A stretch of 64,000 nt of DNA from Methylococcaceae bacterium (GTDB lineage: Bacteria > Pseudomonadota > Gammaproteobacteria > Methylococcales > Methylomonadaceae). Below the pieces are notes generated by a model, which saw nothing but the letters and a program-made list of their open reading frames with translations, was not told the DNA's origin and ran no database searches. This document shows positions 1-64,000 of this stretch, piece after piece (the stretch's first letter is position 1; every line of letters starts with the position of its first letter). Where the stretch lies: contig DAOUTG010000002.1 of the NCBI GenBank assembly GCA_030626845.1, positions 1 through 64,000 of the forward strand, in the 5' to 3' direction. Position numbers and translations under genes: made by a program.

Positions 1-1
1 A

Positions 2-496
2 CGTGAACGCTTAGATATTGGCACACGTTTTCTATTAGCCCATCTTCCCTATCAATCTCAAGCAAAAGATATTGTTGATTTAGGGTGTGGTAATGGTGTT
101 GTTGGCTTAATGTTGGCAGAAAAACACACCCAAGCTAAACTACATTTTGTTGATGAATCTTTTATGGCAATGGCCTCTGCGAGAGAAAATTTTAAACAAA
201 GGGTTCATAATCACAATAACGCCTTATTTTATATTAGCGATGCATTAACCGAATTTAAAACAGAATCAATAGATTTAATTGTTTGTAACCCCCCTTTTCA
301 CCAACAAAACACCATCGGTGACCAAATAGCTTTAACAATGTTTAATCAGAGCTACAAGGTTTTAAAAAAAGAAGGGCAATTATGGGTTATTGGGAATCGT
401 CACTTGGGCTATTATCATCAGCTGAAAAAACGTTTTAGAGAGACTAGAGTTATCGCTAATAATACTAAGTTTGTGATTATCTGTGCTATAAAATAA
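2..496 (+). CDS. Class I SAM-dependent rRNA methyltransferase, RlmG/RsmC-like (5' end truncated by window)
   Basis: Reading from nt 2 extends the 110-496 ORF: RERLDIGTRFLLAHLPYQSQAKDIVDLGCGNGVVGLM...DLIVCNPPFHQ; SAM motif DLGCGNG and NPPF motif. Confidence 0.85.
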   Translation, partial: RERLDIGTRFLLAHLPYQSQAKDIVDLGCGNGVVGLMLAEKHTQAKLHFVDESFMAMASARENFKQRVHNHNNALFYISDALTEFKTESIDLIVCNPPFHQQNTIGDQIALTMFNQSYKVLKKEGQLWVIGNRHLGYYHQLKKRFRETRVIANNTKFVIICAIK

Positions 497-2152
497 CTAC
501 CCCTCTAACGCCCGATACTTCTCACGTAAATTATTACGAACACTAATCGCAAACATATTTAAACCAATAATCACCACCACTAATAATAATGAAGTTGCAT
601 AAACTAAAGGACGTGCGGCTTCAACATTGGGGCTTTGAAACCCGACATCATAAATATGAAACCCTAAGTGCATAAATTTTCGTTCTAAATGTAAATAAGG
701 AAAATTTCCATCTAACGGTAACGTCGGGGCAAGCTTGACGACACCCACTAACATCAACGGTGCAACTTCACCTGCGGCACGTGCAATGGCCAAAATTAAC
801 CCCGTCATCATCGCAGGACTTGCCATGGGTAATACTGTTCGCCATAAGGTTTCCGCTTTAGTCGCGCCTAAGGCTAAACTACCTTCGCGAATGGATTTAG
901 GGATTCGCGATAAACCTTCTTCGGTTGAAACAATGACCACAGGTAAGGTTAATAACGCTAAAGTCAATGATGCCCACATTAAGCCGGGGGTTCCAAACAC
1001 AGGCGAGGGGGCAGATTCTGGGTAAAATAATTCGTCAATATTACCGCCTAATATATAAACAAAAAACCCTAGCCCAAAAATCCCATAAACGATGGAAGGC
1101 ACACCCGCTAAGTTATTGACCGCAATCCGAATTAAACGGGTGGTAAATCCTTGTTTTGCATATTCGCGCAAATACACTGCCGCGACAACACCAAAAGGCG
1201 TGACGATCACCGCCATTAACATCACCATCATGACCGTGCCAAAAATCGCAGGAAATATGCCCCCTTCCGTATTAGCTTCTCGGGGTTCTTCAACAATAAA
1301 TTCAATGAACTTTTCGCCATAGTGCCAAATTTTAGCCACCATGCTCATCGCATTCGGTCGGTGAATTCGCACACATTTTTCTAACGAAATTTCAATTTCT
1401 TTTCCATTAGCGGATTTTACTAGTAGGCTATCGGCACTAATTTGTTGGTAAAGCGTCGCTAGTTGTTGTTGTAAAACGACGTAATCAGCATCGTAAGCCT
1501 TTTTTTGTTCCAGAATTTCTTTTTCAGCCTCGTCATTCCATTGTTTATCTATTTCTAATCGGCGTTGTTTTAAGCGTAATTGTTCTAAGCCATAATTTAT
1601 TTTACCGACTTCGCCATTTTGTAACGCCTTAATTTCTTCAAATATTTCTAAGACTTTTTCCAATCGCGGCTGCATTTCATCCCATGCGGTCGCTTCGGTG
1701 GCAATCACTTTTCCATGTGATTTAAGGGCGATGAGATAACCGTAAAAATTTCCCCATTCACGTCGTTCAATGACAATCGCCTGTTTAGGAGATTCTTTAG
1801 CTTTAATGTTAGGCGCGTCTATCCAACGAAAATCCATGCCCGTTAAATCACGATTGCCGACTTTGATTAAATGCTGAATCAAATGATCGGCATCGGCTTC
1901 TAGTTGATAATTAGATGCACGGGCTTGTCGTGCTGACATCACGGTACTATCAACTAACTCGCCCATGATTTTTATGGGTTGGTTTGATTCTTGGTATTCA
2001 TATTCAATCACTTCCGCTGGCCAATAATGCCCTAATCCTCGAACAGCGATGAGGAGTAACAAGCCAATCACTAAGATAAGTGAAATACTGACGGCGGCGG
2101 CATTCATCCATATCCACGGTGAACCACTTTTAAACCATTGTTTTATCATCAT
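497..2152 (-). CDS. pstA: Phosphate ABC transporter permease PstA (long, N-terminally extended form)
   Basis: 551 aa; C-terminal permease domain (GIFPAIFGTVMMVMLMAVIVTPFGVVAAVYLREYA..., ARAAGEVAPLMLVG); 4-bp overlap with pstC. Confidence 0.93.
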   Translation of the reverse strand: MMIKQWFKSGSPWIWMNAAAVSISLILVIGLLLLIAVRGLGHYWPAEVIEYEYQESNQPIKIMGELVDSTVMSARQARASNYQLEADADHLIQHLIKVGNRDLTGMDFRWIDAPNIKAKESPKQAIVIERREWGNFYGYLIALKSHGKVIATEATAWDEMQPRLEKVLEIFEEIKALQNGEVGKINYGLEQLRLKQRRLEIDKQWNDEAEKEILEQKKAYDADYVVLQQQLATLYQQISADSLLVKSANGKEIEISLEKCVRIHRPNAMSMVAKIWHYGEKFIEFIVEEPREANTEGGIFPAIFGTVMMVMLMAVIVTPFGVVAAVYLREYAKQGFTTRLIRIAVNNLAGVPSIVYGIFGLGFFVYILGGNIDELFYPESAPSPVFGTPGLMWASLTLALLTLPVVIVSTEEGLSRIPKSIREGSLALGATKAETLWRTVLPMASPAMMTGLILAIARAAGEVAPLMLVGVVKLAPTLPLDGNFPYLHLERKFMHLGFHIYDVGFQSPNVEAARPLVYATSLLLVVVIIGLNMFAISVRNNLREKYRALEG

Positions 2153-4404
2153 AAGGAGCTGTATTTTTCGCGTAATCGTTGACGAATAATTTCGGCAAGG
2201 GTATTAAAGACAAAGGTGAATAAAAATAAGACTAATGCGGCAAGAAATAAGACTCGGTAATGGGTGCTATCGACTTCGGATTCAGGCATTTCCACGGCGA
2301 TATTGGCCGATAAGGTTCTCATGCCTTCAAAGACACTTAAATCCATCACTGGCGTGTTACCTGTTGCCATTAGGACAATCATGGTTTCACCGACCGCCCG
2401 TCCAAATCCAATCATAATCGCTGAAAAAATACCTGGGCTTGCGGTTAACAACACGACTTTAGTCATCGTTTGCCAGGGGGTTGCCCCTAAGGCTAATGAG
2501 CCAATGGTTAAGTGTTTGGGAACACTAAAAATCGCATCTTCGGTAATAGAGAAAATAGTTGGAATCACCGCAATGCCCATCGCTATCCCTACGACTAACG
2601 AATTACGTTGATCGTAACTGATGCCAAACTCTTTATTTAACCACGCTTGTAAATCCCCTTCAAAAAATAGCGATTCAATGGGCGTATTTAAGGTAAAGGC
2701 AAACCATGAGGCTAATAAAATCACGGGAAGTAAGATCAGAGCATCCCAGCCTTCAGGAATTTTTTGATGAATTTTTTTAGGTAAATATTGCCAACTATAG
2801 GCAAATAACATCACCGCTATCGGTACAATAATTAATAAACTGAGTATCCCTGCCAAATAAATTTCAATGAGTGGGGCTAACCATAACCCTGCTAAAAATC
2901 CTAAAATGACAGTCGGTAATGCCCCCATCATTTCGATACTCGGCTTAACGTAGCCACGTAAAGAGGGTGCCATAAAATAGGCGGTGTAAATCGCCCCCAT
3001 TAACGATAAGGGAATAGCGACTAACATGGTGTAAAATGAGGCTTTTAATGTCCCAAAAACGAGGGGCGTTAAGCTCATTTTGGGCTCAAAATCATTACTG
3101 GCAGAGGAGGATTGCCAAACATAATCGGCTTTGGAGTAACTTTCATACCAGACTTCTTGCCAAAGTGATCGTAGTGAGACTTCAGGATGTTCATTTTCAA
3201 GTGACCAAACATGCAACTGTTTATCGGTCGTTTCTAACATAAAATGATTAGCACGTGGTGATAGACTCAAGGCAACTGCCGATTGATTTGAAACTTGTTT
3301 TTTTATCAGCTCACGTTCTGAGGTTGAATGATAAACCCCAACGCTCCCTGTCGTATCAACGGTAACAAACCCCTTGCGGCGTTCTTCTGCCTTAATCTGA
3401 GTAATGGGATTCTCAGAAACCTTAAACTGGCGAATATTTTTTAACGCAGGGCGACCTTGCTCATCACGCACCATGCTCCATTGAGAGACTGTGCCGCTTG
3501 AATCCCCCACTAATAAGGATAAATCGCCATTTAAAAACGTAATTTTCGTTAGCTTTAACCCTGCTTCCACTACATTAAGATGTTGGCGAATCATCGGTTT
3601 TGTTTTTTTACTAATATCAAAAAAACTTAATCGCCCACTACTTGAGGCTAAATATAAATTACGGTGTTCTTTATCGACTAATATATCGCTAATTTCCGTG
3701 GCTGAAATATCTAACAAGGTCGAGGTTTGTTCTAAAGATGACTCTTCATCAAATAAGGATTCTTGTTTTTTAAAATGGCTGAAGACAATATGATTATCAG
3801 CCGTTTTTGCAACAATGCTGGTCTGTTCTTCATCAACTTTGATCGCTAATTGTGTAATGGCTTGATCGGTTGCTTTTAGGTTGAGTGGTGATTTTCCCAA
3901 AGGGTAACTGATAGTCGGGGTGATTAATCGAACATCATTGGGATAGGTGATTTTGTATTCGTGTTTAGCAACGACGACTTGTCCATTATCTAAACCATAA
4001 GCAACAATCCCTGAGGCAGGGTTGCCTTGTGTAAAGCTGGTCAATTTATGTTTTTCGGGAAGGGCGATTTTTTGACGATGAATGATTTTACCTGTTTCTA
4101 TCGCAAAGAATATTGCAAATCCCTGATCGGTAAAACGAACCCCAACTTCATTTTGTTCTTCATTAGCCAGCAGTAAGGTTTTTCCTGATTGCTGAGCGGG
4201 AACGTTATAGCGTGTTATAGAATGTGCTTCTGCCGCTAAAAATAAGGGAAAAACCACATACAATAAGTAGAAAAATATAAGGACAATAGCACCGATAACC
4301 CCTAAGCCACCAGCAATAACACTATATTCTGCGATCTCGTCCTTTATTCGTCGCCAACGTTGATAATAAGGGGAGGTGGTAAAATTTATATGAGTTTCTG
4401 GCAT
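2149..4404 (-). CDS. pstC: Phosphate ABC transporter permease PstC with large periplasmic beta-propeller-like insertion
   Basis: 769-aa ORF (2149-4458); likely ATG at 4404 (MPETHINFTTSPYYQRW) rather than the upstream GTG. C-terminal permease motifs GRAVGETMIVLMATGNTP. Confidence 0.92.
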   Translation of the reverse strand: MPETHINFTTSPYYQRWRRIKDEIAEYSVIAGGLGVIGAIVLIFFYLLYVVFPLFLAAEAHSITRYNVPAQQSGKTLLLANEEQNEVGVRFTDQGFAIFFAIETGKIIHRQKIALPEKHKLTSFTQGNPASGIVAYGLDNGQVVVAKHEYKITYPNDVRLITPTISYPLGKSPLNLKATDQAITQLAIKVDEEQTSIVAKTADNHIVFSHFKKQESLFDEESSLEQTSTLLDISATEISDILVDKEHRNLYLASSSGRLSFFDISKKTKPMIRQHLNVVEAGLKLTKITFLNGDLSLLVGDSSGTVSQWSMVRDEQGRPALKNIRQFKVSENPITQIKAEERRKGFVTVDTTGSVGVYHSTSERELIKKQVSNQSAVALSLSPRANHFMLETTDKQLHVWSLENEHPEVSLRSLWQEVWYESYSKADYVWQSSSASNDFEPKMSLTPLVFGTLKASFYTMLVAIPLSLMGAIYTAYFMAPSLRGYVKPSIEMMGALPTVILGFLAGLWLAPLIEIYLAGILSLLIIVPIAVMLFAYSWQYLPKKIHQKIPEGWDALILLPVILLASWFAFTLNTPIESLFFEGDLQAWLNKEFGISYDQRNSLVVGIAMGIAVIPTIFSITEDAIFSVPKHLTIGSLALGATPWQTMTKVVLLTASPGIFSAIMIGFGRAVGETMIVLMATGNTPVMDLSVFEGMRTLSANIAVEMPESEVDSTHYRVLFLAALVLFLFTFVFNTLAEIIRQRLREKYSSL

Positions 4405-4434
4405 AGGGAGAGTAATACGGCAGGCGTGAAATAG

Positions 4435-4467
4435 CGGCGTAGGGTAAGCTAATCCCACTCTACGCCG
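4435..4467. terminator. Inverted repeat/attenuator-like hairpin between pstS and pstC
   Basis: CGGCGTAG GGTAAGCTAATCCCACT CTACGCCG: perfect 8-bp arms plus partial inner pairing; no strong U tract. Confidence 0.5.
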
Positions 4468-4475
4468 TATAAGTT

Positions 4476-5459
4476 TTATTGTATTTTAGCTAATGCTTTT
4501 TTAACAACGGCGGCAGGCAATGGAATATAACCATCTTTAATAACCACTTCTTGACCTGATTGTGATAACACTAGTTTCATAAACTCTTGCTCTAGCGGTG
4601 CAAGGGCTTTATTCGGTTTTTTATTGACATAAACATACAAGAAACGGGCTAACGGGTATGTTCCTGCTACCGCATTTGCAGGACTCGCTTCAATAAAATC
4701 TCCGCCTGCCTCTTTAGCCAGAGGGACGGCTTTAACACTTGAGGTTTTATAACCAATCCCTGAATAACCAATACCATTTAAAGACGATGTAATAGACTGA
4801 ACGACCGAAGCCGAACCGGGTTGCTCATTAACATTGTTTTTAAAATCGCCTTTGCACAAGCCTTTTTTCTTAAAATAGCCATACGTTCCAGAAACAGAGT
4901 TACGACCATATAATTGAATCGGTTTTGCTGTCCAATCACCGGTTAAACCTGCATCGCCCCACGTTGAAATATCAGTCTCATGACCACATCTACGCGTTGA
5001 TGACATGATGGCATCGACTTGAGGAATAGTAAGTCCTTTAATCGGGTTATCTTTATGGACAAAAACAGCTAAAGCATCAATGGCGACAGGGATTGCAACA
5101 GGCTTATAGCCATATTTTTTTTCAAAAGCATCAACTTCTTTGTCCTTCATTTTACGACTCATCGGCCCTAAATTAGAGGTTGATTCGGTTAAAGCGGGTG
5201 GGGCAGTAGAAGAACCTGCGGCTTGAATTTGAACATTAACATTGGGATAAACGCGTTTAAACTCCTCTGCCCAAAGAGTCATTAAATTAGCCAGAGTATC
5301 TGAACCAACACTGGATAAATTACCTGAAACACCACTAGCTTTTGCATAGGTTGGCACATCAGCATCAACCGTTTGAACGGCTGCAACGGTACCACTTACT
5401 AAGGCTGTTGAGACAAACCCCACCGCGAGAACTAAAGATTTCATTTTAAACGTTTTCAT
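4476..5459 (-). CDS. pstS: Phosphate ABC transporter substrate-binding protein PstS
   Basis: Signal peptide [27 protein letters not shown], then [53 protein letters not shown] supports the ATG at 5459 rather than 5489. Confidence 0.93.
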
Positions 5460-5504
5460 ACTAACCCCTGTTAAGATAATGTAGGACACATTATCTGAAT
5501 TTAG

Positions 5505-5545
5505 AGTGACAATAATATGATGTTAATGTGACAATTTTATGACAG
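5505..5545 (-). promoter_or_regulatory. Two tandem Pho boxes upstream of pstS
   Basis: Minus strand: CTGTCATAAAATTGTCACA (5545-5527) and ACATCATATTATTGTCACT (5523-5505), offset by 22 bp; GATAAT -10-like hexamer follows at 5495-5490. Confidence 0.8.
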
Positions 5546-5733
5546 GGGATTATGTTTCTTGTGAAAAATTATCACACGTATTGCCTCAAAAAATCGTAGT
5601 AGATCGTATAAAAAATAGCGTTATACGATATAAGTGTTAGCCATTTAAAAAGGTCATTAAAATAAAAATGTACAAGCCATCAAGTGTAAATAGCATCATT
5701 TAAGTAATTTTGTTATAATCCCCCAAGTTAAAC

Positions 5734-5757
5734 GATGCTTTTATTAGCATTTTTTTT
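5734..5757 (+). terminator. Small hairpin plus T8 in the gap leader (possible attenuator)
   Basis: ATGCT-tttatt-AGCAT followed by a T run (T8); lies between a TATAAT (5714-5719) and the gap ATG at 5788. Confidence 0.4.
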
Positions 5758-5787
5758 ACCCTCAAAAATATTTTTGGAGAAACTTAC

Positions 5788-6801
5788 ATGGCAATTAAAG
5801 TTGCAATCAATGGTTATGGTCGTATTGGACGTAATATCGTTCGTGCTTTATATGAAGCAGGTCGGACTGATGAAATCGAAATTGTAGCCATCAATGATTT
5901 AGGTGCGCCAGAAACTAATGCACACTTAACAAAATATGACACAGTACATGGTCGTTTCGCAGGCGAAGTTTCTGTTGAAGGTGATTATATGATCGTCAAT
6001 GGCGATAAAATTAAAGTCCTTTCTGAAAGAGATCCTTCAAAATTACCTTGGGCTGAATTAGGCGTTGAAGTCGTTCATGAATGTACAGGTTTTTTTGCCA
6101 GCAAAGCAAAAGCCTCAGCGCATCTTGAAGCAGGTGCGAAAAAAGTTATTATTTCAGCCCCAGGCGGTGCAGATGTTGATGCAACTATCGTTTATGGTGT
6201 TAATGATAAAACCTTAAAAGCTTCCGACACGGTCATTTCTAATGCCTCATGTACCACTAACTGTTTAGCCCCTTTAGTTAAACCTTTAATAGATACGATA
6301 GGTATTGAACATGGTTTAATGACTACGATCCACTCTTATACCAATGACCAAGTATTAACAGACGTTTATCACCCAGATTTACGTCGTGCGCGTTCTGCTA
6401 CTCAATCAATGATTCCTGCAAAAACAGGCGCAGCGGCGGCAGTAGGTTTAGTTTTACCAGAAATGGCAGGTAAATTAGACGGTTTTGCCATGCGTGTTCC
6501 AACCATTAACGTTTCTGTGGTTGATTTATGTTTTCAAGCGTCAAGAGATACAACAGTAGAAGAAGTGAATGCTGTTTTAAAAGCGGCGGCTGAATCTTCA
6601 TTAAAAGGCGTGTTAGAAATTAACACAGACCCGCTTGTTTCTATAGATTTCAACCATAATCCAGCCTCTTCTATTCATGAGTCTTCTTTAACTAAAGTCA
6701 CTTCAGGAAACTTTGTTAAAGTTCTTTCTTGGTATGATAACGAATGGGGTTTTTCTAATCGTATGTTAGATACTACGGTTGCACTTATCAACGCAAAATA
6801 A
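5788..6801 (+). CDS. gap: Type I glyceraldehyde-3-phosphate dehydrogenase
   Basis: [27 protein letters not shown] active-site motif, [11 protein letters not shown]. Confidence 0.97.
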
Positions 6802-6809
6802 GGTCTACT

Positions 6810-8255
6810 ATGTCATTAAGAAGAACCAAAATTTTAGCGACACTCGGGCCTGCGACGGATAAACCTGGCGTATTAGAAAGTTTATTTAAGGCAGGTGTCG
6901 ATGTTGTGCGTTTAAATTTTTCGCATGGCGTTGCCCAAGATCATATTGACCGTGCAAACGCTGTACGCGCATTAACAGAAAAAACAGGGCGTCGTGTCGG
7001 TATTCTTGCTGACTTACAAGGACCTAAAATTCGTATTGCCCGTTTTATTGAGGGGAAGGTCTGGCTAGATATTGGTCAAGATTTTTCTCTTGATATAAAC
7101 CTAAATATTCATAATGGTGATAATACTCAAGTGGGTATTACTTACGAGCCTTTAGCCCGTGAAGTAAAACCAGGTAGTCGTTTATTACTTGATGATGGTC
7201 GCATTGTCTTAGATGTTGTGAATGTTGATAAAAATCTACGTGTTAATTGTACGGTAATTGTCGGTGGTCATTTATCCAATAATAAAGGGATTAATCTTTT
7301 AGGCGGTGGTTTATCGGCTGCGGCATTAACCGAGAAAGACAAAGAAGATATTAAACACATTGGCATTATTGATGCGGACTTTGTGGCAATTTCTTTTCCT
7401 CGTACAGGGGACGATTTACACGAAGCCCGTCGATTATTAAAAGCAGAAGGCTGTTATGCTGGTATTGTTTCTAAAATCGAACGTGCTGAAGCCATGGAAG
7501 CTATGGATGAGATTATCTTGGCATCTGATGTTGTGATGGTAGCTCGGGGTGATTTAGGGGTTGAAATTGGTGATGCGAATTTACCTGCGGCGCAGAAAAA
7601 GTTAATTCAACGCTCAAGAGCATTAAATCGCGCCGTCATTACGGCAACGCAAATGATGGAATCAATGATTGAAAGCCCAATTCCAACACGTGCAGAAGTT
7701 TTTGACGTGGCTAATGCGGTATTAGATGGCACAGATGCCATTATGTTATCAGCAGAAACAGCGAGTGGAAAATATCCAGCACAAACTGTGGAAGCAATGT
7801 CTCGTGTTTGTCTTGAAACAGAAAAACAACCGACTATTCGTAAATCAGGTCATCGTATTGAATGTCAATTTGAACATGTCGATGAAGCGATTGCAATGTC
7901 TGCAATGTACATGGCAAATCATAGTGAAATTGAAGGGATCGTTTCTTTAACAGAATCAGGCTCTACGCCTTTATGGATGTCACGAATTAGCTCGGCAATT
8001 CCTATTTATGCCTTTAGTGGACGTGAAAAAACGCTAGGACGAATGACAATTTATCGCGGTGTATTTCCTGTATTTTATACCCTTGAAAAACAGGATCATG
8101 CACAAGTTAATCGTGAAATTTTAGATGAACTTAAAAAATTCGGTCAAGCCAAACAAGGTGATAAGTTTATTATTACTAAGGGCGATTTGACAGGGCAAGT
8201 AGGTGGCACAAATGCGTTAAAAGTTGTTACCGTTGGTGAAGGATTAACGCCTTAA
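6810..8255 (+). CDS. pyk: Pyruvate kinase
   Basis: RRTKILATLGPATDKPGVLESLFKAGVDVVRLNFSHG; VMVARGDLGVEIG; TATQMMESMIESPIPTRAEVFDVANAVLDGTDAIMLSAETASGKYP. Confidence 0.97.
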   Translation: MSLRRTKILATLGPATDKPGVLESLFKAGVDVVRLNFSHGVAQDHIDRANAVRALTEKTGRRVGILADLQGPKIRIARFIEGKVWLDIGQDFSLDINLNIHNGDNTQVGITYEPLAREVKPGSRLLLDDGRIVLDVVNVDKNLRVNCTVIVGGHLSNNKGINLLGGGLSAAALTEKDKEDIKHIGIIDADFVAISFPRTGDDLHEARRLLKAEGCYAGIVSKIERAEAMEAMDEIILASDVVMVARGDLGVEIGDANLPAAQKKLIQRSRALNRAVITATQMMESMIESPIPTRAEVFDVANAVLDGTDAIMLSAETASGKYPAQTVEAMSRVCLETEKQPTIRKSGHRIECQFEHVDEAIAMSAMYMANHSEIEGIVSLTESGSTPLWMSRISSAIPIYAFSGREKTLGRMTIYRGVFPVFYTLEKQDHAQVNREILDELKKFGQAKQGDKFIITKGDLTGQVGGTNALKVVTVGEGLTP

Positions 8256-8272
8256 ATTCTGCTTTTAACCTT

Positions 8273-8298
8273 GTAGGGTGAAAAGTATTTCAGCCTAC
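8273..8298. terminator. Intergenic hairpin GTAGGgTG...CAgCCTAC
   Basis: Inverted repeat with one mismatch between the convergent pyk and rpn genes; member of the GTAGGGTG palindrome group. Confidence 0.5.
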
Positions 8299-8329
8299 TT
8301 GGTTAAATTTATTTTGCTAAATAAAAATA

Positions 8330-9232
8330 TTATTTTTTAAAATATTCTATTTCTTGTTGAGATAACTCCGTAATTTTCATAATTAAATCAATATTCATAT
8401 TATTTTTTAACATATTGATTACAATCTTAGCAGTATTCTTATTTTCCCCTTGTTTAACTCCCTGTTCAAGTCCTTTTTCAAGTCCTTTTTCAAGTCCTTT
8501 TTCAAGTCCTCTCTTTGCTGCTTTTTTTTCTGCTGTTTTAATCGCATTAATATAATCATATTCTTTTAAATCTATATAATCATAAACTTCTAATTCTTCT
8601 TTATTCCAGGCTTGTTGGGTTGCTATTTGAAAAGCATCTTCAATTGCCGTTATATTTTTAAATTCATTAGGAACAAAATTTAATTCCTGTGCATGTCTTA
8701 AAAAATAAACCCATTTGTCTAAAATTGAATTCAATTGGTTCAAATTCTTATCAAATTTATTTAATTCTAAAAAGGTAAATTCAAAATCTCCTAAATCCTG
8801 AGTCAGTGTTTCTTTATTTAGAATAAGATGATTACTAAGATAGTTTTTACTTGAAAACATATTAAATTTAAGAATACCAATGAAATACACTTTTTTTAGT
8901 TTTGAGTAGTCATCCCCTTTTTCTAATTGTTCAACATAAGCTTTTGAGGTGTAATAAATCGTTCTTTTTTCAAAATCACCTAAATCTCTTTTTTGCATTT
9001 CAATAATGAAATTATGGCCCGCTTGATTAGTCGCCTTTATATCTAAAATAGTTTCTTTTAAAGCTTCTATTTTCGGCACTTGATGAGAATTAACAATAAT
9101 AATATTGGTTATCGTTTTATCACCTTCAAACCTTAAAATTGCATTTAAAAATGAAATAAGTATTTCTTTTTTATTTGTATTACCAAAAATCTTTTTAAAA
9201 GCAATGTCATTAGTTGGATCAGCAAATTTCAT
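8330..9232 (-). CDS. Rpn family recombination-promoting nuclease/putative transposase (PD-(D/E)XK)
   Basis: MKFADPTNDIAFKKIFGN...LISFLNAIL...ILDIKATNQAGHNFIIEMQKRD...ERTIYYTSKAYVEQL; tandem GLEKGLEKGLEKGLEQG linker. Confidence 0.9.
   Translation of the reverse strand: MKFADPTNDIAFKKIFGNTNKKEILISFLNAILRFEGDKTITNIIIVNSHQVPKIEALKETILDIKATNQAGHNFIIEMQKRDLGDFEKRTIYYTSKAYVEQLEKGDDYSKLKKVYFIGILKFNMFSSKNYLSNHLILNKETLTQDLGDFEFTFLELNKFDKNLNQLNSILDKWVYFLRHAQELNFVPNEFKNITAIEDAFQIATQQAWNKEELEVYDYIDLKEYDYINAIKTAEKKAAKRGLEKGLEKGLEKGLEQGVKQGENKNTAKIVINMLKNNMNIDLIMKITELSQQEIEYFKK
8465..8512. repeat. 12-bp tandem repeat (TTCAAGTCCTTT, 4 units, last degenerate) inside rpn CDS
   Basis: Direct reading: ttcaagtccttt x3 + ttcaagtcctct; encodes the (GLEK)n linker; unit length divisible by 3. 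Confidence 0.95.
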
Positions 9233-9249
9233 AATGAGTCACACTCTAT

Positions 9250-9298
9250 TCAATTAAATGCCTTATAACCTGAATTAAAATAAAGCAATGACTCGCCT
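9250..9298 (-). pseudogene. 3'-terminal fragment of a flavin-reductase paralogue
   Basis: Reverse strand GGC GAG TCA TTG CTT TAT TTT AAT TCA GGT TAT AAG GCA TTT AAT TGA = GESLLYFNSGYKAFN*, matching GEPLLYFNSGYNSLT* at the end of the 10074-10553 gene; 32/36 nt identical at 9263-9298 vs 10087-10122. Confidence 0.8.
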
Positions 9299-9328
9299 AT
9301 TTAATATTATCTTATAATGCTTTTTTCG

Positions 9329-10045
9329 CTACGGTTCGTTTTTATTATTTTGATAAACTTCATCAATCTCATAAAACCCACATTTTTTATTCATAAGCCA
9401 TACTGCGGCTTTTTTAGCACCTTCACCAAAAACTTCCTTATTAAAAGACTCATGAGTTAAAGTTATTTTTTGATTATTAATCGCTAAAATAACTTCATGA
9501 ATACTTACAATTTCACCCGCTCTAATACTATGAATGGGAACGTCTTGATTAAAAACATTTTCTATTTTTTTAGCTGTGCCACTCGGTAAGTCTTTTTTAT
9601 TTTTAAAATGTTGCTCAATGATTTCCACATCAGCAGTATCCCAAGCTTTACTAAATAGTTTACAGGCTTCAATCAAAAGATTAACCCCATCAGAAATATT
9701 AGGTGCGTAAAGTATTTTTAAGGACTCATACTCCTGTATCTTTTGTATTTGACTATCATTAAATCCCGTTGCAGCAATAATATAAGCAGTTTTTTTAGGT
9801 AGTTTATCAATGTTTGATAAAACCGCCTCTGCTGTGGAAAAATCTACCAGAACATCTGGCTTAAATTGGTTTATCAATTTATTGAGATGTTTTTTTGATT
9901 TAACTTTAAAATCAAATTTATCATATTCTGTTACTTTATTTTTTATGGCAAAAACAAGTTCGAAGTCCTCATCTAAATGAATGTTATTCGCAACGACTTT
10001 ACCCGTTTTCCCCAGTCCTAATAGACCTATTTTAATTTTTTTCAT
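9329..10045 (-). CDS. dapB: Divergent short dihydrodipicolinate reductase (DapB-like)
   Basis: KKIKIGLLGLGKTGKVVANNI; VDFSTAEAV; AATGFNDSQ; APNISDGVNLL; EIIEQHFKNKKDLPSGTAKKI. Confidence 0.8.
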   Translation of the reverse strand: MKKIKIGLLGLGKTGKVVANNIHLDEDFELVFAIKNKVTEYDKFDFKVKSKKHLNKLINQFKPDVLVDFSTAEAVLSNIDKLPKKTAYIIAATGFNDSQIQKIQEYESLKILYAPNISDGVNLLIEACKLFSKAWDTADVEIIEQHFKNKKDLPSGTAKKIENVFNQDVPIHSIRAGEIVSIHEVILAINNQKITLTHESFNKEVFGEGAKKAAVWLMNKKCGFYEIDEVYQNNKNEP

Positions 10046-10073
10046 GATTTATGTTATATGTCTTAGAATTATT

Positions 10074-10553
10074 TTAAGTTAAACTATTATAACCCGAATT
10101 AAAATAAAGCAATGGTTCACCTGAACGACAATTAATCTGCTCAATATTTCCAATAATAACCCAGTGTGTGCCTGCTAATATTTTATCAACAAGGGTACAT
10201 TCAATGGATACCAATGATTCATCAAAAATAGGCAAACCCGTTAGCCCTTCTTTCCATGAAACATTAGCAAAACGTTCTTCTTGACTTGCAGCACCTGCAA
10301 ATTGATTTGAAACACTTTCTTGGTTAACATTTAAGATATTAACCGCAAAAGCACTTGCTGCAAAAATACCCTCTCCCGTTTCTGCATCCTTATTGATACA
10401 GACTAAAATTTGATGCGGTTCTAAAGAAACACTGGCAAAGGATGTTACTGTCATTCCTTGAACTCCAAGTTTATCAGTTTTTGTGGTGACAACTGCTACA
10501 CCGCTTGCCCATAATTTAAGGGCATTTTTAAAATCTTGATCGCTAACAGACAT
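10074..10553 (-). CDS. Flavin reductase family protein (FMN-binding split barrel)
   Basis: FKNALKLWASGVAVVTTKTDKLGVQGMTVTSFASVSLEPHQILVCINKDAETGEGI...FAVNILN. Confidence 0.88.
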   Translation of the reverse strand: MSVSDQDFKNALKLWASGVAVVTTKTDKLGVQGMTVTSFASVSLEPHQILVCINKDAETGEGIFAASAFAVNILNVNQESVSNQFAGAASQEERFANVSWKEGLTGLPIFDESLVSIECTLVDKILAGTHWVIIGNIEQINCRSGEPLLYFNSGYNSLT

Positions 10554-10679
10554 AATATTCTCCTTTGTTATAAACCTTGAAATTTTTAATCTCGTGTTTG
10601 TTTGATTTTATATTAGCTGGTACTCTATCACAAATAATTATTTTCCATAAAAAGAACACCTACTTTTATAATTTTAACT

Positions 10680-11693
10680 ATGTTTTCAAAAATGCCTATA
10701 GGCTCAGTCATGATTGATGTCGAGAGCTTAAGTTTAACCACAATTGAAAAAGAGAAAATACAACATCCAAATACTGGGGCTATTATTTTATTTTCTCGTA
10801 ACTATCAAGACCCTGAACAAATTACAGCCCTTATTAATGAAATCCGTCAAACTCGCAATGGTACTATTTTAATTGCTGTGGATCAAGAAGGCGGACGCGT
10901 ACAACGGTTTCAAAACGGATTTACCTGCTTGCCTCCCGCTGCAAGCTTTGTATCACAACCTGAATTAGCAGAAAAAACAGGGTGGTTAATGGCAGCTGAA
11001 TTATTAGCTGTTGGGATTGATTTTAGCTTTGCCCCTGTTTTAGATGTGGATTGTGGGGTTAGTAAAATCATTGGTGATCGCTCATTTTCATCTGAATGTG
11101 AGCAAGCCGCTACCTTAGCTGCCGCTTTTAGTCGTGGAATGCGCTCTGCGGGCATGGCTTCAACAGGGAAACATTTTCCAGGTCATGGGTTTGTAAGTTT
11201 AGACTCACATTTAGCACTGCCCATTGATGAGCGAGATTTAAAAACGATTTGGCAACAAGATTTAGTCCCTTTTAAACAGCTTATTAGTGAAGGGCTAGAA
11301 GCGATTATGCCAGCGCATATTGTGTACCCTAAAATTGATTCGCAAGCAGCAGGTTTTTCCTCAAAATGGTTACAACAAATTTTACGCAATGAATTAGGCT
11401 TTGATGGCGTTATATTCAGTGATGACTTAAGTATGGAAGGCGCTGCCAGTGTGGGAAGTTTTACTGAACGAGCACGACAAGCTTTAACCGCAGGTTGTGA
11501 TATGATTTTAGTCTGTAATAATCCTGACGCTGCTACAAAAGTTTTAGATGCCTTACCGATTAAATATCCACCTAAAAGTCAGCAACGTTTTATTGCTATG
11601 CAAGGGAAAGCCAAAATTAACCGTAAAGCTTTATTAAGCTCTCAAAATTGGCAACAAATTTCTTCTCAACTTAAATTACTTAACCATGCTTGA
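10680..11693 (+). CDS. nagZ: Beta-N-acetylhexosaminidase NagZ
   Basis: GHP family 3 motifs: GAIILFSRNYQDPEQ, AVDQEGGRVQRF, STGKHFPGHGFVSLDSH, GVIFSDDLSMEGA. Confidence 0.96.
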   Translation: MFSKMPIGSVMIDVESLSLTTIEKEKIQHPNTGAIILFSRNYQDPEQITALINEIRQTRNGTILIAVDQEGGRVQRFQNGFTCLPPAASFVSQPELAEKTGWLMAAELLAVGIDFSFAPVLDVDCGVSKIIGDRSFSSECEQAATLAAAFSRGMRSAGMASTGKHFPGHGFVSLDSHLALPIDERDLKTIWQQDLVPFKQLISEGLEAIMPAHIVYPKIDSQAAGFSSKWLQQILRNELGFDGVIFSDDLSMEGAASVGSFTERARQALTAGCDMILVCNNPDAATKVLDALPIKYPPKSQQRFIAMQGKAKINRKALLSSQNWQQISSQLKLLNHA

Positions 11694-12231
11694 TGAAATA
11701 AAACAGATAGAATCTTCGGCTGATTTGCTTTATAGCGAAACCGAAGTTGAAGCCGCCATAGATAAAATGGCAGATAACATTAATTTATTACTGGCAGATC
11801 GTAATCCTTTAATTTTATGTGTGATGAATGGAGGTGTTGTGATTACAGGAAAATTAATGACGCGTTTGAACTTTCCTTTAACATTGGATGCGATCAATGC
11901 GAGTCGTTATTGTAATCAAACCTCAGGGGGAGAAATTAAATGGTTACTAAAACCTAAAGCATCTTTAGAAAATCAGACTATTTTACTGGTTGATGATATT
12001 TTAGATGAAGGATTAACTTTAGAAGCACTTTATGAATACTGCCGTCAACAAGGGGCAAGCTCTATTTATAGCGCGGTATTAATTGATAAGAAATTGGGTC
12101 ATAAAAAACCTATCATTGCCGATTTTATTGGTCTTGAAACTGAAGACCGTTATTTATTTGGTTATGGGATGGATTATAAAGGCTATTTACGCAATGCTGC
12201 GGGTATTTTTGCATGTAAGGAGGAAGTATAA
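11686..12231 (+). CDS. Hypoxanthine-guanine phosphoribosyltransferase family protein
   Basis: LILCVMNGGVVITGKLMTRL; PRPP motif TILLVDDILDEGLTL; overlaps the nagZ end by 8 nt. Confidence 0.88.
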   Translation: MLDEIKQIESSADLLYSETEVEAAIDKMADNINLLLADRNPLILCVMNGGVVITGKLMTRLNFPLTLDAINASRYCNQTSGGEIKWLLKPKASLENQTILLVDDILDEGLTLEALYEYCRQQGASSIYSAVLIDKKLGHKKPIIADFIGLETEDRYLFGYGMDYKGYLRNAAGIFACKEEV

Positions 12232-12969
12232 ATGAGTATAGGAATAATAGGCGGTACAGGACTAACAGAAATTAAAGGTTTAGAAATTACGGGAGAGAAA
12301 AAGATTAAAACCCCTTTTGGTAAACCTTCTGCAGCTTATATTATGGGTAAATTAAAAGGTAAAGAAGTTATCTTTTTAGCACGACATGGAAACCCTCATC
12401 GCTATCCACCTCACAAAGTGAATTATCGGGCGAATATTTGGGGGTTTAAAAAACTAGGCGTTAAAGACATTATTTCAATCGCTGCAGTCGGAGGAATTAC
12501 TAAAAATATGAACCCTGCTCATATTGTTATTCCTGACCAAATTATTGATTATAGCTATGGGCGAAAGCACACATTTTTTGAAAAAAATTTAGAGGAAGTA
12601 ACGCATATTGATTTTACCTATCCTTATACTCCAAAGCTTAGAAGTCAATTAATTAAATTGGCGGCTAAAAAAAATATAGCGATTAGTCCAATTGCAACCT
12701 ATGGTTGTACACAAGGCCCTAGACTAGAAACGGCAGCAGAAATTTTACGACTAGATAATGATGGATGCGATATTGTTGGGATGACAGGAATGCCTGAGGC
12801 CGGATTAGCGCGTGAATTAGATATAAGCTACGCTACGATTGCTGTGGTTGCCAACTGGGGCGCTGGAAAGTCAGAGGGAGAAATTACCATGGAAGAAATT
12901 CATCAGCATTTATCAAAAGGTATGGGGAATGCTATTGAGTTATTAACGGCGTTTATTAAAATATTCTAA
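12232..12969 (+). CDS. S-methyl-5'-thioinosine/thioadenosine phosphorylase family
   Basis: SIGIIGGTGLTEIKGLEI; FLARHGNPHRYPPHKVNYRANIWGFKKLGV; GPRLETAAEI; DIVGMTGMPEAGLARELDI. Confidence 0.92.
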   Translation: MSIGIIGGTGLTEIKGLEITGEKKIKTPFGKPSAAYIMGKLKGKEVIFLARHGNPHRYPPHKVNYRANIWGFKKLGVKDIISIAAVGGITKNMNPAHIVIPDQIIDYSYGRKHTFFEKNLEEVTHIDFTYPYTPKLRSQLIKLAAKKNIAISPIATYGCTQGPRLETAAEILRLDNDGCDIVGMTGMPEAGLARELDISYATIAVVANWGAGKSEGEITMEEIHQHLSKGMGNAIELLTAFIKIF

Positions 12970-13694
12970 ATATCAACAATTTTATTCTGATCAAAATTAT
13001 CAACTTCTTTACGACCTTTATAACCTCGGGTGTTACTTAATATTCGAGTGTTTGAAACGATATAATTATTTTGGCTATGTATATGTCCATGAAACCAAAC
13101 ACTAATATCGTGTTGACTAATTAATTCGTTGAGGCTATTACAATAGGCTATTTTTTTTAATTTATTATTACCTTCATGCCAGCTTTTATGCAGGGGGGCA
13201 TGATGGGTAATAACCACTGTTTTGCCGTCAAAAGGTTCATCCAGTTCATTTTCTAGCCATAACATAGATGATCTGTGCAAACGTGTGAAAATTGCCTGAT
13301 TAAAAGCCCCTTCTTTAAAGCGAATATTTCTAAAATCATTTAAACGTGTCGCTAATTCAATTGATTTTTTTTCACCCTCAATTAGTAAATCCGTCCATAA
13401 AGTACAGCCTAAAAAACGAATACCATTAATAATCAAACCATTTTTTTCCAAAAAATAAATATTGCTATTTAGGCAGCTATTACGCAGCATATTGAGGGTT
13501 CTTTTGTATTCATGAGTATAAAACTCATGATTCCCTGCAATATAAATAACGGGCTTGTCAATGCCTTTTAACCAGTTGATTCCTTGCCGCCCTATCCCTA
13601 TATCACCCGCTGCAATGACAATATCTGCATTAGTTTGGGGGTGTTCCAGACGACCGAATTCTAAATGAATATCAGAAAAATAGTTTATCCTCAC
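12966..13694 (-). CDS. Metallophosphoesterase
   Basis: MRINYFSDIHLEFG; DIVIAAGDIGIG; YIAGNHEFY; VITHHAPLH; WFHGHIHSQNNY. Confidence 0.92.
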   Translation of the reverse strand: MRINYFSDIHLEFGRLEHPQTNADIVIAAGDIGIGRQGINWLKGIDKPVIYIAGNHEFYTHEYKRTLNMLRNSCLNSNIYFLEKNGLIINGIRFLGCTLWTDLLIEGEKKSIELATRLNDFRNIRFKEGAFNQAIFTRLHRSSMLWLENELDEPFDGKTVVITHHAPLHKSWHEGNNKLKKIAYCNSLNELISQHDISVWFHGHIHSQNNYIVSNTRILSNTRGYKGRKEVDNFDQNKIVDI

Positions 13695-13789
13695 GATTAA
13701 TAACTCTGTTGCTTATCCTGTATGACGTATAATTCCCGTATGACTATTCTTTCAGATATTCGTATTTTTTTCCAACAAAGTTTTTTATT

Positions 13790-15010
13790 ATGTCATTAAA
13801 CACAAGAAAAAAGACCCAACAAGTTTTAATTGGTGATGTGAAAGTAGGTGGTGATGCACCTATTGTCGTACAGTCTATGACTAATACGGATACGGTTAAT
13901 ATTGATGCGACCGTTCATCAAATTATTGAGCTTGCAACCGCAGGGTCTGAATTGGTTCGGATTACCGTTAATTCAGAAGAGGCGGCTAAAGCTGTCCTTG
14001 AAATTCGCAATCAATTGGATAAACAAGGCTATTCTGTTCCCATTATTGGGGATTTTCATTTTAATGGACACAAATTATTAGAAAAATACCCCGATTGTGC
14101 AGCCGCTTTAGATAAATATCGTATTAACCCTGGTAATGTCGGACGCGGTAAAAGTCGTGACCCTCAATTTCAACAAATGATTGAATTTGCCTGCCAATAT
14201 AATAAACCTGTGCGTATTGGGGTTAATGGCGGTAGTTTAGACCCATCCGTTTTAACACGCTTATTAGACGAAAACCGTCTTAAAGAAAACCCGTTGGAAT
14301 TATCGGCGATTACACGTGAAGCCATTGTTTTATCTGCTTTAGAAAGTGCGGCAAAAGCACAAGAAATTGGTTTAGGAAAAGATAAAATTATTCTTTCTTG
14401 TAAAATCAGCAATGTTCAAGATTTAATTCGTATTTATCAAGATTTATCAACCCGTTGTGATTATGCTTTGCATTTAGGCTTAACTGAGGCGGGCATGGGA
14501 TCAAAAGGTATTGTCGCCTCCTCTGCCGCACTTTCTGTATTAATGCAGCAAGGAATTGGAGATACCATTCGTATTTCTCTCACCCCAGAGCCAGGGGGCA
14601 CAAGAACTAAAGAAGTGATTGTTGCACAAGAAATATTACAAACGATGGGCTTTCGCAGCTTTACGCCAATGGTGATTGCCTGTCCTGGTTGTGGACGAAC
14701 AACCAGTGATTATTTCCAAAAACTGGCGTTAGAAATTCAAAATTATTTACGTGAGCAGATGCCTGTTTGGAAAAATAAATATGAAGGCGTTGAGACAATG
14801 GAGGTTGCAGTCATGGGTTGTGTGGTTAATGGGCCTGGTGAAAGTAAAAATGCCAATATTGGTATTAGTTTACCTGGAACAGGGGAATCCCCTGTCGCCC
14901 CCGTTTATGAAGATGGTGAAAAAACAGTGACTTTAAAGGGTGATAAAATCGCTGAAGAATTTCACGGTATTGTTGAACGTTATATTGAAAGAACTTACGG
15001 TACTCATTAA
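13790..15010 (+). CDS. ispG: 4-hydroxy-3-methylbut-2-enyl diphosphate synthase (flavodoxin)
   Basis: [67 protein letters not shown]. Confidence 0.98.
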
Positions 15011-15013
15011 AAA

Positions 15014-15679
15014 ATGGAAAGGGGAAAAGACGATAAAATGCGTGATATGTTGTTTAAAAGAAATGAAGCGTGGGCGAATAAAATGCGAGGCTCAGACCCT
15101 GATTTTTTTAAACGACTTCACAAACAACAAAACCCTAAATATTTATGGATAGGTTGCTCAGATAGTCGAGTTTCTGCTAATCAAATTGTAGATTTAGACC
15201 CGGGTGAAATTTTTGTACACCGTAATATTGCCAATGTTGTGGTTCATACCGATTTAAATTGTTTGTCAGTGATCCAATATGCGGTTGAGGTGCTGAAAAT
15301 TAAGCATATTATCGTTTGTGGGCATTATGGCTGTGGGGGAGTAAAAGCGGCTATGGAAAATCATGAGCATGGATTAATTGATAATTGGTTACGTCATATT
15401 CAAGATGTTTATCGTGCGCATAAAAAAGAGATTGATCTTTTAGAAAATAAGAATGATCAGTACCAATTATTATGTGAGAAAAATGTGATTGAGCAGGTCA
15501 TTAATGTTTGCCATACAACAATTGTTCAAAAGTCATGGCGAAATAATGTTGATTTATCTATTCATGGTTGGATTTACAGTATTAAAAATGGCATATTGAA
15601 AGACCTAGATATTTATGTTTCTGCACCTGAGCAATTAGAAGCGGTTTATGAAGCCCATGGTATTAATTATTTTTCTTAA
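15014..15679 (+). CDS. Beta-class carbonic anhydrase
   Basis: YLWIGCSDSRVSANQIVDLDPGEIFVHRNIANVV; HIIVCGHYGCGGVKAAM. The start may be the downstream ATG at 15038 (MRDMLFKRNE). Confidence 0.95.
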   Translation: MERGKDDKMRDMLFKRNEAWANKMRGSDPDFFKRLHKQQNPKYLWIGCSDSRVSANQIVDLDPGEIFVHRNIANVVVHTDLNCLSVIQYAVEVLKIKHIIVCGHYGCGGVKAAMENHEHGLIDNWLRHIQDVYRAHKKEIDLLENKNDQYQLLCEKNVIEQVINVCHTTIVQKSWRNNVDLSIHGWIYSIKNGILKDLDIYVSAPEQLEAVYEAHGINYFS

Positions 15680-16723
15680 ATGTTAAAAATATTTGAATTT
15701 CGTATAACTTTTTTACTCATCCTTTGTTTAAATTTGGTTGCCTGTAGTGATACAAACCAACCAAAAACCTATCCCTTTGTCTATACAGAGATGATTATGG
15801 GGACTAGTTTTACGATTAAAATTACAACGTTACCCGCAGCAGTTAAGATTGAGACATTAAAAAACCAGATTAAAAACTTGTTAGATAAGCTTAACGGTGA
15901 TCTTTCCACTTATGAGCCAAAATCTGCTTTATCATTATTTAATCAGAAGCTAAGTTCTGATTGGCAAATTATCCCTAATTCACTACTGATAGTATTGGTA
16001 GAAGCACAACGAATTAGCCAGTTAAGCGCGGGGGCTTTTGATATTTCGGTCGGTAAATTAGTTAATTTATGGGGGTTTGGCGTAGAACCTATGCACTTTA
16101 GCGCACCTGATGACAATATTTTAAAAAAGGTATTAGCTACCCTAGGTTATCAGCATTTATTAATAGATAAGCCAGCATCAAAAATTAAAAAACAACAGCC
16201 TGAACTTTACTTAGATTTATCTGCCATCGCTAAAGGTTATGCGGTAGATCAAGTCGCATTACTTTTAGAAGTCCAAGAGATTAATGATTATATGGTGGAA
16301 ATTGGGGGTGAGATTCGTTTAAAAGGTCAAAATATTTCAGGGGCGGGTTGGAAAATTGCGATTGAAAAACCAACCTCTGAAAAACGTGTTATTCAAAAAG
16401 TGGTTTCGATTAGTAATATTGCGATGGCGACTTCGGGCGATTATCGTAATTTTTTTGAACTTGAAGGTAAACGTTATTCACATACCATTGATCCACGAAC
16501 AGGGCGACCCATTACGCATCAACTTGCCTCCGTGACTATTTTAAATAATAGTGCCATGACAGCGGATGCGCTTGCGACGGCAATAATGGTCTTAGGAGAA
16601 GATGAGGGCTATCGGCTCGCACAGCAACAAAATATTGCAGCGCTATTTATTATTAAAACCACAGAAGGTTTTGTAGAAAAAAGTTCGTCTGCCTTTATAA
16701 AATTTTTTAAGGAAACATCATGA
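15680..16723 (+). CDS. apbE: FAD:protein FMN transferase (ApbE)
   Basis: Lipoprotein signal LNLVACSD; MGTSFTIKIT; DLSAIAKGYAVDQV; VEIGGEIRLKG; HTIDPRTGRPI; TADALATAIMVLG. Confidence 0.95.
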   Translation: MLKIFEFRITFLLILCLNLVACSDTNQPKTYPFVYTEMIMGTSFTIKITTLPAAVKIETLKNQIKNLLDKLNGDLSTYEPKSALSLFNQKLSSDWQIIPNSLLIVLVEAQRISQLSAGAFDISVGKLVNLWGFGVEPMHFSAPDDNILKKVLATLGYQHLLIDKPASKIKKQQPELYLDLSAIAKGYAVDQVALLLEVQEINDYMVEIGGEIRLKGQNISGAGWKIAIEKPTSEKRVIQKVVSISNIAMATSGDYRNFFELEGKRYSHTIDPRTGRPITHQLASVTILNNSAMTADALATAIMVLGEDEGYRLAQQQNIAALFIIKTTEGFVEKSSSAFIKFFKETS

Positions 16724-16932
16724 TTTATTTTGCAATAACCTTTGCATTTATGCTACTAATTGTGGTCATCATGGCAGTTGGGGTTATTTTTGGCAGAAAA
16801 GCCATTAAAGGCTCCTGTGGTGGTGCAAATAATGGTGAATGTGTTTGTGTGGAAAAATGTGACAAAAGAAAAAAGTTGGATGCAGAAAATCAAGAAACTA
16901 CAGTTATTAATATTGATTTACTTAAGCATTAA
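16720..16932 (+). CDS. nqrM: (Na+)-NQR maturation protein NqrM
   Basis: Single TM then GRKAIKGSCGGANNGECVCVEKCDKR Cys cluster; 4-bp overlap with apbE. Confidence 0.85.
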   Translation: MIYFAITFAFMLLIVVIMAVGVIFGRKAIKGSCGGANNGECVCVEKCDKRKKLDAENQETTVINIDLLKH

Positions 16933-16959
16933 GATTGAATAAGTTGGTCGTCAATAGGT

Positions 16960-16980
16960 GAGCCGACATCTTGTCGGCTC
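16960..16980. terminator. Bidirectional terminator between nqrM and ispH
   Basis: GAGCCGAC-atctt-GTCGGCTC, perfect 8-bp stem, followed by TTAAAAAA. Confidence 0.75.
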
Positions 16981-16998
16981 TTAAAAAACTATTTTTCA

Positions 16999-17955
16999 TT
17001 ATTTAAGCGTCTCAAGATGTTTTTTAAGGTTTTTAGGTAAAGAAAAAACCACCATTTCTTCTATTCCTTGATGTTCTGTCACCATTTCCCCCCCCCATAC
17101 TTGCAATTGTTTAATCACTTCTTGAACTAAGACTTCAGGTGCTGATGCACCTGCTGTCACCCCGATAACATCAACATTAGTGAACCAATCTTGTCGCATA
17201 TTTTTATAGGTATCAATTAAATAAGCGGGTTTACCTAATTGTTCTGCAATTTCACGTAATCTATTAGAATTAGAGCTATTAGGTGAACCTACCACTAAAA
17301 TAATATCAGAAGTTTTAGCTAAATCATGTACCGCATCCTGACGGTTTTGAGTGGCATAACAAATATCATCTTGCTTTTGTTCTTGGATCAATGGAAAATA
17401 TTTTTTCAAAGTATCAACCATGATTCTGGTATCTGTCATTGAAAGCGTCGTTTGAGTCACATAAGCTAAATTAGTAGGGTTATTTACACTTAATGTTTTT
17501 ACATCCTCTGGTGTTTCCACAAGATAAATATTCCCATGCTCGGTACATTTTTCATACTGCCCCATTGTCCCTTCAACTTCTGGGTGTCCTGCATGACCAA
17601 TTAAAATAACTTCTCTATCTTCTTTAGCATGTTTAGCCACTTGTATATGAACTTTAGTGACCAAAGGACAAGTTGCATCAAATACGGTTAAATTACGTTC
17701 TACCGCCTGTTGTTGAACTTTTTTAGAAACCCCGTGCGCGCTAAAAATTAAATTGGCTTCTGTTGGAACATCCGTTAAATCTTCAATAAATACTGCGCCT
17801 TTATCACGTAAACCTTCAACAACGGTACGATTATGTACCACCTCATGGCGAACATAAACAGGGGCACCAAAAGCATCTAATGCTTGGTCAACAATTTCAA
17901 TAGCGCGATCAACGCCTGCACAAAATCCACGAGGGTTAGCGAGTACAATTTGCAT
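16999..17955 (-). CDS. ispH: 4-hydroxy-3-methylbut-2-enyl diphosphate reductase
   Basis: [58 protein letters not shown]. Confidence 0.98.
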
Positions 17956-18160
17956 AATCTTGACTTCTTTACTAGGTTATAAAGTGACTTATTCTAACGC
18001 AACTGGGTTTTTGAAACGATGATTGCTTTTTTTAAACCCCTAGAAAATTCAATATTGAGTGTTAGAATATGACTTATATACAACGGTTACTTGAATATTA
18101 AATCTTAAGTGGAAATTTCAAAAAACCACTTTTACACTATTTTCATATAAAGAGGGATTT

Positions 18161-20794
18161 ATGCGAAACTGGAAACAGTGGCTACCTAGTTTGATAGGGG
18201 CTACGATTGTTATTGCAATTATTTTATATGTTGCTTTTTACTTCATTTTTCTCGATCTTTTAGTCGATTTATGGTGGTTTAGCTCATTAGAATTAGAAGG
18301 CTATTTTTGGCTAAAATTGCTTTACCGCTTTATTTTATCAGGTGGAGTGACGGTCGCTTTTTTTGCTATTTTCTTTTTTCATTTCTGGATTGCATCACGC
18401 TATTTAGGACTTAATCCGCCTGATGAAGTTTTATTAGATGTAGATAAACGCAAACGCTTCCAAAAATTTTCAGAAGTGTTTATGGAAGGCTCGACTAAAG
18501 TTTATACCCCTTTATCCTTTATTCTTGCTGTGGTTATTGCACTCCCATTTTATGACCAATGGGAATCTGCCTTATTATTCTTTTTTGGTGAAAACTCAGG
18601 TGTCACTGAACCCGTTTATGGCCATGATATTAGTTTTTATTTATTTTCTTATCCTATCTACGCATTGGTTCAACAAGAATTATTAATTACCTCAATTATC
18701 TTGTTTTTTTTGGTGAGTTTCTTATATTGGATAGAGCATATTTTTGTTCCAGATCAACAGACAGAGTATCCATTAGGGGCAAAAATCCACTTAACTATTT
18801 TATTGAGTTTTGTCGTTTTATTTGTTATTTGCGGCTTCTTTTTAGAACGTTTTTCATTATTGTATGTAGATTCTCATGAACCCGTTTTTTTTGGACCAGG
18901 TTTTGTGGAAATACGCTATGAATTGCCCTTAATTTGGATGGCGGTTATTAGTTTTCTAATAATTGCTATTGCGGCGGTTGTTTTTATTTTTTCACAAAAA
19001 CATCGAGCAAAATGGCCACTAGGGGCTTCAATTGCAGTTTTCTTATCTGTGCTGGGTTTACAAGCGGTTGAATTTATTCCTAATGTGATTAGCAAGTTTA
19101 TTGTTAAACCTAATCCTGTTAAAACAGAAAAAAGTTTTATGGTGAATAATATTAAAGCCACATTAGATGCCTATGGGTTAAATCATATCAAAACCATTGA
19201 TGTTGAAGCGCGGGTTGATGCAACTAAAGATATAGAGGAGTGGACATCACAACAACACTTTGAAAATATTCCTGTGTGGGATAGAGAGCATTTAACCGAT
19301 GGTTATAGACAATTGCAAGGCATTCGTCCTTATTATAAGTTCTTAGCGGTAGATGAAGATCGTTATTTTCTGCGTAATCATCGCCAGCAAGTTAATTTAA
19401 GTGCGCGAGAAATTGATATTACTCAATTACCTAAAGAAGCTCAAAACTGGGAAAATGAACATTTGCGCTATACGCATGGTTATGGTGCAGTGGTTACGCC
19501 TGCAGCACAAGATGCGGGTAAACCCATCATGTGGTATTTACGTGATCTCAATATGCATTCAAATGTGGGGTTCAGTGTCAAAAATCCTGATATTTATTTT
19601 GGACAAGGCAATTATGATTATGCCATTGTGCCTAATGATCTCAATATAAAAGGGCTATCAGATTCTGATTTAAGTCTTAAAGGTAAATATAATGGGGGAG
19701 CGGGTGTACTTATTCCCTCTTACTTTAGAAAGTTATTGTTTGCCTTCTATCTTAAGGATACCAACATATTTTTTTCCCCTAATATTTCTCAAGAAAGTAG
19801 GGTTTTACTGCGTCGGAATATTATCAAACGTATTAATACGTTAACCCCATTTTTACATTTAGATAAAGACCCTTATTTGGTAATCACCAAAGACCGTTTC
19901 TTTTGGGTGCAGGATGCTTATACTTTATCCAATAAATATCCTGTTTCAAAACCTGCTCAAAGTGACTTTTTAGATAGCGATCAAGATTTTAATTATATCC
20001 GTAATTCAGTAAAAATCACAATTGATGCTTATGGCGGGGGGGTTAATTATTATATTTCTGACCCTGATGATCCCATTATTCAAGCCTATAGTCGTGCCTA
20101 CCCTGGGGTTTTTCAAAACTTAGATGAAATGCCAGAGGAATTACGTGAACATTTACGTTACCCACGAGACCTTTATTATTTACAAATGAAGGTTTATGCT
20201 AAGTATCATCAACAATCCCCTGAGCTATTTTACGAACAAGCGGAGACTTGGCAGTTTGCAACGATTAATAAGAAACCTGTATTGCCTTATTTTATTACCA
20301 TGGATTTTGATAACTGTAATAATCGTGAAGAATTTGTGATGATTAACCCAATGACACCTGTTCGTCGAGATAATTTAAGCATGGTAGGTATTGCAGGGAC
20401 ATTGGATAAAAAAGACTGTGGGTTAGCTTATAAGCCTGAAATTACCATTTATAAATTTCATAAGGATACTCAAGTTAATGGGCCAGCCCAAGTGGATGCT
20501 TTGATTGATCAAAATCCTGAAATATCAGAACAATTTACCCTTTGGGATCAACATGGATCAGAGGTAAAGCGTGGGCGGATGATTATCTTGCCGATGGGGA
20601 ACTCGATGCTTTATGTTCAACCTATTTATATGATTTCGACTAAAACTAAAATTCCAGAATTAGTCCGAGTGATTGTCTCAATCGGTAATCAAGTGGTGAT
20701 GGATAAAACTTTACGTTCCGCTTTTAAACGTTTAAAAACACGTTTTATTCGTCATGCGAAAGATAGTACAGGCATTAGTGAATTTGATAAATAG
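18161..20794 (+). CDS. UPF0182 family membrane protein
   Basis: 877 aa, multiple N-terminal TM helices, then a large soluble domain (ATLDAYGLNHIKTID..., YGGGVNYYISDPDDPIIQAYSRAYPGVFQ). Confidence 0.9.
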   Translation: MRNWKQWLPSLIGATIVIAIILYVAFYFIFLDLLVDLWWFSSLELEGYFWLKLLYRFILSGGVTVAFFAIFFFHFWIASRYLGLNPPDEVLLDVDKRKRFQKFSEVFMEGSTKVYTPLSFILAVVIALPFYDQWESALLFFFGENSGVTEPVYGHDISFYLFSYPIYALVQQELLITSIILFFLVSFLYWIEHIFVPDQQTEYPLGAKIHLTILLSFVVLFVICGFFLERFSLLYVDSHEPVFFGPGFVEIRYELPLIWMAVISFLIIAIAAVVFIFSQKHRAKWPLGASIAVFLSVLGLQAVEFIPNVISKFIVKPNPVKTEKSFMVNNIKATLDAYGLNHIKTIDVEARVDATKDIEEWTSQQHFENIPVWDREHLTDGYRQLQGIRPYYKFLAVDEDRYFLRNHRQQVNLSAREIDITQLPKEAQNWENEHLRYTHGYGAVVTPAAQDAGKPIMWYLRDLNMHSNVGFSVKNPDIYFGQGNYDYAIVPNDLNIKGLSDSDLSLKGKYNGGAGVLIPSYFRKLLFAFYLKDTNIFFSPNISQESRVLLRRNIIKRINTLTPFLHLDKDPYLVITKDRFFWVQDAYTLSNKYPVSKPAQSDFLDSDQDFNYIRNSVKITIDAYGGGVNYYISDPDDPIIQAYSRAYPGVFQNLDEMPEELREHLRYPRDLYYLQMKVYAKYHQQSPELFYEQAETWQFATINKKPVLPYFITMDFDNCNNREEFVMINPMTPVRRDNLSMVGIAGTLDKKDCGLAYKPEITIYKFHKDTQVNGPAQVDALIDQNPEISEQFTLWDQHGSEVKRGRMIILPMGNSMLYVQPIYMISTKTKIPELVRVIVSIGNQVVMDKTLRSAFKRLKTRFIRHAKDSTGISEFDK

Positions 20795-20846
20795 ACTACT
20801 GAGGGTAAAAAAGTAGTTAAAGAATAATGACCACTTGCTGCTTACT

Positions 20847-20869
20847 TAGGGTGGAATAAGTCCACCCTA
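20847..20869. terminator. Perfect hairpin TAGGGTGGA-ataag-TCCACCCTA between convergent UPF0182 and pqqC
   Basis: 9-bp perfect stem, no clear U tract. Confidence 0.6.
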
Positions 20870-20883
20870 CGCAAACCAATGAC

Positions 20884-21612
20884 TTATTTTTCAATATTAA
20901 AATAGGGGGGCATATTATTAATATAAGCCATATACATAGCATCTGCCATTGTCCACAATACATTGAGTTTGAATTGTAAAATATCAACCATACGTTGTTG
21001 TTGTTCACGGGTTTTATACCAATCTAAGGTAATATCTAGCCCATGTTCAACATCACGCCGTGCTTCTGTTAAACGTTTTCTAAAATAAATATAACCTGTC
21101 TTTTCAACCCAAGGATACATCTCTGGCCAATTATCTAAACGCTGTTGATGAATCTTTGGGGCAAATAATTCAGTTAAAGAAGAACTTGCCGCCTCATGCC
21201 ATTCAGCGCGTCTTGCGAAATTTACATAAGCTTCAACGGCAAATTTTACGCCTGGCAAAACATGTTCCAATGAAGTTATTTCTTCACGAGTTAAACCTAC
21301 TGCAATGCCTAATTGTACCCATGCTTCAATGCCACCTTCATCCCCAGGATGACCATCATGATCTAAAATTCGTTGTGTCCAAAGAGCACGGGTTTCACGA
21401 TCTGGGCAATTAGCGAGAATATTAGCATCTTTAATTGGAATCATTATTTGATAATAAAAACGATTAGCAACCCAGCCTTGTAATTGCTTCTTCGTTAATT
21501 TACCTTCATTCATCAGTGTATGGTAGGGGTGATAAATATGATAATATTTTTCCATCCCCCGTAATTGCGCTTCAAATTCTACTCGTGTCCACGCGATTTT
21601 ATTATGCATCAT
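20884..21612 (-). CDS. pqqC: Pyrroloquinoline-quinone synthase PqqC
   Basis: [65 protein letters not shown]...GIEAWVQLG; strong PqqC signature. Confidence 0.96.
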
Positions 21613-21677
21613 TATTACCTTTTATATATCAGAAACTCTAACTAAATTTACAAAAGCGCCTACCTCTAACAGTCCGC

Positions 21678-21743
21678 CAAAACAGGCAAGGGGGATAAAA
21701 GAATACGGCTAAATATTAATACAAATAGAACTTGCCTATTTTG
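21678..21743. repeat. Inverted repeat upstream of pqqC
   Basis: CAAAACAGGCAAG (21678-21690) and CTTGCCTATTTTG (21731-21743): 12/13 complementary. Confidence 0.6.
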
Positions 21744-21881
21744 CACAACCATTATAAATTAAACCCTATTGCTATTTTTTATATTTTTCTAATAGCATTC
21801 TACACCTTACTATGGTGGTAATCCACTGGTAGGATTGTTCAATAAAACATGAGAATTTTGAAGAAAATATAAAAAAATTCT

Positions 21882-21988
21882 CTGTCCATGACAAAAATGT
21901 AAATCGGAGTCCAAAATATGTTTTTGACTCCAGTATTTGATTGATTTATAAGTAATTTACTTTTCACACTATTTTTTGTCATGTACAG
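21882..21988 (+). repeat. MITE-like palindromic repeat, copy A
   Basis: CTGTCCATGACAAAAA...TTTTTTGTCATGTACAG with internal GGAGTC/GACTCC stem; homologous to copies at 49605 and 56653. Confidence 0.85.
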
Positions 21989-22058
21989 AAAATAAGTTAT
22001 TAGAGGTGTTTTTATATAATCATCTGATAAAATGTGCAATTAATTTTAACTGCAATAT

Positions 22059-22421
22059 TTGATAACTATGACTACAAAACCAAGTAAAGACTTAGAAACC
22101 TTTGAAAACCCTCAATCAGGGCGTGATTATACGATTAATATTGATATTCCAGAATTTACTTGTCTATGCCCAAAAACAGGTCAACCTGATTTTGCAACGA
22201 TTCGTATTGAGTATGTTCCGAATAAACTGTGTATTGAGCTTAAGGCGTTAAAATTATATATGTGGGCATTTCGGGATGAAGGGGCATTTCATGAAGCCGT
22301 GACTAATGAAATTTTAGATGATTTAGTGAAGGCGATTGACCCAACCTTTATCCGTGTTCAGGCTGAATTTAATGTTCGTGGCGGACTTTATACTACGATC
22401 ACGGTTGAACATACCCAATAG
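22059..22421 (+). CDS. queF: NADPH-dependent 7-cyano-7-deazaguanine reductase QueF (short, type I)
   Basis: [50 protein letters not shown]. Confidence 0.96.
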
Positions 22422-22435
22422 ATGCTCGCTATTTA

Positions 22436-22458
22436 GATGATAGATTTTTTCTATCATC
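22436..22458. terminator. Terminator between convergent queF and lptG
   Basis: GATGATAGA-ttttt-TCTATCATC perfect 9-bp stem followed by TTTTC. Confidence 0.75.
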
Positions 22459-22467
22459 TTTTCAGCA

Positions 22468-23535
22468 TTATTTTACTTTATTAATTGCATAACAGGCGGT
22501 CATAAAAACAAGTGTCCCTGGCAGGACTGCAACTATAATTGGGTTTAAGTCATAAACTAGCCCCATATGATTAGTTATTTTATCTAAAATATTAAAGCCC
22601 ATTCCAATAATTATCCCTGCCATTAATCGTCCCCCCATACTTGAACCCCGTTTAATCCCAATCACAAACGGTGTTGCAACCATGAGCATGACAAAGATAA
22701 CTAAGGGGTTGATTAAGCGTCCCCAAAATGCGGCTTCAAATGTTTTTGACTTTTGATTATTATTTTTGAGAAAATCAATGTATTGAGCTAAATCAAATAA
22801 TGAAAGGTTATCAGGTTTAACCACGATAATTTTTAATAAATCAGGTGCAATGGAGGTCTTCCATATCTGCTCATCTTCATGGGTAGGGTTAATTTGGTTT
22901 TCAGTAATTTCTGAACGTGCTATATCAGTTAAACGCCATTGTTCATTACCTATAAATTCACCCGTTTGTGCATGAGTAATCTGAGTCAGTCTTTTTTGTG
23001 CGTTTAATTGATAAATACTCACATTACTTAATTGTGATTGGTTTTTTACTTCACGAATATTAACAAATTTATTCCCTTCTCGAAGCCAAATTCCATAACG
23101 CGTATGCATAATGACCTTATTATGCTGAGAACTGGTTTTTAATAGGCGAGCAGAACGTTCAGCTTGCGGGGCAATAAATTCGCCAACACTCATGGCAACG
23201 ATGACTAAAACAACCCCTGCAATCATCACTGAGCGAATAATACCCATAACAGAGACTCCCGCAGAACGCATGGCGATAATTTCACTATGATTTGCCATCG
23301 TACCTAAGACAAATAAACTGCCTAATAAGGCAGAAGAGGGGACGAGTTCATAAAAAACGCGCGGTGAAGTGAGTAACAGGTATAAAAATATTTCTTTAAG
23401 TCCATAATTACCCGTTCCCATATCTTTAAGCTCATCACTAAAGGTAAAAAGATTAAAGAGGGTTAATAATAATATGAGGGCTAAAAATGAGCCTTTTAGA
23501 ACTTCTTTAACAATATGAAATGTTAATAGATTCAT
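22468..23535 (-). CDS. lptG: LPS export ABC transporter permease LptG
   Basis: YjgP/YjgQ family; LTSPRVFYELVPSSALLGSLFVLGTMANHSEIIAMRSAGVS. Confidence 0.95.
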   Translation of the reverse strand: MNLLTFHIVKEVLKGSFLALILLLTLFNLFTFSDELKDMGTGNYGLKEIFLYLLLTSPRVFYELVPSSALLGSLFVLGTMANHSEIIAMRSAGVSVMGIIRSVMIAGVVLVIVAMSVGEFIAPQAERSARLLKTSSQHNKVIMHTRYGIWLREGNKFVNIREVKNQSQLSNVSIYQLNAQKRLTQITHAQTGEFIGNEQWRLTDIARSEITENQINPTHEDEQIWKTSIAPDLLKIIVVKPDNLSLFDLAQYIDFLKNNNQKSKTFEAAFWGRLINPLVIFVMLMVATPFVIGIKRGSSMGGRLMAGIIIGMGFNILDKITNHMGLVYDLNPIIVAVLPGTLVFMTACYAINKVK

Positions 23536-24668
23536 AATTTACCCCTTGAAATAAGTTTTTGGAACATCCATTTTAAGCCGTAAAGTCTCACTAATAAGAC
23601 CGTGGTAAGACAGAGCATTAATGAATAAACCCAAAATTGTCCTATCCATAGAGGAATCGTTTCTGTTTTTAACCAACTATAATTGACCCGACTGATATTA
23701 CCGTAAACAAAATAAATTAAAAAGGCAAATAATAAGCTTCCATAAACACCACCACGGGGTGATAATTTAGCCAGTGGAACAGCAAGTAAGCTTAAAAAGA
23801 TAACACCTAAGGGGATGGATAAACGTTTTTGTAATTCTACTTTGTCTTCAATTTTTACAGATTCTTTTAATTTATCTGTACTAATGGCATCACGGTGATA
23901 AAACACCGCCGATGATTTTTTATCAATTCTAACCGCATATTCATCAAATCGTTCTAAAATGAAATTAGCTTGACCTGGGATACCTTGGCTACGTTCTCCT
24001 TTGGTTAAAATAATATATTTTCCTCCAGGTAGATTTCTTAAAAAACCATGTTTAGCATTAATAGTTCCAGGTTTCCCCTGTTGACGATTTTGAATAAAGA
24101 TGTTGTGCATTTGTTGGTTTTCATCAATTTCTTCGGTGTAAAATACTAAATCACCGTGACTATATTCACTAAATCGTCCAGCAGAAACACCCCTAATATC
24201 GGCTGTTTCCATATCTTTATTTGTTAAGACCAGCATTTTTTCTTCTGCCCAGGGGGCTGCATAAAGTGAAAATTGATAAGCGATAATACTCAACGGAAAA
24301 ACTAATAAAAATACCGCCCGATAAATACGAACAACACCGCCGCCTGCAGTTGAAATGGCAGCCATTTCTTGATCTCGGTACATGCGCCCTAAAACCATTA
24401 ATATGGCCATAAAAATAGAGGCGGGAAGAAAAGATGCAATCGCCACGATGATTTTTAATCCTAATATATCAATGGCCGTTTCACCCGAAATAGTCCCCTC
24501 TATAGCTAAGGCCAATACTTTGATAAATTTACGACTCACAATAATAATGACGATAACAGATAATACCGAGGTCACTGTTTTAAATAAATCCCAAGCAATC
24601 ATTCTGTCTAATATGCCAATAAAGCGATAACTAATGATGTTTGGAACTTTTTTTAATACATTCTTCAT
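23532..24668 (-). CDS. lptF: LPS export ABC transporter permease LptF
   Basis: FLPASIFMAILMVLGRMYRDQEMAAISTAGGGVVRIYRAVF; 4-bp overlap with lptG; divergent from pepA as in other gammaproteobacteria. Confidence 0.95.
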   Translation of the reverse strand: MKNVLKKVPNIISYRFIGILDRMIAWDLFKTVTSVLSVIVIIIVSRKFIKVLALAIEGTISGETAIDILGLKIIVAIASFLPASIFMAILMVLGRMYRDQEMAAISTAGGGVVRIYRAVFLLVFPLSIIAYQFSLYAAPWAEEKMLVLTNKDMETADIRGVSAGRFSEYSHGDLVFYTEEIDENQQMHNIFIQNRQQGKPGTINAKHGFLRNLPGGKYIILTKGERSQGIPGQANFILERFDEYAVRIDKKSSAVFYHRDAISTDKLKESVKIEDKVELQKRLSIPLGVIFLSLLAVPLAKLSPRGGVYGSLLFAFLIYFVYGNISRVNYSWLKTETIPLWIGQFWVYSLMLCLTTVLLVRLYGLKWMFQKLISRGKL

Positions 24669-24852
24669 GCAGGTCTCCTTAAATACTCATGTATAATTTA
24701 GCTTTTAAATTAAGTTAATACTGCTTTAAGTTTAAGATTAACGCCTAAAGGTTTTATTTCTAATCTATACTTAAATTCAGATGGTTAAGCATCTCAAAAA
24801 TTTTAAACTGCCTGTTTACCTTTCAAAATAATAAAATTACAATTAGAAAATT

Positions 24853-26340
24853 ATGGACTATTCTATAGAAAGCCTGTCGTTAGACCAACTAGAAACTGAC
24901 TGCATTATCGTTGGTGTTTATAAAAATCAACAGTTAAGCCCTTCTGCGGAAGTGGTTGATGACAAGGCACACCAACTTATTCACAATCTTATTGAACGCG
25001 GCGATATTAAAGGAAAAAATAGTGAAACACTGCTGATTAGCGTTGTTCCTGATAGTTGTATTCAACGAGTATTATTAGTAGGTTTAGGAGACAAAGAAAA
25101 ATTTAATCTGAAATTATATCGAAAAGCACTTCTAGCGGCAGTAAAAGCAATTAAAAACACGCAAATAAAATCTGTCTGCTGTACTTTAGCTGAAATTGAA
25201 TTAGAAGGGTGTGATTATCAATGGCGTTGCCGACAAATCATTGAAATATTTGATGATGCTTTATATCAATTTATTGAAACTAAAAGTATTACCCCCCCTC
25301 CTATCGTCTTATCAAAGCTTCAAATTACGGTAGCTGAAAAAAATAAAACTCAAGCAAAAGCAGGATTAACCCAAGGGTTGGCCATAGCTAATGCCGTTTC
25401 ATTAACAAAACATTTAGCCGATTTGCCAGGAAATATTTGTACCCCTACTTTTTTAGCAGAACAAGCCACTAAAATGGCTGATAAATTTTCTAGCATGGGT
25501 ATTGAGGTTTTAGATGAGGCAGATTTAGACTCATTAAAAATGAATTCTTTTTTAGCGGTATCCAGAGGGAGCTATCAGCCTGCTAAATTAATTTGTCTGA
25601 ATTATCAAGGGGGTAGTTCACATAGTAAACCCATTATTTTTGTTGGTAAAGGGTTAACTTTTGACGCAGGGGGAATTTCATTAAAATCGGGTGCGGGTAT
25701 GGATGAAATGAAATATGATATGTGTGGTGGTGCTGCTGTTATTGGCGTTTTACAAGCAGCAGCTCAAATGAAATTACCATTAAATATTATTGGTTTAATT
25801 CCTGCCTCAGAAAATATGCCTGATGCCAATGCGAATAAGCCGGGTGATATATTAACGAGTATGTCAGGTAAAACGATTGAGGTTTTAAACACCGATGCTG
25901 AGGGACGTTTGATTTTATGTGATACGTTAACCTATGCTGAAAAATTTAACCCTGAAATAGTGATTGATTTAGCAACACTCACAGGGGCTTGTCTGGTTGC
26001 GTTAGGACGTATTCCTAGTGGATTATTAGGTAATGACGATGAATTATGTGATGAAATAATCGCTGCGAGCAAGACCGCTTGTGATAGCGTCTGGCGATTA
26101 CCGTTATGGGAAGAATATCAAGATCAATTAAAATCAAATTTTGCTGATATGGCTAATATTGGCGGTCGTGATGCAGGAACAATTACTGCGGCTTGTTTTT
26201 TATCTCGGTTTGCAGAAGATTTCCGTTGGGCGCATTTAGATATTGCAGGAACGGCATGGCGTACAGGAGTAAATAAAGGTGCGACAGGGCGACCTGTGCC
26301 TTTATTGTGTCAATACTTAATCAATCGTGTCAATGCCTGA
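24853..26340 (+). CDS. pepA: Leucyl aminopeptidase PepA
   Basis: FVGKGLTFDAGGISLKSGAGMDEMKYDMCGGAAV; NTDAEGRLILCDTLTYAEKF. Confidence 0.98.
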   Translation: MDYSIESLSLDQLETDCIIVGVYKNQQLSPSAEVVDDKAHQLIHNLIERGDIKGKNSETLLISVVPDSCIQRVLLVGLGDKEKFNLKLYRKALLAAVKAIKNTQIKSVCCTLAEIELEGCDYQWRCRQIIEIFDDALYQFIETKSITPPPIVLSKLQITVAEKNKTQAKAGLTQGLAIANAVSLTKHLADLPGNICTPTFLAEQATKMADKFSSMGIEVLDEADLDSLKMNSFLAVSRGSYQPAKLICLNYQGGSSHSKPIIFVGKGLTFDAGGISLKSGAGMDEMKYDMCGGAAVIGVLQAAAQMKLPLNIIGLIPASENMPDANANKPGDILTSMSGKTIEVLNTDAEGRLILCDTLTYAEKFNPEIVIDLATLTGACLVALGRIPSGLLGNDDELCDEIIAASKTACDSVWRLPLWEEYQDQLKSNFADMANIGGRDAGTITAACFLSRFAEDFRWAHLDIAGTAWRTGVNKGATGRPVPLLCQYLINRVNA

Positions 26341-26761
26341 AATTAGTTTCTATATTCTTTCTTCTGATGAAGAACGTTTACGAAGTTTTTTTTGTTGTAA
26401 ATTGATTGAAAAGGCTTATCGTCAAGGAATATTTTGTTATTTACTAACAGACTCTGATAGTCAAACACGAATGCTGGATAATTTATTATGGACTTTTCGC
26501 CCTAATAGCTTTATTCCTCATGAAATTTATTCAGGTGAATTGCCGACTATGGGTAATATGGTTTTAATTGGTTCATTATTTCCGCCTGATGTTTGGCAAA
26601 AATTAGTGATTAATTTTTCAACACGGACATTAAAAGATTTAGAAAAAACGGGGCGTTTATTAGATATAATTGATAATCATCCGCAAAGAAAGCAAGAAGG
26701 AAAAAATCGCTATCGCTATTATCAGCAACAAGGATTAGAAATACAAACTTTACAGATTTAA
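26333..26761 (+). CDS. holC: DNA polymerase III chi subunit
   Basis: MPEISFYILSSDEERLRSFFCCKLIEKAYRQG...LDNLLWTFRPNSFIPHE; position pepA-holC-valS; ATG at 26333 preferred over GTG 26327. Confidence 0.92.
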   Translation: MPEISFYILSSDEERLRSFFCCKLIEKAYRQGIFCYLLTDSDSQTRMLDNLLWTFRPNSFIPHEIYSGELPTMGNMVLIGSLFPPDVWQKLVINFSTRTLKDLEKTGRLLDIIDNHPQRKQEGKNRYRYYQQQGLEIQTLQI

Positions 26762-26841
26762 AGCATCATTTAGTAGGGTGGGCATTTTCCGTTCTACGCT
26801 ATAAACTGCCTCTACGATAAATATTTATATTAATTAAGATT

Positions 26842-29649
26842 ATGGAAAAAACATACGCCCCACACTCAATTGAGCAACGTTGGTATAACATTTGGGAAGA
26901 AAAAGGTTATTTTACTGCTAAAGAAGAGGGTGAATCTTATTGTATTATGATTCCACCGCCTAATGTGACAGGGAGTCTACATATGGGACATGCGTTTCAA
27001 GATATGATTATGGATGCTTTGAGCCGCTATCATCGTATGCAAGGGCGTAGCACTTTATGGCAAGTAGGGACAGACCATGCGGGGATTGCAACACAAATGG
27101 TGGTTGAGCGAACTCTCAATAGTAAAGGGGTGACTCGCCATGATTTAGGGCGTGAAAAATTTATTGAAAAAGTTTGGGAATGGAAAGAGCATTCAGGCGG
27201 CACAATTACCAAACAATTACGCAGAATGGGGTCATCTTTAGATTGGTCTCGTGAGCGTTTTACGATGGATGAGGGGATGTCTGATGCGGTTCAAGATGTA
27301 TTTATTCGTTTACATGAAGAGGGTTTAATTTATCGAGGTAAACGCTTAGTAAACTGGGATTGTGCATTACATACCGCTGTGTCTGATTTGGAAGTTTTAT
27401 CAACAGAAGAACAAGGCTCAATGTGGCATATGCGTTATCCGTTATCAAATGGTAAGGGGCATTTGATTGTTGCGACGACTCGTCCTGAAACTATGTTAGG
27501 GGATGCCGCTGTTGCCATTCATCCGAGTGATGAGCGTTATCAGCATTTAGTCGGTGAATTTGTTGAAATTCCCATTGCAGGTCGCCGTATTCCCATTATT
27601 GCGGATGAATATGTTGACCCTGAATTTGGAACAGGGTGTGTAAAAATCACCCCAGCCCATGATTTTAATGATTATGAAGTTTGGCAACGTCATCGGGATA
27701 CCAAGGCTATTTCTGAGTTGCCTCATGGGGGATTGATTAATATATTTACCGCTGATGCAACCCTCCGTAATAATGAAAAAGATGAGCATGATTTAATTCC
27801 TTTACTTTATCATGATATGGATCGTTTTGAGGCGCGTAAACAAATTGTTGGCGACTTGCAAGCCTTGAATTTATTAGAAAGAATTGATGACCATAAATTA
27901 ATGGTTCCACGAGGGGATCGCTCAGGGACTATTATTGAACCTTTCTTAACCGACCAGTGGTACGTTAGAGTTGAACCTTTGGCTAAACCTGCTATCAAAG
28001 CGGTTGAAAATGGAGATATTAAGTTTGTTCCTGATAACTGGAAGAATACTTATTTTGAATGGATGCGTAATATTCAAGATTGGTGTATTTCACGGCAAAT
28101 TTGGTGGGGACATCAAATTCCTGCTTGGTATGATGAGAATGGAAGTATTTATGTGGGTAAATCTGAGGCAGAGATTCGTAAAAAACATGGACTATCAGCA
28201 GATTATCCCCTTAGACAAGATGAAGATGTGCTTGATACTTGGTTTTCATCTGCCCTTTGGCCTTTTTCAACCTTGGGTTGGCCAGAAGAAACCCCAGAAT
28301 TAGCCAAACATTATCCAACCAGCGTTTTAGTGACAGGGTTTGATATTATATTCTTCTGGGTCGCACGAATGATTATGATGGGCTTAAAATTTCAAGGTGA
28401 TGTGCCTTTTAAAGAGGTTTATATACACGGGCTGGTACGTGATGCTGAAGGACAAAAAATGTCCAAAAGTAAAGGTAATGTATTAGACCCTTTAGATTTA
28501 ATTGAAGGTATTGAATTAGAAGCGTTAATTAAAAAACGTATTTCAGGCATGATGCAACCGCATTTAGCTAAAAAGATTGAAGAATCTACCCGCAAACACT
28601 TTCCTGAGGGTATCCCCGCCTTTGGAACAGATGCACTGCGTTTTACGTTTGCTTCAATGGCCTCGACAGGACGAGATATACGCTTTGATTTAGCGCGTAC
28701 CGAAGGTTATCGTAATTTTTGCAATAAATTATGGAATGCGGCACGTTATGTGTTAATGAATACTGAAGGTCATGATGATGGTTTGTCAGGTATTTGTCAG
28801 TATACGCATATTGATGACTGGATTGTCTCACGCTTAAATGAAGTGACTGCGACAACTTCTAAAGCAATAGAAAGCTATCGTTTTGATTTAGCCGCACAAA
28901 CACTTTATGATTTTATTTGGAATGAATATTGTGACTGGTATTTAGAACTCAGTAAAATAGCCTTACAAATGGATAACCCAGAGATACAACGAGGAACCCG
29001 TAAAACTTTATTAACGGTTTTGGAAAGTATTTTATGTCTGGCTCACCCATTGATCCCTTTTATTACCGAAGAAATTTGGCAACGTATCGCGCCCTTATTA
29101 GGTATCAAAGCTGAAACGATTATGTTGCAACCTTATCCTAAGGTAAATGAAGCCAAAATTAACCAACAGGCTATTACAGAAATTAATTGGGTTATGGAAT
29201 TTATTTTAGGCGTGCGTAGGATTCGTGGCGAAATGAATATTGCCCCAGGAAAGCCTTTACCTGTTTTAATAGATAATGCGTCAACGACAGATCAAACCTA
29301 TTTAACGCATAATCATGCTTATTTGCAAAAATTAGGGCGTTTAGAATCTATTACTTGGTTAAATCCTGAGGAAGTGCAACCAGAATCAGCTATTATACTG
29401 GTTGGGGAAATGAAAGTTTTAATTCCGCTTGCAGGCTTAATTGACAAAGAAGCAGAATTAACGCGTTTAAATAAAGAAATACAAAAAATTCACAAAGATC
29501 TTCCTAGAATTTTAGGAAAACTTAAAAATCCTAAATTTCTTGATAAAGCCCCTGCTAATGTGATTGAAAAAGAAAAGAAAAAATTACTTAATTTGGAAAA
29601 TTTATTAAAAAATCTTGAACAACAGCTTAAAAAAATAGAAGGGCTTTGA
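26842..29649 (+). CDS. valS: Valyl-tRNA synthetase
   Basis: [33 protein letters not shown]-terminal coiled coil. Confidence 0.98.
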
Positions 29650-29729
29650 AATACAATAACCTCTAAAACTTAAAATAAAAAGATTAGAAAATAATTTATT
29701 TACAATAATCAATTAGTTTTCAAAAAAAT

Positions 29730-31433
29730 ATGGCAACTGCAAAAAATAAACTCCCTCTACTTGGATTGGCAAAATGTCTCGTTAATAATGAGCTTTTGAG
29801 TGATGCTGATATGCGAAAGGCTATCGAAGATTCGCATAGAGAACATATCCCTTTGCTTTCCTATTTAGTTCAGAAGAAATTGGTTGATCCACAAGCGGTT
29901 GCTTTGATCTCATCACTTGAGTTTAATATTCCTTTTTTAGATTTAGATGCTATAGATTTAACGGATATTCCCCTTGATTTAGTGGGGCAAAAACTGATTG
30001 AGCAGCATCATGTTTTACCGCTTTTTAAACGGGGAAATAAAGTTTTTATTGCCACTTCTGATCCTGCTAATCCAACAGCTTTAGGGGAAATAAAGTTTAA
30101 TAGTCGTCTTAATACTGAGGCCATTATAGTCGAAGAAAATAAATTAACAAAGGCAATTGAGAATGTATTAGAAGCGTCTGATACCTCAATGGATGACTTA
30201 GATGATGATTTAGGGAATCTTGAATTTACAGATCCAGAAGCAGAAGATGATGTTGTTACCTCAGGTTCAGATGATGCGCCGATTGTTAAATTTGTTAATA
30301 AAGTGTTATTAGATGGGATTAAAAGAGGGGTTTCTGATTTACATTTTGAGGCTTATGAAAAATATTTTAGAATCCGCTTTAGAGGGGATGGTATTCTTTA
30401 TGAATATGCAAGACCCCCCGCTAGTATATCAACTAGATTAGTATCACGAATCAAAGTCATGTCTAAAATGGATATTGCCGAACGCCGTGTCCCTCAAGAT
30501 GGACGGATTAAATTAAAATTATCAAAAACTAAATCCATTGATTTTCGTGTCAATACCTGCCCAACTTTATTTGGTGAAAAAGTGGTTATGCGGATTTTGG
30601 ATTCAAGTAATGCTGAAATGGGTATTGAAAAACTAGGCTTTGAACCTGATCAACAAAAAATATTCACCCATGCAATTAATCGGCCTTATGGGATGGTTTT
30701 AGTCACAGGACCTACAGGAAGTGGTAAAACCGTTTCTCTTTACACAGGTTTGAATATGATTAACCGCGTAGGGACAAATATATCCACCGCCGAAGATCCT
30801 GTTGAAATCACGGTCGATGGCATTAACCAAGTCAATGTAAATCCTAAGGCAGGACTAACATTCGCCTCCGCCCTGAAAGCATTTTTACGCCAAGACCCAG
30901 ACATTATCATGGTGGGGGAGATTCGTGATTTAGAAACAGCGAGTATTGCAGTAAAAGCGGCACAAACAGGTCACTTAGTCTTATCAACCTTACATACGAA
31001 TGATGCACCACAAACGATTAACCGTTTAATGCAAATGGGGATTGAACCGTTCAACATCGTTTCTGCGGTAAACTTAGTAATGGCACAGCGATTAGCGCGG
31101 CGATTATGTCAACATTGTAAAGCACCAGGTGATTATCCTAGGGAATTATTAATAAAATATGGCTTTGCCGAAGAAGAAATAGATGATATAACCATTTATA
31201 AAGCTGTAGGATGTGATCTATGCAATAATGGTTATAAAGGTCGAGTCGGAATGTATCAGGTTATGCCTATTACAACGAAGCTTAAAACATTGATTCTTGC
31301 AGGGGGTAATGCGATGGAACTTGCTGAACTTGCTAAAAAAGAAGGGGTTAATGATCTAAGAATGTCAGGTTTATTAAAAGTTAAACAAGGTATTACCACG
31401 ATAGAAGAAGTTGACCGAGTGACTGAGGAATAA
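29730..31433 (+). CDS. pilB: Type IV pilus assembly ATPase PilB
   Basis: VTGPTGSGKTVSLYTGLNMIN; DPDIIMVGEIRDLETASIAVKAAQTGHLVLSTLHTND. Confidence 0.97.
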   Translation: MATAKNKLPLLGLAKCLVNNELLSDADMRKAIEDSHREHIPLLSYLVQKKLVDPQAVALISSLEFNIPFLDLDAIDLTDIPLDLVGQKLIEQHHVLPLFKRGNKVFIATSDPANPTALGEIKFNSRLNTEAIIVEENKLTKAIENVLEASDTSMDDLDDDLGNLEFTDPEAEDDVVTSGSDDAPIVKFVNKVLLDGIKRGVSDLHFEAYEKYFRIRFRGDGILYEYARPPASISTRLVSRIKVMSKMDIAERRVPQDGRIKLKLSKTKSIDFRVNTCPTLFGEKVVMRILDSSNAEMGIEKLGFEPDQQKIFTHAINRPYGMVLVTGPTGSGKTVSLYTGLNMINRVGTNISTAEDPVEITVDGINQVNVNPKAGLTFASALKAFLRQDPDIIMVGEIRDLETASIAVKAAQTGHLVLSTLHTNDAPQTINRLMQMGIEPFNIVSAVNLVMAQRLARRLCQHCKAPGDYPRELLIKYGFAEEEIDDITIYKAVGCDLCNNGYKGRVGMYQVMPITTKLKTLILAGGNAMELAELAKKEGVNDLRMSGLLKVKQGITTIEEVDRVTEE

Positions 31434-31437
31434 AATT

Positions 31438-32655
31438 ATGGCAAATACAAAAGAGCTAATTGACTTTGTTTATAAAGGTAAAGATAAGAAAGGTACGGCA
31501 AGTAAAGGTGAAATTAATGCGTTGAGTGAAGCGGCGGCACGGATGGCTTTACGAAAAATGGAGATACGGGTCTTAAGCATTAAGAAAAAGCCTAAAGATT
31601 TATTTCCAGCCAAAAAACAGCCTATCACGACTACCGACGTTTGTTTTTTTGCTCGTCAAATGTCAACCATGCTTAATGCAGGCGTTCCCTTAGTTCAATC
31701 CTTTGATATTATTGGAAAAGGGCATGAAAATCCCAGTATGGCAGCACTTATCTTAGGAATAAAAGATAATGTTGAGGCGGGAGATACGTTTGGCGAAGCT
31801 TTAAAAAAAGAACCGCTTTATTTTGATGATTTATTTTGTAATTTAGTTGAAGCAGGTGAACAAGCAGGCGTACTAGAATCTTTACTTGATAAAATTGCAA
31901 CTTATAAAGAAAAATCAGAATCTATGCGTTCAAAGGTGAAAAAAGCATTAACCTATCCTATTGCCGTTTTAGTCGTATGTTTTATTGTTTCGGCTATTTT
32001 ATTAATTTTTGTAGTCCCTGTTTTTGATGAAGTATTCCAAAGTTTTGGTTCAGAATTACCCGCATTCACACAAATGGTTGTCCGAATGTCAGAATGGATG
32101 CAAATTCATTGGTGGAAAGTCATAGCCGGGGTTTATGGGACTTTAAAAACTTACGGGTTCTTCTTTAAACGCTCAGAAGAATTTCGTCACTTTGTTGATA
32201 GAACCATGTTAAAAATGCCGATTATTGGGATTATTATTGAGAAATCAGCCATTGCCCGTTTTGCGAGAACCTTAGCGACTATGTCGGCTGCAGGTGTCCC
32301 TTTAATTGAAGCCCTTAATAATGTCGCAGGGGCGTGTGGGAATATTGTCTATTACGATGCGGTTAAAGAGATGCAAGCGGCTGTTTCAGAAGGACAATCT
32401 TTACAATTTTCAATGGTTCAAGCTGGTGTATTTCCTCATATGGCAATCCAAATGGTTGCTATTGGTGAAGAGTCAGGCGCAATTGATCTTATGCTAGATA
32501 AAGTTGCTGATTACTTTGAAGAACTAGTGGATAATTTAGTGGATAATTTAAGTGCATTAATGGAACCCTTTATCATGGTTATTTTAGGAACGTTAGTCGG
32601 CGGATTAATTGTTGCTATGTATCTACCTATATTTGCTATGGGTGCTGCAGTTTAA
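31438..32655 (+). CDS. pilC: Type IV pilus inner membrane platform protein PilC
   Basis: FARQMSTMLNAGVPLVQSFDIIGKGHENPSM; LMEPFIMVILGTLVGGLIVAMYLPIFAMG. Confidence 0.97.
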   Translation: MANTKELIDFVYKGKDKKGTASKGEINALSEAAARMALRKMEIRVLSIKKKPKDLFPAKKQPITTTDVCFFARQMSTMLNAGVPLVQSFDIIGKGHENPSMAALILGIKDNVEAGDTFGEALKKEPLYFDDLFCNLVEAGEQAGVLESLLDKIATYKEKSESMRSKVKKALTYPIAVLVVCFIVSAILLIFVVPVFDEVFQSFGSELPAFTQMVVRMSEWMQIHWWKVIAGVYGTLKTYGFFFKRSEEFRHFVDRTMLKMPIIGIIIEKSAIARFARTLATMSAAGVPLIEALNNVAGACGNIVYYDAVKEMQAAVSEGQSLQFSMVQAGVFPHMAIQMVAIGEESGAIDLMLDKVADYFEELVDNLVDNLSALMEPFIMVILGTLVGGLIVAMYLPIFAMGAAV

Positions 32656-32703
32656 TTATTTTTATAAAAATTCATTTAATAACGATTAAACCAAAATAAA
32701 ATT

Positions 32704-33582
32704 ATGCAATTTTCAGCTATTTTTTTAGAATTTCCCCTCGTTTTTATTTTTATTATTACGCTCTTAGGGTTATTAGTTGGCAGTTTTCTTAATGTCGTTA
32801 TTTATAGACTCCCTCTTATCATGGCACGTGAGTGGCGGCAAGAGTGTAAAGAATATTTAGAGCTTGAATATGATGAAGGGGGGGATGATGAAACATTTAA
32901 TTTAGTTTTTCCTTTGTCCCATTGTCCTCATTGTAAAGCGGCTGTAAAACCTTACCAGAACATTCCTGTTGTTAGCTATATTTTATTAAAAGGCCGATGC
33001 GCTCAATGTGACACGCCTATTTCTTTACGTTATCCCTTGATAGAAGCCTTAACAGGTATTTGTTCTGCCATTGTTGCTTTTCATTTTGGTTATGGACTTG
33101 AGTTAGTTTTTGCGCTATTACTTACTTGGAGTTTAATAGCCCTAAGCTTTATTGATATAGACACCCAATTATTACCTGACTCTATTACCTTACCTATGTT
33201 ATGGTTAGGATTACTTTTAAATACTTTTTCCCTTTATATCGATACTGAAGCCAGTGTTATTGGGGCAATTGCTGGTTATTTAAGCCTTTGGAGTATTTAT
33301 CAATTATTCAAATTGGTTACAGGTAAGGAGGGGATGGGGTATGGTGATTTTAAATTGCTTGGTTTATTTGGCGCGTGGTTAGGTTGGCAATATTTACCTA
33401 TTATCGTCTTATTATCATCATTAGTAGGCGCAATTTCAGGTCTTATTATGGTTATCTTTATACGGCATAACCATAATAGCCCAATTCCTTTTGGCCCTTA
33501 TTTGGCCGCAGCAGGTTGGCTTGCACTCATTTGGGGTGAGGACATTAATAAAATATACTTAACAGCGGTAGGTTTACAGTAA
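32704..33582 (+). CDS. pilD: Prepilin peptidase/N-methyltransferase PilD
   Basis: GSFLNVVIYRLPLIM; CPHCKAAVKPYQNIPVVSY...CAQCDTPISLRYPLIE; GYGDFKLLGLFGAWLG. Confidence 0.97.
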   Translation: MQFSAIFLEFPLVFIFIITLLGLLVGSFLNVVIYRLPLIMAREWRQECKEYLELEYDEGGDDETFNLVFPLSHCPHCKAAVKPYQNIPVVSYILLKGRCAQCDTPISLRYPLIEALTGICSAIVAFHFGYGLELVFALLLTWSLIALSFIDIDTQLLPDSITLPMLWLGLLLNTFSLYIDTEASVIGAIAGYLSLWSIYQLFKLVTGKEGMGYGDFKLLGLFGAWLGWQYLPIIVLLSSLVGAISGLIMVIFIRHNHNSPIPFGPYLAAAGWLALIWGEDINKIYLTAVGLQ

Positions 33583-33583
33583 A

Positions 33584-34179
33584 ATGTTAAAAGTTGGACT
33601 TACAGGGGGGATCGGTTGTGGTAAATCAACAGTTAGCGCTTTATTTGAACGCTTTAATATTCCTGTGATTGATGCTGATATTATTGCTCGAGAACTTGTT
33701 GCTGTAGGACAACCTGCTTTAAAAATTTTAACGCAAACCTTTGGCTTAGAAATCATTCATCATGACAGATCCCTAAATAGAGCAGTACTTAGACAAACTA
33801 TTTTTTCAGATCCTCAAAAAAAAAACAATTAGAGGCTATTTTGCATCCTTTGGTTTATTCACAAATAGAAAAACAACGACAGCAACTTAAAAGCCCTTAT
33901 TGTATTATTAGCATCCCTTTATTAATAGAAACTGCTAAAGTTACTTTGGTTGATAGAGTATTAGTGATTGATTGCTCAGAAAAAATACAAATAGCCCGCG
34001 TAAAACAACGTGATAAATTAGATGATAAACAAATTCACGCAATGATAGCAAGCCAAGTATCAAGAGCTAAAAGACAGGCATTGGCCGATGATATAATCGA
34101 AAATTCAAAAACAACGTTACAACTTGAAGCTCAAGTTGAAAAATTACACTATTTATACCTTTTATTAAGTAAAACTTAG
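33584..34179 (+). CDS. coaE: Dephospho-CoA kinase, split by -1 frameshift at poly-A run
   Basis: ORFs 33584-33832 (MLKVGLTGGIGCGKSTVSALF...) and 33841-34179 (HPLVYSQIEKQ...) join into one CoaE if one A is added to the A10 run at 33816-33825: DPQKKKQLEAILHPLVYSQ. Confidence 0.9.
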
Positions 34180-34192
34180 GACAGAACACGCT

Positions 34193-34966
34193 GTGGATAC
34201 TCAAACTAGCTACGAATTCCCGCTTAATGAGCGGATTCGTGTTTTTATGCGCTTAGAACAACTTTTCATCGAACTCAAACACTTTTTAACAGGCACAACC
34301 ATTTTGGATAAACGTGCAGTGATGGGAACTTTGCTTAATATTTCAATGATATTTAGTCGTAATAATATTAAATCAGAATTACTTAAAGAAAGTGAACGTC
34401 TGTCAAATATTTTGAATAAAACGATAAATAACGCAGATGTTAATGACAGTGAACTAAGTGATATGTTGGCTGAATTAGCTAAATCGAAAACAATGCTTCA
34501 TGCTTATAATGAAAAAATAGGAGCATCTTTGGCGAAAAATTACTTATTTCAGAGTTTTTCCCAACGCAGTACTATTCCAGGCGGGACTTGCTCATTTGAT
34601 TTACCCGCCTATCATTATTGGCTGGCACAAACAGAAGAAAAACAAACGCAAGAATTAAAAGAATGGACCAAGCCTTTTCTTGATATGTATTATGCCATTG
34701 AGTTAATACTTGATTTAATTAGAAAGAATGGTGTTTCTGAACAGAAAGTTGCCGCTAAGGGTTTTTTTCAGTTGACCTTAAATAGCAACGAAATTTGTCA
34801 ATTATTACAAGTACAGATTCCACAAAACAGTCGTTGCTTTGCAGAAGTTAGTGGCGGTCGTCATCGTTTCACGGTTCGATTTATGCGTTTTTCATCAGAA
34901 GATGGTGAACGACCTACACAATACTCAACTGACATGCCTTTTTCGTTAAGCTGTTGTTATTTATAA
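34193..34966 (+). CDS. zapD: Cell division protein ZapD
   Basis: YEFPLNERIRVFMRLEQLFIELKHFLTG; SRCFAEVSGGRHRFTVRFM; GTG start; follows coaE. Confidence 0.95.
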   Translation: MDTQTSYEFPLNERIRVFMRLEQLFIELKHFLTGTTILDKRAVMGTLLNISMIFSRNNIKSELLKESERLSNILNKTINNADVNDSELSDMLAELAKSKTMLHAYNEKIGASLAKNYLFQSFSQRSTIPGGTCSFDLPAYHYWLAQTEEKQTQELKEWTKPFLDMYYAIELILDLIRKNGVSEQKVAAKGFFQLTLNSNEICQLLQVQIPQNSRCFAEVSGGRHRFTVRFMRFSSEDGERPTQYSTDMPFSLSCCYL

Positions 34967-35050
34967 GATACGAATTTTGATTATTTTTCTTTAATTTAAG
35001 GAATATGCACAAAATAACTTAGACAAGATTTCATGCACGTTTGTATGATT

Positions 35051-35075
35051 AACCCACACGCTTAAGTCGTGAGGT

Positions 35076-35077
<2 letters not shown>
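35051..35077. repeat. Imperfect palindrome AACCCACACGCTTAAGTCGTGAGGTTT at the 3' end of nadE
   Basis: Arms AACC-CACG-CTTAA pair with AACCTCACGACTTAA with bulges; form resembles IS200/IS605 terminal hairpins or a terminator. Confidence 0.4.
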
Positions 35078-38622
<3,545 letters not shown>

Positions 38623-38623
<1 letters not shown>

Positions 38624-38745
38624 AGATAGATCGTGATTTTAATGCGGCTATCAATTTAAATCAATACGGTGGTGTGGACACGCTAAAGCCCACCGAAAAA
38701 CGCATACAAGAGTTTAGTAAGTCCGTGACTTCGGTAACGGCTTAA
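38623..38745 (+). pseudogene. C-terminal relic of IS200/IS605-family TnpB
   Basis: Frame from 38623: EIDRDFNAAINLNQYGGVDTLKPTEKRIQEFSKSVTSVTA*; DRDxNAAxNL is the TnpB/OrfB Zn-ribbon-distal motif; no upstream part present. Confidence 0.8.
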
Positions 38746-38762
38746 ATGTTGACAGTGTAAAT

Positions 38763-38778
38763 AGATTTATATAAATCT
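38763..38778. repeat. Perfect 16-bp palindrome AGATTTATATAAATCT 18 bp after the TnpB relic
   Basis: Read directly; self reverse-complementary. Confidence 0.6.
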
Positions 38779-38912
38779 TTATAGATTATATTAAGTTTTT
38801 ATTAGCGGTAGAAAGTACCCTATTACTAAAGGAAATTAGAATTTTAACCAATCTTCCAAGCGAAAAAGATGACGTGTTAAAAATTGTGTAAATCTATGAA
38901 AAAATTGAGGAA

Positions 38913-41900
38913 TTGAAATCTTTTATCACTAATTTATGGCAGCGAAAATGGTTACGAGTCAGTAGCTATATTGGGCTAGGATTAATCAGTTCTTTACTGC
39001 TAATGGTCATTTTATTACAAGTTCCCTTCGTACAAAAACAAATTGCTCTGAACTTAAGTCAAACCCTAAGTGATGAAGAAGTCCAAATTAAAATAAGTCC
39101 GATTGAAGGTTTTTTTCCTTTCACTATTCATTTTGATGAATTGAGTATTGCTGATAAAAAGGGTGTTTGGTTGCAATTAAAAAAAGCACAATTAGCATGG
39201 TCGTTTTCAGCATTATTAACAGGTGAAATTCAGATTGATGAATTAAGTATGCAGCAGTTATGGGTTAAACGTTTGCCGCCTTCAAAAGAAGAACCTGATG
39301 AAGAGAATGTAGCCGTTGAAATTCCAACGTCTTTACCTGAGTTAGACCTTGATTTACCCCTTGTTAATGTACGTCATATGGGCATTGAGGAAATTAAACT
39401 TGAAAAAGCGGTGATTGGGCAATCATTAGCCTTAAATTTTACCGCCGATGCGCATACCGTAGGTCAGGAAATTAAAGCTAGATTACAATTAAAACGTATT
39501 GACCAAGCCAGTTTAAATTTGAATTTTAACGCGCTTATTTATTTAAATCCTTTAAAAATCACCACAACGATTCATGTCGATGAAACGGGTGGATTGTTAG
39601 CTTTATTAAGCCTGCAACCTGAATTAAAAAATTTACAGTTAGATTTAACAGCGGAAGGTTTAGTTTCTGATTTAAAAATTGATTTAAAGACTAAACTGGA
39701 TGGATTGGGTGAATTAAATACGCAAGTTAAACTCGGAATTAGTGAACAACCCTGGCTAAATTTGCAATCAGTCATTCAATTACAAACAGGTTTATTACCT
39801 AAGGATATAGTTGATTTATTAGGTGTGAGACAACAATTAAATATTAATCTTATTGCCACAGATTCACAAACAATACAGCTTAAACAATTAAGCCTTAATA
39901 ATGATTTAATTACTTTAGATACTCAGGCAAAAGTTGATTTATCGGCACAAAAAATCAATGCACACTTAAACTTAAAACTTGCACCATTAGAAAAGCTCAA
40001 TGCCTTGGCGGGTATAAAATTATCAGGCTCGACAAATTTACAATTAGCGGTTGATGGTTTATTTACTGAACCACAAATTAGCTTAAGTACAACCGTTGAG
40101 CATTTAAAGGTTGATGATTTTTCACTGCAAGCATTGAAATTAAAACTTCAACTTGCCCCATTAAAAACTTTAGCGGATGAACAGTTTAAAATGGCTTTGC
40201 AAGGTTCGGCAACCGATTTAAAACAACAAAATGAATCCTTACCTGAATCTAATTTATCATGGGAATTAGCCGCGACTTTTGATGAAAAACAGCGATTGGA
40301 TTTAAAAAAATTCAAACTGGATGGGCAATGGTCGCATTTACAACTCAAAGGAATTTTTGATAGCACAGAGCAACAAGGCGATTTTAATTTAAGCTTAAAT
40401 CTTGATGATTTAAATGCTATTACGACAGCAGTTAAGGCAAAAATAAAAACTGAAGCACAAATTAAAATTCATCCTAAAATAGAAAAAATAGAAATTGCCT
40501 TAACTACGGATGTTTTGCAATTGGCAGGATTAGATGAATCGGTTAATAAACTTATTGGTAAACAAATTCATTTAAAATCACAGATTGAAGTAAAACCTGA
40601 AAATTACGTGAATGTAAAACAACTAGGTATTAAAACTAAAGCATTAAAGCTACAAGCGAATACTCAGCTTAATTTAAAAAATCAACAGCTCAAAGGAAAA
40701 ATTGAGCTTAATCTTCCTAGTTTTAAAACGGATGATTTAAGCCTCAAACAAGCCAAAATTAAGCTTGGAATTAACGGCACAACTGAAAAACCTTTATTAA
40801 ATTTATTAGCCACCGTGCCGACATTATCCGTTGCAGGACAAAAATTACAAGCGATAAAACTACAAGCAACGGCTAATGATGTGATTGAGAATTTGCATGG
40901 AAAAGTGCAGCTTAATTTAACTCATCAAGAACAGCCTTTAGCCTTAAGTACCCCCTATGGTTTGAAGAATGAACAGCTTAAGTTAAATGATATTTTAATT
41001 AAAGCCCCAAAAACCGAATTAAAAGGTCAATTAGCGGTTAATTTATCCAATACGCAAATAAAAGGAAAGCTTAATGCAAGTAGTGATTTAACAGGGATAA
41101 AGCCTTGGGTGGAACAATCTATGCAAGGTAAGTTAAGCTTAAACATGGATTTTAAATCGGTGAAAGGTCAACAGTTTGTTCAACTTAAAACGCAGTTAAA
41201 GCAATTTAAAATGGATGAATTAACTTTTGTCAATCTAAAATTAAATGCCGATGTTAAAAACGCTTTAAATAAACCCAATATTAATGCAACTTTGACTTTA
41301 AATAAATTAAAACAAGGTGAAACCCAGCTTAAACAATTAAAGTTAGTCGCATCAGGTATTTTAGAACAACTTAAATTACAACTTACCGCGAAAGGCAAGC
41401 ATCAGCAACCGTTTAACCTTGCTTTAACTGCTTTGTTAAAACAAACAGATAAACAAACGCAATTAGAATTACAGAAAATAACAGGGAAAGCACTCAAGCA
41501 AAAAATTAATTTAGCAAAAATGACTAAGTTGATAATTACCCCTAAAAAAATAACCCTGACCCCTTTATCTTTGTTTTTTGGGAAAGCGCATTTACAAGGA
41601 CAAATCAATTATAGTGAGCAATTACTTGCAGGCAGTTTGCAATTAGGTCTGCCCTTAAGTTGGGTCAATGAATTAGCTGATACCGCTTTAAAAGGAAAAT
41701 TCAATGCTGATATTCAATTATCTGGCACAGCAAAACAGCCACAAATAGACCTTGCCATTAATCTTAAAGACTTAGGGCTGAAAGAAGAAGATTTTGAAAA
41801 ATTACCCGCAACTCAAATTGAATTGAAAGCACAGATTAAAGATCAGCAGTTACAAGCTAATTTAGAGATTAAAAACCCTCAGTTTAAAAAACCACTTCAT

Positions 41901-43271
41901 GCGGATTTAAAATTGCCTATGCAATTACAACTTGCCCCTTTTATATTTGACTTACCTGAAAATAAAACCCTGCAAGGAAAATTCATCGCTGATTTAAGCT
42001 TAGAAGATTTGGTTAAAAATATTCCCTTTGAGGATCAAAAACTAGCGGGGGATTTTAATGCCAATGTTAATTTAACAGGGACAATTAAAGAGCCTGAACT
42101 TCATGGACGCATCGCTTTAAAACAAGGTGAATACCAAAATGCAACCACAGAAACCCATCTTAAAAATATTCAATTACAAGTAGATGCTGAACCTAAGAGA
42201 ATTACCTTAACAAAATTAAGCTTAGAAGATACAGAAACAGGGAGTATAAAAGGCAAAGGTTTATTTTCTTTAATTACAGAGCTTAATAACCCTTTCAGTG
42301 GTGAATTAAATTTTAATCATATTCAATTAGCCAATAGCCCCCAATTAAAAACCCATCTTAGCGGTGGATTAAAAGTAAAAGGGGATGTAAAACAGGCTTT
42401 ATTATCGGGTAAATTAAATATTGATGATTTTTCTTTAACCATTCCATCAGCCAGTTCTCAAGATGAGATTCCTGAAATGGAAGTGATTGAAATTGGAAAA
42501 AATTTACCGACTGAAAAGCAACAACAAGTTATTAAAAAAGCCGAAGTTAAAGCGGGTTTTAAAATGAATTTGGATATTGGGGTTAAAATTGCCAACCAAT
42601 TCTATATTAAAGGGTATGGTTTAGATTCTGAATGGCAGGGAGATTTAAGTATAAAAGGCGGTACATCCATGCCAAAAGTCCTAGGTTTCATTGAAACTAA
42701 ACGGGGTTCTTTAGAAATACTCAATAACCGTTTTGTTTTTCGGCAAGGTTTGATTGATTTTAATGGCGCGTATCCACCTTTACCGAGTTTAAATATAGAA
42801 ACCGTGGCAACTTCTGATAAAGGCGATGCGATTATTCGTATTAAAGGCATGGCAGATAATCCGCAATTAGAATTGTCTCATGATCCCAATCTTCCTCAAG
42901 ATGAAATTTTATCAAATCTATTATTTAAAGAAGACACTAAAAGTATTTCACCGATGCAAGCCATACAGTTAGCCGAAGTTGTGACGATGTTAGCTAGTGG
43001 TGGACTGAAGAATATAGATACCTTAGGTAGTTTACAAACAAGCTTAGGTTTAGATCGACTTAACCTTGGTGGTGATAATTTTGATACCGCTTCTGTGAAA
43101 GCGGGTAAATATATTACCGATAAAATTTATTTAGAAGTAGAACAAGGTTTGCAAAGTGAATCCAGTACCGCAACCGTAGAAGTAGATTTATTTCCTGATA
43201 TAAAAGCTGAAGTTGAATTTAATCAAGACTCTGATAGTTCGGTAGGAATTAAATGGAAGCATGATTATTAG
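38913..43271 (+). CDS. tamB: Translocation and assembly module subunit TamB
   Basis: 1452 aa; N-terminal TM; long AsmA-like/DUF490 beta-rich region; C-terminal DUF490: KVLGFIETKRGSLEILNNRFVFRQGLIDFNG, LSHDPNLPQDEILSNLLF, VEVDLFPDIKAEVEFNQDSDSSVGIKWKHDY. TTG start uncertain. Confidence 0.92.
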   Translation: MKSFITNLWQRKWLRVSSYIGLGLISSLLLMVILLQVPFVQKQIALNLSQTLSDEEVQIKISPIEGFFPFTIHFDELSIADKKGVWLQLKKAQLAWSFSALLTGEIQIDELSMQQLWVKRLPPSKEEPDEENVAVEIPTSLPELDLDLPLVNVRHMGIEEIKLEKAVIGQSLALNFTADAHTVGQEIKARLQLKRIDQASLNLNFNALIYLNPLKITTTIHVDETGGLLALLSLQPELKNLQLDLTAEGLVSDLKIDLKTKLDGLGELNTQVKLGISEQPWLNLQSVIQLQTGLLPKDIVDLLGVRQQLNINLIATDSQTIQLKQLSLNNDLITLDTQAKVDLSAQKINAHLNLKLAPLEKLNALAGIKLSGSTNLQLAVDGLFTEPQISLSTTVEHLKVDDFSLQALKLKLQLAPLKTLADEQFKMALQGSATDLKQQNESLPESNLSWELAATFDEKQRLDLKKFKLDGQWSHLQLKGIFDSTEQQGDFNLSLNLDDLNAITTAVKAKIKTEAQIKIHPKIEKIEIALTTDVLQLAGLDESVNKLIGKQIHLKSQIEVKPENYVNVKQLGIKTKALKLQANTQLNLKNQQLKGKIELNLPSFKTDDLSLKQAKIKLGINGTTEKPLLNLLATVPTLSVAGQKLQAIKLQATANDVIENLHGKVQLNLTHQEQPLALSTPYGLKNEQLKLNDILIKAPKTELKGQLAVNLSNTQIKGKLNASSDLTGIKPWVEQSMQGKLSLNMDFKSVKGQQFVQLKTQLKQFKMDELTFVNLKLNADVKNALNKPNINATLTLNKLKQGETQLKQLKLVASGILEQLKLQLTAKGKHQQPFNLALTALLKQTDKQTQLELQKITGKALKQKINLAKMTKLIITPKKITLTPLSLFFGKAHLQGQINYSEQLLAGSLQLGLPLSWVNELADTALKGKFNADIQLSGTAKQPQIDLAINLKDLGLKEEDFEKLPATQIELKAQIKDQQLQANLEIKNPQFKKPLHADLKLPMQLQLAPFIFDLPENKTLQGKFIADLSLEDLVKNIPFEDQKLAGDFNANVNLTGTIKEPELHGRIALKQGEYQNATTETHLKNIQLQVDAEPKRITLTKLSLEDTETGSIKGKGLFSLITELNNPFSGELNFNHIQLANSPQLKTHLSGGLKVKGDVKQALLSGKLNIDDFSLTIPSASSQDEIPEMEVIEIGKNLPTEKQQQVIKKAEVKAGFKMNLDIGVKIANQFYIKGYGLDSEWQGDLSIKGGTSMPKVLGFIETKRGSLEILNNRFVFRQGLIDFNGAYPPLPSLNIETVATSDKGDAIIRIKGMADNPQLELSHDPNLPQDEILSNLLFKEDTKSISPMQAIQLAEVVTMLASGGLKNIDTLGSLQTSLGLDRLNLGGDNFDTASVKAGKYITDKIYLEVEQGLQSESSTATVEVDLFPDIKAEVEFNQDSDSSVGIKWKHDY

Positions 43272-43313
43272 ACAGAAAAATACTCATAGACAGTATATCA
43301 ATATAAATATAGA

Positions 43314-43694
43314 ATGCGTTTATTGAATAATAAACTAACTTTAGTAATGTTAAGACTTTATACCTGTTGTTTTTTGATTTTAATGATGGTAACAATCCCT
43401 GTTATGGCGGCGTTTAGTCATTGTATTGACGAAAATTTAAATTCTGAACAAAAAATAATAGGAATGAGTTTAAGTGATAACATAACCTCCTTGCCTTTAC
43501 TAAAGCATTCAAAAAAAAATATGCAGCACTGTCATACAACGATTCATTGTAGCGTTGGTCTTTGTCATGCTAATTATTTTCTTAGCCATAACGACTATTC
43601 TTTAGCCATTGCCACACATCTTTATTTTCATTCTGAAAATGCATTATTAAGCTCTTTTTCTCACTCACCTGAGCTTAGACCCCCTATTAGCTAA
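43314..43694 (+). CDS. Hypothetical secreted/membrane His/Cys-containing small protein upstream of Cus operon
   Basis: 126 aa, hydrophobic N-terminus, KKNMQHCHTTIHCSVGLCHANYF; immediately precedes cusC. Confidence 0.6.
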   Translation: MRLLNNKLTLVMLRLYTCCFLILMMVTIPVMAAFSHCIDENLNSEQKIIGMSLSDNITSLPLLKHSKKNMQHCHTTIHCSVGLCHANYFLSHNDYSLAIATHLYFHSENALLSSFSHSPELRPPIS

Positions 43695-43745
43695 CATCAT
43701 CTTATTTAAACTGGCTTAAGGTCAGTTCATAGAAGTACGTTCAAA

Positions 43746-43770
43746 ACGGCTGTGAGCTATGTCACGCCGT
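43746..43770. repeat. Stable hairpin in leader of cusC
   Basis: ACGGCtGTGA-gctatg-TCACGCCGT, 9-bp stem with a single bulge. Confidence 0.55.
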
Positions 43771-43841
43771 GTCTAAACGTGCCTATCTTTCATTTAAAAA
43801 ATACTAGAAATTACTTATTTTTGGTAAATAGGTGAAACATT

Positions 43842-45116
43842 ATGTTAGTTCTTTATAAATGCTATCTACTGATAGTCTGTTTTTGTTTTATGCACACGCT
43901 TAAAGCAGAAACCTTGCTGACTTTAAAATCAGCGACCCAAATCGTGTTAAGAGATAATCCCAATTTGGCACAAATCAACGCCCGTTTACAAGCTATGCAA
44001 GCGATGATTCCTCAAAGCGGTGCTTTGCCAGATCCTGAAATCAGTTTTAATGCCTTAAATTTGCCTGTCGATAGTTTTGATTTGCGCCAAGAAAACATGA
44101 CACAAATGCAATTCGGTATTACCCAAAAAATACCTTTTCCCTCTAAATTAGCCTTGCGAGAACAAGTTGCCACAGATGAAAGAAAGGTAATTGTGGAAAA
44201 TTTGCATGAAGCCCGTTTGCAATTAGTGAGCGATGTTAAACAGCAATGGTGGTTAATATTTTATTTTGACAGAGTGTTAAATATTATTGATAACACTCAA
44301 ACTTTATTGCGCCAGTTTGTTGAGGTTGCGAGAACAAAATATGAAGTCGGTCAAGGTTTACAGCAAGATGTGCTACTGGCGCAGTTAGAATCCTCTAAAT
44401 TGTTAGACCAAAAATTAAAATGGCAAGGGCAACGCCAAAAAACAGTTGCGGCACTAAATACCTTATTAAATCAAGCGGCAAATCAAAAAATAATCTTACC
44501 TAATACAGTGGTTGCCAAATTCAAAAAGCTGTTATCTGAAGAGGTTCTTTATCAACAAGCACAGCAATTTAGAGCGACATTATCCGCAGGTCAGCAGCAG
44601 ATTCAAGTGGCAAAATCCCGTTTGGAATTAGCTAAAGAAGATATTTATCCTGATTTTAAAGTGGGTGCTTTTTATGGTGGTCGAGATGATACTTTAGAGG
44701 GGATTGAACGAGCCGATTTTTTCAGTCTAAAACTGAGTATGAGTATCCCTATTTTTGCAGACCGTAAACAAAATATGGCAATACAACAACGTAATGCCGA
44801 AGTAATGCAGGCAAATTATGCTTTGCAGGATTTATGGAATCAAGTACGCAAACAAATATCAATCGCCTATAGCGATTATCAGCGCAGCACTCAGCAAATC
44901 ATATTATTTGAAACAGGTATTATTCCACAAGCACGGCAAACGGTGGCTTCAATGCTGGCGGGTTATCAAGTCAATAAGGTAGATTTTTTAAATCTAGTTC
45001 GCAGTGAAATCAATTTATTTAGTTTTGAAATGCAATATTGGCAAAGTTTTGTTGAGGCTAATCAAGCTTTAGCACGATTAAATGCCGTGGTTGGACAGGA
45101 TAATCTTTATGAATAA
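43842..45116 (+). CDS. cusC: TolC-family outer membrane efflux protein (CusC/CzcC-like)
   Basis: ATQIVLRDNPNLAQINARLQAMQAMIPQSGALPDPEISFNALNLP; TolC-like helical repeats; operon with RND. Confidence 0.85.
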   Translation: MLVLYKCYLLIVCFCFMHTLKAETLLTLKSATQIVLRDNPNLAQINARLQAMQAMIPQSGALPDPEISFNALNLPVDSFDLRQENMTQMQFGITQKIPFPSKLALREQVATDERKVIVENLHEARLQLVSDVKQQWWLIFYFDRVLNIIDNTQTLLRQFVEVARTKYEVGQGLQQDVLLAQLESSKLLDQKLKWQGQRQKTVAALNTLLNQAANQKIILPNTVVAKFKKLLSEEVLYQQAQQFRATLSAGQQQIQVAKSRLELAKEDIYPDFKVGAFYGGRDDTLEGIERADFFSLKLSMSIPIFADRKQNMAIQQRNAEVMQANYALQDLWNQVRKQISIAYSDYQRSTQQIILFETGIIPQARQTVASMLAGYQVNKVDFLNLVRSEINLFSFEMQYWQSFVEANQALARLNAVVGQDNLYE

Positions 45117-46446
45117 GTTAATTTCTATCAGTGTGATAACGCTCTTTATCGGTTTGGGTACAGGTTTTGGGCTTTCACGTTTTTGGCAAGCTGAGATGAT
45201 TTTAAAAAAGGAACAATCAGAAGCAGTTAAAAAACCGTTGTTTTACCGTCATCCTATGAATCCAGATGTCACTTCACCTGTTCCTGCTAAAGGTTCAATG
45301 GGCATGGACTATGTGCCTGTTTATGCCGAAGCTGATAAACCACAAGAAAAAACGGGAACTGTCAGTATAGATGCTGTGGTTGAACAAAATATTGGGGTGC
45401 GTACTACGAATGTCATACGCCAAGATTTAACGCGCAATGTGCGTGCGGTTGGACGGGTTGACTATAACGAAGAGCGCATGGTGCATTTACATCCGAAAAC
45501 CGAAGGCTGGATAGAGAAAATGTATGTAGATAAAACAGGGCAACAAGTTGAAAAAAATTCACGTCTGCTGAGTATTTATTCGCCGCAATTAGTCACCAGT
45601 CAGCAAGAATATATTTTGGCATTAAATAATTTAAAAATCTTGCAAAATAGCCCAATTGATGAAATTCGTCAAGGTGCAGAAGATTTAGTCGAGAGTTCTA
45701 AACAGCGTTTAAAGTTATTGGATGTGCCTAAGCATCAATTACATCAACTTGAACTTAGCCAAAAAATTAAAAAAAGTCTGCATATTCATAGCCCAGAAAA
45801 AGGGATAGTTATGAAAATTGGCGCAAGAGAAGGGCAATATGTCACCCCTGTTACTGAAATTTATATGATTGCTGATTTAAGTACCGTTTGGGTTTATGCC
45901 GATATTTATGAATATGAATTACCGTGGGTGAAACAAGGCGATTTAGTGGAAATGAAACTCGTGGGTATTCCAGGGCGAACATTCACAGGCAAGCTCACTT
46001 ATATTTATCCTTATGCGAATGCAAAAACCCGCACCATTAAAGTTCGTTTAGCCTTTGATAATCCTGATTTGCTGCTAAAGCCGAATATGTTTGCTGAATT
46101 GACTATTAAAGCCGACAAACGCCTAAATAGTTTGGTGATTCCAGCCGAAGCGGTGATTCGTTCGGGAACGCGCAATCAAGTTTTTGTTGTGAGAGGTAAA
46201 GGTAAATTTGAGCCGCGTCTAGTGGTGTTAGGTTTAGCGTCAGGTAATAAGGTTGAAGTGTTAGAGGGTTTGAAACTCGGAGAAAAAGTAGTCACTTCGG
46301 CACAATTTTTAATTGATTCTGAATCTAAATTACGCGAAGCCACTGCCAAAATGCTGGAAGCTGAAACCCAAAAGTCTAAACCGAGTGAACAAGAAATGAA
46401 TCATCAAGGGCATGATATGGAAATGATGAGAAATAAACATGATTAA
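45109..46446 (+). CDS. cusB: RND periplasmic adaptor CusB-like with heavy-metal-binding domain
   Basis: FYRHPMNPDVTSPVPAKGSMGMDYVPVYAE (HMBD), VGRVDYNEERMVHLHPKTEGWIEKMYV. ATG at 45109 preferred over 45082. Confidence 0.9.
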   Translation: MNKLISISVITLFIGLGTGFGLSRFWQAEMILKKEQSEAVKKPLFYRHPMNPDVTSPVPAKGSMGMDYVPVYAEADKPQEKTGTVSIDAVVEQNIGVRTTNVIRQDLTRNVRAVGRVDYNEERMVHLHPKTEGWIEKMYVDKTGQQVEKNSRLLSIYSPQLVTSQQEYILALNNLKILQNSPIDEIRQGAEDLVESSKQRLKLLDVPKHQLHQLELSQKIKKSLHIHSPEKGIVMKIGAREGQYVTPVTEIYMIADLSTVWVYADIYEYELPWVKQGDLVEMKLVGIPGRTFTGKLTYIYPYANAKTRTIKVRLAFDNPDLLLKPNMFAELTIKADKRLNSLVIPAEAVIRSGTRNQVFVVRGKGKFEPRLVVLGLASGNKVEVLEGLKLGEKVVTSAQFLIDSESKLREATAKMLEAETQKSKPSEQEMNHQGHDMEMMRNKHD

Positions 46447-49400
46447 CTCTATTATTAATAATGCTATTAAAAACCGTTTTATCGTTTTACTTGCTGCATT
46501 ATTGCTAGGATTAGGCGGCTTATGGTCTTTTAAAAATATGCCTTTAGATGCCATTCCTGATTTATCCGATGTACAGGTGATTATATTTACTAAATATGCA
46601 GGACAAGCCCCGCAAGTAATTGAAGATCAAATCACTTATCCTTTAACCACGGCGATGTTATCTGTGCCTAAAGCTAAGACAGTACGCGGCTATTCCTTTT
46701 TTGGATTTTCCTTTGTTTATATTATTTTTGAAGATGATACCGATATGTATTGGGCGCGTTCTCGCGTTTTGGAATCTTTGAATTATGTCAGTGACCGATT
46801 ACCACAAGGGATTACGCCGACCTTAGGACCCGATGCGACAGGTGTTGGCTGGGTGTATGAATATGCCTTGATTGATAAAACAGGGCAATATGATTTAGCC
46901 CAACTGCGTTCTTTACAAGATTGGTATTTACGTTATCCGTTACAAACTGTAAGCGGTGTTGCAGAAGTGGCTTCAATTGGCGGTTATGTCAAACAGTATC
47001 AAGTCGAAGTTGACCCCAACGCACTGTTAGCGTTTAACATTCCTTTATCAAAAGTCAAACAAGCGATTCAACGCTCAAATAATAATGTCGGCGGACGCTT
47101 AATTGAAATGGCAGAAACCGAATACATGGTGCGCGGACTGGGTTATATTAAATCGTTGGATGATTTGAATCATATCCCTCTAGGCGTGAATGAAAATGGA
47201 ACACCGATACGCTTACAAGATGTTGCCCACGTCCATTTAGGAGGAGAATTACGTCGGGGAATTGCTGAATTAGATGGTGAAGGGGAAGTAGTTGGTGGAA
47301 TTATTATTATGCGTTTTGGTGAAAATGCTCAAGCAACGATTAATGCTGTTAAAGAAAAGCTAGAAGAATTAAAACAGGGATTGCCTAAAGGCGTAGAAAT
47401 CATACCTGTTTATGATCGAGGTAATTTAATTACCCGCGCAGTTGATACCTTGAATACCGCCTTAGTACAAGAGTTAGTGATTGTTAGTATTATTGTCGCG
47501 TTGTTTTTATTACATATCCGTTCTTCATTAGTCATTGTTATTAGTTTACCTTTAGGTATTTTAATTGCTTTTATCTTAATGCGTTGGCAAGGTTTAAATG
47601 CCAATATCATGTCTTTAGGTGGTATTGCCATTGCCATTGGAGATATGGTGGATGGAGCGATTGTAATGGTTGAAAACGCCCATAAACATTTAGCCGAAGC
47701 TGTTGAAAAGAAACAAGCAGAACTCACTCAAAATGAACGCTGGCAAGCGATTAGCAAAGCCTCACAAGAAGTCGGGCCGGCGTTATTTTTTTCTTTATTA
47801 ATTATTACCGTTTCTTTCGTGCCTATTTTTACTATGCAGGCACAAGAAGGACGTTTATTTAGTCCGCTTGCGTTTACAAAATCTTATGCAATGGGTGCGG
47901 CTGCCATCTTAACCGTTACCTTAGTGCCTGTCTTAATGGGATATTTTATTCGCGGTAAAATAATTCCAGAACATAAAAATCCTGCTAATCGACTGTTACA
48001 TTTTTTACACAGCCCTATTTTAAAATGTGCCATGCGTTTTCGTAGTGTGACTTTATTACTTGCCCTTTTATTGTTAGCGTCAAGTTATTACCCTTTATCG
48101 AAAGTCGGCAGTGAATTTATGCCGCCATTAGATGAAGGCGATATTTTGTATATGCCAAGTTCGTTTCCAGGGGTTTCGATTACCAAAGCCAAGGAGTTAT
48201 TGCAACAAACTGATAAAATCTTAAAAACCTTTCCAGAGGTTGAACGCGTGTTTGGAAAAATAGGGCGAGCAGAAACCGCTACCGACCCTGCACCGTTATC
48301 AATGATGGAAACTACGCTACTGTTAAAACCGCGTGATTTATGGTCAAATCCTGAAAAAACCATGCAGCAATTAATGAATGAAATGGATAAGGCAACCCAA
48401 TTACCGGGATTAACGAATGCGTGGACAATGCCCATAAAAAATCGCCTTGATATGTTATCAACAGGGATTAAAACCCCCGTAGGTATTAAAGTGGGTGGGG
48501 CAGATTTAAAGGTTTTGGAATCACTTGCCCAAGAAATTGAACAGGTGATGAAAACAATGCCAGAAACCCTTTCAGCCTTTGGGGATAGAGCGATGGGCGG
48601 CTATTTTCTTGATTTTGATATAGACCGCGAAAAAGCGGCACGTTATGGATTGACGGTAGGGGATATTCAAGATGTGATTCAAACTGCTATTGGCGGCATG
48701 AATATTACTGAAACCGTGGAAGGTTTAGAGCGTTACCCTGTTAATCTGCGTTATCCACGAGAATTACGAGATAATCTTGAACAGTTAAAACGAGTACTGA
48801 TTCCTACGGAAAATGGCAGTCAAATTCCCATGGCATTAGTTGCTGAACTAGCACTAACACGTGGCGCACCCTCGATAAAAAGTGAAAATTCCAGACCGAA
48901 TGCGTGGATTTATGTTGATATTAAAACCTCGGATATAGGGGGGTTTGTAAGGAAAGCGAAACAAATAGTTAAAGAAAAAATCAACCTTCCAGCAGGTTAT
49001 ACGATTAATTGGTCAGGACAATTTGAATACATGGAACGCGCGGCGGCACGATTAAAAATAGTCGTGCCTATTACCTTGTTAGCGATTTTTTTATTACTGT
49101 ATTTTACTTTTCGCAATATTACCGAGCCTCTCATTGTAATGCTAACCGTGCCTTTTGGATTAATTGGTGGTATTTGGATAACTTATGCTTACGATTTCAA
49201 TTTATCAGTTGCCGTTTATGTGGGATTTATCGCACTGGCAGGCACAGCAGCAGAAACAGGGGTGATGGTATTAAATTTTATAGATATAGAAATCGCTAAA
49301 TTACGCAGGCAAAAACAAATGCTTTTATCAGCGATGGAAATAAGCGCGGCGGTTGAGGCGGCAACGGCTTTAAGAGTGCGCCCTGTCGTAATTACTGCCA

Positions 49401-49588
49401 TTTCAACAATGGCAGGATTGATTCCTATTATGTGGAGTACAGGCACAGGAGCAGATGTTGCCCAACGTATTGCAGCCCCTGTATTGGGTGGGATGTTTAC
49501 TGTGTTATTATTAAGTTTATTGGTGTTTCCTGTGATTTACAGTCTTGTTTTACAGTGGCAGGAAAAATATAAATTATCAGTTAAATAG
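46439..49588 (+). CDS. cusA: Heavy-metal RND efflux pump CusA-like
   Basis: 1049 aa; MPLDAIPDLSDVQVIIFTKYAGQAPQVIEDQITYPLT; DMVDGAIVMVENAHK; APVLGGMFT. Confidence 0.95.
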   Translation: MINSIINNAIKNRFIVLLAALLLGLGGLWSFKNMPLDAIPDLSDVQVIIFTKYAGQAPQVIEDQITYPLTTAMLSVPKAKTVRGYSFFGFSFVYIIFEDDTDMYWARSRVLESLNYVSDRLPQGITPTLGPDATGVGWVYEYALIDKTGQYDLAQLRSLQDWYLRYPLQTVSGVAEVASIGGYVKQYQVEVDPNALLAFNIPLSKVKQAIQRSNNNVGGRLIEMAETEYMVRGLGYIKSLDDLNHIPLGVNENGTPIRLQDVAHVHLGGELRRGIAELDGEGEVVGGIIIMRFGENAQATINAVKEKLEELKQGLPKGVEIIPVYDRGNLITRAVDTLNTALVQELVIVSIIVALFLLHIRSSLVIVISLPLGILIAFILMRWQGLNANIMSLGGIAIAIGDMVDGAIVMVENAHKHLAEAVEKKQAELTQNERWQAISKASQEVGPALFFSLLIITVSFVPIFTMQAQEGRLFSPLAFTKSYAMGAAAILTVTLVPVLMGYFIRGKIIPEHKNPANRLLHFLHSPILKCAMRFRSVTLLLALLLLASSYYPLSKVGSEFMPPLDEGDILYMPSSFPGVSITKAKELLQQTDKILKTFPEVERVFGKIGRAETATDPAPLSMMETTLLLKPRDLWSNPEKTMQQLMNEMDKATQLPGLTNAWTMPIKNRLDMLSTGIKTPVGIKVGGADLKVLESLAQEIEQVMKTMPETLSAFGDRAMGGYFLDFDIDREKAARYGLTVGDIQDVIQTAIGGMNITETVEGLERYPVNLRYPRELRDNLEQLKRVLIPTENGSQIPMALVAELALTRGAPSIKSENSRPNAWIYVDIKTSDIGGFVRKAKQIVKEKINLPAGYTINWSGQFEYMERAAARLKIVVPITLLAIFLLLYFTFRNITEPLIVMLTVPFGLIGGIWITYAYDFNLSVAVYVGFIALAGTAAETGVMVLNFIDIEIAKLRRQKQMLLSAMEISAAVEAATALRVRPVVITAISTMAGLIPIMWSTGTGADVAQRIAAPVLGGMFTVLLLSLLVFPVIYSLVLQWQEKYKLSVK

Positions 49589-49604
49589 CCTTTAGCTTGC
49601 ACCT

Positions 49605-49710
49605 CTGTACATGACAAAAATATAAACTGGCGTCTAAAATATGTTTTGGACTCCAGCATTCCATTAATTTATAAGTAATTTATTGTGTAAAATATTTTTT
49701 GTCATGTATA
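49605..49710 (+). repeat. MITE-like palindromic repeat, copy B
   Basis: CTGTACATGACAAAAATATAAACTGGCGTCTAAAATATGTTTTGGACTCCAG...ATTTATAAGTAATTTA...TTTTTTGTCATGTATA; matches copies A and C. Confidence 0.85.
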
Positions 49711-49870
49711 AAGAACAGCAGTATCTTTTTTATAGTATTTTTAAGATGCGTATTTAGTATAAATTATTTGATAAAAAAGATTGATGCGTTAATTTATTAT
49801 AGTTAATATTTTAAATTTACTATAGCCACCTAGATTTTGCAAAAACAAGTATAGACAAAATTTTATAAAT

Positions 49871-50839
49871 ATGAATAAAATCAATAGATTATTTTCAGTT
49901 GCGCCGATGCTAGATTGGACAGACCGGCATTGTCGTTATTTTTATCGGTTAATGTCTAAACAGGCATTACTCTATACTGAAATGGTGACCACAGCCGCGT
50001 TAATACACGGTAATCAACATCGTTTTTTACAATTTAATGCTGAAGAACACCCACTAGCATTACAGTTAGGTGGTTCTAAATCTGCCGATTTAGCCCTTTG
50101 TGCAAAAATGGCACAAGATTATGGTTATGATGAAGTTAATCTAAATGTAGGCTGCCCTAGTGATAGGGTTCAAAACGGTTTATTTGGGGCGTGTTTAATG
50201 GCTAAACCCATTTTAGTCGCAGAATGTATTGCGGCAATGCAGCAAGCAGTCTCTATTCCTATCACGGTTAAATCACGAATTGGTATTGATAATAAAGATT
50301 CCTACGAAGAATTAACCCACTTTGTTGAAACCGTGGCTCAAGCAGGCTGTAAAACTTTTATTATTCATGCCCGTAAAGCTTGGTTACAAGGTCTTTCTCC
50401 CAAACAAAACCGTGAAGTTCCCCCATTGCGTTATGATATTGTGTATCAGCTTAAAAATGATCTTCCTGATTTAGAAATCATTGTCAATGGCGGTATTACT
50501 AATTTAGAAGTCGCTCAAGAACATCTTAACCAAGTTGATGGCGTAATGTTAGGGCGTGAAGTTTATCAGCGTCCTTTTTTATTATCTCAGGTAGATCATG
50601 AGATTTTTAAAGCCGATAAACAAACTAAAACACGACAGCAAATTATTGAAGAATTAATTCCCTATGTCCAACAACAGCTTAAACAGAATGTACGGCTTAA
50701 TAGTATTTCTCGACATATTTTAGGGTTATTTCATAGCCAAAAAGGGGCGAAATCTTGGCGGCGGTATTTAAGTGAAAATGCAACCCAAGCAGGGGCAAAT
50801 GAAACCGTACTTTTAGAGGCGTTAAAGTTTACGCATTGA
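49871..50839 (+). CDS. dusA: tRNA-dihydrouridine(20/20a) synthase DusA
   Basis: [83 protein letters not shown]. Confidence 0.97.
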
Positions 50840-50881
50840 TGATGTTATACTAGGTAGCTATTTTTATTCAAAGAGGGTGTT

Positions 50882-51427
50882 ATGGAAGCGCATTTTTCCA
50901 AAATTATTGAAGCTGTGGGCGAAGATGTAAATCGTGAAGGTTTAGTGGATACGCCTAAACGTGCGGCTAAAGCGTTTAAATTTTTAAATAATGGCTATGA
51001 TAAAACACTGGACGAGGTGTTAAATAACGCTATTTTTCATGCAGATACCGAGGATATGGTGATCGTAAAGGATATAGAACTCTATTCTTTATGCGAACAT
51101 CATCTATTACCTTTTATCGGCAAATGTCATATTGGTTATTTACCCAATGGTAAGGTCATTGGTTTGTCAAAAATGGCACGGGTAGTGGATATGTTCGCCC
51201 GACGTTTGCAGATTCAAGAAAAATTAACCAAGCAAATTGCCAATGCGATTGAAGAAGTTACAGGCGCAAGAGGCGTTGCTGTCGTTATTGAAGCAAAACA
51301 TTTATGCATGATGATGCGAGGCGTTGAAAAACAAAATTCAGTGATGACAACGTCTGTGATGACTGGTATTTTTAGAGAAGAAATTAATACGCGTTCTGAA
51401 TTTTTGAATTTAATTAATCGTAAATAA
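50882..51427 (+). CDS. folE: GTP cyclohydrolase I
   Basis: [65 protein letters not shown]. Confidence 0.97.
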
Positions 51428-52404
51428 TGAATAAAACGCACACCAAAATCGGGGTTTTATTAATTAATCTTGGTTCACCCGCCTCAACAAAAACTTCCGA
51501 TGTGAGGCGTTATTTGAGACAGTTTTTAGGTGATCCACGCGTTGTTAATATCCCACGCCCGATTTGGTGGTTGATTTTAAATGGATTTATTTTACCGTTT
51601 AGACCTAGAAAGTCTGCACGCGCTTATAAAAAGATTTGGCAAAAAGAAGGTTCTCCATTAGTTTTATTAACCCAAAAATTAGCAAAGAAAACGGCTATTG
51701 CCATACATAAGACTAATAATGATATTATCATTGATTATGCAATGCGTTATGGACAACCTTCGATTGAAGAAAAACTGCTTCAATTTAAAAAGAACAACTG
51801 TGAGGAAATTATCATTATTCCGCTATACCCACAGTATTCATCAACGACAACCGCCTCAGTGTATGATGAGGTAGTGGATATTTTAAAATCTTGGCGGCAT
51901 ATACCATCCTTACGTTTTATTAGCGATTATCATCAGCACCCGCTTTATATTAAGGCGGTTGCAGATTCTATACGGCAGTCTTGGGAAAAACAACGCGGTG
52001 ATTTATTGTTAATGTCTTTCCATGGTTTACCCAAAAAATTAACTGATTGGGGCGACCCTTATTTTAATCAGTGTCAAATAACAGCACAGTTAATTACTAA
52101 AGAATTGGGTTTAGAATCATCACAATGGAAACTGGTGTTTCAATCACGTTTTGGAAAAGCAGAATGGCTAAAACCTTATTGTATAGAAGTATTAGAGGAT
52201 TTACCTCAACAAGAGATTAAAAATATTGATGTTATTTGTCCAGGCTTTGCAGCAGATTGTCTTGAAACTTTAGAGGAAATTGCAATCACTAATAAAGAAA
52301 TTTTTATCAAGGCAGGGGGTAAAAATTACCATTATATTCCTGCTTTAAACGATAGTTCTATGCAGATTAATTTACTATTAGATCTAATAAACAACTCAAA
52401 ATAA
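51427..52404 (+). CDS. hemH: Ferrochelatase
   Basis: KIGVLLINLGSPASTKTSDVRRYLRQFLGDPRVV; IIPLYPQYSSTTTASVYDEV; MSFHGLPKK; CPGFAADCLETLEEI. Confidence 0.97.
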   Translation: MNKTHTKIGVLLINLGSPASTKTSDVRRYLRQFLGDPRVVNIPRPIWWLILNGFILPFRPRKSARAYKKIWQKEGSPLVLLTQKLAKKTAIAIHKTNNDIIIDYAMRYGQPSIEEKLLQFKKNNCEEIIIIPLYPQYSSTTTASVYDEVVDILKSWRHIPSLRFISDYHQHPLYIKAVADSIRQSWEKQRGDLLLMSFHGLPKKLTDWGDPYFNQCQITAQLITKELGLESSQWKLVFQSRFGKAEWLKPYCIEVLEDLPQQEIKNIDVICPGFAADCLETLEEIAITNKEIFIKAGGKNYHYIPALNDSSMQINLLLDLINNSK

Positions 52405-52428
52405 CCTAACACGATTAATTATATCTAT

Positions 52429-53718
52429 ATGAGTTTTACCTCCCTAAATTTATCCCCTCTTATTCTAAAAGCCATTAGCGAACAAGGTTATGAAAACCCT
52501 ACGCCGATACAAGCTCAAGCTATTCCTGCAATACTTGATGGTCGTGATGTCATGGCGGCGGCACAAACAGGCACAGGAAAAACGGCAGGTTTTACATTGC
52601 CATTATTAGAGCAACTATCAAAAGGCGAACAGGCACATGCTAATCAAGTACGCGCACTTGTATTAACCCCAACCCGTGAATTGGCCGCCCAAGTTGAAGA
52701 AAGTATCTCCACCTATGGAAAGCATTTACCCCTCCGTTCTACGGTTGTTTTTGGAGGAGTAAAAATAAATCCTCAAATGATGCGATTACGAAAAGGGGTT
52801 GATATTCTCGTTGCAACCCCAGGACGTTTGCTTGATTTGTATAATCAAAATGCCGTGAAGTTTAAACAATTAGAAGTCTTAGTTTTAGATGAAGCCGACC
52901 GCATGTTGGATATGGGCTTTATTCATGATATTCGTAAAATATTAGCCTTACTGCCTAAACAACGTCAAAATTTATTATTCTCAGCAACTTTTTCAAATGA
53001 AATTCGGCAATTAGCCACAGCTTTCGTTCAACAACCTGTTGAAATTTCGGTAAACCCCACTGAAACAACGGTAAGTACGGTTAAGCAATTAATTTACCCT
53101 GTTGATAAAAAACAAAAAACAGCCTTGTTGATCCATTTAATACAAGAGAATCAATGGTGGCAAGTCCTTGTTTTTAGTCGCACTAAACATGGGGCAAATA
53201 AATTAACAAAATTATTAAATGCTCAAGAAATTAAAGCCGCAGCTATTCATGGTAATAAAAGTCAAAGTGCAAGAACCAAGGCACTGGCTGATTTTAAACA
53301 GGGATTAGTGCAAGTTTTAGTGGCAACCGATATTGCCGCACGAGGTTTAGATATAGACCAACTACCCCAAGTGGTCAATTTTGATTTACCTAACGTACCC
53401 GAAGATTATGTTCATCGTATCGGGCGTACAGGTCGTGCAGGTTCAACGGGTGAAGCTATTTCATTAGTGTCTGCGGATGAATTTAAACAGTTATCGGATA
53501 TAGAGCGGTTAATAAAATCGGTGCTGACAAGAGAAATTATTTCAGGGTTTGAGCCCACCCATGATGTTCCAGAATCACGATTAGATTTACGCCTTCACCG
53601 TCCCAAAAACCCCAAAAAACCTAAAGTAGGTCATCGGGATGGACAGCGTTCAGGTGCAAAAAACGGGGGAAATAACTCAAGAGGTCGAGGACAAAACAAT
53701 GGTTCTCGTCGTCGATAA
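52429..53718 (+). CDS. rhlE: DEAD-box ATP-dependent RNA helicase, RhlE-like
   Basis: [67 protein letters not shown]-like basic C-tail. Confidence 0.93.
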
Positions 53719-53738
53719 TAAATTAAGAAAATAAAGCG

Positions 53739-53759
53739 GGTGCGGGTTTCATCCGCACC
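53739..53759. terminator. Hairpin between convergent rhlE and TPR gene
   Basis: GGTGCGG-gtttcat-CCGCACC perfect 7-bp stem. Confidence 0.55.
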
Positions 53760-53769
53760 ATGTAAATCC

Positions 53770-56556
53770 TTACTCCCAATCACTCTCTTTCATTACAGCA
53801 GCTTGTTTATAAAGGTGACTCGCTTTTTTATATTGATTAAGCTTAGTTAATACATCGGCTTTTTTAATTAGATTAATTTTACTCGCTTTTATTTTTTGAG
53901 CCGCACTATAAAATTTTAAAGCTTTATCTAGTTTATTTCTTTTCAGCCAAACATCACCTAGGTTTCGATGATTTGTATCGTTATTCTTGTTTAAAATAAC
54001 CGCATTTGCAAAGGCTTCTGTTGCTGCAACCAAATCTCCTTTTTTTAATAAAGCTAATCCTAAATTACGCAAGTTTTCATCATTCTGAGGATTAAGACCT
54101 AAAGCTTTTGTAAACGCTTTCGCAGCCTCCTCAGATTGAGCATTTTTCATATGAAGATGACCTAAAATACGCCAATACTTTGAGTTACGAGGATTTATTT
54201 CTATGAGTTTTCTAATGGTTTCAAGCCCTTCTTTTATTTGAGCATTTTTTATATATGTATTTCCCAAGTTATACCAAGCATCCGCATTTTGAGGATTAAT
54301 TTTAACGGCTTTTTTTAAATTTTCAAGCGCTTGTACGTGATCCCCTAACAAGCTAAATGTACGCCCTAGATGATTTAAGGTTTTGTCATTTTCAGGGAAA
54401 AGAGCTAATGCAGCCTTATAATAATGAACACCTGAGCCTAATTGCCTATTGCGAGATTTTTTTAACGAATCTTCATGAGTTAATATTTCACCTAATTGAT
54501 ATAAAATTTCCTCATTCTTAGAATCTTTGGCAAGAAGCCCATTTAAAACAGGTTCTGCTTCATCAAATCTTCTTTTTATAACCCATATTTTAGCTAATTG
54601 TAATAAGGTATCGGTATTATCAGGATCTAATTCTCTTGATTTCACATAGGCGGTTTCTGCTTCATCCAGTTTTCCCTGATAAGCCATCCAAAAACCACAA
54701 TGAAACCAACTATCCGCGCTATCAGGTTGATCTATCGTTGCTTCGTTACATTTTTTTTCTAAATAAAAGGCTTCTTTTTTTAAAATTAAGTCTTTTTCAG
54801 TTTGATATAAAATCTCTCGTGCAGTTTTTTCTGAAGGCACTGAAAATTCTTCTTTATAGGGGGGTAAAAGACTCCATATCATTAATATAGACATAAAACA
54901 TAATGAACCATACATCCCTAGTGAATAGTATTTATGAAAATAGGCAAATAAATTTTTACTTTTAAGTAAATAGCGTTCAATTAGATCATAATTGCAACCA
55001 TAATATCCTGCCCAAGTCTGGGTAACTGCATTTTCTGATTCAGACCATTGCCATAATTCATTTTTTTGTTTTTGGTTTTCTTTCAGAAGTGACCCTTTCT
55101 TTTGAAAATATTGATGAGCAAACTCATCTAATGTCCGATAGTTTCTTTCAGCCCGCCTTTCCTCCGCTTTCCAATCTGTTAATTGCGACCAATGTAACAA
55201 AATAGATTCATGACTGATTTCAACAAATGTTTCTGCATCAAGATTTGCAGGGTAAGCTGGAATTAAAAAAGCACGCTCAGGTCGACGAAACTCTTCAATA
55301 ACTTTAATAATTTCTTCTACTGATGTTTGTTCTAATCTAGCAACTTCTGCTATTTTTACAGGAATAGGTAGTAAAAATGATTCCTTATTCGTTTTAACTT
55401 CAACTAATTGACAAAATAAATTTTTTGCGATGACTTGCTGGTTTTCTTTCAAAGAATAATAAGTTTCTTCAAGGTGTCTTGGAAGTGCCTCACTAAATCC
55501 ACCAACGCGATTTTTTTTATACATCTCTATCGTTAAAGAATGATCTAACTCTGTTAGACTCAGTTCCCACATTCTCATTAATAAATGCTGTAATAAAGGT
55601 AATTTATCACCACTCCCTGTGATATTTTTTAATAAAAACTCAACTAATTTATCTTCAATTTTTTCAATGCTTTGTTTCGCTTCATCACTTTCTTTTTCAT
55701 TATTATTTTTTGAATCATCACTAAACAATTCATTTCTTTCTATTTCTTTATAAAAACCATCAATATCCTCATTATTTTTAAAATAATCTTTCTGACCTGT
55801 GAGATCATCTTCGGTTGAAAAATTATCATCCTCATCAATTTTATTTTTTTGGCTTTCAATAAATAATGCAGGCTTAATAATAGCCTCTTTCAATTGTGCT
55901 TTATTTAAATGCGGGACTAAATAAATATTATTTCTTATTATTTGATCTAAATAGGGAAAATATGAAACCTTGTCTAAATAATTAGAACGTAAAGTAACAA
56001 TGACATAAATATCATAGGGAATCTTTATTTTTTTTGGGTGTTTTTTAGCACTTGAAACTAACAATTGAACAAACTTTTCTGCAAGAGATTTATTTTGTTC
56101 ATATAAATTAAAAATATCTTCAAACTGGTCGCAAACAAGTAATAGTTTATGATCTTTAGGGAAATTGTTTTGCTCTAAAAGTTGATGCAAACTTAAATGC
56201 CCATAAGCTAAAACCTGCTTTAAGGATTCAGTCGCATCTTTATGATTAAAAGAAAGATATTCACCTAAAACATCATATTTTAATAAACTAGTCCCTAGTT
56301 GAACAAAGGGGTTAAAATGAGGCTGAAAATTGGCAATATGCCATTGTGTTTCAGTATCCTCTAAAAGCTTAGTCTCTAAACCACAGTGAACTAAAGAGGT
56401 TTTACCACAATAGGCCTCACTAACAATGGCAATAAAATTTGTTTTTCCTAATAATTCAACTAATTCAGTCACACATTCTTCACGACCAAAAAATATCTCA
56501 TGTTCATGTTGTTTAAAGGGACGTAAACCTACATAGGGTTGTGTAATCATAATCAA
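53770..56556 (-). CDS. nSTAND1-like NTPase with internal TM segment and C-terminal TPR repeats
   Basis: YVGLRPFKQHEHEIFFGREECVTELVELLGKTNFIAIVSEAYCGKTSLV; GSGDKLPLLQHLLMRMWELS; TM YYSLGMYGSLCFMSILMIWSLL; repeated TPRs (NADAWYNLGNTYIKNAQIKEGLETI...). Confidence 0.88.
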   Translation of the reverse strand: MIMITQPYVGLRPFKQHEHEIFFGREECVTELVELLGKTNFIAIVSEAYCGKTSLVHCGLETKLLEDTETQWHIANFQPHFNPFVQLGTSLLKYDVLGEYLSFNHKDATESLKQVLAYGHLSLHQLLEQNNFPKDHKLLLVCDQFEDIFNLYEQNKSLAEKFVQLLVSSAKKHPKKIKIPYDIYVIVTLRSNYLDKVSYFPYLDQIIRNNIYLVPHLNKAQLKEAIIKPALFIESQKNKIDEDDNFSTEDDLTGQKDYFKNNEDIDGFYKEIERNELFSDDSKNNNEKESDEAKQSIEKIEDKLVEFLLKNITGSGDKLPLLQHLLMRMWELSLTELDHSLTIEMYKKNRVGGFSEALPRHLEETYYSLKENQQVIAKNLFCQLVEVKTNKESFLLPIPVKIAEVARLEQTSVEEIIKVIEEFRRPERAFLIPAYPANLDAETFVEISHESILLHWSQLTDWKAEERRAERNYRTLDEFAHQYFQKKGSLLKENQKQKNELWQWSESENAVTQTWAGYYGCNYDLIERYLLKSKNLFAYFHKYYSLGMYGSLCFMSILMIWSLLPPYKEEFSVPSEKTAREILYQTEKDLILKKEAFYLEKKCNEATIDQPDSADSWFHCGFWMAYQGKLDEAETAYVKSRELDPDNTDTLLQLAKIWVIKRRFDEAEPVLNGLLAKDSKNEEILYQLGEILTHEDSLKKSRNRQLGSGVHYYKAALALFPENDKTLNHLGRTFSLLGDHVQALENLKKAVKINPQNADAWYNLGNTYIKNAQIKEGLETIRKLIEINPRNSKYWRILGHLHMKNAQSEEAAKAFTKALGLNPQNDENLRNLGLALLKKGDLVAATEAFANAVILNKNNDTNHRNLGDVWLKRNKLDKALKFYSAAQKIKASKINLIKKADVLTKLNQYKKASHLYKQAAVMKESDWE

Positions 56557-56652
56557 AGCTCAAACGTTAATATTACTTATTTGTATCGTCTCAGTGAGAA
56601 TCTAATTTTTATGCTACTCTAAGTAGAACATAAAAAGGTATCGTATATTGCC

Positions 56653-56761
56653 CTGTACATGACAAAAAATAGTGTAAAAAATAAATTACTTATAAATCAA
56701 TAAAATACTGGAATCAAAAAACATATTTTTAGACTCCATTTTACATTTTTATCATATACAG
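56653..56761 (-). repeat. MITE-like palindromic repeat, copy C (inverted relative to A/B)
   Basis: CTGTACATGACAAAAAATAGTGTAAAAAATAAATTACTTATAAATCAATAAAATACTGGAATCAAAAAACATATTTTTAGACTCCATTTTACATTTTTATCATATACAG; near-identical to the reverse complement of copy A. Confidence 0.85.
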
Positions 56762-56817
56762 AGAGTATACTGTTATTCAATCTCTTTTTCTTTTCAATCA
56801 CAGATTAAGGTTTAAAA

Positions 56818-57393
56818 ATGGAAAAATTAAATAAATTCACCTACAAATTTTTAACCACGCTCATCATTATTCTAAGCACGATGAGTTCCATCACTTATGC
56901 AAAAGAATCCAATGTATTAAGTGTAGTGTCAGGTGACTGGAATCAAGATACACAACTTGATGCGGCGGTATTAATGAAAAATGATGATATTGTTGAAATT
57001 TATATTTTTTTAGCCGATAAAAAAAATCAACTGCAAACCGTATTATATAAAAAAGATATTGCTTGGATGGGCTCTATGCATGGAACAAACCCCTATCTTG
57101 AAACCAAGGAAAAAGGGCATTCTTTACTTATAATTTCAGGAAATGATTCTATTGGTAGAAATCGTTGGTCTCAAATTCTCACTGTCGCTTATAGAAAAAA
57201 AGAATTTAGGGTCGGAGGCTATACTTATGAAAGTCGAGATACCCTACAACCTGATAATATTCACAACTGTGATGTTAATCTTTTTACAGGTAAAGGTTTT
57301 AAAGATAAAAAAACGTTTAAAATTGCAGGACAAAAAATTAAGTTAAAAGACTGGTCTGCTGAAAATATTCCAGAAAAATGTGAGGAAGAGTAA
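56818..57393 (+). CDS. Hypothetical secreted protein, VCBS/FG-GAP-like N-terminus
   Basis: Signal peptide ...SSITYAKES; VVSGDWNQDTQLDAAVLMKNDDIVEIYIFL. Confidence 0.6.
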   Translation: MEKLNKFTYKFLTTLIIILSTMSSITYAKESNVLSVVSGDWNQDTQLDAAVLMKNDDIVEIYIFLADKKNQLQTVLYKKDIAWMGSMHGTNPYLETKEKGHSLLIISGNDSIGRNRWSQILTVAYRKKEFRVGGYTYESRDTLQPDNIHNCDVNLFTGKGFKDKKTFKIAGQKIKLKDWSAENIPEKCEEE

Positions 57394-57395
57394 AA

Positions 57396-57599
57396 ATGAA
57401 ATTTAGCCCATGTATTAATCAATGTACGCACAAAGATATATATTGTGAAGGGTGTGGTAGAACACATCAAGAAATAGCTGAAACTAAAAAAATGGTGATG
57501 GCTTTAGTCAATTATGCAAAAATGAAAGATTATGAAAATCCTGAAGAATTTTCCGATGCGGTCGGAAAAAAGATTTTTAAAATACTAACGAGTAGTTAA
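57396..57599 (+). CDS. DUF1289 domain Cys-cluster protein
   Basis: MKFSPCINQCTHKDIYCEGCGRTHQEI; four-Cys pattern. Confidence 0.8.
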   Translation: MKFSPCINQCTHKDIYCEGCGRTHQEIAETKKMVMALVNYAKMKDYENPEEFSDAVGKKIFKILTSS

Positions 57600-57610
57600 A
57601 GCTTAAATTT

Positions 57611-58057
57611 ATGAAATTTTGGGAAACAAAAACACTTCAACAAATGACAACGCAAGAATGGGAGTCATTATGTGATCGTTGTGGTAAATGTTGCTTAGTT
57701 AAACTCCAAGATGAAGACACTGAGGAAATTTATTTTACGAGTGTGGTTTGTAATTTAATTGAATTAAAGACTTGTCGTTGTAGCCATTATTTAGAACGAT
57801 GCACTTTAGTCCCTGAGTGCATCGACTTGAAACAAGATGATAATTTTAAAGACTATACTTGGCTACCAAAAACCTGTGCCTACCGACTATTAACCGATGA
57901 TAAACCTTTACCTTCATGGCATCCTTTAATAACAGGGACACCTCGCAGTGTAGAACTAGCGGGGATTAGTATTCGTAGTTATGCCATCAAAGAATCTAAA
58001 GTCAATAAAGATGATTTAGAAGATTATATTCTTGATTGGGAAAAAAAGATTATTTAA
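57611..58057 (+). CDS. YcgN/UPF0260 family cysteine cluster protein
   Basis: FWETKTLQQMTTQEWESLCDRCGKCCLVKLQDEDTEEIYFTSVVCNLIELKTCRCSHYLER. Confidence 0.93.
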   Translation: MKFWETKTLQQMTTQEWESLCDRCGKCCLVKLQDEDTEEIYFTSVVCNLIELKTCRCSHYLERCTLVPECIDLKQDDNFKDYTWLPKTCAYRLLTDDKPLPSWHPLITGTPRSVELAGISIRSYAIKESKVNKDDLEDYILDWEKKII

Positions 58058-58061
58058 AAAA

Positions 58062-58583
58062 TTACCATTCAGATTTTTTTCCCCCATCATAAGATTTTGC
58101 TAAACGTTTTTTGATTAAAATTTTAGCTAAATCTCGGCGGTCACAAAATACCGTGGCTAATAAACGACCATATTTATCTTTGGTACTTACATTATATAAA
58201 TGAATTGTTCTTGCACTTTCAATTTCTTTCATCGCAAGCTCTTTAGCTTTTTGAGCTTTTTTCTTAACCTTTAAGTTTTTATCCTTCATTTCAGGTGTGT
58301 CTATACCCCGAATCCTAATGCCTACTGGTTTTTTATCAATTGGGTTATGTCCTTTAACATAAGCAAAAAAAGTATCTCCATCATAAATACGGTCTACTTT
58401 TTTCACTCTAGTATGCCAAATACAATGAGGTAGTTTTTCAGGCAAAGGATCGCCATGTTGAAAAAAATACTTAATTCCCTCGATGATAGCAAAAATAATA
58501 ACCACTAATCCGATTATTATATAAAGCGCGTAAAGAGGATTCGCTTGGGTTAAGACCGCAAGTCCTAAAATTGTCTCATTCAT
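58062..58583 (-). CDS. Membrane-anchored thermonuclease (SNase-like) family protein
   Basis: N-terminal TM; VDRIYDGDTFFAYV; GIRIRGIDTPEMK; STKDKYGRLLATVFCDRRDLAKILIKKRLAK. Confidence 0.88.
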   Translation of the reverse strand: MNETILGLAVLTQANPLYALYIIIGLVVIIFAIIEGIKYFFQHGDPLPEKLPHCIWHTRVKKVDRIYDGDTFFAYVKGHNPIDKKPVGIRIRGIDTPEMKDKNLKVKKKAQKAKELAMKEIESARTIHLYNVSTKDKYGRLLATVFCDRRDLAKILIKKRLAKSYDGGKKSEW

Positions 58584-58669
58584 AATTTATTAAGTGTGAA
58601 GCTAATGACTAACTAATACCTTTGTATATGCTAATATACTTATTTTAAAATTTCTCTGGAATTAACAAC

Positions 58670-59170
58670 GTGAATTATTTTTATTCAAAATTATTAACAA
58701 TCTTTATTTTCTCCATTCTATCATTTAATATTCATGCAAAATCAAATCTGCATGAAAAAAATGCCACCGCATTACAATTACCCGCTAATATTAAACCGCT
58801 ACTACTTGAAGAGATGCAGCAATTACAACAAGGGATGATGAACTTGACTCCTGCTATTGTTAGTGGAAATTGGGATAAAATTGCTAATATTGCTAAAAAA
58901 ATGCAGCATAGTTATATTATGAAGCAAAAATTAACTTCCCTACAAATACAATCATTACATCAAAGTTTACCCCAAGATTTCATTCATTTAGATCATAATT
59001 TTCACCGTTTAGCTGGAATGTTAGCGCATGTCGCCGAAGAGAAAAAAATGGAGTTGGTGAATTTTTATGTTTATAAGTTAACCGAAGCTTGTGTACAATG
59101 CCACAGTAAATATGCTCGGCAAAGATTTCCTACACTAAATAATTTCAGCAAACCAACAAAACATCATTAA
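58670..59170 (+). CDS. Putative periplasmic c-type cytochrome (cytochrome c'-like)
   Basis: Signal peptide; helical; C-terminal CVQCH haem motif; GTG start. Confidence 0.65.
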   Translation: MNYFYSKLLTIFIFSILSFNIHAKSNLHEKNATALQLPANIKPLLLEEMQQLQQGMMNLTPAIVSGNWDKIANIAKKMQHSYIMKQKLTSLQIQSLHQSLPQDFIHLDHNFHRLAGMLAHVAEEKKMELVNFYVYKLTEACVQCHSKYARQRFPTLNNFSKPTKHH

Positions 59171-59234
59171 AATAGTCAAGCAACCCAATAAATAAATCTC
59201 GTACAATACATATTCATTAATAGAGCGTTTAACG

Positions 59235-60395
59235 ATGAGTTTTTCTATCGAATCTCAACAGATACCTGCCACTATTTTTTTTAGTGCCGGTGAATCTTCT
59301 GGAGATCAACATGCTGCCAATCTATTTTTAGCGATAAAAAAACAATCGGCTAATATTCAAGCTATCGGTATGGGAGGGGCTAAAATGCGTCAAGCAGGGG
59401 TTGATATTCATTATGATTCCTCCAATATGGGCGTTATTGGTGTGATCGAAGTTATCAAACATTATCGTGAAATACGGTTGGCATTAAGGAAAATGCAGCA
59501 GCTTATTATCGAACAACGCCCCGACTTACTTATCTGTGTTGATTATAAGGAGTTTAATTTAAAACTGGCTCAATTTGCGAAAAAACAAGGGATTAAGGTT
59601 TTATTTTATGTCAGCCCGCAAGTTTGGGCATGGCGACCTAAGCGAGTGATAACCTATGGTAAAGCGATTGATATGATGGCGGTTATTTTTCCTTTTGAAA
59701 CGCCTTATTATGAGGCTGAAAATATTCCTGTGCGTTATGTAGGGCATCCATCGGTTGATAAAGTCCATCCTTTGCATTCAAAACAGGGCGCTATAAAATT
59801 ATTTCAGCTTGATAGCAACATGCCTATTATTGGTTTGTTACCTGGAAGTCGCGCTAATGAAATTAAGCGAATGTTACCTGTAATGCTGGATGCTGTAAAA
59901 AAAATACAAGATGATTATCCTAATGCTCAGTTTTTATTACCCCAAGCTGATTCTATTAGTGATACCTTATTATTACCCTATTTAATCAATACGCCTATTC
60001 AGGTAATAAAAGATCAACCTTATGATGTGATTCAGTGTTGTGATGGAATAATGACAACATCAGGAACAGCCACACTTGAAACGGCTTTATTAAATATTCC
60101 GATGGTGATTGTTTATAAGTTATCGGGCTTAACTTATTCATTAGGGCGATTGTTGGTTAATATTGATGTCATTGGTTTACCTAATATTATTGCAGGAAAA
60201 AGGATTGTTCAGGAATTAATACAGCATGAGGCAACGGGTGAAAAAATTGCCGCAGAGATGAGTCATATTTTACAAGATAAGAATTATGCTGAAACAATTC
60301 GAGCTGAATTAACTAAGGTAAAAGAAAAACTTGGAGAAGGAGGCGGGTCTGAAAATATGGCAAAATTGGCATTAGAAATGCTTGATTTGTGTTGA
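59235..60395 (+). CDS. lpxB: Lipid-A-disaccharide synthase
   Basis: IFFSAGESSGDQHAANLF; AIGMGGAKMRQAGVD; FYVSPQVWAWRPKRV; LLPGSRANEIKRMLP; TTSGTATLETAL. Confidence 0.97.
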   Translation: MSFSIESQQIPATIFFSAGESSGDQHAANLFLAIKKQSANIQAIGMGGAKMRQAGVDIHYDSSNMGVIGVIEVIKHYREIRLALRKMQQLIIEQRPDLLICVDYKEFNLKLAQFAKKQGIKVLFYVSPQVWAWRPKRVITYGKAIDMMAVIFPFETPYYEAENIPVRYVGHPSVDKVHPLHSKQGAIKLFQLDSNMPIIGLLPGSRANEIKRMLPVMLDAVKKIQDDYPNAQFLLPQADSISDTLLLPYLINTPIQVIKDQPYDVIQCCDGIMTTSGTATLETALLNIPMVIVYKLSGLTYSLGRLLVNIDVIGLPNIIAGKRIVQELIQHEATGEKIAAEMSHILQDKNYAETIRAELTKVKEKLGEGGGSENMAKLALEMLDLC

Positions 60396-60419
60396 TGAGC
60401 CGACAAGGTATCGGCTCAT
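60395..60419. terminator. Terminator between convergent lpxB and rpoH
   Basis: ATGAGCCGA-caaggta-TCGGCTCAT perfect 9-bp stem plus T. Confidence 0.7.
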
Positions 60420-60427
60420 TTAGTTAT

Positions 60428-61288
60428 TTAAGCTTCCAATACGACAGAGGCTTTAATTTTTTTCATTGCATTTTTTTCAAGCTGTCTAATACGTTCAGCC
60501 GATACATTATAGCGTGCAGCTAATTCATGTAAGGTCGCTTTTTTATCGGATAACCAGCGACTTGAAAGAATATCAAAGCTACGTTCATCTAATTTAGATA
60601 ATGCGTCACTTAATAATTTTTCTTTGTAACCTTTCCAGTCCGATTGTTCTACTAATAAGGCAGGATCAGACGAATCTTCCATTAAATAACTGGCAGGCGC
60701 ATTATAGGTTTCCTCAGAACCTGCGGCATCAACGGGTAAATCAAAGGCCATATCCCGACCATCCATGCGTTTTTCCATTTCATAAACGACTTTAAGGTCA
60801 ACATTTAAGTTTTCAGCAATCGCTTCGGCATCTAGCTTAGATAACCAACCTAAACCCTTTTTTGATTTACGCAAATTAAAAAATAATTTACGCTGGGCTT
60901 TGGTGGTGGCAATTTTTACTACACGCCAGTTTTTAATCACATATTCATGGATTTCTGCACGAATCCAATGGACGGCAAAAGAAACTAAACGAACACCGAC
61001 TTCGGGGTCAAAACGTTTGACCGCCTTCATTAAACCAATATTACCTTCTTGAATAATATCAGGTAAGGGCAATCCATAACCATTATAACCACGGGCAACA
61101 TGGGCGACAAAACGTAAATTGGACATGACTAATTTTCGTGCAGCATCCAAGTCCCCATCATCTCTATAGCGAACAGCGAGTTCATATTCTTGTTCAGGGG
61201 TTAATTTTGGCATTTGCCCGACAACATTTAAATAACTATCAAATGTACCTACAGATAAATTGACAGGTAAAACTAGTCCCAAACTCAT
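60428..61288 (-). CDS. rpoH: RNA polymerase heat-shock sigma factor sigma-32
   Basis: LTPEQEYELAVRYRDDGDLDAARKLVMSNLRFVAHVARGYNGYGLPLPDIIQEGNIGLMKAVKRFDPEVGVRLVSFAVHWIRAEIHEYVIKNWRVVKIATTKAQRKLFFNLRK (RpoH box region). Confidence 0.97.
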   Translation of the reverse strand: MSLGLVLPVNLSVGTFDSYLNVVGQMPKLTPEQEYELAVRYRDDGDLDAARKLVMSNLRFVAHVARGYNGYGLPLPDIIQEGNIGLMKAVKRFDPEVGVRLVSFAVHWIRAEIHEYVIKNWRVVKIATTKAQRKLFFNLRKSKKGLGWLSKLDAEAIAENLNVDLKVVYEMEKRMDGRDMAFDLPVDAAGSEETYNAPASYLMEDSSDPALLVEQSDWKGYKEKLLSDALSKLDERSFDILSSRWLSDKKATLHELAARYNVSAERIRQLEKNAMKKIKASVVLEA

Positions 61289-61322
61289 ACGATATACCTC
61301 TTGTTTTAAATTTAGCGTAATT

Positions 61323-61349
61323 TTAGCACTCTCTTTGATAGAGTGCTAA
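61323..61349. promoter_or_regulatory. CIRCE element (HrcA operator) upstream of rpoH
   Basis: TTAGCACTC-TCTTTGATA-GAGTGCTAA: exact consensus arms with N9 spacer, 35 bp upstream of the rpoH ATG; on the rpoH strand TTAGCA-N18-TAAAAT overlaps it as a candidate -35/-10. Confidence 0.92.
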
Positions 61350-61638
61350 TAAAAGTAATGATAATTGTGGTTAACATCAAATTATTTACAATGTATTATG
61401 CTGCTATTCTTTAAAAATTACCTAAACTTACTCACATAAGTTTAATGTTGTGTCTTACCCAATTTCTAGTTTCACTTAGTAAACTAAGCCAGCGCTTGAA
61501 AGACAATAAGCTAACCCCGTATAACCTACGGTTTAAAAGTAAGAAAGACAAGGAACGTTTATATGAAAATCTAGTTTTCAACACCTTTATTTATTATACT
61601 TTTAACTAATTATACATAGTTATAGATGAAAACTAAAG

Positions 61639-61695
61639 GTAACTACTCTCTATAAATTCCTCTACAGCCTAGTAAACAATAACCTGAGTAGTTAC
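61639..61695. mobile_element. Candidate 57-bp micro-MITE (IS66-type ends) with 8-bp target duplication
   Basis: AACTAAAG | GTAACTACTC -N37- GAGTAGTTAC | AACTAAAG: perfect 10-bp TIRs abutted by identical 8-bp direct repeats (61631-61638, 61696-61703). Confidence 0.65.
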
Positions 61696-61867
61696 AACTA
61701 AAGAACAGTTGATAGCTCAATGCCTACTCGCTTAAAACTTAAAAATATTAGTGTAATCGTTTTCTTATAACGAGGTAATATTTAGCTTAAAATGATAATC
61801 TAACAAATTAGCTTGATTTGCTATGATAAAATCTTTAGCCAATGCTTTAAAATTAATAGGAAAAGGG

Positions 61868-62479
61868 ATGAATCAAGGCAAACTTTATATTATTTCTGCA
61901 CCTTCAGGGGCTGGAAAAACCAGCTTGGTGAAACGGCTACTGAATGAAGTTGCATTGTTGAGTGTTTCGGTTTCACATACAACCCGTGTAATGCGTGAAG
62001 GTGAAAAAGAAGGCGGTGATTATTTTTTTGTCAACATTGATGATTTTAAAAAAATGAGAATGCAGCAAGATTTTTTAGAATATGCGCAAGTTTTTGATCA
62101 TTTTTATGGAACGGCAAAGCAGAATGTACTTGATAATCTTCATCAAGGGGTTGATGTTATTTTAGAAATTGACTGGCAAGGGGCGCAACAAATTAGAACG
62201 ATGATGCCTAATTGCCAATCTATTTTTATTTTGCCACCTTCTATTGAAGTATTACAACAACGTTTAGAAAGTCGTGGACAGGATAGTGAAGAAATTATCG
62301 CTAGACGAATGCAGGATGCGGTAATAGAAATAAGTCATTATCCTGAATTTGACTATTTGGTGGTGAATGATAACTTTGAACAAGCGTTATTGGAATTAAA
62401 AAGTGTCATTCTTAGTCATCGTTTAACAAGCTCGCGTCAACAATCAAAACTTAGTACGCTGTTAGCACAATTGCTTTAA
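61868..62479 (+). CDS. gmk: Guanylate kinase
   Basis: MNQGKLYIISAPSGAGKTSLVKRLL; SVSHTTRVMREGEKEGGDYFFV; ILEIDWQGAQQIR. RBS-like AGGAAAAGGG favours 61868 over 61823. Confidence 0.97.
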   Translation: MNQGKLYIISAPSGAGKTSLVKRLLNEVALLSVSVSHTTRVMREGEKEGGDYFFVNIDDFKKMRMQQDFLEYAQVFDHFYGTAKQNVLDNLHQGVDVILEIDWQGAQQIRTMMPNCQSIFILPPSIEVLQQRLESRGQDSEEIIARRMQDAVIEISHYPEFDYLVVNDNFEQALLELKSVILSHRLTSSRQQSKLSTLLAQLL

Positions 62480-62494
62480 ATTATTGGGCATAAA

Positions 62495-63844
62495 ATGAAA
62501 AAACTATCTTTTATAGAACGCGACCTTTCGGTGCTTTGGCATCCTTGTACCCAAATGAAAGACCATGAGTCTTTACCGCTGATTGCCATTAAAAAGGGCG
62601 AGGGTATTTTTATCGAAGACTTTGAAGGCAATCGTTATATTGATGCGATTAGCTCATGGTGGGTTAATTTATTTGGACATTGTAACCCTATCATTAATAA
62701 TGCGATTAAAGAACAACTTGATACTTTAGAGCATGTGATGCTCGGTGGTTTTACCCATGAATCGGCGGTGGTTTTATCAGAAAAATTACTTAAAGTCTCC
62801 CCAAAAGGTTTAAGCAAATGTTTTTATTCTGACAATGGTTCATCTGCGGTTGAAATTGCTTTGAAAATGAGTTTTCAAAGTTGGCGTAACCAAGGCAACA
62901 CAACAAAAACTAAATTTGTTTCATTAGAAAATAGTTATCACGGTGAAACTTTGGGTGCATTGGCGGTGAGTGATGTTGCCTTATATAAACAAACGTTTGC
63001 GCCCTTATTAATGGATGTAATTACAGCCCCTAGCCCCGATTGTTATCATCGTGAACTGGGTGAATCATGGAAAGATTATTCAGTTCGCCAGTTTGCGGCA
63101 ATGGATAAAATATTAAAAGAACAAGCGGATGAAATCTGTGCGGTGATTATTGAACCCCTGATTCAATGCGCGGGTAATATGCGGATGTATCACCCGATTT
63201 ATTTAACCTTGCTTAGAGCGGCTTGTAATAAATATAAAATTCATTTAATTGCCGATGAAGTAGCCGTAGGTTTTGGACGTACAGGGACGTTATTTGGCTG
63301 TGAGCAAGGGAGTATTTCACCTGATTTTTTATGTGTTGCCAAAGGATTAACAGGGGGGTATTTACCTCTCGCTGCGACTTTAACCACCGAGGCCATTTAT
63401 GAAACTTTTTATGATGATTATGAAAAATTGACAGGGTTTTTTCATTCACATAGTTATACGGGGAATGCTTTAGGTTGCCGTGCAGGAATTGCAACTTTAG
63501 GTATTTTTCAACAACAAAATATTATTGAAAAAAATAAGCCATTAGCTGAAGCAATGCGTCAAGCAACGGCGCATTTTGTTGACCACCCTAATGTGAGCGA
63601 AGTAAGACAAACGGGCATGGTATTAGCCATTGAATTTGTTAAAAATAAACAAACACGTGAGCCTTTTGCATGGCAAGAACGGCGAGGATTAAAAGTTTAT
63701 CAATACGCGCTTACGCAAGGGGTGTTAATGCGTCCCATTGCTAATGTGGTGTATTTTATCCCGCCCTATGTCATTACTGAATCACAAATTCAGTATTTAG
63801 CAAAAGTTGCTTGGCAGGGCATTCAATTAGCGGTGAAGGACTAA
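62495..63844 (+). CDS. bioA: Adenosylmethionine-8-amino-7-oxononanoate aminotransferase
   Basis: DLSVLWHPCTQMKDHE; ISSWWVNLFGHCNP; FYSDNGSSAVEIALKMSFQ; IADEVAVGFGRTGTLFGCEQ; VAKGLTGGYLPLAATL. Confidence 0.97.
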   Translation: MKKLSFIERDLSVLWHPCTQMKDHESLPLIAIKKGEGIFIEDFEGNRYIDAISSWWVNLFGHCNPIINNAIKEQLDTLEHVMLGGFTHESAVVLSEKLLKVSPKGLSKCFYSDNGSSAVEIALKMSFQSWRNQGNTTKTKFVSLENSYHGETLGALAVSDVALYKQTFAPLLMDVITAPSPDCYHRELGESWKDYSVRQFAAMDKILKEQADEICAVIIEPLIQCAGNMRMYHPIYLTLLRAACNKYKIHLIADEVAVGFGRTGTLFGCEQGSISPDFLCVAKGLTGGYLPLAATLTTEAIYETFYDDYEKLTGFFHSHSYTGNALGCRAGIATLGIFQQQNIIEKNKPLAEAMRQATAHFVDHPNVSEVRQTGMVLAIEFVKNKQTREPFAWQERRGLKVYQYALTQGVLMRPIANVVYFIPPYVITESQIQYLAKVAWQGIQLAVKD

Positions 63845-64000
63845 TGCGCGTTTCTCGATTATATATAGATAGATCATTAAATAGAGGACAGACTATTGAA
63901 TTGGATGATGAAAGTGGGCATTATTTAAGAAGTGTTTTACGTTTAAAAAAACAAGCACAAGTTATTTTATTTAATGGTTTAGGTGGGGAGTATCGCTGTA
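63844..64000 (+). CDS. rsmE: 16S rRNA m3U1498 methyltransferase RsmE (3' truncated by window)
   Basis: ATG overlapping the bioA TAA: MRVSRLYIDRSLNRGQTIELDDESGHYLRSVLRLKKQAQVILFNGLGGEYRC; RsmE N-terminal PUA-like region. Confidence 0.9.
   Translation, partial: MRVSRLYIDRSLNRGQTIELDDESGHYLRSVLRLKKQAQVILFNGLGGEYRC

What the first reader, a model, noticed from the sequence alone, without database searches (positions are those of the whole stretch)
61289..61349. Perfect CIRCE (HrcA operator) over the promoter of rpoH
TTAGCACTC-N9-GAGTGCTAA matches the CIRCE consensus at every arm position with the canonical 9-nt spacer. It sits 35 bp upstream of the rpoH ATG and spans a plausible -35 (TTAGCA)/-10 (TAAAAT) pair. 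CIRCE/HrcA classically controls groE and dnaK operons (established); HrcA repression of sigma-32 itself would put the whole sigma-32 regulon under GroEL-titrated HrcA, instead of, or in addition to, the E. coli style mRNA thermosensor (inference). I cannot say from memory how widespread this arrangement is.
Basis: partly seen in the sequence, partly recalled or inferred. Interest (0 to 1): 0.8.

Follow-up and report, generated by a model that had tools for sequence, protein, structure and literature searches.

The report
HrcA operator over heat-shock sigma gene
The gene for the master heat-shock sigma factor in this methane-oxidiser relative carries, on top of its promoter, the operator of the heat-shock repressor HrcA; the arrangement is real and conserved across Beta- and Gammaproteobacteria that keep HrcA, and had already been predicted for another bacterium, so it is a solid but not unprecedented wiring of the two heat-shock systems.

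Summary
A perfect CIRCE (TTAGCACTC-N9-GAGTGCTAA) lies at 61323-61349, 34 bp before the rpoH ATG, and overlaps a sigma-70-type promoter. The genome has one hrcA and only three CIRCE-like sites (up to 3 mismatches): at rpoH, groESL and hrcA-grpE-dnaK.

With a composite pattern (CIRCE core plus RpoH box), the site is found before rpoH in 148 of 201 genomes of the order (Methylococcales), in 42 of 48 genera, and in 109 of 323 genomes of the class. It tracks hrcA: 106/241 hrcA+ genomes against 3/82 hrcA- genomes in the class sample (p = 2e-13). The same arrangement was predicted for Geobacter sulfurreducens in 2004 (PMC545781), so it is a new member of a known kind.

An unreported-looking detail: in 54% of the related promoters a sigma-E -35 (GGAACTT) stands 16 bp before CIRCE, so that the sigma-E -10 is built from the CIRCE left arm (control 1%). 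This geometry equals the E. coli rpoH P3 promoter. The window's own genus lacks that -35. HrcA binding and heat response were not tested.

The parts
61323..61349 (.). CIRCE, perfect operator of HrcA (TTAGCACTC-N9-GAGTGCTAA); rpoH-sense strand is minus
   Evidence: arms conserved and spacer variable in relatives
61344..61349 (-). sigma-70-type -35 (TTAGCA), inside the CIRCE arm
61320..61325 (-). sigma-70-type -10 (TAAAAT) with TG extension, overlapping the other CIRCE arm
   Evidence: last T conserved in 92% of 184 related promoters
61297..61301 (-). probable ribosome-binding site AGAGG before the rpoH ATG
   Evidence: read from sequence
60428..61288 (-). rpoH, sigma-32 (286 aa)
   Evidence: TIGR02392 391.9 bits

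Best explanation
The palindrome is a CIRCE operator through which HrcA represses transcription of rpoH by covering its promoter. When unfolded protein draws GroEL away from HrcA, HrcA should lose activity, and rpoH is derepressed together with groESL and hrcA-grpE-dnaK; sigma-32 then raises the chaperone and protease genes further. Shown here: operator, promoter overlap, hrcA and the two classical CIRCE targets in the same genome, conservation, and co-occurrence with hrcA. Inferred: HrcA binding, repression, titration by GroEL (established for HrcA in Bacillus subtilis, own knowledge), and the downstream cascade.
For: Perfect CIRCE at 61323-61349. Single hrcA (TIGR00331, 322.8 bits). Only three CIRCE-like sites (up to 3 mismatches) in the genome: rpoH, groESL (C70:38248) and hrcA-grpE-dnaK (C70:40773). 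CIRCE at rpoH in 148/201 genomes and 42/48 genera of the order and 109/323 genomes of the class. Association with hrcA: order 145/178 against 3/23, p = 1e-10; class 106/241 against 3/82, p = 2e-13. Arm positions not required by the search pattern are 88% identical between pairs, spacer 33%, flanks 26-28%. A sigma-32-like promoter (TTGAAA-N14-CCCCATAT) lies 48 bp before dnaK, and a weaker one before clpB.
Against: No binding or expression data. The hrcA association was not corrected for phylogeny. 33 of 178 hrcA+ genomes in the order and 135 of 241 in the class lack a match (the pattern is strict, so this is an upper bound on absence). Three genomes in each sample have the site but no detected hrcA; in the order sample all three are incomplete (91%, 92% and 72%).
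Confidence: 0.87

Rival explanations
1. CIRCE is transcribed from a promoter further upstream and works mainly in the rpoH 5' leader, as an operator-roadblock or as a hairpin acting on the mRNA.
For: Perfect palindromes can form hairpins; other promoter-like sites exist around the intergenic region. Leader effects of CIRCE are described for B. subtilis (own knowledge).
Against: The -10 that overlaps the CIRCE end is conserved across the class, and in many relatives a sigma-E -35 stands just before CIRCE, which places the starts inside or just after it.
Confidence: 0.08
2. rpoH is controlled chiefly after transcription, by an E. coli-like mRNA thermosensor and by chaperone-dependent turnover, and CIRCE has only a minor effect.
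For: Established for E. coli sigma-32 (own knowledge); many regulators act together.
Against: The predicted mRNA (start to +229 of the coding region) folds no better than shuffles, z = 0.34; E. coli has no CIRCE at rpoH (best 7 mismatches) and no hrcA (control). A thermosensor need not raise the total folding energy, so this is weak.
Confidence: 0.15
3. The site is a relic or chance palindrome.
For: A few genomes keep it without a detected hrcA.
Against: Chance expectation 3e-5 per genome; conserved in 42 of 48 genera; absent in most genomes lacking hrcA.
Confidence: 0.01

Closest known systems
CIRCE upstream of rpoH in Geobacter sulfurreducens (predicted, Rodionov 2004, PMC545781)
   Same: Perfect TTAGCACTC-[N9]-GAGTGCTAA before rpoH, listed at position -51, together with CIRCE at groESL and hrcA-grpE-dnaK-dnaJ.
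   Different: Different phylum; one of the species in that study. Here the site is shown through many families of Gammaproteobacteria in the GTDB sense (betas included) and tied to hrcA presence.
HrcA/CIRCE regulon at groESL and dnaK (Bacillus subtilis and many bacteria)
   Same: Same operator, same repressor family, same overlap with a vegetative promoter; groESL and hrcA targets present in this genome.
   Different: The target here is a sigma-factor gene, so repression would propagate to a second regulon.
E. coli rpoH promoter P3 (sigma-E)
   Same: In relatives of the window, GGAACTT-N16-TCTNA stands before rpoH with the geometry of P3 (TGAACTT-N16-TCTGA, found).
   Different: In those relatives its -10 lies inside CIRCE; E. 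coli lacks CIRCE and hrcA; the window's genus lacks the sigma-E -35.

Membership tests
HrcA/CIRCE operator | 9-bp arms TTAGCACTC / GAGTGCTAA with 9-nt spacer | tested here: met
   perfect match
HrcA/CIRCE operator | hrcA in the same genome | tested here: met
   TIGR00331 322.8 bits
HrcA/CIRCE operator | placed at a promoter of a heat-shock gene | tested here: met
   rpoH 34 bp downstream; -35/-10 overlap
HrcA/CIRCE operator | conservation in relatives and loss with hrcA | tested here: met
HrcA/CIRCE operator | binding and repression by HrcA | not testable with these tools
   needs EMSA and an hrcA deletion
sigma-E (P3-like) rpoH promoter, in the window | GGAACTT 15-17 nt before TCTNA | tested here: not met
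   window has ATTATCA at that place, although RpoE is encoded (300.7 bits)
sigma-E (P3-like) rpoH promoter, in relatives | GGAACTT 15-17 nt before TCTNA | tested here: met
   100 of 184 promoters with at most 1 mismatch, control 1%; last A of -10 in 81% with and 36% without the -35
E. coli-type rpoH mRNA thermosensor | stable structure sequestering the start region | tested here: inconclusive
   z = 0.34

The most novel reading that the evidence does not exclude
In Beta- and Gammaproteobacteria that keep HrcA, the conserved sigma-E promoter of rpoH has its -10 element built from the CIRCE left arm, so HrcA gates sigma-E: envelope stress raises sigma-32 fully only when the cytosolic chaperonin is also overloaded. 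E. coli would then be a derived state in which HrcA and CIRCE were lost and the bare sigma-E promoter P3 remained.
Probability: 0.5. Interest if true: 0.68.

Novelty: new member of a known kind. Interest (0 to 1): 0.45.

Why it matters
Sigma-32 control is usually taught from E. coli, which has no HrcA. If HrcA represses rpoH across HrcA-bearing Beta- and Gammaproteobacteria, then the repressor-based and sigma-based heat-shock systems form one cascade there, read out by free GroEL, and the E. coli scheme is what remains after HrcA was lost. The overlay of CIRCE on the sigma-E promoter of rpoH makes a clear, testable prediction about how cytosolic and envelope stress are combined.

Tried and rejected
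Rfam and tRNA scans of the window found nothing, so no known RNA thermometer family is involved. Folding of the rpoH 5' mRNA gave no signal. A sigma-32 pattern scan of the genome was hardly above its control (20 against 14), so only dnaK, and by eye clpB, are cited. The composite pattern was also run over the phylum: 12 of 349 matched, all inside the class; that sample favours taxa with the most complete genomes, and the pattern is fitted to the gamma RpoH box and spacing, so absence in alphas is not proven. Permina and Gelfand 2003, the paper most likely to have noted CIRCE at rpoH in betas and gammas, is not held, so priority could not be settled. None of the open papers looked into describes CIRCE at rpoH in betas or gammas. 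A sigma-E promoter in the window itself was considered and rejected.

Full report
Observation. A perfect CIRCE, TTAGCACTC-TCTTTGATA-GAGTGCTAA, lies at 61323-61349 and is the only match in the window even with three mismatches. In random sequence of this composition 3e-5 perfect copies would be expected in the whole genome. The gene that follows on the minus strand, 60428-61288, is RpoH (TIGR02392, 391.9 bits); 34 bp separate the site from its ATG. A TTAGCA / TAAAAT pair with an 18-bp spacer and a TG extension overlaps both arms.

Genome context. The genome (2.51 Mb, 96% complete) has one hrcA and exactly three CIRCE-like sites with up to three mismatches: rpoH (perfect), groESL (perfect) and hrcA-grpE-dnaK (one mismatch) (gene identities). 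A sigma-32-like promoter TTGAAA-N14-CCCCATAT stands 48 bp before dnaK, and a weaker TTGAAA...CCCCCAAAT before clpB. So the expected targets of both systems are present.

Conservation. A pattern joining the CIRCE core to the RpoH box at rpoH distance found the arrangement in 148 of 201 genomes of the order, 42 of 48 genera. Shared sequence with named records identifies sampled genomes as Methylocaldum, Methylobacter and Methyloglobulus, so the order is Methylococcales, and the window lies in the family of the last two. In the class, 109 of 323 genomes match. In the phylum sample all 12 matches were inside the class.

Link to the repressor. In the order, 145 of 178 hrcA+ genomes but 3 of 23 hrcA- genomes carry the site (p = 1e-10); in the class 106 of 241 against 3 of 82 (p = 2e-13). 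These tests ignore shared ancestry. Arm positions that the pattern did not require are 88% identical between pairs of sequences, while the spacer (33%) and flanks (26-28%) are near random, as expected of an operator.

A second layer in relatives. The conservation profile of the upstream regions showed an unexpected block, GGAACTT, about 16 bp before CIRCE. In 184 distinct promoters it occurs with at most one mismatch in 100 (54%), against 1.0% of control windows. Placed 15-17 nt downstream, the letters TC of the CIRCE left arm plus the first spacer bases form TCTNA, a sigma-E -10; its last A is present in 81% of promoters that have the -35 and in 36% of those that lack it (p = 2e-8). The two halves thus vary together. 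The known sigma-E promoter P3 of E. coli rpoH has the same geometry, TGAACTT-N16-TCTGA, and no CIRCE (that this is P3 is own knowledge). In the window's family, none of 7 genomes without a true RpoE has the -35, against 15 of 33 with RpoE (p = 0.03). The window and its two sampled congeners with the site lack the -35 although they encode RpoE. In this genus, therefore, only the sigma-70-type promoter is seen.

Mechanism. The best-supported account is transcriptional repression of rpoH by HrcA, relieved when GroEL is drawn away by unfolded protein, so that sigma-32 synthesis is coupled to chaperonin occupancy. In relatives with the sigma-E promoter the same operator would also cover the sigma-E start. 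Operator, overlap, conservation and hrcA association are shown; binding, repression, titration and gating are inferred.

Known or new. CIRCE before rpoH was listed for Geobacter sulfurreducens in 2004, at -51, with the same three targets (PMC545781). [quoted passage not shown] The finding is thus a new member of a known kind. The breadth, the quantitative link to hrcA, and the CIRCE / sigma-E overlay were not found in the accessible literature, which is not proof of novelty.

Noticed in passing
184 related rpoH promoters (L006-L154, L180-L219), positions -17 to -10 before CIRCE: Conserved sigma-E -35 GGAACTT with its -10 inside the CIRCE left arm; absent in the window's genus.
   Followed up: yes
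window 61350-61382 (minus), L180, L181: In the window's genus the upstream block TTGAT-TTAA-CACA-TTA is conserved between species in place of the sigma-E -35; its role is unknown.
   Followed up: no
L005 6774-6800 and 6790: The CIRCE of hrcA overlaps the longest-ORF GTG start of hrcA, so the true start is probably a later codon (the GTG before GAAAAGAGG).
   Followed up: no
window 61350-61822: About 470 bp between rpoH and gmk without an ORF of at least 80 aa, tRNA or Rfam match.
   Followed up: partly
order sample, genera g3, g4, g9, g19, g23: The sampled genomes of these Methylococcales genera lack an RpoE above the family cut-off (only weak matches to other sigma factors, or none), and all g23 genomes also lack hrcA and the rpoH CIRCE.
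   Followed up: partly
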